From: Actinomycetes bacterium | Lineage (GTDB): Bacteria; Actinomycetota; Thermoleophilia; Solirubrobacterales; Solirubrobacteraceae | Length of the DNA: 33,230 nt | Direction of reading: 5' to 3' | NCBI GenBank assembly: GCA_021784895.1 | Contig: JAJYHG010000191.1 | Location: 1 to 33,230 of the forward strand | Shown here: positions 1 through 33,230 of the stretch, piece by piece | Numbering within the stretch: the stretch's first letter is position 1 | Layout of the letters: the number at the start of each line of letters is the position of its first letter | Translations under genes and position numbers: made by a program | Notes under the pieces: model-generated | Told to the model about the DNA's origin: nothing | Database searches by the model: none | Seen by the model: the letters and a program-made list of their open reading frames with translations, nothing else

Positions 1-155
1 CGTCCCGCCGGATGCGCCAAGAGTTCCCCGACCTCGCCAAGCACTACTGGCGTGCGAACCGGCTGTGGTCAGGCAGCTACTTCGCCGGGTCCGTCGGCGG
101 AGCGCCAATCAGCATCCTCCGCGCCTACATCGAACAGCAACAACGACCCGTCTGA
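1..155 (+). CDS. tnpA: IS200-family transposase TnpA, C-terminal fragment (cut by window edge)
   Basis: The reading frame enters from outside the window and stops at TGA 153-155. The roughly 50 visible residues (RRMRQEFPDLAKHYW, then LWSGSYFAGSVGGAPISIL, then RAYIEQQQRPV) match the C-terminal end of the Y1 HUH single-strand transposases of IS200/IS605 elements, where the tyrosine of the xxYIExQ helix (here in RAYIEQQ) is the nucleophile. The HUH motif lies upstream and is not visible. It differs clearly from the second TnpA at 6717-7196, so it belongs to a different element. A subterminal hairpin typical of these elements follows at 176-195. Confidence 0.88.
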   Translation, partial: SRRMRQEFPDLAKHYWRANRLWSGSYFAGSVGGAPISILRAYIEQQQRPV

Positions 156-175
156 CACCGGGCACAGCGATTCAC

Positions 176-195
176 CACCGCCCTAAAGGACGGTG
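176..195. repeat. Subterminal hairpin at the end of the IS200-type element
   Basis: CACCGCCC - TAAA - GGACGGTG forms an 8-bp stem with a single internal mismatch at position 6 and a four-base loop, 20 bp after the tnpA stop. The same plan (8-bp arms, mismatch at position 6, 4-base loop) is seen at both ends of the element at 5467-7205. Such imperfect hairpins are the recognition sites of TnpA. The element most likely ends within about 20 bp after this hairpin; the exact boundary is not determined. Confidence 0.65.
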
Positions 196-268
196 CCCTC
201 TCGCCGCTCTCCGGTAGCGGTAGACGGCCAGCTGCCAGAACGGCCGCGGCGCTACCGTTCGAGAGGTG

Positions 269-517
269 ATGACCGCCAAGCAGCAGCTACGCCAGCTCGT
301 TGACGAACTCTCAGAGGTCGAGGCCGCCGAAGCGCTCAGCATCCTCGCGTCCCGCCGTCGGCGTGACTCGCTGAGCGAGCTGCTGGACAATGCCCCTGAG
401 GACGACGAGCCGACCACCCCAGAGGAAGAAGCACTCGTCGCTGAGGCGTTCGAGGCGATCGAGCGCGGCGAGACGATCACCCTCGAGGAGCTCCGCGCCG
501 AGCTCGGGCTTCAGTGA
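269..517 (+). CDS. RelB/Phd-like antitoxin of a type II toxin-antitoxin pair
   Basis: This is a small acidic protein of about 82 residues. The N-terminal helix (AKQQLRQLVDELSEVEAAEAL) is followed by RRRRDSLSELLDNAPEDDEPTTPEEEALVAEAFEAIERGE and an ITLEELRAELG end, a layout common in antitoxins paired with RelE/ParE toxins. The C-terminal acidic part would wrap the toxin. A GTG at 266 immediately precedes the ATG at 269; both are preceded by GAGAGG, so the start is uncertain by one codon. Its TGA overlaps the GTG start of the toxin gene (GTGA), the translational coupling usual for these pairs. The exact family was not recognised; the role rests on size, charge and partner. Confidence 0.75.
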   Translation: MTAKQQLRQLVDELSEVEAAEALSILASRRRRDSLSELLDNAPEDDEPTTPEEEALVAEAFEAIERGETITLEELRAELGLQ

Positions 518-990
518 CGCCCGAAGAGCCCTGGCGGGTTGAGGTCACCAAACCTGCACTGAAGGACCTCAAACGGCTCGACAAGCCCGTTCAGGAACGG
601 ATCCTGTCGGCGCTCGATGGTCTCAAGACCGAGCCCGCGCAAGGTGACATCAAGCACCTCACCAACAGCCGCCCGCCGCAATGGCGGCTGCGGGTCGGTG
701 ACTGGCGGCTCCGGTTCACCCGCGACCATGAGACCCGGATGGTCCGGATACTCCGTGTGCTGCCGCGCGGCCGCGCCTACCGCGACCGGTACCAGGCGGC
801 GCAGAGGCTCGCAGCAGTGCCTCATACAGCACCGTCTTGCTGGCCCCTACCAGGCTGGCAGCCTCACGGACGCTCATCCCCTCGGCTTTGCGTGCGAGCG
901 CCCCGCGCAGGTGCGCGGCACCACGTCCAGCTCAACCGTCCCGGTGCTCAGGTCCGCGTCGCCAGGTACCAGGTAGGGTCGACTGACTGA
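514..990 (+). CDS. RelE/ParE-type toxin with abnormal C-terminal read-through
   Basis: Residues 1 to about 94 (WRVEVTKPALKDLKRLDK, then ILSALDGL, then WRLRVGDWRLRF and ILRVLPRGRAYRDR) are a complete RelE/ParE fold: basic, with the conserved WRLRVGDWRLRF strand pair. Members act as ribosome-dependent mRNA interferases or gyrase poisons; which applies here cannot be told. The family normally ends about where RDR ends (near base 795). Here the frame continues for some 64 residues, Pro/Ala/His rich and unlike any domain, running across sequence whose minus strand holds an HTH remnant. The extension is most simply read as loss of the native stop after a deletion or insertion. Start GTG 514 overlaps the antitoxin stop. 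Confidence 0.78.
   Translation: MTPEEPWRVEVTKPALKDLKRLDKPVQERILSALDGLKTEPAQGDIKHLTNSRPPQWRLRVGDWRLRFTRDHETRMVRILRVLPRGRAYRDRYQAAQRLAAVPHTAPSCWPLPGWQPHGRSSPRLCVRAPRAGARHHVQLNRPGAQVRVARYQVGSTD
818..918 (-). pseudogene. Helix-turn-helix remnant (antisense to the toxin tail)
   Basis: Read on the minus strand, one frame gives LRGALARKAEGMSVREAASL followed by VGASKTVLYEALLRAS, a good resolvase/transposase-type helix-turn-helix with the GMSVREAASLVGASKTVLY core. Upstream in another frame there is STGTVELDVVPR, consistent with a frameshift. No start or full-length frame exists, so this looks like the wreck of a small DNA-binding protein. Confidence is limited because the match is short. Confidence 0.35.
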
Positions 991-1049
991 CGTTATCAGC
1001 CACCCACCACCGCGGCTCAAGCCCATAGGCCCCCTGTCCGGCAAACGTT

Positions 1050-1633
1050 GAACGCCCTGCGGCGCGGGCGATCGCGGCGGTGGGGAGGGCGCCGAGCACG
1101 ACGATCGCGGCTATCCCCGGCCACAGCGGCAGCTGCCGTGGTGCTCGGCGTCGGCCAGCGCGTAGGTCACGATCCAGTTGGCGGCTGAGGCGAGCAGCTC
1201 CGCTGCGGTCATCAGGACAGCGCCGGCCACCAGCAGCGCCGTGGCTGCTACCGCTGGCGCGTAGTGGGCGGCAAGGAACGCCGTGCCCGCACCTGCAGCA
1301 CCACCAACAGAGCTGTGTTGAGCGCGAACAGCAGTCCGACCAGCTCGCGCGGAGCGTGCGTGAAGAGCACGACCCAGAGCGGCAGCGCGACCTGGAGCGC
1401 GACCTGATGAAAGCTCGTGAGGCCGTCGAGCAGCCCGAGCGCGACGAAGCGCCGGTCGGCGAACACGGTGCGTAGCGTGACCCGTGACCGGCAGCCATGA
1501 GCGCGATCGCCCCCGCGATCGTCATGCCGGTCCCGACGAGTTCGACCGGCAGGTGCACGCCAACCACGAAGTACAGGATCATGAGCGGGGCGATCAGGCC
1601 GGTACCGGCGGCGTTGAGGATCGCGGCCGACAC
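1050..1633 (-). pseudogene. MFS transporter pseudogene, internally deleted and frameshifted
   Basis: Three minus-strand frames together spell pieces of one major-facilitator permease. First, AAILNAAGTGLIAPLMILYF and VELVGTGMTIAGAIALMAAG (TM1-2). After a jump near 1490 come RFVALGLLDGLTSFHQVAL, PLWVVLFTHAPRELVGLLFA and LNTALLVVLQVR (TM7-8 type). A third frame gives AVAATALLVAGAVLMTAAEL and LASAANWIVTYALADAEH, and the first frame resumes with GIAAIVVLGALPTAAIARAA (last TM). Roughly half the usual 400 residues are missing and at least three frame changes are needed, so no functional product is expected. It lies head-to-head with the GNAT gene. Confidence 0.72.
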
Positions 1634-1661
1634 GAGCGCGGCTGTGCGAGCATCGCCTGCG

Positions 1662-2177
1662 ATGGCCGACAGCGACTACACGATCTGCCGCGTGGCGGTG
1701 GCGCGCACGCTGGCGCTGCGCAAGGCGGTGCTGCGCCCCCACCTGTCCGCGGACGAGGCCTACCTGCCGCCGGACGCGACCGCCGCGAGCACGATCGCCT
1801 ACGCCGCGGTCAATGCGCTTGATGTGGTGATCGGCGCGGCCGTAATCACGCCGGATGAGCCGCCGTTTGGGACGACGGATGGCCGTGCCTGGCGCCTGCG
1901 GGGCATGGCGGTCGCGCCCGAGCACCGCAACCGCGGTGTCGGCCGCGCGGTGCTCGACGCGTTCATCGCCCACGTCGCTGGGCTCGGCGGCGGGATCCTG
2001 TGGTGCAACGCCCGGCTCGCCGCGCGCGGGTTGTATGAGCGCGCCGGCATGAGTGCGTGGGGGGAGATCTTTGAGGAGCCGCTGATTGGGCCGCACGTCG
2101 TCATGTGGCGCTCCGTTGAGGGGCTGACGCTGGGCGAGCCGGTCGCGGGCGCCCAGCAACCGGGCGAGCAGGCGTGA
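1662..2177 (+). CDS. GNAT-family N-acetyltransferase
   Basis: A 171-residue single-domain acetyltransferase. The acetyl-CoA-binding signature is clear in GMAVAPEHRNRGVGRAVLDA (R-N-R-G-V-G-R-A, the Q/RxxGxG/A pyrophosphate loop), followed by the usual beta-bulge strand LWCNARLAARGLYERAGM. The N-terminus (TLALRKAVLRPHLSADEAYL) is typical of small-molecule GNATs whose substrate cannot be predicted. ATG 1662 was chosen because it starts just before the conserved YTICRVAVARTLALR strand; longer in-frame starts would run into the MFS pseudogene. A MFS gene follows after 37 bp on the same strand, so the two may be co-transcribed. Confidence 0.85.
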   Translation: MADSDYTICRVAVARTLALRKAVLRPHLSADEAYLPPDATAASTIAYAAVNALDVVIGAAVITPDEPPFGTTDGRAWRLRGMAVAPEHRNRGVGRAVLDAFIAHVAGLGGGILWCNARLAARGLYERAGMSAWGEIFEEPLIGPHVVMWRSVEGLTLGEPVAGAQQPGEQA

Positions 2178-2214
2178 GGGCCGTCCCGCTCCGCGCGCTC
2201 CCAGGCCCGGCCCG

Positions 2215-3426
2215 ATGAGCTCCACCGGTCGCCCTGAAGACGGGTTCAAGCTGCGCTCGGTAGCGCTCGCAGCGTTCGCGCCGGCGGCGCTCTTTGGCCT
2301 TGCGTCCGGGGCGATGGTGCCGGTGATCGCCAGCTCGGCCTACGCGCGCGGCGCCGGCACGGCGCTTGCGGCGTTCATCCTGGCGCTGCTCGGTATCGGC
2401 TCGCTGCTCACGAACATCCCCGCGGGCGTGCTGGCGACGCGCATCGGCGAGCGCCGGGCGATGCTCGTCGCGGCGGCGGTCACGCTCACGGGCCTGATGT
2501 GCTGCCTGACCGACTTGGGACGGGGCCCGGGCTCGCTCGCGTTCTACGCGCTCGGGGTCTTCCTGGTCGGCTGCGCCAGCTCGGTGTACAACCTCGCGCG
2601 TCAGTCCTATCTCACCGAGCTTGTCCCGCCCAGCATGCGCGCCCGGGCACTCTCGACGCTCGGTGGCACGATGCGCATCGGCGTGTTCGCAGGGCCGTTC
2701 CTGGGTGCCGCCGCGACCGCCGTGGACGGGGTTGCGGCCGCCTATCTGGTGAGCGTCGCGTCGGTCCTGCTGGCGGCGGCGATGGTGCAGCGCGCGGCCG
2801 ACATCAAGCGCACCCCGCAGCAGCGGCTGGCCGGGGCGGAGGTGACCACGCGCAGCGTGCTGCGCGAGCATTGGCGCATCTTTGCGACGCTCGGCGTCGG
2901 CGTGCTGCTGCTCTCGGCGATCCGCCAGACCCGGCAGACCGTGATCCCGCTGTGGGCGCACCACATCGGCCTCTCAGCAGCAGAGATCTCCGCTGTCTAC
3001 GGGATCGCCGGAGCGGTTGACGCGCTGACCTTCTACCCGGCCGGGAAAGTCATGGACCTGCATGGGCGCCGCGTGGTTGCGGTCCCGTGTGTGCTGGTCA
3101 TGGGCCTGGCCTGCATGCTGATGCCGCTGACCCACGGTCTGCTTGGCCTGGTGCTGGTCGCGATGATGATCGGCTTCGGCAACGGGATCGGCTCGGGGAT
3201 CGTGATGACGCTCGCCGCCGACGTCTCGCCGGCGGCCGGCCGCCTCACCTTCCTGGGTGTGTGGCGCGAGCTGGTAGATGCTGGCGGCGCGGCTGGGCCG
3301 GTGCTGCTGTCGACCGTCACGGCCGCGGCCGGGCTGGGGACCGGCATTACCGCCAGCGGCCTGGTCGGGATCGCGGCCGCGGTCATGCTCTGGCGCTGGA
3401 TACCGAGGGCTGGCGGCCACCGGTAG
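2215..3426 (+). CDS. MFS transporter (probable drug/metabolite efflux)
   Basis: A 403-residue hydrophobic protein with about 12 predicted membrane helices. Between TM2 and TM3 it has a loop of the form GVLATRIGERRAM, the MFS motif-A position, and after TM8 a second copy, GKVMDLHGRRVVAV (xGxxxDxxGRR), which fixes the family well. The central loop (AADIKRTPQQRLAGAEVTTR) separates the two six-helix halves. Substrate is unknown; sequence flavour is that of small multidrug-type permeases. ATG 2215 is the first start after the GNAT gene; no strong ribosome-binding site is visible. A decayed second MFS lies at 1050-1633. Confidence 0.88.
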   Translation: MSSTGRPEDGFKLRSVALAAFAPAALFGLASGAMVPVIASSAYARGAGTALAAFILALLGIGSLLTNIPAGVLATRIGERRAMLVAAAVTLTGLMCCLTDLGRGPGSLAFYALGVFLVGCASSVYNLARQSYLTELVPPSMRARALSTLGGTMRIGVFAGPFLGAAATAVDGVAAAYLVSVASVLLAAAMVQRAADIKRTPQQRLAGAEVTTRSVLREHWRIFATLGVGVLLLSAIRQTRQTVIPLWAHHIGLSAAEISAVYGIAGAVDALTFYPAGKVMDLHGRRVVAVPCVLVMGLACMLMPLTHGLLGLVLVAMMIGFGNGIGSGIVMTLAADVSPAAGRLTFLGVWRELVDAGGAAGPVLLSTVTAAAGLGTGITASGLVGIAAAVMLWRWIPRAGGHR

Positions 3427-3463
3427 CGTCGGCGGGTCGCGCGGCCATCGCCATCATGTGCAC

Positions 3464-4594
3464 ATGGAGCGTGATCCGGTGCCGCGCGGCGTCTACATCC
3501 ACGTGCCGTTCTGCGCCGCGCGCTGCGGCTACTGCGACTTCAACACCTACGTACCCAGCGATCCGTCGCAGCCGGGCGCCTACGTGCAGGCGGCGCTGCG
3601 TGAGATCGAGCTGGCGCGCCGTGAGCTCGGCGCCGGCCGTGTCTCGACGGTCTTCTTCGGCGGCGGCACGCCCACACTGCTCGGCGCGGGACCACTGCTT
3701 GCGCTGATCGACGCGGTGGCGGCGGCGTTCGGCTTCGAGGATGGGGTGGAGGTGACCACCGAGGCCAACCCAGAGTCGGTCTCTCCAGGACTGCTCTCAG
3801 CGCTCCGGCGGGGAGGGTTCACGAGGATCTCGCTGGGGATGCAGTCGGCGCGCGCGCATGTGCTGCGGACGCTCGACCGGGTGCACACGCCAGGCCGGGC
3901 GGTCGCCGCGGCGCGTGAGGCGCGGGAGGCCGGCTTCCCGCACGTCTCGCTGGATCTGATCTACGGCACCCCGGGTGAGACCGACGCTGACTGGCGGGCG
4001 TCGCTTGAGGCGGCGATCGATGCGCAGGTTGACCACATCTCCGCCTACGCGCTGACCGTCGAGCGGGGGACCGCGCTTGGTCGCGCGGTCGCGAGCGGCG
4101 CGATCGCGGCGCCAAACGACGGCGACCAGGCGCGGCGCTACGCGCTCGCAGACGAGCTGCTGGGCCGCCACGGGTATGAGTGGTATGAGCTGAGCTCCTG
4201 GGCACTGCGCCCGCAAGCGCAGTGCCGCCACAACCTCGGCTACTGGCGCTCTTACGACTGGTGGGGGATCGGGCCGGGTGCGCATTCGCACGTCGCGGGT
4301 GTGCGCTGGTGGAACGTCGCGCTGCCGGCCACGTACGCCCGGCAACTGGGGGAGGGGCGCCTGCCGGTGGCGGGCAGAGAGACGCTGGGCGCCGAGCAGC
4401 TCGCGCTCGAGGCGGTGATGCTCGGCCTGCGTGAACGCAGGGGGGTGGCGCTCACCGCGTTGAGCGAAGCCGGCCGGCGCGCCGCCGAGATCGAGGTGGC
4501 ACGCGGACGCACGGTGATCGCCGCTGGCCGCGTGGCGCTCACGCGGCGCGGGCGCCTGTTCGCCGACGCGGTCGTGCGCGCGCTGACGGTCTGA
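3464..4594 (+). CDS. hemW: HemW-like radical SAM protein (haem chaperone)
   Basis: A 376-residue protein. Radical-SAM cluster motif CAARCGYC (Cys17, Cys21, Cys24) followed by DFNTY identifies the HemN/HemW group, as do VSTVFFGGGTPTLL, VEVTTEANPES, RISLGMQS and the SLDLIYGTPGET strand. The single CxxxCxxC without the extra HemN cysteine, and a length near 375, favour HemW, which binds haem and delivers it to respiratory proteins, over oxygen-independent coproporphyrinogen oxidase. ATG 3464 places the N-terminal RGVYIHVPFC strand correctly; GTG 3471 is possible. It converges on arfB. Confidence 0.9.
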   Translation: MERDPVPRGVYIHVPFCAARCGYCDFNTYVPSDPSQPGAYVQAALREIELARRELGAGRVSTVFFGGGTPTLLGAGPLLALIDAVAAAFGFEDGVEVTTEANPESVSPGLLSALRRGGFTRISLGMQSARAHVLRTLDRVHTPGRAVAAAREAREAGFPHVSLDLIYGTPGETDADWRASLEAAIDAQVDHISAYALTVERGTALGRAVASGAIAAPNDGDQARRYALADELLGRHGYEWYELSSWALRPQAQCRHNLGYWRSYDWWGIGPGAHSHVAGVRWWNVALPATYARQLGEGRLPVAGRETLGAEQLALEAVMLGLRERRGVALTALSEAGRRAAEIEVARGRTVIAAGRVALTRRGRLFADAVVRALTV

Positions 4595-4613
4595 GCGCGG
4601 GCCGGCTCCGCGC
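4595..4613 (+). terminator. Weak hairpin between converging hemW and arfB
   Basis: GCGCGG - seven-base loop - CCGCGC directly after the hemW stop. The stem is only 6 bp and there is no T-run, so this is a candidate terminator only. Confidence 0.3.
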
Positions 4614-4622
4614 GGATGGGCG

Positions 4623-5039
4623 TCAGCGCTCGTCGGTTTCCGGTGGCTGGCGTTGGCGCTTGCGCTCGGCGCGCAGGCGCTTCTCCTGCTCGCGGCGGCG
4701 CTCTGAGGCGAGCGTCGGCTGACTTGCCTTGCGCGGGGTCTCAACACGGAGCGCCTGCTCGAGCTTCTGCCCCAAGCGGGCCAGCGCAAGCTCGCGGTTG
4801 CGGGCCTGACTGCGCTCGTCCTGCGCCACAGCCACCACCCGCGGGCCGAGCCTGGTGATGATCCGCTGCTTCTGCGGCGCGCTGAGCGAGGTCGAGGCTT
4901 CCACGTCGAAGACCGCCTCCACGCGCGAGGCGGTGACGTTGGCGTGCTGGCCGCCCGGTCCCGACGAGCGCGAGCTGCGGATCGTGACCTCGCTGAGCGC
5001 GAGCGCGCCGTGGTCACCGAGCATCAGCGCTTGATTCAC
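4623..5039 (-). CDS. arfB: Alternative ribosome-rescue factor ArfB (YaeJ-type peptidyl-tRNA hydrolase)
   Basis: A 138-residue protein carrying the catalytic GGQ loop in SSRSSGPGGQHANVTASRVE (Gly29-Gly30-Gln31). This is the signature of class-I release factors, here without codon-recognition domains, as in ArfB/ICT1. The C-terminus is a basic lysine/arginine-rich tail (REQEKRLRAERKRQRQ), the part that enters the mRNA channel of stalled ribosomes in ArfB. Length matches the family (about 140). The GTG at 5039 begins 5 bp after the stop of the upstream gene; ATG 5024 is an alternative. It is probably co-transcribed with that gene. Confidence 0.9.
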   Translation of the reverse strand: MNQALMLGDHGALALSEVTIRSSRSSGPGGQHANVTASRVEAVFDVEASTSLSAPQKQRIITRLGPRVVAVAQDERSQARNRELALARLGQKLEQALRVETPRKASQPTLASERRREQEKRLRAERKRQRQPPETDER

Positions 5040-5044
5040 AGCGG

Positions 5045-5416
5045 CTACGGTAGCGCCGCGCCGAGCGCGGCCTGAAGGCGCGAGAGCACCGATTCCGGGT
5101 CGGCGCAGCCCACGATCCACTCGTTGAACGGGCCGTCGCCCAAACGGACACGGATGCCGCGCGGCGTGTCGTGGTGCACGGCGGCAAACAGGCGCTTGCT
5201 ACGCCCCTTGATGCTGCCTACCTCGATCACGCCTGGGATGCGGGTGCCGAGCTTGACGCCCGCGCGGATCCCTGCCGGGCCGTGGGCGTCATCGAGCAGC
5301 TCGAGGCCGCTGACCGCCGACAGCGGGACGTGCAGGTCACCGTGGACGCCCTCGACTTTCTCGGCGGTCGTGAGCGCGAGCACCAGCTCGCCGTCGTGGA
5401 CCTGTAAGTCTGCCAT
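5045..5416 (-). CDS. Conserved small protein of unknown function
   Basis: A 123-residue soluble protein, mostly beta-strand by pattern, starting MADLQVHDGELVLALTTAEK and containing FAAVHHDTPRGIRVRL and FNEWIVGCADPESVLSRLQ. The alternation of short strands with a final amphipathic helix suggests a PH-like barrel, but that is inference. I do not recognise a function. ATG 5416 is supported by an excellent ribosome-binding site (AGGAGGGA, 8 bases upstream). It is coupled closely to arfB downstream. An IS200/IS605 element ends only about 50 bp upstream of the start, so its former promoter or upstream gene (probably asparaginase) has been separated from it. Confidence 0.7.
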   Translation of the reverse strand: MADLQVHDGELVLALTTAEKVEGVHGDLHVPLSAVSGLELLDDAHGPAGIRAGVKLGTRIPGVIEVGSIKGRSKRLFAAVHHDTPRGIRVRLGDGPFNEWIVGCADPESVLSRLQAALGAALP

Positions 5417-5466
5417 CGCGGTCTCCCTCCTTGCTCCGGTAGCTCGCTGTTGCGGGCCGTGGTGCA

Positions 5467-5610
5467 TTGAACTCTCCCCGCCCTTACGGACGGGGATTCT
5501 CCGTGGGGTCTCATGCCGCCACCGCCGAGATTGACGCTTCATCGGGGCCGCTACTTCCGGCTGTCCCTCCACGTCCTGTGACCGCCGTTCCGGCGGCGAG
5601 AATGTTGATT
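5467..5610 (-). ncRNA. Predicted omega RNA (TnpB guide RNA) at the tnpB 3' end
   Basis: In this family the TnpB guide RNA overlaps the last part of tnpB and runs to the right end, with the guide taken from flanking DNA. Here the scaffold would include the hairpin at 5476-5495 and end with GTTCAA at 5467. The guide would start at 5466, reading TGCACCACGGCCCGCAAC on the minus strand. The 5' limit given is arbitrary. The assignment follows from known TnpB biology plus the terminal motif, not from an independent structure prediction. Confidence 0.45.
5476..5495. repeat. Right-end hairpin of the IS200/IS605 element
   Basis: CCCCGCCC - TTAC - GGACGGGG: 8-bp arms with one mismatch at position 6 and a four-base loop. 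It mirrors the left-end hairpin at 7165-7184 (CCCCTCCC - TCAC - GGAAGGGG) including the mismatch position, as expected for TnpA recognition hairpins. Confidence 0.75.
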
Positions 5611-6755
5611 GCGGCGTTGTGATCCGCGTTTCGCCGGTGGCCGCAGGCGACGCACCGGAAGTCCGCTTGGCTCTCGCGGTTCTCCGGTGCCGTATGCCCA
5701 CACCCCGAGCATTTCTGGCTCGTGTACGCGGCGCTCACCGCGATCACTTGCACGCCGCAGGTAGCGGCCTTGTCCTGAATCCTGTGGCGAAGCATCGCCC
5801 ATCCTTGCTGGTGGATGCTTCGGTTCAGCCCGGCCTTCTGTCGGACGTGCGAGCCTGGCTCGGTCACGGTCCCACGGGCCGAGCGGACCATGCTCTTGAT
5901 CTTCAGATCCTCAAGCACGATCACGTCGTTCTCGCGCACAAGCCGGGTGGAGGTCTGCTCGATGAAGTCCTTGCGACGGTCAGCCTGCCGCACGTGCCAG
6001 CGTGCGATACACCGTTTCGTGCGCTCGCGCCGGTTTGACCCCTTCCGCTGCCGTGCTTTGCGCCGCTCCAGCCGACGCAGGCGCTGCTGCTCGCTCGCAC
6101 GTGGCGCGGGCGCTCGCAGGCGCTCACCGTTAGACGTCGTGATCGTCGCTTTGACGCCGAGGTCGATCCCGACCGTCTGGCCGGTCACGGTGCGCAGCAT
6201 GATCGGTTGCGGCGCGGTGAAGCTCACGTGCCAACGTCCCGCGCGGTCCATCGTGAACCTCGCCATCCCGTACTCGACAGGCAACGGCCGCGAGAGCCGG
6301 AAGCGCACCCACCCGCACTTTGGGACCAGGATCGCTGCGTTGTGACGGTCGTAGCGGCGGAGCTTCACGTCGCGGACCGTGAAGCTCTCGTGAATACCGC
6401 GACGCCACCAGCACGGGTAGCCGTGGGTACCGGCAAAGAAGCTAGCGACGGCACGGTCGAAGTCGCGGACGGCCTGCTGCTGCACCGCCGAGGATCCTTC
6501 CCGCAGCCACGGAAGCGCTTGGCGAGCATCAGCCAGTTCTCGCATCCGCTCTGCCGGGCCGGGGGTCGCGCCGAGCGCGGGGTTGTAGAGCTTGAACTGT
6601 TCCAGCAGCGCGTTCTTCACAAACCGTGTGTCCGAGCAGTGCCTAGCCAGCCAGCGGGACTGGTCGGTGTTCGCGACAGCACGGTAACGGTGTGCCACAA
6701 ACCTATAATACGGCTGGTGGCGGCGGACCCTGATGATTTCCGCAACGGACGGCAT
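5511..6755 (-). CDS. tnpB: TnpB RNA-guided nuclease (IS200/IS605 accessory protein)
   Basis: A full-length protein of 414 residues. The RuvC-like catalytic triad is intact: Asp198 in VGIDLGVKA, Glu282 in VIVLEDLKI and Asp378 in RRNADHNAAINILA. The zinc ribbon is complete (Cys349/Cys352 in KCSGCG, Cys368/Cys371 in RCVACG). The N-terminal half (YRAVANTDQSRWLARHC, LPWLREGSSAVQQQAVRDFD) is the OrfB helix-turn-helix/WED-type region. TnpB proteins cut DNA next to the element's target motif, guided by an RNA from the element's right end, and help the element persist after excision. Start ATG 6755 abuts the possible tnpA GTG 6756 on the opposite strand. Confidence 0.95.
   Translation of the reverse strand: MPSVAEIIRVRRHQPYYRFVAHRYRAVANTDQSRWLARHCSDTRFVKNALLEQFKLYNPALGATPGPAERMRELADARQALPWLREGSSAVQQQAVRDFDRAVASFFAGTHGYPCWWRRGIHESFTVRDVKLRRYDRHNAAILVPKCGWVRFRLSRPLPVEYGMARFTMDRAGRWHVSFTAPQPIMLRTVTGQTVGIDLGVKATITTSNGERLRAPAPRASEQQRLRRLERRKARQRKGSNRRERTKRCIARWHVRQADRRKDFIEQTSTRLVRENDVIVLEDLKIKSMVRSARGTVTEPGSHVRQKAGLNRSIHQQGWAMLRHRIQDKAATCGVQVIAVSAAYTSQKCSGCGHTAPENRESQADFRCVACGHRRNADHNAAINILAAGTAVTGRGGTAGSSGPDEASISAVAA
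6704..6709 (+). promoter_or_regulatory. -10 box TATAAT for tnpA
   Basis: A perfect TATAAT stands out in very GC-rich DNA, 7 bases before the GTG at 6717, which would make tnpA nearly leaderless. No clear -35 hexamer is seen 17 bases upstream. This position is inside the tnpB N-terminal coding sequence, so tnpA transcription would begin within tnpB and oppose it. Confidence 0.5.
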
Positions 6756-7196
6756 GTGGTCTACCGTTTACACGCCCACGTAGTTCTCATCACGAAATAC
6801 CGGCGCGGCGTGATGACAGACCGGGTGCGGGAACAGTTGATCGCCACCACCCGAGAAGTCTGCGAACGCCACGACGTAACGCTGGTAGAAGCAGACGGCG
6901 AAACAGACCACCTCCACCTCCTCTTGGACTACCCGCCGAGGATCAGCCTCTCCACCCTGGTTGGCGCGATCAAAACAAACACCAGCCGTGTGATCCGCCA
7001 GCAGCACTGGCCCGAAGTGACCCGCGCGCTATGGGGCCAGCACTTCTGGTCCCCGTCCTACTGTGTGCTCTCCACCGGGGGCGCGCCCATCCAAACCGTC
7101 CGCGAGTACATCACCAACCAACGCAACCCCAACCGCGCCCCAGGACGACCCCGGACGGGCTTGACCCCTCCCTCACGGAAGGGGCTTGCGCCCTAA
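6717..7196 (+). CDS. tnpA: IS200/IS605 Y1 transposase TnpA
   Basis: A 159-residue HUH transposase: the HUH metal-binding motif is His65-Leu-His67 in ETDHLHLLL, and the nucleophile is Tyr131 in QTVREYITNQ. Other family marks are the first strand HVVLITKYRRGVM, LVGAIKTNTSRVI and LWGQHFWSPSYCV. It cuts and rejoins single-stranded ends at replication forks. GTG 6717 is favoured because it follows a TATAAT box and gives the usual N-terminal length; GTG 6756 would avoid overlap with tnpB but leaves only 8 residues before the first strand. The C-terminal tail (PPSRKGLAP) is translated from the left-end hairpin. Confidence 0.92.
   Translation: MAADPDDFRNGRHVVYRLHAHVVLITKYRRGVMTDRVREQLIATTREVCERHDVTLVEADGETDHLHLLLDYPPRISLSTLVGAIKTNTSRVIRQQHWPEVTRALWGQHFWSPSYCVLSTGGAPIQTVREYITNQRNPNRAPGRPRTGLTPPSRKGLAP
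7165..7184. repeat. Left-end hairpin of the IS200/IS605 element
   Basis: CCCCTCCC - TCAC - GGAAGGGG, 8-bp arms with one mismatch at position 6. It lies inside the last codons of tnpA, so the end of the protein and the transposase recognition site are the same DNA. Confidence 0.7.
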
Positions 7197-7202
7197 ATCA
7201 GG

Positions 7203-8309
7203 TCAAATGTAAGGCTCAAACGGTGCGTATGCACGGTCAAGCGCGAGGCTGAGGGTGAGGCGGATGCGCGCCCGCGGGCCGTCGAGGCGCTTCTCGAGCG
7301 TGACCCCGGCGGCGAGCAGGTCGTCCCAGGCGTGTGGGTATGAGTCCTCGGCCTGCACCGGACCGGAGCCGGTCCTTGTGGTGAGCACCACCGGAACCAG
7401 CGCGCTCACCGCGATCACATCCGCTTTGACTGCGGCCGGCACCGAGCCGGCGCCGAGCGCCTCGATCACAACCCCGTCGGCGCCGCCGACAGCGGCCCTG
7501 AACTGTCTGCGGCCAGGGCTGCCGGTGAGCCTGACATAGGCGACCGCGTCAGCACTGGGAGCGGCGGCTGGGATCGCGTTCAGCCAGTTGAACTGAAGCG
7601 GCCGGGAGAGCAGCCGCAGCTGGCGGTCGTGGACCGTGCCGATCCGCGTGCCGTGCCTGGTGGAGAACGAGTCGAGCGCCACCGAGTCGCGCTTGATCAC
7701 ATCCCATGCCGGCAGGACCTCGTGGTTCATCACCACCACCGTGCCGAGCCCAGGCGCGAGCGGCGAGCGCGCCACGCTGATCGCGTCAAGCAGGTTGCGC
7801 CCGCCGTCGTAGCCGACGGTGCCGGGGGGCTGCATCGCGCCGCAGAACGCAACCGGGTGGCGCGGCAGGCATTCGCTGAGGAAGAACGCCGCCTCCTCCA
7901 TGGTGTCGGTGCCGTGCATCACCACCACGCCCGCGTGGCCGGGGGCAAGCTGCTCAACCTCGCGCGCGAGCGTCAGCCAGTGCTCGAAGGTGGCGTCCTC
8001 GCTCGCGATCGCGTAGGGCTGCGAGTGGGCGAGCGGCACATCGAGGCCGCTGATCCGGGCTGCGAGCTGAGCGCCACTGAGGATCGGCCGGCGCAGGCCG
8101 GAGCCGGGGTCCGTAGCCATCGCGATCGTGCCGCCGGTGGCGATCACCGCGGTGGGCCGCTCGGCGGCGTGGGTGGAGGGTTCGGAGACCGTGGCTCGAG
8201 CCGGTCGGGCCGGCGGGTCGACTGGGACCTGGGGAAGGTACGGTAGCCGAACGGCGCGCTGCCCGGCTGGCTCTGGCGCTGGCGGCTGGTCCGGGCAGCC
8301 GGTCGTCAC
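7203..8309 (-). CDS. L-asparaginase family protein
   Basis: A bacterial-type asparaginase: both signatures are present, AVIATGGTIAMATD (first catalytic Thr) and GVVVMHGTDTMEEAAFFL (second catalytic Thr-Asp pair), with the later lysine region VVVMNHEVLPAWDVIKRDSV and the C-terminal domain (VVIEALGAGSVP, VVLTTRTGSG). It hydrolyses asparagine to aspartate and ammonia; no signal peptide is seen, so it is probably cytoplasmic. The start is uncertain: GTG 8309 gives about 368 residues with a proline-rich N-terminus and TTG 8354 is possible, but no start codon lies closer to the domain. The IS element abuts its stop codon, and it probably once preceded the gene at 5045-5416. Confidence 0.85.
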   Translation of the reverse strand: MTTGCPDQPPAPEPAGQRAVRLPYLPQVPVDPPARPARATVSEPSTHAAERPTAVIATGGTIAMATDPGSGLRRPILSGAQLAARISGLDVPLAHSQPYAIASEDATFEHWLTLAREVEQLAPGHAGVVVMHGTDTMEEAAFFLSECLPRHPVAFCGAMQPPGTVGYDGGRNLLDAISVARSPLAPGLGTVVVMNHEVLPAWDVIKRDSVALDSFSTRHGTRIGTVHDRQLRLLSRPLQFNWLNAIPAAAPSADAVAYVRLTGSPGRRQFRAAVGGADGVVIEALGAGSVPAAVKADVIAVSALVPVVLTTRTGSGPVQAEDSYPHAWDDLLAAGVTLEKRLDGPRARIRLTLSLALDRAYAPFEPYI

Positions 8310-8383
8310 TGACAGGTTCGTGTTGCGGTCAGGCGCGGGTCGGGTGCGGCACAATCAGTCGCTTCACGGAGCTCGCTGGCCCC

Positions 8384-8613
8384 GTGGGTGATCCGGCACA
8401 GGCGGCCCGGGCACTTGAAGAACTTGACGTCACCGCCGCCCAGGCGAGCAAGCGCACGCGCGACGGGCGCACCAACCAGATCCAAACGATCGCCTACAAG
8501 GTCACGTCTGGTTTGCCGGTGAGCGCCGCCACGAGTGGGTGCCGGCGTCGAGCTTGGGCGGGGAGCCGGAGCAGGTGCTCTGCGAGCTCTGCCGGCGCAA
8601 GGCCGCGCTGTAG
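8384..8613 (+). pseudogene. Small CxxC protein interrupted by a one-base frameshift
   Basis: From GTG 8384 the frame reads MGDPAQAARALEELD, then AAQASKRTRDGRTN and IQTIAYKV. At about 8501-8504 sense jumps to the next frame, HVWFAGERRHEWVPASSL followed by EPEQVLCELCRRKAAL and TAG at 8611-8613. Adding one C after the GTC codon would give one smooth protein of 76 residues with a C-terminal CELC pair. Both halves look like real coding sequence, so this is either a recent frameshift or a sequencing error. The function is not recognised; the CxxC suggests metal binding. It lies between the asparaginase start and a strong hairpin. Confidence 0.5.
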
Positions 8614-8669
8614 CCGGCCGGCGCTGCTCAGCGCCCGTCCGGAGGGCGCGTGAGCGGCCAAGAAGTGTT

Positions 8670-8702
8670 GAGGGGTCGCGGACCGGTTGTCCGCGACCCC
8701 TC
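8670..8702. terminator. Strong 14-bp hairpin, probable bidirectional terminator
   Basis: GAGGGGTCGCGGAC - CGGTT - GTCCGCGACCCCTC is a perfect 14-bp stem with a five-base loop. It lies between the end of the minus-strand secreted-protein gene (8732) and the end of the plus-strand mini-gene (8613), the right place to stop both. There is no T-run, which is common for high-GC terminators. Confidence 0.7.
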
Positions 8703-8731
8703 CAAGGTCAGCTCTGTTTGAGCGCTCGCGC

Positions 8732-9139
8732 TCAGGAGTGGCTCTTGTGCTCGCTGGCGCGCAGCTTGGCCGCGCCCGTCACGCACACGCTGAACGGCGT
8801 GCCCTTGCTTCCTGCAACGTGCTTCTTGCTCTCGGTCTTGCAGCCCGCGGTGGCGGACATCTTGGGCTGATGTGCCATTTTGGCCATGTCGGTGATGCAC
8901 ACGCTGAACGGCGTGCCCGGGGTCCCTGCAACGTGCTTGCGACTTTCGGTGTTGCAGTACCTGCCGTAAGCCTTGGCCTTCTGAGGCATCGTCATGGTCG
9001 TGGTGGTAGTGGTGGTGGTGGTCCTGGTTTGCCCAGGGGCGCTGCCTGACTTGCCGTGCCCGCTGGCGAGGGCGACCGCCGGCGTCGCCCCGATCACGAC
9101 CGCAGCCGCAGCGACCGCGAAAGTCCGTGTGATGTTCAT
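8732..9139 (-). CDS. Secreted protein with duplicated two-cysteine repeat
   Basis: A 135-residue protein. Residues 1-26 (MNITRTFAVAAAAVVIGATP, then AVALA) form a Sec signal peptide. A linker contains nine consecutive threonines (about 40-48) encoded by an ACC-rich microsatellite. Two near-identical units follow, 38 residues apart: CNTESRKHVAGTPGTPFSVC (Cys62, Cys81) and CKTESKKHVAGSKGTPFSVC (Cys100, Cys119). Each has Cys-x18-Cys, so one disulphide per unit is likely. I know no function for this repeat. ATG 9139 has a good ribosome-binding site (AGGAGG). It lies 97 bp downstream of the sigma-factor gene on the same strand. Confidence 0.75.
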   Translation of the reverse strand: MNITRTFAVAAAAVVIGATPAVALASGHGKSGSAPGQTRTTTTTTTTTMTMPQKAKAYGRYCNTESRKHVAGTPGTPFSVCITDMAKMAHQPKMSATAGCKTESKKHVAGSKGTPFSVCVTGAAKLRASEHKSHS

Positions 9140-9236
9140 CGCTCCTCCTGGAGGGTGTGATGGCCCTGCGGATCGCTGCTTCCTGCGCGGTCCGCTGCCC
9201 GTTGTCATTTGTGTTAACGCCCCTGCTTCATGAAAG

Positions 9237-10784
9237 TCAGGACGTAGTTGTCGTATCGGCAGAGTTTTGTGAGTTCACAAGATTCTGGCCACTCGCCTGG
9301 CCACCGCCGGCGTTTCCGTGTCCCGGGCTCGTACCGGCAGCTGGTGCGCCGCTGGAACCGCTCGAAGATGCGCTGCCAGGCGCGCGGCGGCGGCGATGCC
9401 GCCTCACCGTCACCGGCCTGGCCCGCTTCAGCCGCGTCCGCTTGGCCCGGTGGACCGCCTTGCGCCCATGGCGGGTGATCAGGGTCGGCTTGGGCGCGTG
9501 CGCGGCGGGTGAGCTCGCCTGGCTGCCGTGCGTGCCGGCGCCCGCACCGGACTGGCTGGCTGGCGGCACTCCATGCCCGCTCGCGTGTGCACCAGCCTGG
9601 CCGTGCAAGCCGTGACCGCCGCTGACGCCCGGCTCGTGATGCGCGGGATGTACCTTCAAGCTGGCTCCGAGCGCCCCGGGCGTCGTGTTCTGAGCCCCGT
9701 GCCTTACACCACGGACGCGCACCGACTGGGCCCGTACCCCGCTCAGTGGCGGAGCGGCGCTTGCAGCTCGGTGCTGTGAGCCGTGTTCTGTCACCGGGGT
9801 CCCAGATACAGCATGAGGCGCACGGGCCGCGGGAGCTACCGGGGCGTGATGCAGCACGGTGAACGTTCCCGCGGCGACGGTTGCAAGTGCGGCGGCGCCA
9901 AACGCCGCCGCCTTGATTGAGACGGCTGTTCCCACACCCTTGGCGGTCGTGCTTGCGGCCAGCGTTGTCGCACCGCCACCCGCATGGCCGGAAGAGGCGC
10001 CGGTGACACGTGCCAGCAGGCCGGCGGCACCGGCCGCTGGTAGCGCTGGCCACAACGCCAGCATCTCGGCTCGGCGTTGCGGAACCGCCTCGGCGAAGGC
10101 GGCGCAGGCCGGGCAGCCCTGCAGATGCGCTCTCACCCGACGGCTGCGCAGAGACCGGCGGTCGTCGGCTGAGATCAGCTCCTCAATCTGGCTGCAGGCG
10201 GCGGCACGGCCCTCGGCAAACTCCTGCAGTGACCGCCTTGCTTCGAGGATCGTCTGCTTGGCGGCGCCAACTGAGATCTTCAGCACCTCAGCGATCTCCT
10301 CGTGCGACAGGCCCGAAAGCTCGCGCAGCACCAGGGCCGCGCGCTGGTTCTCTGAGAGCTCGTGCAGATCCCGCAGCAGGGTGGCAAACCGTTCGTTGCT
10401 CTCGATCACCTCTGGCAGCCGCTGCGAAGCCTCCAGCTCGGGCGGGAGCTCGGCCGTAGCAGCGCGCGAGCGGATCACGCTGACCGACTCGTTGTGGGCG
10501 ATGCGGAAGAGCCACGGCCGCAACGGCGCGTTCCGCTTTCCGTTCCTCAGCGCCAGCAGCGCCTTGGTGAGCGCCGACTGCAGCGCATCCTGTGCGTCCT
10601 GGTCGTTGCCGACCAGCGAGCGGCAGTACCGGTAAAGCGGCTGATGGTGGCGGTGAAACAGCACCGTGAACGCCGACTCGCGCCCCGACTCGATCTCGCG
10701 GGCCAGCCGCTCGTCGCTCAGCAGGCGAGCAGGTAGGCCTACCGGCTTGATCTGGGCGGACGGTGACGTTGCCTCGACCTCCAT
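9237..10784 (-). CDS. ECF sigma factor fused to anti-sigma-like zinc-binding and membrane tail
   Basis: A 515-residue protein. Residues 30-105 are sigma region 2 (ESAFTVLFHRHHQPLYRYC, APLRPWLFRIAHNESV) and 140-187 are region 4 (LSENQRAALVLRELSGLSHE, then EIAEVLKISVGAAKQTI). Cys197 with His220-x3-Cys224-x2-Cys227 (HLQGCPAC) is the zf-HC2 pattern of zinc anti-sigma factors. Residues 284-311 form one probable membrane helix. The remaining 200 residues are Ala/Gly/His/Pro/Ser rich with a basic block (KAVHRAKRTRLKRARPVTVR), presumably outside the cell or wall-associated. Sigma and anti-sigma parts in one chain imply a membrane-tethered sigma factor, perhaps released by proteolysis (inference). No separate anti-sigma gene is adjacent. 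Confidence 0.88.
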   Translation of the reverse strand: MEVEATSPSAQIKPVGLPARLLSDERLAREIESGRESAFTVLFHRHHQPLYRYCRSLVGNDQDAQDALQSALTKALLALRNGKRNAPLRPWLFRIAHNESVSVIRSRAATAELPPELEASQRLPEVIESNERFATLLRDLHELSENQRAALVLRELSGLSHEEIAEVLKISVGAAKQTILEARRSLQEFAEGRAAACSQIEELISADDRRSLRSRRVRAHLQGCPACAAFAEAVPQRRAEMLALWPALPAAGAAGLLARVTGASSGHAGGGATTLAASTTAKGVGTAVSIKAAAFGAAALATVAAGTFTVLHHAPVAPAARAPHAVSGTPVTEHGSQHRAASAAPPLSGVRAQSVRVRGVRHGAQNTTPGALGASLKVHPAHHEPGVSGGHGLHGQAGAHASGHGVPPASQSGAGAGTHGSQASSPAAHAPKPTLITRHGRKAVHRAKRTRLKRARPVTVRRHRRRRAPGSASSSGSSGAPAAGTSPGHGNAGGGQASGQNLVNSQNSADTTTTS

Positions 10785-11115
10785 TGGTCACATTACTCGT
10801 TACGTTGGCGAGAGCTGAAAGTCAGGATCTACCGGCTCGAGACGGCGCGCATGGGCGTCGCGCCGCGTCGTGCTCACTTATCGGCAGCCGGCCCGAGCTT
10901 GGTTAGCCCACTCGACACAAAGCCCCACACGCCGGCGCCGCCATCATCGCTCGCTGCGAGCGATCGCAGCTGCTGGCCCGTACCTCCTCAGCAGACGCCC
11001 TCGACGGCATAGCGATCCCTGTCGGCTACTTTGTCCCTGGGGACACGACCCCAAGGAGAGGGCCATCAAGAAGCTGTCAGGGACTGGGCACGAGGCCAGC
11101 TCCAACTGCCTGCGC
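10785..11115. other. Intergenic region upstream of the ECF sigma gene
   Basis: These 331 bp contain no convincing gene; short frames here lack codon bias and homology. Two small perfect hairpins are present: ATCGCTCG-CTG-CGAGCGAT (10946-10964) and TGTCCC-TG-GGGACA (11032-11045). The second, after the vapC stop at 11116 on the minus strand, may act as its terminator. The sigma promoter should lie near 10790-10830 but no consensus box is evident. Confidence 0.4.
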
Positions 11116-11526
11116 TCAGCCCCGTGAGGCCGACGGTGCGAACCACTCGATCCGGCACTCAGGGCCCGTGGCCTGCTTGAGTCGTGCGTCGGTTGTCAGC
11201 AGCGTTGCATCGAGTACCTCCGCCAGCGCCACGTACATTGCGTCCCAGCCGCGCACGTTCTCCCTCAACTCCCACGCTCTGGCCAGGAGCATCTGATGCG
11301 AGAAGCGTTCGCCAGGCCAGTCGGAGAGGTCATCGACCGCTTGCATGGCAGCAGTTTGGTCCAGACGGCCGGTGCGGCGCTGATCGCGAATGAGGCTGAA
11401 GACCTCCACATCGATGACATGCGGAGCAGCCCAATCCTGATCGACAAGCAGGCGCGCGCGTATCGACTCAGCTTCCGCGGTTCCCGCGAGTACCTCGAAC
11501 AGACAGCCAGCGTCAACTACCAGCAT
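11116..11526 (-). CDS. vapC: VapC-type PIN-domain toxin
   Basis: About 136 residues with the PIN nuclease pattern of acidic residues: Asp in MLVVDAGCLFEVL, Glu in VIDVEVFSLIRDQR, Asp in VRGWDAMYVALAEVL and Asp in LLTTDARLKQA. VapC toxins are Mg-dependent endoribonucleases that cut tRNA or rRNA. The start is not certain: ATG 11526 gives the usual N-terminus, ATG 11550 adds eight residues. Either overlaps the end of vapB (by 14 or 38 bp), the normal coupled order antitoxin-toxin. Confidence 0.88.
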   Translation of the reverse strand: MLVVDAGCLFEVLAGTAEAESIRARLLVDQDWAAPHVIDVEVFSLIRDQRRTGRLDQTAAMQAVDDLSDWPGERFSHQMLLARAWELRENVRGWDAMYVALAEVLDATLLTTDARLKQATGPECRIEWFAPSASRG

Positions 11527-11764
11527 CGGGCCATGGGCCGCGGCGTTCATCCAGCGCAGCGATGACGTCGCGCCTCGTGATTTCTGTGCTGCCGGTCCGC
11601 CGGCGCGTACGCTCGAGCCACTCTCGAGCCGACGGCCTTGCTGCGATCCGTGCCGCCTCGGCGCGCAGCAGCTCGGGCACACTGATCCCGGCCTCGCTCG
11701 CTCGCGCCGCGAGCACCTTGTACACCTCGTCATCGACATCGCGAATCTGGATTGTCTTGGGCAT
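11513..11764 (-). CDS. vapB: VapB-type antitoxin (FitA/RHH family)
   Basis: An 83-residue protein starting MPKTIQIRDVDDEVYKVLAA and continuing RASEAGISVPELLRAEAARI, a ribbon-helix-helix DNA-binding domain of the FitA-like antitoxins. The C-terminal part (TEITRRDVIAALDERRGPWP) is the toxin-neutralising segment. ATG 11764 is taken as start; a TTG two codons upstream is less likely. Nested palindromes just upstream (11790-11818) are its likely operator. Confidence 0.85.
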   Translation of the reverse strand: MPKTIQIRDVDDEVYKVLAARASEAGISVPELLRAEAARIAARPSAREWLERTRRRTGSTEITRRDVIAALDERRGPWPDAGS

Positions 11765-11789
11765 TGACAAAGTCTACTATGCGTCCGCG

Positions 11790-11818
11790 CATGACATCAT
11801 GCGCTGGCGCATGTCATG
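11790..11818. promoter_or_regulatory. Nested palindromic operator upstream of vapBC
   Basis: An outer inverted repeat CATGACAT (11790-11797) / ATGTCATG (11811-11818) encloses an inner one, CATGCGC - TG - GCGCATG (11798-11813), all sharing one centre near 11804-11806. It lies 25-55 bp upstream of vapB, where ribbon-helix-helix antitoxins bind to repress their own operon. Binding by this VapB is inferred from position. Confidence 0.55.
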
Positions 11819-11914
11819 ACGCGATACCGCATGTCTGCGGGCTCGACGAGGCGGAGGCGGGCGGAACTCACATTGGGAAAGCTCGGGACTGGATCGCCGC
11901 TGAGCAAGGACGCC

Positions 11915-12055
11915 CGCGAGACCGGCTGCGTACGCCGCGACGGTGTTCGGGCACCGCTCGTTGTGCGTCAGCCACGGCAGATACTCGTCGACCTCGACCA
12001 CCGGCCGCAGATCCGGGCCGACCAACATCCACGACTCCAGGCCAAAGCTCAGCAT
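11915..12055 (-). pseudogene. Tyrosine recombinase/integrase N-terminal remnant
   Basis: The minus strand reads LRPVVEVDEYLPWLTHNERC followed by PNTVAAYAAGL, the SAM-like N-terminal core-binding domain of Tn554-type tyrosine recombinases (consensus xxVxEYLxWLxxxxRSPNTVRAYAxDL). The homology ends after about 45 residues, where the frame runs into unrelated sequence, and there is no catalytic domain. This is a leftover of an integrase gene next to the VapBC pair. Confidence 0.6.
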
Positions 12056-12279
12056 CACCAGCCGAGGTGCCAGAGGCGACGCTCTACATATGGCTACACA
12101 TAACATGCATTATCGAGCGCAACAAGCGCGGCGTCGAGTGGCCGCCCTTTCGCGTCTCCTGCGCCGGTCGTCACCGCGGCCTCGCGGCGTGCGGCAAAAC
12201 CGGCGCCGATCTCGAAGCCGAGCAGGCCGCCGCCCAAGATCGCATAGCGGTGACCGTGCTCCGCGATGATCGTGTCGAG

Positions 12280-12602
12280 CACATCAACCACCGTCTCGAG
12301 TGGCTTCTTCTTCGCGCCCATGATCGCCTTCAGCGACGGGTAGCGCGGCTCGTTGATCGCATCGCCGACCGAGATGACGGCCGGGAGCGTCACCCTGACC
12401 GCGTCTTACACGTACTCCGCCTGGCGCTCCAGCCCCAGAGTCGCCGGCGCTTCCGGTGAGGCTGCCGGCTCGACGTCGAGCTTGACGACCTGGGTCAGCG
12501 ACGGCATCTGCAGATGGTCTGCGAGCACCGCGCCGATCGTGTAGCACTCGCCGTCATCGGCCGCCGGCCGAGCAGCACGAGGTCAGGCCACTCGTGCGCC
12601 TG
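12280..12602 (-). pseudogene. etfB remnant (electron-transfer flavoprotein beta subunit)
   Basis: Minus-strand pieces in order: HEWPDLVLLGR; after a one-base shift near 12562, CYTIGAVLADHLQMPSLTQV and VKLDVEPAA up to a TAA stop near 12410; then in the same frame VTLPAVISVGDAINEPRYPS and LKAIMGAKKKPLE, the highly conserved EtfB C-terminus. The first hundred residues are missing, so this is a truncated, frameshifted, stop-containing remnant. The frame then continues into HRYAILGGGLLGFEIGAGFA (12110-12250), which resembles a dinucleotide-binding loop of another flavoprotein and may be a fused fragment. It directly follows the flavin oxidoreductase gene. Confidence 0.7.
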
Positions 12603-12626
12603 GAGCGGTGTCTGTGGGCTTCGCGG

Positions 12627-14603
12627 CTAGATCTCACTGGCGGTCGTCAGTGCTTCGAGGGTGGCCTCCTCGACGGTGCGTGGCGTGACGCAGTCGCCGA
12701 TCGGGGTCGCGTCTATGCCGGCGTTCAGCAGCGCGTCGAGCAGGCTGGTGTTCGGAGTTTGCCCGCAGGCGAGCACTAGGCCGCTGATCTCCTCCAGCGC
12801 GATGATCTCGTCTGTGAGGGTGTGCTGGAGGTACACGCTGTCGCTGTCCACGCCGCGCGGCCGCATCAACGGCAGGACGGAGATCTTGTCTTTGTGCAGC
12901 TCGGCGAGCGCCTGGTCGCGCACGTACTGTTGGAGGAACTCGCCCGCGTTGTAGCCGTCGACTGCGAGAGTGACCTTGTGGTGTGCCGCGGCCAAGAGGC
13001 GTGCGACGCCGATCCCGATCCAGTCCCCGCGCCAGTCGGCTACGATCACGTGCCCGGCAGGCATCGCCTCACCGCGGATGATCTGCCAGGCGTCTTTGAC
13101 GACGGGGGTGCCTTGCGTTTCGAGCTCTGGCCTGTATGGCGTCGCTCCGGTCGAAACGATGATCGTGTCGGCGTTCTCCGCACGCACGGCGTCCGCATCC
13201 ATTTCGTGGCCGAGGAGCAGCTCGACGCCGGCGCGCTCAACTTCACGGGCGAGGTTGGTCGCCGCGCCGCCGAACTCCGCGCGGCCCGGCAGCCGCTCCG
13301 CGAGCAGAACCTGCCCCCCGAGACGGTTCGACATCTCACATAGTCGAACATGGTGTCCGCGCGTGGCTGCGATCGCTGCTGCCTTCATGCCCGCAGGCCC
13401 TGCGCCGATCACCAGCACCCGCTTTTTCGTCTTTGCGGCCTTCGGCTTGCCGTAGCGCAGCTCCCGTCCGCTCTCGGGACGTTGGATGCACGAGATTGGG
13501 AAGCCAGCGTGGAAGTGGCCGATGCACGCCTGGTTGCATCCGATGCACGCGCGGATGTCGTCCACCTTGCCGGCCTTCGCGAGGCGTGGAAGCTCAGGGT
13601 CGGAGATCAACGCCCGAGTCATGATGCACGCGTCGACGTCACCGGAGGAGATGAATCGCTCCGCCTCCTGCGGCTGGTTGATGCGGCCAGCGACCATGAC
13701 CGGGACGTCACAGACGACCTGCTTGACCTCGCGCGCTTTCGGGACTGCGTATCCATTGGACCAGCTCATGTCTGGCACAATGTGGTCTGACCCGGCGAGC
13801 GTCGCCGACGTCCCGACGGTCACGCTCACATAGTCCAGCAGGCCTGCCGATGCAAGCTGCGCGCAGGCTTGGATGGCCGTATCTTCCGCGACCCCGGCGG
13901 GGTCGCGCTCGCCGATCGAGATTCGTAGGCCGACCGCAATCTTCCCGCCCACGCGATCGTGCACGGTCTGCGCGACGTCTTTGAGGAATCGGATCCGGTT
14001 CTCGTCGGACCCCCCGTAGCGGTCGTCGCGTAGGTTGACCTGCGGGTTCAGGAACTGGGCCGGCAGATAGCCGTGGCTCGCGACGATCTCGACGCCGTCG
14101 AGGCCCGCCGTCTGCAGGCGGATGGCCGCGCTGCCGTACCCGTCGATGATCTCTTCGACCTCGGTCAAAGTAAGCGCGCGCGGCATGACGTGGAAGCGCT
14201 CCTGCGGCACCGACGACGGCGCCACCGGCGACTGCGCTGAGCCATCCGGGAGGCGATCCATCACCTCGCGGCCGGGGTGAAACAGCTGCCCGAACAGCTT
14301 GGTCCCGAACGGGTGGACCGCCATTGCGATCCGCGTATAGCCCGGGATACAGGCGTCGTCTGACGCCATCAGCACGTGACTGGTGTACCTCGCGGTCTCG
14401 TGGATGCCTGCGGCCTGCACGACGATCAGCCCGACACCACCTTCCGCGCGCGCGGCGTGATAGGCGACGAGCTGGTCGGTGACCTCGCCGTTCTCGGTCA
14501 TGACCGTGTCGTGCGCGGAGGACACGATCCGGTTCTGGATCGTTATCGGACCTAGGGTGAGCGGCGAAAACAGCGCCGGAAACATCGCGGATTCGGACAT
14601 CAT
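12627..14603 (-). CDS. FMN/4Fe-4S/FAD oxidoreductase (TMADH / 2,4-dienoyl-CoA reductase family)
   Basis: A 658-residue three-domain enzyme. Residues 8-340 are an Old-Yellow-Enzyme TIM barrel (LGPITIQNRIVSSAHDTVM; active-site SHGYLPAQFLNP with His177/Tyr179; RYGGSDENR). The 4Fe-4S ligands are Cys353, Cys356, Cys360 and Cys372 in CIGCNQAC...SC. Residues 395-650 form an FAD/NAD-binding module (VLVIGAGPAGMKAA). Family members include trimethylamine, dimethylamine and histamine dehydrogenases, N-methylproline demethylase and FadH. The etfB remnant downstream hints at an ETF-linked amine dehydrogenase or demethylase, but the substrate cannot be named. ATG 14603 follows AAGGGAAG. Confidence 0.88.
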   Translation of the reverse strand: MMSESAMFPALFSPLTLGPITIQNRIVSSAHDTVMTENGEVTDQLVAYHAARAEGGVGLIVVQAAGIHETARYTSHVLMASDDACIPGYTRIAMAVHPFGTKLFGQLFHPGREVMDRLPDGSAQSPVAPSSVPQERFHVMPRALTLTEVEEIIDGYGSAAIRLQTAGLDGVEIVASHGYLPAQFLNPQVNLRDDRYGGSDENRIRFLKDVAQTVHDRVGGKIAVGLRISIGERDPAGVAEDTAIQACAQLASAGLLDYVSVTVGTSATLAGSDHIVPDMSWSNGYAVPKAREVKQVVCDVPVMVAGRINQPQEAERFISSGDVDACIMTRALISDPELPRLAKAGKVDDIRACIGCNQACIGHFHAGFPISCIQRPESGRELRYGKPKAAKTKKRVLVIGAGPAGMKAAAIAATRGHHVRLCEMSNRLGGQVLLAERLPGRAEFGGAATNLAREVERAGVELLLGHEMDADAVRAENADTIIVSTGATPYRPELETQGTPVVKDAWQIIRGEAMPAGHVIVADWRGDWIGIGVARLLAAAHHKVTLAVDGYNAGEFLQQYVRDQALAELHKDKISVLPLMRPRGVDSDSVYLQHTLTDEIIALEEISGLVLACGQTPNTSLLDALLNAGIDATPIGDCVTPRTVEEATLEALTTASEI

Positions 14604-14784
14604 CTTCCCTTACTCAAGAGCTATACGAGTCGGCCGCGGCGCATCTCCTGCGACCAGGGCCCGCTTCCAGTAACTGGCGGCCGGTACGTCAGTGCCGTCG
14701 ACGCTGATTTGACCGGGTACAGTACGCCTGTCGCTACTACGGGTCGGTCACCTGCCTTATCGGGCTCTCTCTCGCTGGCGGTCG

Positions 14785-14899
14785 GTGGTCGCCGCGCGAG
14801 CACAGATCAGCGAGAGCTTCCTGATCCAGCTCGAGCGCGGCTTGACCGGCGCCAGCCTCGACTGCGCTGCAGCGGCTGACCGGAGTGCTCGGGTTACAG
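14785..14899 (+). pseudogene. XRE-type HTH remnant
   Basis: Frame 1 gives VVAARAQISESFLIQLERGL and TGASL; a neighbouring frame continues ALQRLTGVLGLQ. Together they form the second half of a Cro/CI helix-turn-helix (ISESFLxQLERGxxxASxxTLQRLxxxLGL). A frame change, no start and no full domain mark it as a relic. The rest of the 14604-15250 gap (14604-14784 and 14928-15250) shows no further gene I can support. Confidence 0.45.
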
Positions 14900-14927
14900 G
14901 GTCGCGGAACTCTTCGAGCCGCGACCC
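14899..14927. repeat. GC-rich hairpin downstream of the XRE remnant
   Basis: GGGTCGCGG (14899-14907) pairs perfectly with CCGCGACCC (14919-14927); inside, CTC-TTC-GAG extends the stem after an AA bulge. It shares its 9-base arm with the strong hairpin at 8670-8702. Possibly a terminator of the dead gene. Confidence 0.45.
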
Positions 14928-15250
14928 GTCGACGCGCCCGCACCCGCCAGCCGGCGACAACGCCTGGTGATACATCCTCAAAGACGTGCGGGCCGATGCG
15001 CTCCAGTCGCGATCCTGCGCTTCGACTCCTAGCCGAGCCGGTCCGGCCCGCGCTCCCACTCCGTAACGTTCTCCGCAAGCCACGCGGTGGGTTGATCAGC
15101 TCAGCCACCGTGCAGTCCCGGGATGCAAGGTCGGCGCGAGTAGCATCCTGCAAACTGCGTGTTCAGAACGTGCAGGTGGCCCCGACGATCTCAGCGGGCG
15201 CAGCCTGAGCCCGAATTGGCGGCTAGTGACACAATGCTTACCAGAACCCC

Positions 15251-15643
15251 ATGACCTACACCATCGTGAACCTTGAAGAAGTCCCGGATGCTGCGCCCGG
15301 ATTCGGCATGAGCGACATCCAGCAGGCCCGTTTTGCCCGTGAGCCGCTGCAAGCGACCGACACTGGCCTCGCCTTCCACCGCATCCAGCCGGGCCGACGG
15401 CAGGGCTTTGCTCACCGCCACCGCAACGCAGAGGAGATTTACGTCGTGCTGGCTGGCTCCGGCGCAGTCGTCCTTGACGGAGACGTGCGAGAGCTCACGC
15501 GCCTGGATGCGGTCCGTGTCGCTCCAGCAGTCCTGCGTGCGTTCGAGGCCGGGCCGGACGGAATGGAACTGCTCGCCTTCGGCCCTCACCACGAGGCTGA
15601 CGGTGAGATGGTCCACGAGGGGTTTTGGCCCGACGCAGGCTGA
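15251..15643 (+). CDS. Cupin-domain protein
   Basis: A 130-residue single cupin barrel. Motif 1 is GFAHRHRNAEEIYVVLAGSG (His, His, Glu metal ligands of the G(X)5HXH(X)3,4E(X)6G pattern). Motif 2 is degenerate around VAPAVLRAFEAGPDG, where the usual second histidine appears to be replaced (PAVLRAFEA instead of PxxxHxxxN). It ends FGPHHEADGEMVHEGFWP. Substrate unknown; stand-alone cupins of this size range from sugar isomerases to small dioxygenases. ATG 15251 gives a complete N-terminal strand MTYTIVNLEEV. Isolated gene, flanked by accessory DNA. Confidence 0.82.
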   Translation: MTYTIVNLEEVPDAAPGFGMSDIQQARFAREPLQATDTGLAFHRIQPGRRQGFAHRHRNAEEIYVVLAGSGAVVLDGDVRELTRLDAVRVAPAVLRAFEAGPDGMELLAFGPHHEADGEMVHEGFWPDAG

Positions 15644-15665
15644 ACGCCTCCTCTGCCAGGCGACT

Positions 15666-15686
15666 GGCCGCCTTCTGAGGGCGGCC
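15666..15686 (+). terminator. Hairpin after the cupin gene
   Basis: GGCCGCC - TTCTGAG - GGCGGCC, a perfect 7-bp GC stem, 22 bp after the cupin stop. No T-run. Confidence 0.45.
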
Positions 15687-15763
15687 GCAGAGACACCGCT
15701 GGCGGTCTGTGGTTGACCCCTCTGATCACGTCCTGCTGCAGCCTAGCCCCTCCCCTGCCTCAG

Positions 15764-16216
15764 CTATCGATTCCCCACCGTGAGACGGTCGACCAGGCGG
15801 AGGACGGCGACCGTGTCTGTGGGTGAGCCGACGACTATGACTCTGAGGCGGCGGCGCTCAGAGTCATAGATCGGCTCGATGCGCAGAGGCTGCTGCCGCT
15901 CACCCAACCCGCTGTTGCAAGCTGCTACAAGCGTGCGTTCCAGCTGCGAGCTCGCCTCGGCGTCGATGGCGTCGATCTCAATCACTGCCGAGACCTCAAC
16001 AGCGCTCGTCGCCTGCACCGGGCCGCTGCTCCTGAGCGTCTGTCCTGCGGCGGCATCTGCTCCGGTGAACGCCTCGAGGTCCGCCCGCGCGATCCGGTAT
16101 TGCTTGCCGATCCGCACCCCGGCCAGCCGCCCTTCCCGGACGTAGTTGCGGACAGTCCGGACCCCCAGGCCGAGCACCTTGGCGGCCTCCTCGGCTGAAT
16201 ACAGCTGGTCGGTCAT
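15764..16216 (-). CDS. Helix-turn-helix (excisionase/MerR-like) regulator with unknown C-terminal domain
   Basis: A 150-residue protein. Residues 6-51 (YSAEEAAKVLGLGVRTVRNY, VREGRLAGVRIGKQYRI, ARADLEAF) are a textbook HTH_17/winged-helix DNA-binding domain as in excisionases and BldC-like regulators. Residues 70-150 (VSAVIEIDAIDAEASSQLER, IYDSERRRLRVIVVGSPTDT) form a predicted alpha/beta domain I do not recognise; it may sense a ligand or mediate dimerisation. Start ATG 16216, preceded by GCAGCAGG. The adjacent AT-rich region with GTTAT motifs suggests autoregulation. Confidence 0.8.
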   Translation of the reverse strand: MTDQLYSAEEAAKVLGLGVRTVRNYVREGRLAGVRIGKQYRIARADLEAFTGADAAAGQTLRSSGPVQATSAVEVSAVIEIDAIDAEASSQLERTLVAACNSGLGERQQPLRIEPIYDSERRRLRVIVVGSPTDTVAVLRLVDRLTVGNR

Positions 16217-16230
16217 ACCTGCTGCGCAAT

Positions 16231-16467
16231 GTTATGTCACCAGACCGCCGCGTGTGGCGTCATATATGGCTGTTTACAGATGTTTTAGTTAGAAACATGC
16301 AGTTATAACCAGCTGTTAACGGTAGTCCCGATCGAGTTATATGGCCAATCACCGTCGGTTATAGACTCTGCGCGCGGGTCCAGTCCTAACCTCAGCGGTT
16401 GATCTGCCATAACCAATGAGCATTGCGACCCGCCTTCCCGTAGGAAACCGCCATGCCATGTCGTTAT
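16231..16467. promoter_or_regulatory. AT-rich regulatory region with six GTTAT motifs
   Basis: The 379-bp gap 16217-16595 contains no gene but is strikingly AT-rich for this genome in its first 200 bp. GTTAT occurs at 16231, 16302 (inside the palindrome GTTATAAC), 16336, 16358, 16409 (reverse, ATAAC) and 16463, with a GTTAAC at 16315. Flanks are similar (G/AGTTATAxxC, GGTTATGGC). This is a plausible multi-site operator for the HTH protein starting at 16216, or an intergenic island of promoters; the assignment is inferred from spacing and position. Confidence 0.5.
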
Positions 16468-16595
16468 GGCGCTCGTCAACTCCGGTTGCGCCCAGGCGAG
16501 GCCCAGCTCACAAGCGCTGAGAGCGGCCTCAGCCCACGCTACGACCGCCTGACCGAGGACGCCGTTGCTCAGCGCGACCGGCGCGCCGCAGCGCG

Positions 16596-17426
16596 TCAGC
16601 GCAAACCGGATGCCTCAACCACCGAGGCGATGATCTGCGAGAGCTGGCTGCCCTGCCAGGCGACCGGCGATCGCCCCGGCTCGTCAGTGACCAAGCGCGC
16701 GCCGCGGATGGCTGCGGCGTAGGCACGGCCCAGCTCCTCGGGGTGCTCTGGGTCAGCCGTGTCGCTGGAGACGACGACCGCGGCTGGAACCGTAATCGCC
16801 CCCAGCTCTGCGAGTGAGCCGAAGGGCTGCGAGCGCGGCACGGCAGAGAGCGCGTCCGCCAGCGCGTCTGGGTGCTCATGCTGCTCGAGGCGCTGCCTGG
16901 TGACCGTCAGGACGGTGCGAGCGAACGCAGGTGAGCCACCGGGCCTGCCGTAAGCCTCCATAAAGCCGGCCACGCCGCCGGTACGCAGGCCCGCCGCCAG
17001 CCGGTCCCAGCGCTCAAGCCGCGCTTGCTCGAGTGCCTGCTCGCCGCTGTAGGCCGGGGTTATGACCACGATTCCGGCTACTCGCTCCGGGCAGCTCAGC
17101 GCGACCCTGAGCAACGTGTGCGCACCCATGGATGCGCCGGCCAGCACGGCCCGCTCGATGCCGCGGCTGTCCAGCACCGCAAGGGCGTCACCAGCCAACA
17201 GGTCGTAGCTGTATTCGTGCGGCGCCGGTGCCGGGGATGAGCGCCCGTGCGCGCGGGCATCGTATGCGACGACGCGGTGACCGGTCCGCTCCAGCAAGCG
17301 CGAGCCCATGACCACGTAGCGCCTGGTCGCGGTCAGGCCGTGGAGCAGGAGCACCGGCGCTCCCGCTCCCGCCTCCTCGCCTGAGAGCACAACCCCTTGG
17401 TGTTCTACGCTGAACGGCTCTGACAC
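16596..17426 (-). CDS. Alpha/beta-hydrolase fold protein lacking an obvious catalytic histidine
   Basis: A 276-residue protein with the standard fold order: oxyanion loop LLLHGLTATRRYVV, YDARAHGRSSPAP, nucleophile elbow LAGASMGAH (Ser99) and the acid region VVVSSDTADPEHPEELG. Where the catalytic His is expected near the C-terminus, the sequence is EPGRSPVAWQGSQLSQI with no histidine. Either a different residue serves or the protein is a non-hydrolytic member. Start GTG 17426 was chosen because longer starts would overlap the divergent thioredoxin gene; only 26 bp separate the two starts. Confidence 0.82.
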   Translation of the reverse strand: MSEPFSVEHQGVVLSGEEAGAGAPVLLLHGLTATRRYVVMGSRLLERTGHRVVAYDARAHGRSSPAPAPHEYSYDLLAGDALAVLDSRGIERAVLAGASMGAHTLLRVALSCPERVAGIVVITPAYSGEQALEQARLERWDRLAAGLRTGGVAGFMEAYGRPGGSPAFARTVLTVTRQRLEQHEHPDALADALSAVPRSQPFGSLAELGAITVPAAVVVSSDTADPEHPEELGRAYAAAIRGARLVTDEPGRSPVAWQGSQLSQIIASVVEASGLR

Positions 17427-17452
17427 GCGCGAGACTCTAGGATGAATGAGAG

Positions 17453-18187
17453 ATGGATGTAACCGAGCAGAACTTTGCATCAGCGGTAATCGAGCGCTCC
17501 AAAGAGGTGCCCGTGGTCGTCGACTTCTGGGCGGCGTGGTGCGGCCCGTGCCGGCAGCTCGGCCCGGTTCTCGAGCGCGCGGTGGCCGGACGTGCCGGCA
17601 AGGTGGAGCTCGTCAAGGTTGACACCGACACCAACCAGAACCTGGCGAGCCAGTTCCGGATTCAGGGGATACCGGCCGTCAAGGCCTTCAAGGACGGCGC
17701 CGTGGTTGCTGAGTTCACGGGGGCGTTGCCTGCGGCCGCGGTCGAGCGCTTCCTGGACGGCCTGGTGCCATCGGAGGCTGACGAACTTGTGGCGCGGGCA
17801 GATGAGAGCGCACTGCGCCGCGCGCTCGAGCTCGAGCCTGGACGCGCCGACGCGGCCCTGCCGCTGGCCAGGCTGCTGCTGGCCCGGGGCGAGCGGGACC
17901 AGGCTAGCGCCGTGCTCGCCAACGTGTCGGGCAGCTTTGGCGTGGACGGCTTGCGAGCGCGGCTCGAGCTCGAGCAAACGGACAACCCAGCGTTGCAGGA
18001 CGCATTCGCGGCCCTTGACGCCGGCGCTACAGAGCGTGGCCTGAACCTGCTGATCGACGCCATTCCGACAGCCGACGGCACCCGGGACGAAATCCGCAAG
18101 GTGGTGGTCGGTGTGCTCGACGAGCTCGGGCCAGCTAGCGACCTAGCCCGAGCGGCCCGCCGCAGGCTTGCAAGCGCGCTGTACTGA
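17453..18187 (+). CDS. Thioredoxin-domain co-chaperone, CnoX/YbbN-like
   Basis: A 244-residue protein. Residues 1-108 form a thioredoxin domain with the active site WAAWCGPCRQLGP (Cys30, Cys33) and the cis-proline in QGIPAVKAFKDG. Residues 110-244 are helical repeats (LRRALELEPGRADAALPLAR, LLLARGERDQASAVL) of the TPR-like type found in YbbN/CnoX, which protect clients from oxidative damage and pass them to chaperones. An intact CGPC means redox activity is likely. ATG 17453 follows a possible -10 box TAGGAT (17438-17443), so the transcript may be leaderless. It converges on dinB with 5 bp between the stops. Confidence 0.9.
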   Translation: MDVTEQNFASAVIERSKEVPVVVDFWAAWCGPCRQLGPVLERAVAGRAGKVELVKVDTDTNQNLASQFRIQGIPAVKAFKDGAVVAEFTGALPAAAVERFLDGLVPSEADELVARADESALRRALELEPGRADAALPLARLLLARGERDQASAVLANVSGSFGVDGLRARLELEQTDNPALQDAFAALDAGATERGLNLLIDAIPTADGTRDEIRKVVVGVLDELGPASDLARAARRRLASALY

Positions 18188-18192
18188 GCAGC

Positions 18193-19248
18193 TCAGATCG
18201 CGAGCGCGAGCTGCTCCGAGCCACACCTCTCGGCGCTCAGCCCAGCCAGCCGCACACCCAGGAGACGTACGGGCCGCGGCGGCCCGAAACCGCGCAAGAG
18301 CTCGAGCGCGACGCGGCCGACGTCGGCTGGCTTGTTGACAGGCACCGCCAGCGTCTGGGACCGGGTGTGTGTGGTGAAGTCGTCAAGCCTGACCTTGATT
18401 GCGACCGTCCGCCCACGGCGCTGCTGCTCGCCCAATGCCGCACAGAGCTCGTCGACCAAGCGCGCGAGGACCTGCTCGAGCTCAGCGAAATCCAGAACAT
18501 CGCTGTCGAACGTCCGCTCGCGAGATTCAGACACCACCCTCCGCTCCTGCGTGACTGCACCGTCGTGCTCGAACCTGGCAAGAGCCTGCATGTGTAGCGC
18601 GCCGCGAGCCGTGAAGTGCCGCCGCAGCAGGACGGTGTCGACGCAGGCGAGTTGGGCCACGGTCCGCACGCCGAGCGAGTCCAGGCGCTCGGCCGTCTTC
18701 CCGCCGATCCCCGGTATGAGCCTGCAGGGCGAGGCGGCAAAGCGCGCACAGGCCTCGGCGCGGCTGAGCATGACGAAACCGCGCGGCTTCTCCGCATCCG
18801 AGGCAACCTTCGCCACCAGCTTGTTGGGGCCGATGCCAACCGACGCCGTGAGCTGCGTCTCCCTCCGGATCTCTGCCACGATGCGCCGCATCGTGGCTTC
18901 CGGCGCTTCCTCTCCGCTCAGGTCGAGGTACACCTCATCCAGGCCCACCAGCTCAAGCTTCTCAACGCTGCGGCGGATGATCTGCATCACCTCAGCCGAG
19001 GCCGTCCGGTAACAGGGAAAGTCAGGCGCCAGTACCACCGCCTGCGGGCACAGCCGCCGCGCGCGCGCGGCAGGCATCGCCGATCCGACCCCGAAGCGTC
19101 GTGCCTCGTAGGAGGCTGTGGTCACCACCGCCCGCGGGCCGCCGCCCGCGACGATCACAGGCCTGCCGTGGAGCTCAGGACGGCGCCTGAGTTCAACCGA
19201 CACATAGAACGCGTCCATATCCAGGTGTGCGACGCAGCGCTCGCTCAT
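18193..19248 (-). CDS. dinB: DNA polymerase IV (Y-family, DinB)
   Basis: A 351-residue Y-family polymerase. Palm carboxylates are in VAHLDMDAFYVSVE and LVGLDEVYLDLSG. The dNTP-steric region reads YEARRFGVGSAMPAARARRL. The helix-hairpin-helix region is LIPGIGGKTAERLDSLGVRT and the little-finger domain runs from about residue 235 to the end. It copies damaged DNA and is error-prone. The family motif SxDEAYLD appears as GLDEVYLD, a mild variant. No C-terminal QLxLF-type beta-clamp motif is evident, but GSEQLALAI at the very end may serve. ATG 19248 gives the usual N-terminus. Confidence 0.92.
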   Translation of the reverse strand: MSERCVAHLDMDAFYVSVELRRRPELHGRPVIVAGGGPRAVVTTASYEARRFGVGSAMPAARARRLCPQAVVLAPDFPCYRTASAEVMQIIRRSVEKLELVGLDEVYLDLSGEEAPEATMRRIVAEIRRETQLTASVGIGPNKLVAKVASDAEKPRGFVMLSRAEACARFAASPCRLIPGIGGKTAERLDSLGVRTVAQLACVDTVLLRRHFTARGALHMQALARFEHDGAVTQERRVVSESRERTFDSDVLDFAELEQVLARLVDELCAALGEQQRRGRTVAIKVRLDDFTTHTRSQTLAVPVNKPADVGRVALELLRGFGPPRPVRLLGVRLAGLSAERCGSEQLALAI

Positions 19249-19335
19249 GCCGCAGATGCAATCGCACCGTCCGGACAGAACACGCGTTCGTGTTCGCAGG
19301 CGCCTCGCACCCCGCGACACTCCACGCTCGCGGAG

Positions 19336-20826
19336 CTACTGGTTGGTGGCTGACTTAGCGAGCTTGTAGTGCGGGCCGGTCACCCGGTTCGTGCCCCGCT
19401 CCACCAGCCCAACCGCGTACGCCGGCCAGAATTTGGCAATGGGTGGATCACCGACGCCGCAGGTTCCGTCGGAGTTGCCCGGGTCGTTGAACCACAGGAA
19501 GCCGTCGACGTACTCATATCCGGTAGACCAGCTCAGCGGCCCAGTCCCACGGCCCGACGGGTTGCAGAGCACCTCGTTGCCGTTCTTGGCACGGTCAGCA
19601 GGCACCAGCGGCCCGCGGCCGTTGTCATCGGTCTGCACGATGAAGTGCTTGCCGCCGGTCAGCCTGGCGATCTGCTGGCCGTATTTGACATCGGTGGTGG
19701 TCCAGTCGTAGTGCGTGGCGTTGACGAAGAACCCCTGAGCCTGCGCTACATCGGCCCGCCGCAGATAGGACGCCATCACCCGCGCGGAGCTCCACCCGTC
19801 GGGCGCGCCCGCGTCCATGTAGATGAGCAGATGCGGGTCGCGAGCGAGCGTCCTGACGGCGTAGGCAAGCTCCTGCAGGCGCACGCGCAGCTGCGCCTGC
19901 GTGAGGCAGTGGGTCTCCATCAGCGAGTCGACCTCGAGGTAGAGCACCACCCTGAAGTTGCCGATGCCGTCGGCGAGCTGCGTGATCCAGCGTTCGTAGC
20001 GGGACTTGATCGCGCTTGGGTTCTCGCAGACTCCGTGCACCAGCGAGTAAGTGCTGAGCGCCACCGTTGTGCCGGGCTGCGCGAGCTCCGCGTCCGCCAG
20101 GTACTTCTCCACTGCCGCCGCAAGGGTCGCGGTTTTGGTGTTCCACATCCAGAACCGGTAGCTCCAGGATCCCGGTGTATAAGCGAACTCGCGTAGAGCC
20201 GCGGCCCAAGCCGGATTTGAGGCTGCAAGCTGCGCCGCAGCCAGGCCTGGCGCCGTCTGTGCCCCGAACACGTACCACTTGACGAACTGCAGCGGGTTGC
20301 CATCAGTCGGCGCCCGTGCGTAGCCCAGCGGGTTCGCAGGGTTCCTCACCGCCAGCGGATCGTTCTGCAGCAGGTCGATGGTCGCCTGTTTGGGCAGGCC
20401 AAGCGGCTGCGGATGCGCGCCGTAAAGATAGGCCAGCGCGTGTCGCATGGGGCCGTGTATGCCCTGGTTCTCAACCTTTACGTAAAACGTGAAGGTGCTC
20501 TGCCCGGACGCAAAGCGCCCCTCAGTGTTGGGGATCTTGGTGAAGTTGACGCCGGTCTCCGAGCCCTTGTTGGTGACGCCGTAGTAGAACGTCTCCGGCG
20601 TGCTCAGGTTGCCCGTGCGATCGACCGTGACGGCGAACTCCCCGGCATCCTCGCCAGCGCGGTAGACGGAGCGCGAGAAGAAGACGCTGCCGCCTGCCGA
20701 GCCATCGTGTGCCCGGCGGGCGCCGGCCGTGCGCCTGCCTGCGCCCAGAGCCGGCGGGGCGAGCAGAAGCGAAGCGACGGCGGCAGCCGTGAGGAGCAGG
20801 CGGGGCGGCATGGACACTGCCACCAT
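19336..20826 (-). CDS. Secreted glycoside hydrolase family 6 (cellulase-like) with Calx-beta-like domain
   Basis: About 496 residues. A signal peptide (MPPRLLLTAAAVASLLLAPP, ending ALGAG) is followed by a beta-sandwich segment (VFFSRSVYRAGEDAGEFAVT to HALAYLYGAHPQPLG) resembling a Calx-beta domain, then a GH6 catalytic domain. GH6 marks: VALSTYSLVHGVCENPSAIK, VVLYLEVDSL (general-acid Asp, where ExD usually reads EPD), FFVNATHYDWTTTDVKYG, HFIVQTDDNGRGP, CNPSGRGTGP and YVDGFLWFNDPGNSDGTCG. GH6 enzymes invert beta-1,4-glucan linkages. The start is ambiguous: ATG 20826, 20811 or 20862 all precede the signal peptide. Confidence 0.88.
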   Translation of the reverse strand: MVAVSMPPRLLLTAAAVASLLLAPPALGAGRRTAGARRAHDGSAGGSVFFSRSVYRAGEDAGEFAVTVDRTGNLSTPETFYYGVTNKGSETGVNFTKIPNTEGRFASGQSTFTFYVKVENQGIHGPMRHALAYLYGAHPQPLGLPKQATIDLLQNDPLAVRNPANPLGYARAPTDGNPLQFVKWYVFGAQTAPGLAAAQLAASNPAWAAALREFAYTPGSWSYRFWMWNTKTATLAAAVEKYLADAELAQPGTTVALSTYSLVHGVCENPSAIKSRYERWITQLADGIGNFRVVLYLEVDSLMETHCLTQAQLRVRLQELAYAVRTLARDPHLLIYMDAGAPDGWSSARVMASYLRRADVAQAQGFFVNATHYDWTTTDVKYGQQIARLTGGKHFIVQTDDNGRGPLVPADRAKNGNEVLCNPSGRGTGPLSWSTGYEYVDGFLWFNDPGNSDGTCGVGDPPIAKFWPAYAVGLVERGTNRVTGPHYKLAKSATNQ

Positions 20827-20918
20827 CGGCTGCGGCGGCCGATGGTCGACTGGCATGCACAATGGCTCGACGAGTGGACGACCTCCCAGCGGAACCTGTC
20901 ACGCCGGCGGTACTCCGC

Positions 20919-21680
20919 TCACAACGAGGCGTAAACGAGCCCGACTCCCCACATGCCGAGGTAGGCGGCCGTGTTCTGGTTCAGGTCGAGCGTGCGGCCG
21001 TATACGTATGGACCGCGGTCATCGACGGTGGCCACGACCGTGCGGCCCGCGTAGTAGAGCGTCACCTTGGTCCCGCATGGCAGCGTCCGGCTGGCGATCC
21101 CGTAAGTCGCATGGAAGCCGCAGGCAGTGTTGCCACCGTCGTAATACCACGAGGCCACGACGGGCGCGAGCGTCATCAGGCTGCCCGCGGAAGCGGACGC
21201 CGGGCGAGCGCGGCGACTGCCTGCGAACACGACCCGGATCGGCGCCCGCTCAGAGCTGCGGACGCGGTAGCGGATGCCAAAGCGCCCGCTACGCCTGGTG
21301 CGCGCCCACGCCAGCGTGCGCCATCCCCCCGTGGTGCGCGCGACCAGCCGGACCCACGAGCCCCGGCGGGCGGGCATGAGAATCCCTGCGACCAGAACCG
21401 TGCTCCCGGGGGCCGCGGTGAGGTGATCACGGTGCACCATCAGCCGCGACGGGACCAGGCGGCGGCGCGATCTGCGGCCGTGCAACTGAGCAGCCCGCCC
21501 GTCGCGCCTGGGGAGCGGACTGCCAAGGGCAGCCGCCTTGGCGAGCGCACTGGCTGATAGCGCCGCTGCCAGGACCGCTGCACACACAACGCCACGCCCG
21601 CTGGCGCCGAACAGCAGCGGACGGCGCAGCAACCTGGATCCGGGCGCGCGATACGCCCACGATCTACGTCTGGCTCTCAT
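20919..21680 (-). CDS. Secreted RlpA-like double-psi beta-barrel cell-wall protein
   Basis: 253 residues. A basic start (MRARRRSWAY) and hydrophobic stretch GVVCAAVLAAALSASALA form a signal sequence or anchor, followed by a 120-residue basic middle with a beta-rich segment (STVLVAGILMPARRGSWVRL). The C-terminal 80 residues are a DPBB domain: VASWYYDGGNTACGFHATYG, ASRTLPCGTKVTLYY and VATVDDRGPYVYGRTLDLN, with the RlpA-type catalytic Asp in DDRGPY. Such proteins cut or bind peptidoglycan. Start ATG 21680 has GAGGAGG 12 bases upstream. A c-di-AMP riboswitch occupies its leader, fitting control of wall remodelling. Confidence 0.88.
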   Translation of the reverse strand: MRARRRSWAYRAPGSRLLRRPLLFGASGRGVVCAAVLAAALSASALAKAAALGSPLPRRDGRAAQLHGRRSRRRLVPSRLMVHRDHLTAAPGSTVLVAGILMPARRGSWVRLVARTTGGWRTLAWARTRRSGRFGIRYRVRSSERAPIRVVFAGSRRARPASASAGSLMTLAPVVASWYYDGGNTACGFHATYGIASRTLPCGTKVTLYYAGRTVVATVDDRGPYVYGRTLDLNQNTAAYLGMWGVGLVYASL

Positions 21681-21699
21681 GACCTGAGGGCCTCCTCTT

Positions 21700-21900
21700 T
21701 TCAATCTCGACTGGCGCCTGCGGAGTTAGCTGACGGGCTCGCGACGAGACGTGCGCTCTGGTTGTGCGCTCGCCCGCGCCGCTACGGGTTGCAGGCGGCC
21801 AATGAGGCCGGCGATCCGATTCGCCCCCGCCGGTCGCGCCACCATGGCCGACCGACAATGGTTCCCCCGCTCGCCCTCGCACCGAGCAAGGACGATTCGG
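21700..21900 (-). promoter_or_regulatory. c-di-AMP riboswitch (ydaO-yuaA class) controlling the RlpA-like gene
   Basis: On the minus strand the leader contains, in order, the class hallmarks: GCGAGCGGGGGAACCA (about 21859-21873), GGGGGCGAATCGGA (about 21815-21828) and CCCGTCAGCTAACTCCGCAG (ending about 21718) followed by GCGCCAGTCGAG. The ydaO-yuaA consensus has GCGGGGGAxCCAA, GGGGUGAAU and CCGUCAGCUAACCUCGxAGGCG at these places. The element ends about 20 bp before AGAGGAGG, the ribosome-binding site. Such switches are usually turned off by c-di-AMP and often precede cell-wall hydrolases (RpfA, NlpC/P60) in Actinomycetota. Limits are approximate. Confidence 0.87.
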
Positions 21901-21939
21901 CATGTCGTTTTATGACGCCGGGCAGGTTTGCACACCTGA

Positions 21940-21977
21940 GCGGGGTCGTGTGTGACACTGGTCACACACGACCCCGC
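21940..21977. terminator. Perfect 17-bp hairpin upstream of the riboswitch
   Basis: GCGGGGTCGTGTGTGAC (21940-21956), loop ACTG, GTCACACACGACCCCGC (21961-21977). It lies between the stop of the thioesterase gene (22058, minus) and the riboswitch, so it probably terminates the long proS-apt gene series before the RlpA transcript begins. No T-run is present; an operator function is an alternative. Confidence 0.6.
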
Positions 21978-22057
21978 CTACTTCCAGCCGCAGGTCACTT
22001 GCCAGAGAGGCCCTGGCCCACGCCGCAGCCGCGCCGCAGCCGCGCCAGACAACCACC

Positions 22058-22516
22058 TCAGTGGTCTGCGGCGAGTGTCTCCTGGCCGGGCGCGCGTACC
22101 TGAAGCGGCGCTCCGGGCGGAGGTCTGCGCACGGCGATCGTGACGCGCGACAGGGCGCAGGCACGGCCCTGGTCGTCAGCCATCTCGACTTCCCAGACCC
22201 AGGTGGTGCGACCAGCGTGCTTGCACGTCGCATGCGCGTGGATGGTGCCCGCGGTGACCGGCCGCAGAAAGCTGGTGTGGTTCGCAAGCCCGCTGGCCAC
22301 AAGCCCGTCTGCCACCACCACAGACGCTGTAGACCACGATGCCAGGCCCTCGGCGATCGACGCATAGATGCCACCGTGCACGAGCCCGAACGGCTGTTTG
22401 TGCTCCTCGCGGACGACGAGCCGGCCGCGTGCGGCCCGCGCCCCGAGCTCGAGCAGCTCGAGCCCGTAGAACGCATCGAACCCACGGGTCTGCAGATACT
22501 CGCTGTGCTCAGCCAT
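22058..22516 (-). CDS. PaaI-family hotdog thioesterase
   Basis: A 152-residue single hotdog domain. The family signature is FGLVHGGIYASIAEGLASWS (HGG followed by the long central helix with the Glu of the active site), with ANHTSFLRPVTAGTIHAHAT as the next strands. Such enzymes hydrolyse aryl- or acyl-CoA thioesters; the substrate is unknown. ATG 22516 is preferred, with ATG 22528 four codons upstream possible. It is the last gene of the minus-strand series, 66 bp after apt, and is followed by a 17-bp hairpin. Confidence 0.87.
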   Translation of the reverse strand: MAEHSEYLQTRGFDAFYGLELLELGARAARGRLVVREEHKQPFGLVHGGIYASIAEGLASWSTASVVVADGLVASGLANHTSFLRPVTAGTIHAHATCKHAGRTTWVWEVEMADDQGRACALSRVTIAVRRPPPGAPLQVRAPGQETLAADH

Positions 22517-22582
22517 CGCCGACACCATAACGCGAGCGGAGCGCTGAGCGGCACGACACCAGCCACCAGCTGCGCCCCCGGG

Positions 22583-23125
22583 TCACTGGTATTTGATCAG
22601 CGAATGGACTTGGTAGTCCGAGAGCTGGCTCCGGCCGGCAAAGGACTCAAGCTCGACCAGGAACACGCACGCGAGCACCTCACCGCCGAGGTGGCCCACG
22701 AGCTCCGCCAGCGCGCGCGCCGTCCCGCCCGTGGCGAGGAGATCATCGTGGATGAGAACTCTGGCCCCCCCGGCAAAGGCGTCGGCATGCATCTCCAGCG
22801 CATCGATGCCGTACTCCAAGGCATACTCGGCGCTGACCGTGTCGTGCGGCAGCTTGCCACGCTTGCGCGCGGGGACGAACCCGGCATGCAGGCCACGGGC
22901 GATCGCCCCACCGAGGATGAAGCCACGGGCCTCGGCGGCGACCACGAAATCGATCTCGAGGTCCCGGGCGTAGCGCGTCAGCCGCGTGACGGCCGCGTCG
23001 AGCGCACGCGGGTCCAGCAGCAGCGGCGTGATGTCGCGAAACAGGATCCCCGGACTCGGAAAGTCGGGGATGTCGCGCACGTAGGTGCGGAGGTTGACAC
23101 CCTCTTCAGAGGGGTCGGCAGGCAT
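22583..23125 (-). CDS. apt: Adenine phosphoribosyltransferase
   Basis: A 180-residue protein, normal for the family. Marks are VRDIPDFPSPGILFRDITPL, FVVAAEARGFILGGAIA, FVPARKRGKLPHDTVSAEY and the PRPP-binding loop RVLIHDDLLATGGTARAL. It converts adenine and PRPP into AMP (purine salvage) in the cytoplasm. It starts 10 bp after the ftsR-like stop, so the two are co-transcribed. In many Gram-positive bacteria apt lies beside relA, which is not in this window. Confidence 0.96.
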   Translation of the reverse strand: MPADPSEEGVNLRTYVRDIPDFPSPGILFRDITPLLLDPRALDAAVTRLTRYARDLEIDFVVAAEARGFILGGAIARGLHAGFVPARKRGKLPHDTVSAEYALEYGIDALEMHADAFAGGARVLIHDDLLATGGTARALAELVGHLGGEVLACVFLVELESFAGRSQLSDYQVHSLIKYQ

Positions 23126-23135
23126 CAGGCGATCC

Positions 23136-23891
23136 TCACGTCGCGATCTTACGCAGGTCGCGAATCAGCAGCAGATGCTTGAGGTGGGTGGTCACCGAGG
23201 CGAGGTTCTCGAGCGCCTCGACAGCCTCACGGCGGCGATCGGGGTTGCGCGAACGCAGCGCCGGCGCGAGGATGCTCTGAAGCAGCTGTGCTTCACGGTC
23301 GGCCGAGGTCCGGAACACGCGCAGGTTGCGCCCGCCGACGCCGTAGCGCGCGAGCTCCGAGACAGCGCGCACGATCTCGCGCTCGGTGTCATCAAAGTAG
23401 CGCGTACCAGCCCTCAGCTCGCCTCTGATCACACCGAACTCGACGAGCTCAGCGATCAGCTTGGGCTCAGCGCCCGTCTCCTCCACCACGTCGCCAAGCG
23501 AGTACAGCGCGCCCGGATCGCGGCTGACAGAGGCACGGCGCAACGACCGCGAGTCGGGTGCCGGGGAGACATCGCGTTCACTGCGACCTCCCGCCAGCTC
23601 CTGCCTGATCACCCGCAGGGGCAGGAACTCGTCTCGCTGCAGGCGCAGGATCGTGCGCAGCCGCTGCACATCCTCGGGCGTGTAGAGCCTGTAGCCACCC
23701 TGGGTTCGCCGTGGCGTCAGCAGCTTCTGATCCTCCAGATAGCGGATCTTTGAGATCGAGATATCGGGAAACTCGAGCTCGAGCGCCTTGCAGACCGCTC
23801 CGATCGTCACCGCCTTGGCCCGTGGCCGCCCGTTGTCGGCCCCGACTGTCTCGGGCAACTCGACCGCCAGCTCATCGCGCTCGGCGCTCAT
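23136..23891 (-). CDS. ftsR: FtsR-like MerR-family transcriptional regulator
   Basis: 251 residues. The MerR winged helix-turn-helix lies at about 28-95: VTIGAVCKALELEFPDISIS, KIRYLEDQKLLTPRRTQGGY, RLYTPEDVQRLRTILRLQR. The C-terminal half (YSLGDVVEETGAEPKLIAEL, YFDDTEREIVRAVSELARYG) matches the FtsR group (mycobacterial Rv1828), an activator of ftsZ in corynebacteria. The preceding gene is a GarA-like FHA protein, exactly the Rv1827-Rv1828 order, which strengthens the call. ATG 23891 overlaps the upstream stop by one base (TGATG). Confidence 0.85.
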   Translation of the reverse strand: MSAERDELAVELPETVGADNGRPRAKAVTIGAVCKALELEFPDISISKIRYLEDQKLLTPRRTQGGYRLYTPEDVQRLRTILRLQRDEFLPLRVIRQELAGGRSERDVSPAPDSRSLRRASVSRDPGALYSLGDVVEETGAEPKLIAELVEFGVIRGELRAGTRYFDDTEREIVRAVSELARYGVGGRNLRVFRTSADREAQLLQSILAPALRSRNPDRRREAVEALENLASVTTHLKHLLLIRDLRKIAT

Positions 23892-24358
23892 CAACGCCCC
23901 AGAAAGGCGAGCTTATATTTCCCGATTTGCAGCTCGTCGCCGTCGTTGAGGCGCTGTGAATCGATTCGCCGCCGGTTTACGTAGGTTCCGTTCAGAGAGC
24001 CGCAATCATCGAGGTAGTAATGCTCACCCCGCTTGACCACCACGGCGTGGTCGCGCGAGACCGTCACGTCGTCCAGGAATATGTCGCTGTCGGGCCGGCG
24101 ACCGACCGTGAGCCGGGTGCGCTCGAGCGGGAACGCCTCTCCTGCGCGGCCGCCACCGGCACGGATCACGAGCATGGCGGAGCGCTCGCTGGCGGAGTCG
24201 GCCGCAGCCCCCTCGATCTCGCCGGTCTCCGCGATCCGGTAGCTGGCGGTGGAGTCGGCGGCCTGGCTCTCTGACACACGCATGAAGGCGCCGCAGCGCT
24301 GGCAGTAGTTGGCTCCGTCAGCGTTGGCGAAGCCGCAATCGGGGCAGTGCTGTGCCAC
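23891..24358 (-). CDS. garA: GarA-like FHA-domain protein with N-terminal zinc ribbon
   Basis: 155 residues. Residues 5-22 are a zinc ribbon (CPDCG...CQRCG; Cys5, Cys8, Cys19, Cys22). Residues 62-153 are an FHA domain with the phosphothreonine-binding set Arg87 (VGRRPDSDIFL), Ser101-Arg102-x-His104 (VSRDHAVVV) and Asn123-Gly124 (SLNGTYVNRR). In mycobacterial GarA an N-terminal Thr phosphorylated by PknB/PknG is clasped by the FHA domain, switching control of glutamate metabolism. Here Thr45 in RIAETGEIE is a candidate acidic-context site, though the mycobacterial ETTS motif is absent. It begins 5 bp after the RsiG-like gene. Confidence 0.85.
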   Translation of the reverse strand: MAQHCPDCGFANADGANYCQRCGAFMRVSESQAADSTASYRIAETGEIEGAAADSASERSAMLVIRAGGGRAGEAFPLERTRLTVGRRPDSDIFLDDVTVSRDHAVVVKRGEHYYLDDCGSLNGTYVNRRRIDSQRLNDGDELQIGKYKLAFLGR

Positions 24359-24363
24359 CGCCT

Positions 24364-24645
24364 TCAGCCTCCGTGGCCGGCCGGGCTGTCAGGCAGCTCC
24401 TCCGCCGGCGAGAAGTTGCCAGCGAGGATGTCGGTTAGCCGCTGCACGTCGGCGCCGGTGATCGCGAGCTCACCACTCTCGTCCATGCGCCGCAGGCGGC
24501 TGACCAGCTCCGCCCGCAGGATGTCGATCCTGCCGTGGAGAAGACGGCGCCGGTATGAGACCTCGAGCTCCTCGTTCTCCATCTCCTTGATGAGGTCCTT
24601 GAGCTCCTGATCAGTTAGTGAGCCGAGGTCTGGGAATGTCTCCAT
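24364..24645 (-). CDS. rsiG: RsiG-like anti-sigma factor with a single c-di-GMP-binding motif
   Basis: A 93-residue, almost wholly helical protein. Streptomyces RsiG binds c-di-GMP through E(x3)S(x2)R(x3)Q(x3)D motifs and then holds sigma-WhiG. Here Glu26-x3-Ser30-x2-Arg33-x3-His37-x3-Asp41 (within ELEVSYRRRLLHGRID) fits except for Gln-to-His. Only one motif is present, as in the Rubrobacter homologue, which works as a homodimer, rather than the two of Streptomyces. The helix continues ILRAELVSRLRRMDESGEL. ATG 24645 has GGAGGAG upstream; an alternative ATG at 24696 would add a QSQSQSQS tail. No whiG-type sigma gene lies in the window. Function is inferred from the motif. Confidence 0.72.
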   Translation of the reverse strand: METFPDLGSLTDQELKDLIKEMENEELEVSYRRRLLHGRIDILRAELVSRLRRMDESGELAITGADVQRLTDILAGNFSPAEELPDSPAGHGG

Positions 24646-24661
24646 TGCGACTGCTCCTCCG

Positions 24662-24685
24662 TGCGACTGCGACTGCGACTGCGAC
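24662..24685. repeat. Hexanucleotide tandem repeat (TGCGAC)4 in the RsiG-like leader
   Basis: Four exact copies of TGCGAC, 17 bases upstream of the likely start codon. If translation began at ATG 24696 the repeat would encode alternating Gln-Ser. Copy-number change would keep frame but alter spacing or the N-terminus. Confidence 0.8.
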
Positions 24686-24742
24686 TGCCGCGGCATTACC
24701 GGCGGCCCGAGGGACGGGAGTATAACCCTCCCGGCCACAGGG

Positions 24743-25369
24743 TCAATCTGAGCTTGAGACTTCGCCGCGAAGAGCAACGCCGCGGCGGACGTAGAGCGCG
24801 AGCGCCAGGAACCCCAGCAAGAGCCCGGCGTAGAGCATTACACGTGCCAGAGTCAACAGCCCGGCAATTGCAAAGAACGGTGCAGCCATGGTGGGGGCCA
24901 CCCCCAGCCTACCAGCCCAGTTGATCCTGATCTCCAACCCGCGCCGCAGGCTGTAGCGGCTGAGCGCAAGGATCACGAGCTCTCGCGCGATCACCAGCGC
25001 CAGCGCCCACCGCGGCAGCAGCCGGAAATCCCATGCCACAACCATCCCGGAGATCACCAGCAGGCGGTCAATCACCGGATCGAGCAGGGCTCCAAGCCGG
25101 CTGAACTGGCCGGTCAACCGCGCCGCAAAGCCATCCAGGTAGTCACCCCAGCCCGCCGCCGCGAACACGGCCGCAGCGAGGGTGCTGTGTCCTGCGCGGC
25201 TGGAGAGCGCAGCCACCAGGAAAACCGGGATCAGCGCCAGCCGCGCGTAGCCGATCGCGTTCGGGATCGTGAATGGGCGCAGTGGCTGTCCGGCGCGCAC
25301 CGCCTCCGGGGGCGGACCGGAGCGATCGGCGCCGATCAGGCGGCGGACGGTCAGGCCGCGAGGCGCCAC
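24743..25369 (-). CDS. pgsA: CDP-alcohol phosphatidyltransferase (PgsA-like)
   Basis: 208 residues with several membrane helices. The CDP-alcohol phosphotransferase motif is complete: DYLDGFAARL...GALLDPVIDRL, i.e. DGx2ARx8Gx3Dx3D. It makes phosphatidylglycerophosphate (or a related phospholipid) from CDP-diacylglycerol at the inner membrane. GTG 25369 overlaps the proS stop by 19 bp. In mycobacteria pgsA2 also lies shortly upstream of garA and ftsR, so this neighbourhood is conserved. Confidence 0.9.
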   Translation of the reverse strand: MAPRGLTVRRLIGADRSGPPPEAVRAGQPLRPFTIPNAIGYARLALIPVFLVAALSSRAGHSTLAAAVFAAAGWGDYLDGFAARLTGQFSRLGALLDPVIDRLLVISGMVVAWDFRLLPRWALALVIARELVILALSRYSLRRGLEIRINWAGRLGVAPTMAAPFFAIAGLLTLARVMLYAGLLLGFLALALYVRRGVALRGEVSSSD

Positions 25370-27051
25370 AGCTCAGCGATCGCTGATGCCGCGCCCTCCA
25401 GCGGGAGGGCGCGGGAATCCTGGCCCCGGCGCACCTGCACCTCGATCTCACCGCTGTTGATCGTCCGCCGGCCGATCGTGACGCGTAGCGGACAGCCGAG
25501 CAGTTCGGCGTCGGCGAACTTCTCGCCCGCGCCATGCTCACGCTCGTCATAAAGCGTCTCCAGACCGGCACTGAGCAACTGCTCGTAGAGGCTGTCGGCG
25601 AGGGTGCGCTCAGCGCTTCCCTGCTTGCCGAGGCTGACCAGGTGCACGTCAAACGGCGAGATCGTGCGTGGCCAGGATATGCCCCGGTCATCCGCGAACT
25701 GCTCGACCGCGGCCGCGGCGATGCGGGCTGGACCGATGCCGTATGAGCCCATCCAGATGGGACGACTCGAGCCGTTCTGGTCCAGGTAGCTTGCGCCCAG
25801 CGGCTCGGAGTAGCGGACCCCGAGCTTGAAGATGTTGCCGACCTCGACCGCCGGCTCGATCCGGACTGTGACGCCACCGATGCTGTCGCCTGCCACGACC
25901 GTGCGGATGTCGGCGCGCTCGAACTGGAAGTCACGCCCCGGGACGACACCGCGCAGGTGGGTATCGGGGCGGTTGGCGCCGGCCACGTAACCACCGCCAC
26001 CGGCCACCACGGCCTCGTCGAGCAGGATCTTTAGCTCTGCGCCCACCGGCCCGATCGACCCCGGCGGGCCGAGCCTGGCCTCTATCTCCGCCGCGCTGGC
26101 CTGGCGGAACTGCGAGCCGAGCGCGATGCGCAGCTTGATGTCGTTGACCTTGTGGTCGCCGCGCAGCACGACCAGCACGAGCGGCTCCCCACCGGGACTG
26201 TCTTCGACCATCACCGGGAACGCCTTCAGCAGCGCTCCCGCCGGCAGATTGAAGTGCCTTGCGACCTGATCGATCGTGGTCATCGCGGGCGTGTGCTCCG
26301 GCACCGGCGCGGGCGGAGCCTCTGGAAGCACCACCGGCTGGGGGTCGGCCGATGCGACCTCGATGTTGGCGGCGTACCCGGGCGCGAGCACGACGTCGTT
26401 CTCACCGGCGGCGCAGGGTGCCATGTACTCGTCGGAGCCGTGGCCGCCCATCGCGCCAACGTCTGCCTTCACGCTGTAGTACTCGAGACCACAGCGATCA
26501 AAGATCCGGTCATAGGCTCGGGCGAGCCGCGCGTAGGAGGCATCGAGCCCCTCGCGGTCGCAGTCGAAGCTGTAGGCGTCCTTCATCACGAACTCGCGCG
26601 TGCGCAGCACTCCGGCGCGCGGACGCGGCTCATCGCGCTCCTTGATCTGAAAGTGGTAGAGCACCTTGGGCAGATCACGGTAGGAGCGGATCAGCGACGC
26701 GGCATGGCTCGTGATCACCTCCTCGTGGGTCATGGCGAGCACCAGCGGCGCGTCGCGGCGGTCGCTGAGCTTGAAAAGCTCATCGATCCCGTAGCGGCCG
26801 CTGCGCTGCCACAGCTCGGCGGGCTGCAGCACCGGCATCAGCATCTCCATGGCGCCGGTGGCGTCCATCTCCTCGCGGATGATCTGCACGATCTTCTGGT
26901 GCGCACGCCAGCCCGCGGGAAGCCAGGTCCACAGGCCCGCGCCAACCTGCCGGATCAGGCCCGCGCGCACGAGCAGGCGGTGGCTGAGCGCCTCCGCATC
27001 GGCCGGCGGCTCGCGCTCGGTCGGCAGCAGGTACTCAGATAGGCGCGGCAT
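25351..27051 (-). CDS. proS: Prolyl-tRNA synthetase (bacterial type with editing domain)
   Basis: 566 residues, the length of the long bacterial ProS. The N-terminus is [20 protein letters not shown]; class-II core regions are [50 protein letters not shown] and [13 protein letters not shown]. Between them, residues 220-400 form the INS editing domain ([34 protein letters not shown]) that clears Ala-tRNAPro. The C-terminal anticodon-binding domain is [20 protein letters not shown] and onward. ATG 27051 fits the family start. It is first in the minus-strand series and diverges from sodA. Confidence 0.97.
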
Positions 27052-27193
27052 GCCCTGCAAGGGTACCCGTGGCGGCGGCACCGTGCCCTGCGTGCACGGG
27101 CAGCCGCGGCGAGCACCGAGCATCGAGCATCGGCTGCGTGATAGAACCGCCTCTGGAGGCTCTCCCAGACAGACAACGCAGACAGGAGCGAGC

Positions 27194-27799
<606 letters not shown>

Positions 27800-27811
27800 C
27801 ATCGAGCGTCC

Positions 27812-27842
27812 CGGCCTGCCGCAGGCGACGGGCGGCAGGCCG
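27812..27842. terminator. Bidirectional terminator between sodA and ispG
   Basis: CGGCCTGCCGC - nine-base loop - GCGGCAGGCCG, a perfect 11-bp stem between the converging stop codons at 27799 and 27844. Confidence 0.75.
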
Positions 27843-27843
27843 C

Positions 27844-29067
27844 TCAGACGCGGGTAAACCGTCTGCCCGCGACCGGTGACTCAGCCTCGCGCTTGGCCGC
27901 CTGCTTCTCCAGCGCGCCGAGGCGCTCCGGCGTCACCGCGGTGTCGTCCTCGTTCTCCGCCAGCCACTGCGCGGCCTCCGCGACCCTGGCCGCGTCGCGC
28001 GCGACGGTCTTGCCGGACGCGTAGTACTTGTCGATCTCGGCGAACAGCTCGTCCACCAGCCGCGCGGTCGGGACCTTGCGGATCAGCTCTCCCTTGGCGT
28101 AGATGACGCCCATGTCCTTGGCTCCCGCGATGCCGAAGTCGGCGTGGCGCGCCTCGCCAATCCCGTTGACGCCGCAGCCGAGCACCGAGACCTCAATCGC
28201 CTCCTCGTAGGCCTCCAGGCGCTGCTCCACCTCGGCCACCACGGTATCCATGTCGAACTGCAGCCGCCCGCAGGTGGGGCAGGCGATCAGCACCGGCCCG
28301 CGGCGGCGAAGCTTGAGCGCCTTGAGGATCTCCCAGCCAACCTTGATCTCCTCCTCGGCCTGGAAGGTGGACAGGGAGATCCTGATCGTGTCACCGATGC
28401 CGTCGGCCAGCAGCGTACCGAGCCCGACCGCCGACTTGAGCGATCCCGACCACTTGGTGCCGGCCTCGGTCACACCCAGGTGCAGTGGGTAGGGGATGCG
28501 CGCTGAGAGCATCCGGTTGGAGGCGATCGTGTCGGGGACGCTGGTCGACTTCATCGAGACCTTGAAGTTGGTGAAGTCCAGGCGTTCCATCAGCTCCACA
28601 AACTCGACCGTCGCAGTCACGAGCGCCTCGACCGGGTTCTCGTACTCCAGTTCGCGCAGATGCTTTGGCAGCGACCCGGAGTTGACACCTATCCGCAGCG
28701 GCGTGCCGAGCTGCTTAGCCCGCGCAGCGACCTCGGCCACCTTGTCGGGTCCGCCGATGTTGCCCGGGTTCAGGCGGATGCAGTGCGCGCCGGCGTCGAG
28801 CGCCTTGAGCGCCAGCGTGTGGTTGTAGTGGATGTCGGCGACCACCGGGATCGGAGACTCACGCACGATCGTCCGCAGCGCCTGCGCGTCCTCATCCCGC
28901 GGGACCGCGCAGCGCACGAGGTCCGCCCCGGCCTCGGCGACCCGCCTGATCTGTGCGAGCGTGGCCGCGATGTCGGCCGTCTCCGTCTTGGTCATCGTCT
29001 GCACGGCGACAGGCGCGCCACCGCCGATCGGGACGCTGCCGACGTGGATCTGATTCTTGGACGCCAT
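27844..29067 (-). CDS. ispG: 4-hydroxy-3-methylbut-2-enyl diphosphate synthase (flavodoxin-dependent)
   Basis: 407 residues of the IspG/GcpE family. TIM-barrel part: IHVGSVPIGGGAPVAVQTMT, VADIHYNHTLALKALDAGAH, CIRLNPGNIGG, LRIGVNSGSLPKHL. Fe-S part: LIACPTCGRLQFDM and VSVLGCGVNGIGEARHADFG with the conserved cysteines that bind the 4Fe-4S cluster. It makes HMBPP, the penultimate step of the MEP isoprenoid pathway. Start ATG 29067; single gene here, although it often neighbours dxr and proS in Actinomycetota, and proS is indeed nearby. Confidence 0.97.
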   Translation of the reverse strand: MASKNQIHVGSVPIGGGAPVAVQTMTKTETADIAATLAQIRRVAEAGADLVRCAVPRDEDAQALRTIVRESPIPVVADIHYNHTLALKALDAGAHCIRLNPGNIGGPDKVAEVAARAKQLGTPLRIGVNSGSLPKHLRELEYENPVEALVTATVEFVELMERLDFTNFKVSMKSTSVPDTIASNRMLSARIPYPLHLGVTEAGTKWSGSLKSAVGLGTLLADGIGDTIRISLSTFQAEEEIKVGWEILKALKLRRRGPVLIACPTCGRLQFDMDTVVAEVEQRLEAYEEAIEVSVLGCGVNGIGEARHADFGIAGAKDMGVIYAKGELIRKVPTARLVDELFAEIDKYYASGKTVARDAARVAEAAQWLAENEDDTAVTPERLGALEKQAAKREAESPVAGRRFTRV

Positions 29068-29142
29068 CTACCCGGCCAGTCTAGTCGCTGACCCGATCAC
29101 CTCCGCCCCGACACCCGTGCCCAGATACAGGAAACTTGCGCG

Positions 29143-29736
29143 ATGGAGGCTGGTCACGAGCTGATCTTGCGCGCCCGGCGGATCTGCGGGCAGGCGCACG
29201 TGATCACCGACCCGTCGCTGCTGTCGGTATACCGCAGCGACGGCCAGCGCCGTGACGGCCCGCTCCCGCTGGCGGTGATCCTGCCCGGCAGCGCCGCCGA
29301 GGTGGCCGGCGTCGTGTCCGCCTGCACCGCGCTTGCGATCCGCTACGTCGTGCGCGGCGCTGGCACAAGCCGGGATGGCAGCTCGCTGCCGCACTCCGGC
29401 GAGGTACTGGTGGTAACCACCCGCATGCGGCAGGTTCTGGCGCTGCGCGGCACCGAGCTAACCGTCCAAACCGGCGCTCCGCTTGCCGGCGCGCTGCCAG
29501 GAGGCCCGCGCGCCTGGCTGGGCACTGACGAGCTGCTCGGGACTGTCGGCGGCTACGTGGCACGGTCAGCCAGCCTCACCAACCTGTGCGCGATCGAGCT
29601 TGTCGGCACCGACGGCAGGCTGATGCTGCTCGACGCGCGCCAGCCTGGATACGACCTGGTGGGAGCGTTCCCCGGGTCGCGCGGGCGGTGTGGGATCGCG
29701 GTGACGCTCACGCTCAGGCGGCTCAGCCAGCGATGA
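29143..29736 (+). CDS. GlcD-like protein reduced to the FAD-binding half
   Basis: 197 residues, against about 460-490 for GlcD. It keeps the FAD-binding-4 start: VYRSDGQRRDGPLPLAVILP, then VVRGAGTSRDGSSLPHSGEV, then LLGTVGGYVARSASLTNLCA and AIELVGTDGRLMLLDARQPG. The stretch between these blocks is shortened (ALPGGPRAWLGTDELLGTVG where GlcD has an APDPSSQ-type loop) and the C-terminal FAD-linked oxidase domain is absent. The gene is not simply broken: its TGA overlaps the glcE ATG (ATGA) and the reading frame is clean. It may be a structural or FAD subunit of a rearranged glycolate oxidase, or a degenerating gene. ATG 29143. Confidence 0.75.
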   Translation: MEAGHELILRARRICGQAHVITDPSLLSVYRSDGQRRDGPLPLAVILPGSAAEVAGVVSACTALAIRYVVRGAGTSRDGSSLPHSGEVLVVTTRMRQVLALRGTELTVQTGAPLAGALPGGPRAWLGTDELLGTVGGYVARSASLTNLCAIELVGTDGRLMLLDARQPGYDLVGAFPGSRGRCGIAVTLTLRRLSQR

Positions 29737-30920
29737 GCCTCCAGAATCCCGCCCGCCGCGAGCCGGTAGTTCCGCGAACCTTCAGTGAGGCGGCCGCCGC
29801 GCTCGCGGGCGCGGCGGCCCAGCGCCGCCCGGTCCGGTTCGTCGGCGGTGGCTCGAAGCTCGACTGGGGCTGCCCCACAGCGCCAGGCGCATTGCGCATC
29901 CACACCGGGGAGCTCAACCGCGTGATCGTCCACCCGGAGCGTGCCACCGCCACGATCAGTGCGGGCACACCTCTGGCCCGCGTGCAGGCGACACTGGCAC
30001 GCGGCGGGATGATGCTCGCGCTCGACCCCCCGCTCGGCCGCCGGGGCCAGCGATCGGCGACCGTCGGCGGTGTGGTGGCCGCCGCCGACGCCGGCCCGCT
30101 CAGTCACCGCTACGGGCCGCCGGGCGCGCAGCTCGAGGGTGTCACCGTGGCGCTCTCAGACGGCACGATCCTCAGCACCGGGCCACGCGGCGGGTACACC
30201 CAGGACGGACATAACCTGACACGCCTGACCGCCGGCTCATTCGGCACGCTCGGCCTGATCCTCGAGCTCGAGGTGCGACTCGAGCCGCTACTCCTCGGCA
30301 CGTTCACGGCGCTCGCTTCAAGCGATGACCCGGCCAAGCTGCTCGGTGGCGCCACAGCGCTCGCGCTCGAGCACACCGGCCTGCAGGCGCTTGACTACGC
30401 CTGGCGTGACGGCCGTGGCGGGCTGCTCGCCCAGCTGGCAGGAGAGCACGCCGCCGAGCGCGCCGCGCAGGTGGTATCGACGCTGCGTGGCTGCGGCCTT
30501 GACGACGCCTCCGTGCGGGCAGACGACGCCGGCCTGTGGGCGCGCCAGCGGGCCGGTCAGCGCGCACCTGATCCGTCGCTCGAGCGCTCCGGCGGGCTCG
30601 CGCTGCTCCGAGTCGCCCACCACCCCGACGAGCTCGGCGCGATCATCCGCCTGGCCGACACGGCCGGAGCGACAGCCGTGGGGCGAGCCGCCAGGGGGGT
30701 GAGCTACCTGACGCTGACGGCGGATCAGATCGCGCCCGTGCGCGCAGCGCTGCCGGAGGGTAGCTCAGGCGTCGCGCTCGATCTCCCGCTGGCGCAGCGG
30801 TCTGAGATCGACCCCTGGGCGTTTGCGGGCAGCCCTCACGCGGCGCTGATGCAGGCAGTCCGGGCACGCTTCGACCCGCACGGCATCTGCAACCCCGGCC
30901 TCTTTGACTGGGGCGGCTAG
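29733..30920 (+). CDS. glcE: Glycolate oxidase subunit GlcE-like FAD-binding protein
   Basis: 395 residues. The N-terminal FAD-binding-4 domain is visible in PVRFVGGGSKLDWG, ATATISAGTPLARVQATLAR, RRGQRSATVGGVVAAADAGP and LTRLTAGSFGTLGLILELEV. The C-terminal part ends RARFDPHGICNPGLF, the usual end of GlcD/GlcE proteins. With GlcF it should oxidise glycolate (or another 2-hydroxy acid) to glyoxylate at the membrane. It overlaps glcD by four bases and precedes glcF by 6 bp, so all three are co-transcribed. With GlcD truncated, GlcE may be the sole complete flavin subunit. Confidence 0.88.
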   Translation: MSLQNPARREPVVPRTFSEAAAALAGAAAQRRPVRFVGGGSKLDWGCPTAPGALRIHTGELNRVIVHPERATATISAGTPLARVQATLARGGMMLALDPPLGRRGQRSATVGGVVAAADAGPLSHRYGPPGAQLEGVTVALSDGTILSTGPRGGYTQDGHNLTRLTAGSFGTLGLILELEVRLEPLLLGTFTALASSDDPAKLLGGATALALEHTGLQALDYAWRDGRGGLLAQLAGEHAAERAAQVVSTLRGCGLDDASVRADDAGLWARQRAGQRAPDPSLERSGGLALLRVAHHPDELGAIIRLADTAGATAVGRAARGVSYLTLTADQIAPVRAALPEGSSGVALDLPLAQRSEIDPWAFAGSPHAALMQAVRARFDPHGICNPGLFDWGG

Positions 30921-30926
30921 CGAGCC

Positions 30927-32075
30927 GTGCCGGCCACCCCTCCACCCGGCGCTGCGACCGCCTGCACCCGCTGTGGCTGCTGCCTCGAGAGCTGTCCGAC
31001 ATACACGCTCTCAGGCGCCGAGCTCGAGTCGCCGCGGGGGCGGATCGCGCTGATAGAGGACGCACTCCTCGGCCACAGCGCCATCACCGCCGCGGTCGCC
31101 GCCCACATCGACAGCTGCGTGGGCTGCTTGGCCTGCGTTACCGCCTGCCCTGAGGGGGTCCCCTACAGCGATCTGCTCGCCTGGGTCAGGGTTGCGGTCG
31201 AGCGCGACGCGGCCCGCCCGCTGCGCGAGCGCGTGCGCCGCGAAGCGGCGCTGGCGGCACCGACGCTCAACCGCCGCGGCGCCGCCTGGGCGCATCGCGG
31301 CGAGCCGACGCATTACACGCCCGCTCAGGGCAGCCAGCGCGGCCGTGTCGGCCTGCTGCCAGGCTGCGGACGCGGCGGCAAGCGTGAGCACGCGCTACAG
31401 GCCGCGACGCTTCGGGTGCTGGCCGCTGAGGGCTATGAAGTCGTGACGCCCGTGCTCTCAGGCTGCTGCGGGATAACCGAGCTGCAGGCCGGGGCGCGCC
31501 AGCGCGCCCTGCGCCACGCCCAGCGGACGCTCGACGCGTTCGCGGCGGTCGGATCGCTTGACCACGTGATCTCCGGCGCCGGCGCCTGCGGGCTGGCGCT
31601 GAAGCAGTACGGCCGTCTGCTCGCAACGGCGCAGGCGATCGACTTCAGCGCCCGGACACTCGACATCCACGAGCTGCTCACGCGAGCGCCGCTGCGCTCG
31701 CGCCTCGGCGCCGTCGCGATCCGGGCAGTGCTGCACGACTCCTGCCAGCTGCACCACGGCCAGCGCGCAAGCGGTGCCGTCAGGGATTTGCTCGGGCGCG
31801 TTCCCGGCCTCGAGCTCGTGGCGCTGCCCGCCACCGCCGGCGCGTGCTGTGGCGCGACGGGGATCTACCAGGTGAGTGCGCCGCTGGCGGCGGCCGCGCT
31901 TGGCCGCCGCCAGGCAGAGGCGGTGATCGACACGGGCGCGCAGCTGGTCCTCAGCACCGACAGCGGCTGCCTCGCCACGCTCACGCGCCACCTGCGTGAA
32001 TTGGGCAGCGCCGTCGCGGTGCGGCATCCAGTGGAACTTCTTGCGCTGTCGATCACCGGCGCCGCGAGAGCCTGA
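30927..32075 (+). CDS. glcF: Glycolate oxidase iron-sulphur subunit GlcF
   Basis: 382 residues. Two 4Fe-4S ferredoxin motifs: CTRCGCCLESCP (Cys13, 16, 19, 23) and CVGCLACVTACP (Cys64, 67, 70, 74). Two CCG-type domains follow, with GLLPGCGRGGKREH, VLSGCCGITELQAG, VLHDSCQLHHGQR and ATAGACCGATGIYQV, as in GlcF, LldE and heterodisulphide reductase B. It carries electrons from the flavin subunits towards quinone. GTG 30927 is the only reasonable start, six bases after the glcE stop. Confidence 0.93.
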   Translation: MPATPPPGAATACTRCGCCLESCPTYTLSGAELESPRGRIALIEDALLGHSAITAAVAAHIDSCVGCLACVTACPEGVPYSDLLAWVRVAVERDAARPLRERVRREAALAAPTLNRRGAAWAHRGEPTHYTPAQGSQRGRVGLLPGCGRGGKREHALQAATLRVLAAEGYEVVTPVLSGCCGITELQAGARQRALRHAQRTLDAFAAVGSLDHVISGAGACGLALKQYGRLLATAQAIDFSARTLDIHELLTRAPLRSRLGAVAIRAVLHDSCQLHHGQRASGAVRDLLGRVPGLELVALPATAGACCGATGIYQVSAPLAAAALGRRQAEAVIDTGAQLVLSTDSGCLATLTRHLRELGSAVAVRHPVELLALSITGAARA

Positions 32076-32077
32076 CG

Positions 32078-32091
32078 GGCCGCCGGCGGCC
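32078..32091. terminator. Palindrome between glcF and vapC
   Basis: GGCCGCCGGCGGCC is a perfect 14-base palindrome two bases after the glcF stop, between converging genes. It has no loop of its own, so the terminator call is weak. Confidence 0.3.
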
Positions 32092-32146
32092 ATGGGTGCC
32101 GCGGGCCCGGAGACCCACCGAGCTAAAACCGCGCAGAGCCGCGAGG

Positions 32147-32599
32147 TCAGAGCAGATCGAACCCGAGCAGCGTTGCGACCTTGCGCTGCTCCACGTCGCG
32201 GCTGGCAAAGACCATCGTCTCGCCCGGTTCGCTGAGCATACCGGCGAGCGTTGCCGCCGCGGCCAGATGCCACGCGTCCATCGCCCGCAGCCCGTGAGCT
32301 CTGACCAGTTCCAGCGCGAGCGTCTCTACCGGCTCCTGGGGGATCCCCAGCACGGTGAGCGGCCCGTCGGCAGCGGTGTCCTGATCCCACGCGGCCAGCA
32401 GCCCGGCTTCGTCGACGGCATGAGCGCGGTTTGAGGCGCGCGCCGCGCGCACAAGCGCCCCTGAAACCTCGACGTTCGACCAAGACCCGGTGATCACCGG
32501 GCGCTCCGGGTCGCTGAGAAGCGCGGTGGCGTCCTGATGGCCCGGCTCGTCGGCCAGGTACGCACGCGCCAGGACCGACGAATCCGCGTAGATGATCAA
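32147..32599 (-). CDS. vapC: VapC-type PIN-domain toxin (second pair)
   Basis: 150 residues. PIN acidic residues are Asp in IIYADSSVLARAYLADE, Glu in WSNVEVSGALVRAA, Asp in LRAMDAWHLAAAATL and Asp in FASRDVEQRKVATLLGF. An RNase toxin by family. The start is TTG 32599: it forms a TTGA overlap with the vapB stop and sits directly before the first strand, which is good evidence despite the rare codon. It differs strongly from the VapC at 11116, so this is an independent system. Confidence 0.9.
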   Translation of the reverse strand: MIIYADSSVLARAYLADEPGHQDATALLSDPERPVITGSWSNVEVSGALVRAARASNRAHAVDEAGLLAAWDQDTAADGPLTVLGIPQEPVETLALELVRAHGLRAMDAWHLAAAATLAGMLSEPGETMVFASRDVEQRKVATLLGFDLL

Positions 32600-32919
32600 C
32601 GGCGGTCGCGGTCCTCGTCTACGATCGCGTCGAGCAGCGGCCCAAGTCCACGTGTGGACTCGATCGCTGCGCTGCGTGCCACAGCCGGACGAGACGGCGC
32701 GCTCGCGTCGGGCGCCCCCGACGCGGTAGCGGGCGCCGCCTGCACGTTCAGCGCTGCCGCGCGGGCACGAAGTCTCGCCCGCCGGCTACCTGCCTGCTCG
32801 CCGGCTGCCTCGCTGAGGATCGTCGTCGCCAGCGCGTTTACGCTTCGCCCGGAATCAGCGGCCAGCGCCGTCAGGCGCTGGTGCAGGTCGTCGGGTACGC
32901 GCAAAAGGAGCTGCTTCAC
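32596..32919 (-). CDS. vapB: VapB-type ribbon-helix-helix antitoxin (second pair)
   Basis: 107 residues. The N-terminus MKQLLLRVPDDLHQRLTALA and ADSGRSVNALATTILSEAAG form a ribbon-helix-helix domain of the Arc/CopG type. An arginine-rich segment and an Ala/Pro linker (NVQAAPATASGAPDASAPSR) lead to the toxin-binding end STRGLGPLLDAIVDEDRDRR. GTG 32919 gives a normal RHH N-terminus; longer frames would run through the operator. A perfect inverted repeat begins 8 bp upstream. Confidence 0.87.
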   Translation of the reverse strand: MKQLLLRVPDDLHQRLTALAADSGRSVNALATTILSEAAGEQAGSRRARLRARAAALNVQAAPATASGAPDASAPSRPAVARSAAIESTRGLGPLLDAIVDEDRDRR

Positions 32920-32926
32920 GCAGATT

Positions 32927-32955
32927 ATGCTATCAGGCACGGCGAGTGATAGCAT
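32927..32955. promoter_or_regulatory. Inverted-repeat operator of the second vapBC pair
   Basis: ATGCTATCA (32927-32935) and TGATAGCAT (32947-32955) are perfect 9-bp inverted repeats with centres 20 bp apart (about two helical turns), immediately upstream of vapB. The proximal arm overlaps a possible -10 box (CATAAT on the minus strand). This is the expected layout for autorepression by the ribbon-helix-helix antitoxin. Confidence 0.7.
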
Positions 32956-33040
32956 CGCGGCCGGTCACCGGACCGTGCGCTGGCTACGCCGGGGTCGGCT
33001 ACCAGGCGCGCAGCAAGGCTGACCCCAGGCCAGTGGTTGC

Positions 33041-33230
33041 CTATGGGTCTACGAGCCGCTGGTGTGCGGCCCACCGGGCCAGCTGGTGGCGATTGGTGAG
33101 GTTGAGCTTGCGCAGGACCGAGGAGACGTGCGACTCGACCGTCTTGACGGAGATGCCGAGGCGGTGCGCGACCTCCTTGTAGAGGTAGCCGCGGGCGATG
33201 AGCTCGAGCACCTCGACCTCGCGCAGCGTG
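33041..33230 (-). CDS. LuxR/NarL-type regulator, C-terminal DNA-binding domain (cut by window edge)
   Basis: The minus strand enters from the window edge and reads TLREVEVLELIARGYLYKEV, then AHRLGISVKTVESHVSSVLR and KLNLTNRHQLARWAAHQRL, stopping at TAG 33041-33043. This is a complete GerE/LuxR helix-turn-helix (LTxREVEVLxLIAxGxxxKEIAxxLxISxKTVExHxxxIxxKL). The receiver or sensor domain lies outside the window, so the class (response regulator or other) is unknown. Confidence 0.92.
   Translation of the reverse strand, partial: TLREVEVLELIARGYLYKEVAHRLGISVKTVESHVSSVLRKLNLTNRHQLARWAAHQRLVDP

Follow-up and report, generated by a model that had tools for sequence, protein, structure and literature searches.

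The closest described relatives of the protein analyzed here are the single-motif RsiGs, of which five are given in PMC8325347, two from Rubrobacter and three from the class Thermoleophilia; those of Conexibacter, Patulibacter and Thermoleophilum were described there in 2021. According to the text of that paper, the c-di-GMP motif has the form E-x3-S-x2-R-x3-[Q/H]-x3-D, Gln at its fourth position stacks on guanine, and His, a frequent substitute for this Gln in the first motif of homologous proteins, can make the same stacking contact. The His-bearing RsiG of C. woesei (RsiGCw) binds WhiG as well as c-di-GMP, the latter with a Kd of 25 uM, or 1.7 uM with WhiG, and on the WhiG side three sigma2 residues, Lys, Gly and Arg, contact c-di-GMP (PMC8325347). 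In the same account, single-motif forms are reported solely from Thermoleophilia and Rubrobacteria, one duplication event is argued for, and the Rubrobacter RsiG-WhiG switch is tied to type IV pili.

The window, that is, the whole stretch of 33,230 nucleotides analyzed, is one complete contig of a 2.8 Mb, 287-contig assembly from the family Solirubrobacteraceae (Thermoleophilia), and its rsiG gene (Table 1) is the sole RsiG found in that assembly. The encoded protein passes the curated cut-off of the Pfam RsiG family PF22802 (71.9 bits, cut-off 27; E 3.4e-20) and is matched by phmmer to RsiG of S. venezuelae (6pfj, E 2.4e-11) and R. radiotolerans (7lq2, 7lq3 and 7lq4, E 1.4e-9 to 2.2e-9), in agreement with the homology proposed in an earlier note on this DNA. 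Its nearest named relatives among the matches listed, which may omit records from the genome of the window and from those closest to it, are a Solirubrobacterales metagenome-assembled genome (87% identity) and Conexibacter sp. S30A1 (85%). The translation contains one copy of the motif, as the note had said. When the window protein is aligned with 15 relatives (16 sequences in all), its five motif residues E26, S30, R33, H37 and D41 are invariant, and toward the C-terminus so are D66, L70, I73 and L74. To all appearance rsiG encodes a true anti-sigma factor of the small, c-di-GMP-dependent kind.

Table 1. Features of the rsiG locus in the window (all on the minus strand)
Feature	Position	Strand	Basis or remark
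apt, adenine phosphoribosyltransferase	22583..23125	-	frequent neighbour
ftsR, MerR family	23136..23894	-	NF050798; conserved neighbour
FHA protein, GarA/OdhI-like, N-terminal zinc-ribbon-like stretch	23891..24358	-	profile and PDB matches; conserved neighbour
rsiG, single-motif RsiG, 93 aa	24364..24645	-	PF22802 and PDB-sequence matches; 93 codons from the ATG (24645) to the stop (24364)
c-di-GMP motif codons E26-x3-S30-x2-R33-x3-H37-x3-D41	24523..24570	-	translation; one copy
ribosome-binding-site-like GGAGGAG	24654..24660	-	sequence; 8 nt before rsiG ATG
sigma-70-type promoter-like site TTGACC-16-TATACT	24719..24746	-	consensus match only
pgsA-like CDP-alcohol phosphatidyltransferase	24743..25369	-	conserved neighbour; start codon uncertain
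proS, prolyl-tRNA synthetase	25351..27195	-	upstream in many relatives; start codon uncertain

The neighbours named in the earlier note, pgsA, a garA-like FHA gene and ftsR, agree with the profile and PDB matches, two of them scoring below the cut-off of the named NCBIfam or TIGR model. The pgsA-like protein matches PF01066 (E 1.5e-28) and reaches 82.4 bits with TIGR00560 pgsA, below its cut-off of 109.1; the FHA protein has GarA as its best PDB match (E 3.1e-26), GarA and OdhI as its nearest PDB relatives and 121.5 bits with the NCBIfam OdhI equivalog (cut-off 200); FtsR passes NF050798 with 215.3 bits (cut-off 150). A gap of 5 bp separates rsiG from the FHA gene, and the FHA gene overlaps ftsR by 4 bp. 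On the other side, pgsA and rsiG are 97 bp apart, and this spacer contains the promoter-like site, which starts in the last pgsA bases and stops 73 bp short of the rsiG start codon. Four head-to-tail TGCGAC hexamers on the plus strand also lie between the two genes (24662-24685). A WhiG-type promoter before rsiG was considered and dropped, the nearest match in the window having three mismatches; seven matches to that promoter type occur in the window against 3.78 expected, a number reached in 7 of 100 shuffles. Elsewhere in the window, a c-di-AMP riboswitch (RF00379, 21699-21912 on the minus strand, 45 bits with a gathering threshold of 38) immediately precedes a minus-strand ORF at 20919-21704.

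This gene order recurs throughout the class. Using tblastn with the window proteins, we found the FHA gene adjoining rsiG in 50 of 51 loci from the class and near relatives (L001, L020-L036, L038, L039, L049 and L100-L129), three of them twin-motif (L034, L038 and L049) and at least four repeating another locus, and ftsR in 47; two of the four loci without ftsR (L034 and L039) run out of contig, and the remaining two (L105 and L126) have apt without ftsR. The window neighbours are absent, within the stretch fetched, from all 60 loci taken from Streptomyces and further actinobacteria, every one of which encodes two RsiG domains.

The distribution of rsiG was compared with that of its partner across 300 class genomes, each at least 85% complete. 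RsiG was found in 248 genomes and WhiG over the cut-off in 238; both genes are present in 233, neither in 47, RsiG only in 15 and WhiG only in 5, in a cross-table compiled by hand with the WhiG status of each genome taken from its best E-value (the resulting total agrees with the 238 over the cut-off). The two are jointly present or absent in 280 of 300 genomes (Fisher p 8e-36, phylogeny ignored), and the 47 genomes with neither gene span 12 genera and 6 families. The RsiG-only and WhiG-only genomes were counted on the assemblies as they stand, and gaps may contribute to both numbers: G000 is an assembly-gap case, in G017 the contig begins within the FHA gene, and in G271 and G116 no ftsR was seen. 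WhiG can occur without rsiG, since in one WhiG-only genome (G164, locus L241) the locus is intact and rsiG is missing.

The genomes with neither gene supply an empty site for comparison. An ftsR match occurs in 44 of these 47 genomes; the other three (G018, G086 and G273) have none, and their rsiG locus may be unassembled. In all 28 loci read out of the 44, the order pgsA, FHA gene, ftsR is kept, the pgsA and FHA matches being 47 to 270 bp apart, and both tblastn and the RsiG-domain HMM were without a hit to rsiG. The presence of rsiG tracks WhiG, not the operon neighbours, and we read pgsA, the FHA gene and ftsR beside rsiG as inherited synteny rather than as part of the switch, because they remain intact without rsiG in every one of these 28 loci. 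The functional tie to phospholipid synthesis and division control suggested earlier, in which RsiG would couple c-di-GMP to membrane-lipid synthesis and division through or together with these neighbours, could draw on the class-wide gene order and on the sigma-70-type site before rsiG, from which rsiG may be co-transcribed with the FHA gene and ftsR. However, the empty sites, the lack of these neighbours within the stretch fetched at the twin-motif loci outside the class and the spacer with its promoter-like site between pgsA and rsiG all argue against it, and we regard such coupling as highly improbable.

The window's own genome appears at first to lack the partner. No protein in it exceeds the FliA_WhiG cut-off of 189.6 (best 128.1 bits), and the one match across the full model (112.8 bits) adjoins an RsbW-like gene and is, by our reading, a SigB/SigF-type factor, not WhiG. 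The earlier note had held that the absence of a sigma-WhiG homologue from the genome would refute its proposal; on paper the assembly does lack one, but an assembly gap probably explains this. All 18 genomes of the same genus have both RsiG and WhiG. WhiG of G218, a genome taken as Conexibacter sp. S30A1, passes the cut-off with 282.6 bits and matches S. venezuelae WhiG of 6pfj with 302 bits, and its K38, G42 and R43 align with K57, G61 and R62 of 6pfj chain A, so that all three sigma2 contacts to c-di-GMP named in PMC8325347 are kept. We mapped 19.5 kb around the G218 whiG gene (positions 9300-10079 of this query) onto the window's genome. Contig C149 (4954 bp) matches over its whole length to query positions 10334-15285, and contig C38 (9548 bp) matches up to position 5636, 33 bp short of the contig end; contig C83 has one 114-bp match in the recombinase-like gene preceding whiG, taken to be a paralogue. 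Because the flanks of whiG sit at the ends of C38 and C149 with whiG between them, its absence is read as a gap in the assembly.

An orphan RsiG that has lost WhiG and acquired another partner, for example the adjoining FHA or FtsR protein, would fit the WhiG-less assembly, the tight packing of rsiG with the FHA gene and ftsR in a conserved order, and the 15 RsiG-only genomes. It is opposed by the 18 same-genus genomes with WhiG, by the position of the unassembled whiG between C38 and C149 and by the retention of the FHA gene and ftsR in all 28 loci read from genomes devoid of both rsiG and WhiG. Once the class had been surveyed and the gap mapped, the idea was given up, and we regard it as highly improbable.

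The motif itself was tallied in 53 single-motif RsiGs, some loci standing for one genome twice. Glu, Ser and Arg are universal; 51 proteins have His and 2 have Gln at the fourth position, 50 end the motif with Asp and 3 with Glu, and all five residues are standard in 50. The motif had been said to fit RsiG save for one position; the fit is in fact exact, and the His is no exception, as it lies within the published [Q/H] (PMC8325347). Nor can a one-motif RsiG outside Rubrobacter or the supposedly odd His count as new, because both are given for Thermoleophilia in the text of PMC8325347; these features are ordinary for the class, and we hold with high confidence that the window RsiG belongs to a kind already described there. 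Highly improbable, too, is a degenerate RsiG-like coiled coil that has lost c-di-GMP binding through replacement of the guanine-stacking Gln by His, since the His-bearing RsiGCw binds c-di-GMP and nearly all single-motif proteins tallied carry this His, mostly in an otherwise standard motif.

The window protein is thus very probably a homodimeric single-motif RsiG that, armed with c-di-GMP, sequesters WhiG and keeps WhiG-dependent genes off. By analogy with the described proteins, two copies of RsiG would pair as an antiparallel coiled coil, and at high c-di-GMP the two motifs would grip a c-di-GMP dimer; the armed complex would then sequester WhiG and silence the genes that depend on it, and a drop in c-di-GMP would release the sigma factor. 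Dimerization, ligand binding and WhiG sequestration in the window's species would follow those of its relatives. Likely WhiG targets in the class include type IV pilin genes, some of which have leaders with a c-di-GMP-I riboswitch.

The RsiG-bearing genomes chosen for comparison are also richer in other c-di-GMP components. The genome of the window encodes 10 GGDEF domains, in line with the search for GGDEF proteins proposed earlier; among 33 chosen RsiG-bearing genomes the counts range from 3 to at least 39 with a median of 15 (the two highest are lower bounds), versus 0 to 12 with a median of 1 in the 47 genomes with neither gene, where G086 and G273 have the highest counts. With stricter filters, c-di-GMP-I riboswitches were detected in 17 of the 33 genomes versus 1 of the 47, the latter being again G273. 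Genomes without both genes are mostly smaller, so that their lower GGDEF counts may come partly from genome reduction, and the size difference may explain part of the contrast in riboswitches as well.

Candidate targets were sought with the WhiG-type promoter pattern TAAA-N14-16-SCCGATAW. It yields 7 sites in 5 of 20 RsiG-bearing genomes, none of them in the window's genome, and 1 site in 1 of 20 genomes without RsiG, versus 0 and 3 sites, respectively, for the reversed pattern used as a control; with such counts it was rejected as too weak alone to mark a regulon genome-wide. One of these eight sites, in the same-genus genome G219, precedes a pilin gene, with a prepilin peptidase gene next in line, and a c-di-GMP-I riboswitch (62.4 bits) is situated between promoter and pilin. 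Of 42 c-di-GMP-I riboswitches found, 30 had their loci read, and 7 of these lie no more than 800 nt ahead of a pilin gene. Allowing up to two mismatches, a WhiG-type promoter at a fitting distance accompanies 6 of the 30 loci, which include two near-identical tandem copies, versus 8 of 6047 background stretches. The promoter lies just upstream of 4 of the 7 pilin riboswitches (3 of 7 leaders are without it) and of 2 of the 23 others. The enrichment gives a binomial probability of 5e-10 with the G219 locus, which was found via its promoter, excluded, and with a mismatch limit and distance window chosen after the first examples had been seen.

The arrangement of WhiG-type promoter, c-di-GMP-I riboswitch and type IV pilin gene was observed at L210:1404-1528 (minus strand), L257, L261 and L273. 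Among four further pilin riboswitch loci of the same genus (L216, L218, L219 and L221), one has a promoter with two mismatches, two have none and the fourth is truncated where its contig begins. The sole riboswitch found in the genome of the window precedes a gene for a small secreted protein and has no WhiG-type promoter; the G219 pilin has a single match there (E 1.3e-11), close to the beginning of a contig, and this match lacks both riboswitch and promoter. The arrangement of promoter, riboswitch and pilin gene in relatives suggests two c-di-GMP sensors on one pilin transcript, with RsiG-WhiG as the putative control of pilin transcription. We found no description of a WhiG-type promoter and a c-di-GMP-I riboswitch before a pilin gene in the literature searched, where these subjects in combination yielded a single review, and riboswitches are not mentioned in the main text of PMC8325347 as examined.

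Several Thermoleophilia encode a two-motif RsiG at the rsiG locus itself: one genus (g33, four genomes; loci L282, L283, L284 and L295), a second genus (g64, loci L168-L173) and two genomes of the family f6 (L178 and L179). The FHA gene lies beside rsiG in all 12 twin-motif loci and ftsR is present in 11, the twelfth being at a contig end. The two halves of the g33 proteins are 68-70% alike mutually; half A is 74-79% and half B 81-85% alike to the nearest single-motif RsiGs, versus at most 52% to the Streptomyces-type halves. Since its halves resemble single-motif relatives more than Streptomyces-type halves, the g33 duplication is clearly separate from that of Streptomyces, and later. A FastTree tree on 47 columns does not settle the placement of the g64 and f6 duplications, so that only that of g33 is claimed with confidence. 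A renewed twin-motif origin inside Thermoleophilia was not described in the literature searched; the terms sought are absent from the texts of PMC13232838 (2026, RsiG in Streptomyces) and PMC6544083 (a Thermoleophilia marker paper).

The RsiG helix also occurs outside the rsiG locus, joined to other domains. Clp N-terminal domains are followed by an RsiG helix at four loci (L185, L285, L286 and L287; genomes G245 and G180). The Pfam scan of this group covered L185, L285 and L287, all of which carry Clp_N and an RsiG domain over the cut-off; L286 ends at a contig end. Read by eye, three of the four (L185, L286 and L287) have the whole motif, and in L285 the His is replaced. Four RsbW-like HATPases carry a C-terminal RsiG helix (L290, L291, L296 and L297; genomes G099, G095, G100 and G101). 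Here the Pfam scan covered L290, which exceeds the cut-off, and L291, which with 26.4 bits is just below it; by eye, the motif is complete solely in L290, the last Asp being replaced in the other three. An AMP-binding enzyme of the acyl-CoA-ligase type (L292:1557-3500, minus strand; genome G048) has a C-terminal pair of RsiG motifs with a domain over the Pfam cut-off, and both helices carry the complete motif by eye. Short twin-motif frames were seen at L299 and L300. Such fusions were not met in the literature searched, where RsiG homologues and domains led to PMC8325347 alone.

These observations allow a wider reading, which we consider possible rather than probable: the RsiG helix of Thermoleophilia would be more than an anti-sigma factor, a portable c-di-GMP-binding module duplicated in tandem independently of Streptomyces and fused to Clp N-domains, to RsbW-like ATPases and to an enzyme of the acyl-CoA-ligase type. 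The WhiG regulon would also include a second sensor, the riboswitch, so that some pilin messages would be read twice, at initiation by RsiG-WhiG and afterwards by RNA. If this is true, Thermoleophilia offer natural replicates of the step from single to twin motif, for which a single event had been the basis so far, and they offer a simple case of one pilin transcript under two c-di-GMP sensors unrelated to each other. The window gene is itself one addition to a group already in print; the comparison contributes a bench-free test of partnership, in which the presence or absence of rsiG goes with that of whiG and not with that of the adjoining operon genes.

Among the known systems, RsiGCw is the nearest in kind, sharing with the window protein the class Thermoleophilia and a single motif with His, and it binds both c-di-GMP and WhiG (PMC8325347); it comes from another species, and the corresponding binding by the window protein is expected by homology. 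R. radiotolerans RsiG (7lq2-7lq4) is likewise small and single-motif, with the same helix by alignment, but has Gln where the window protein has His. S. venezuelae RsiG (6pfj, AmfC) shares the family and the c-di-GMP motif, whereas it has two motifs per chain, is a monomer and serves in sporulation control (PMC8325347). Finally, the twin-motif RsiGs within Thermoleophilia occupy the same locus as the window gene but carry two motifs.
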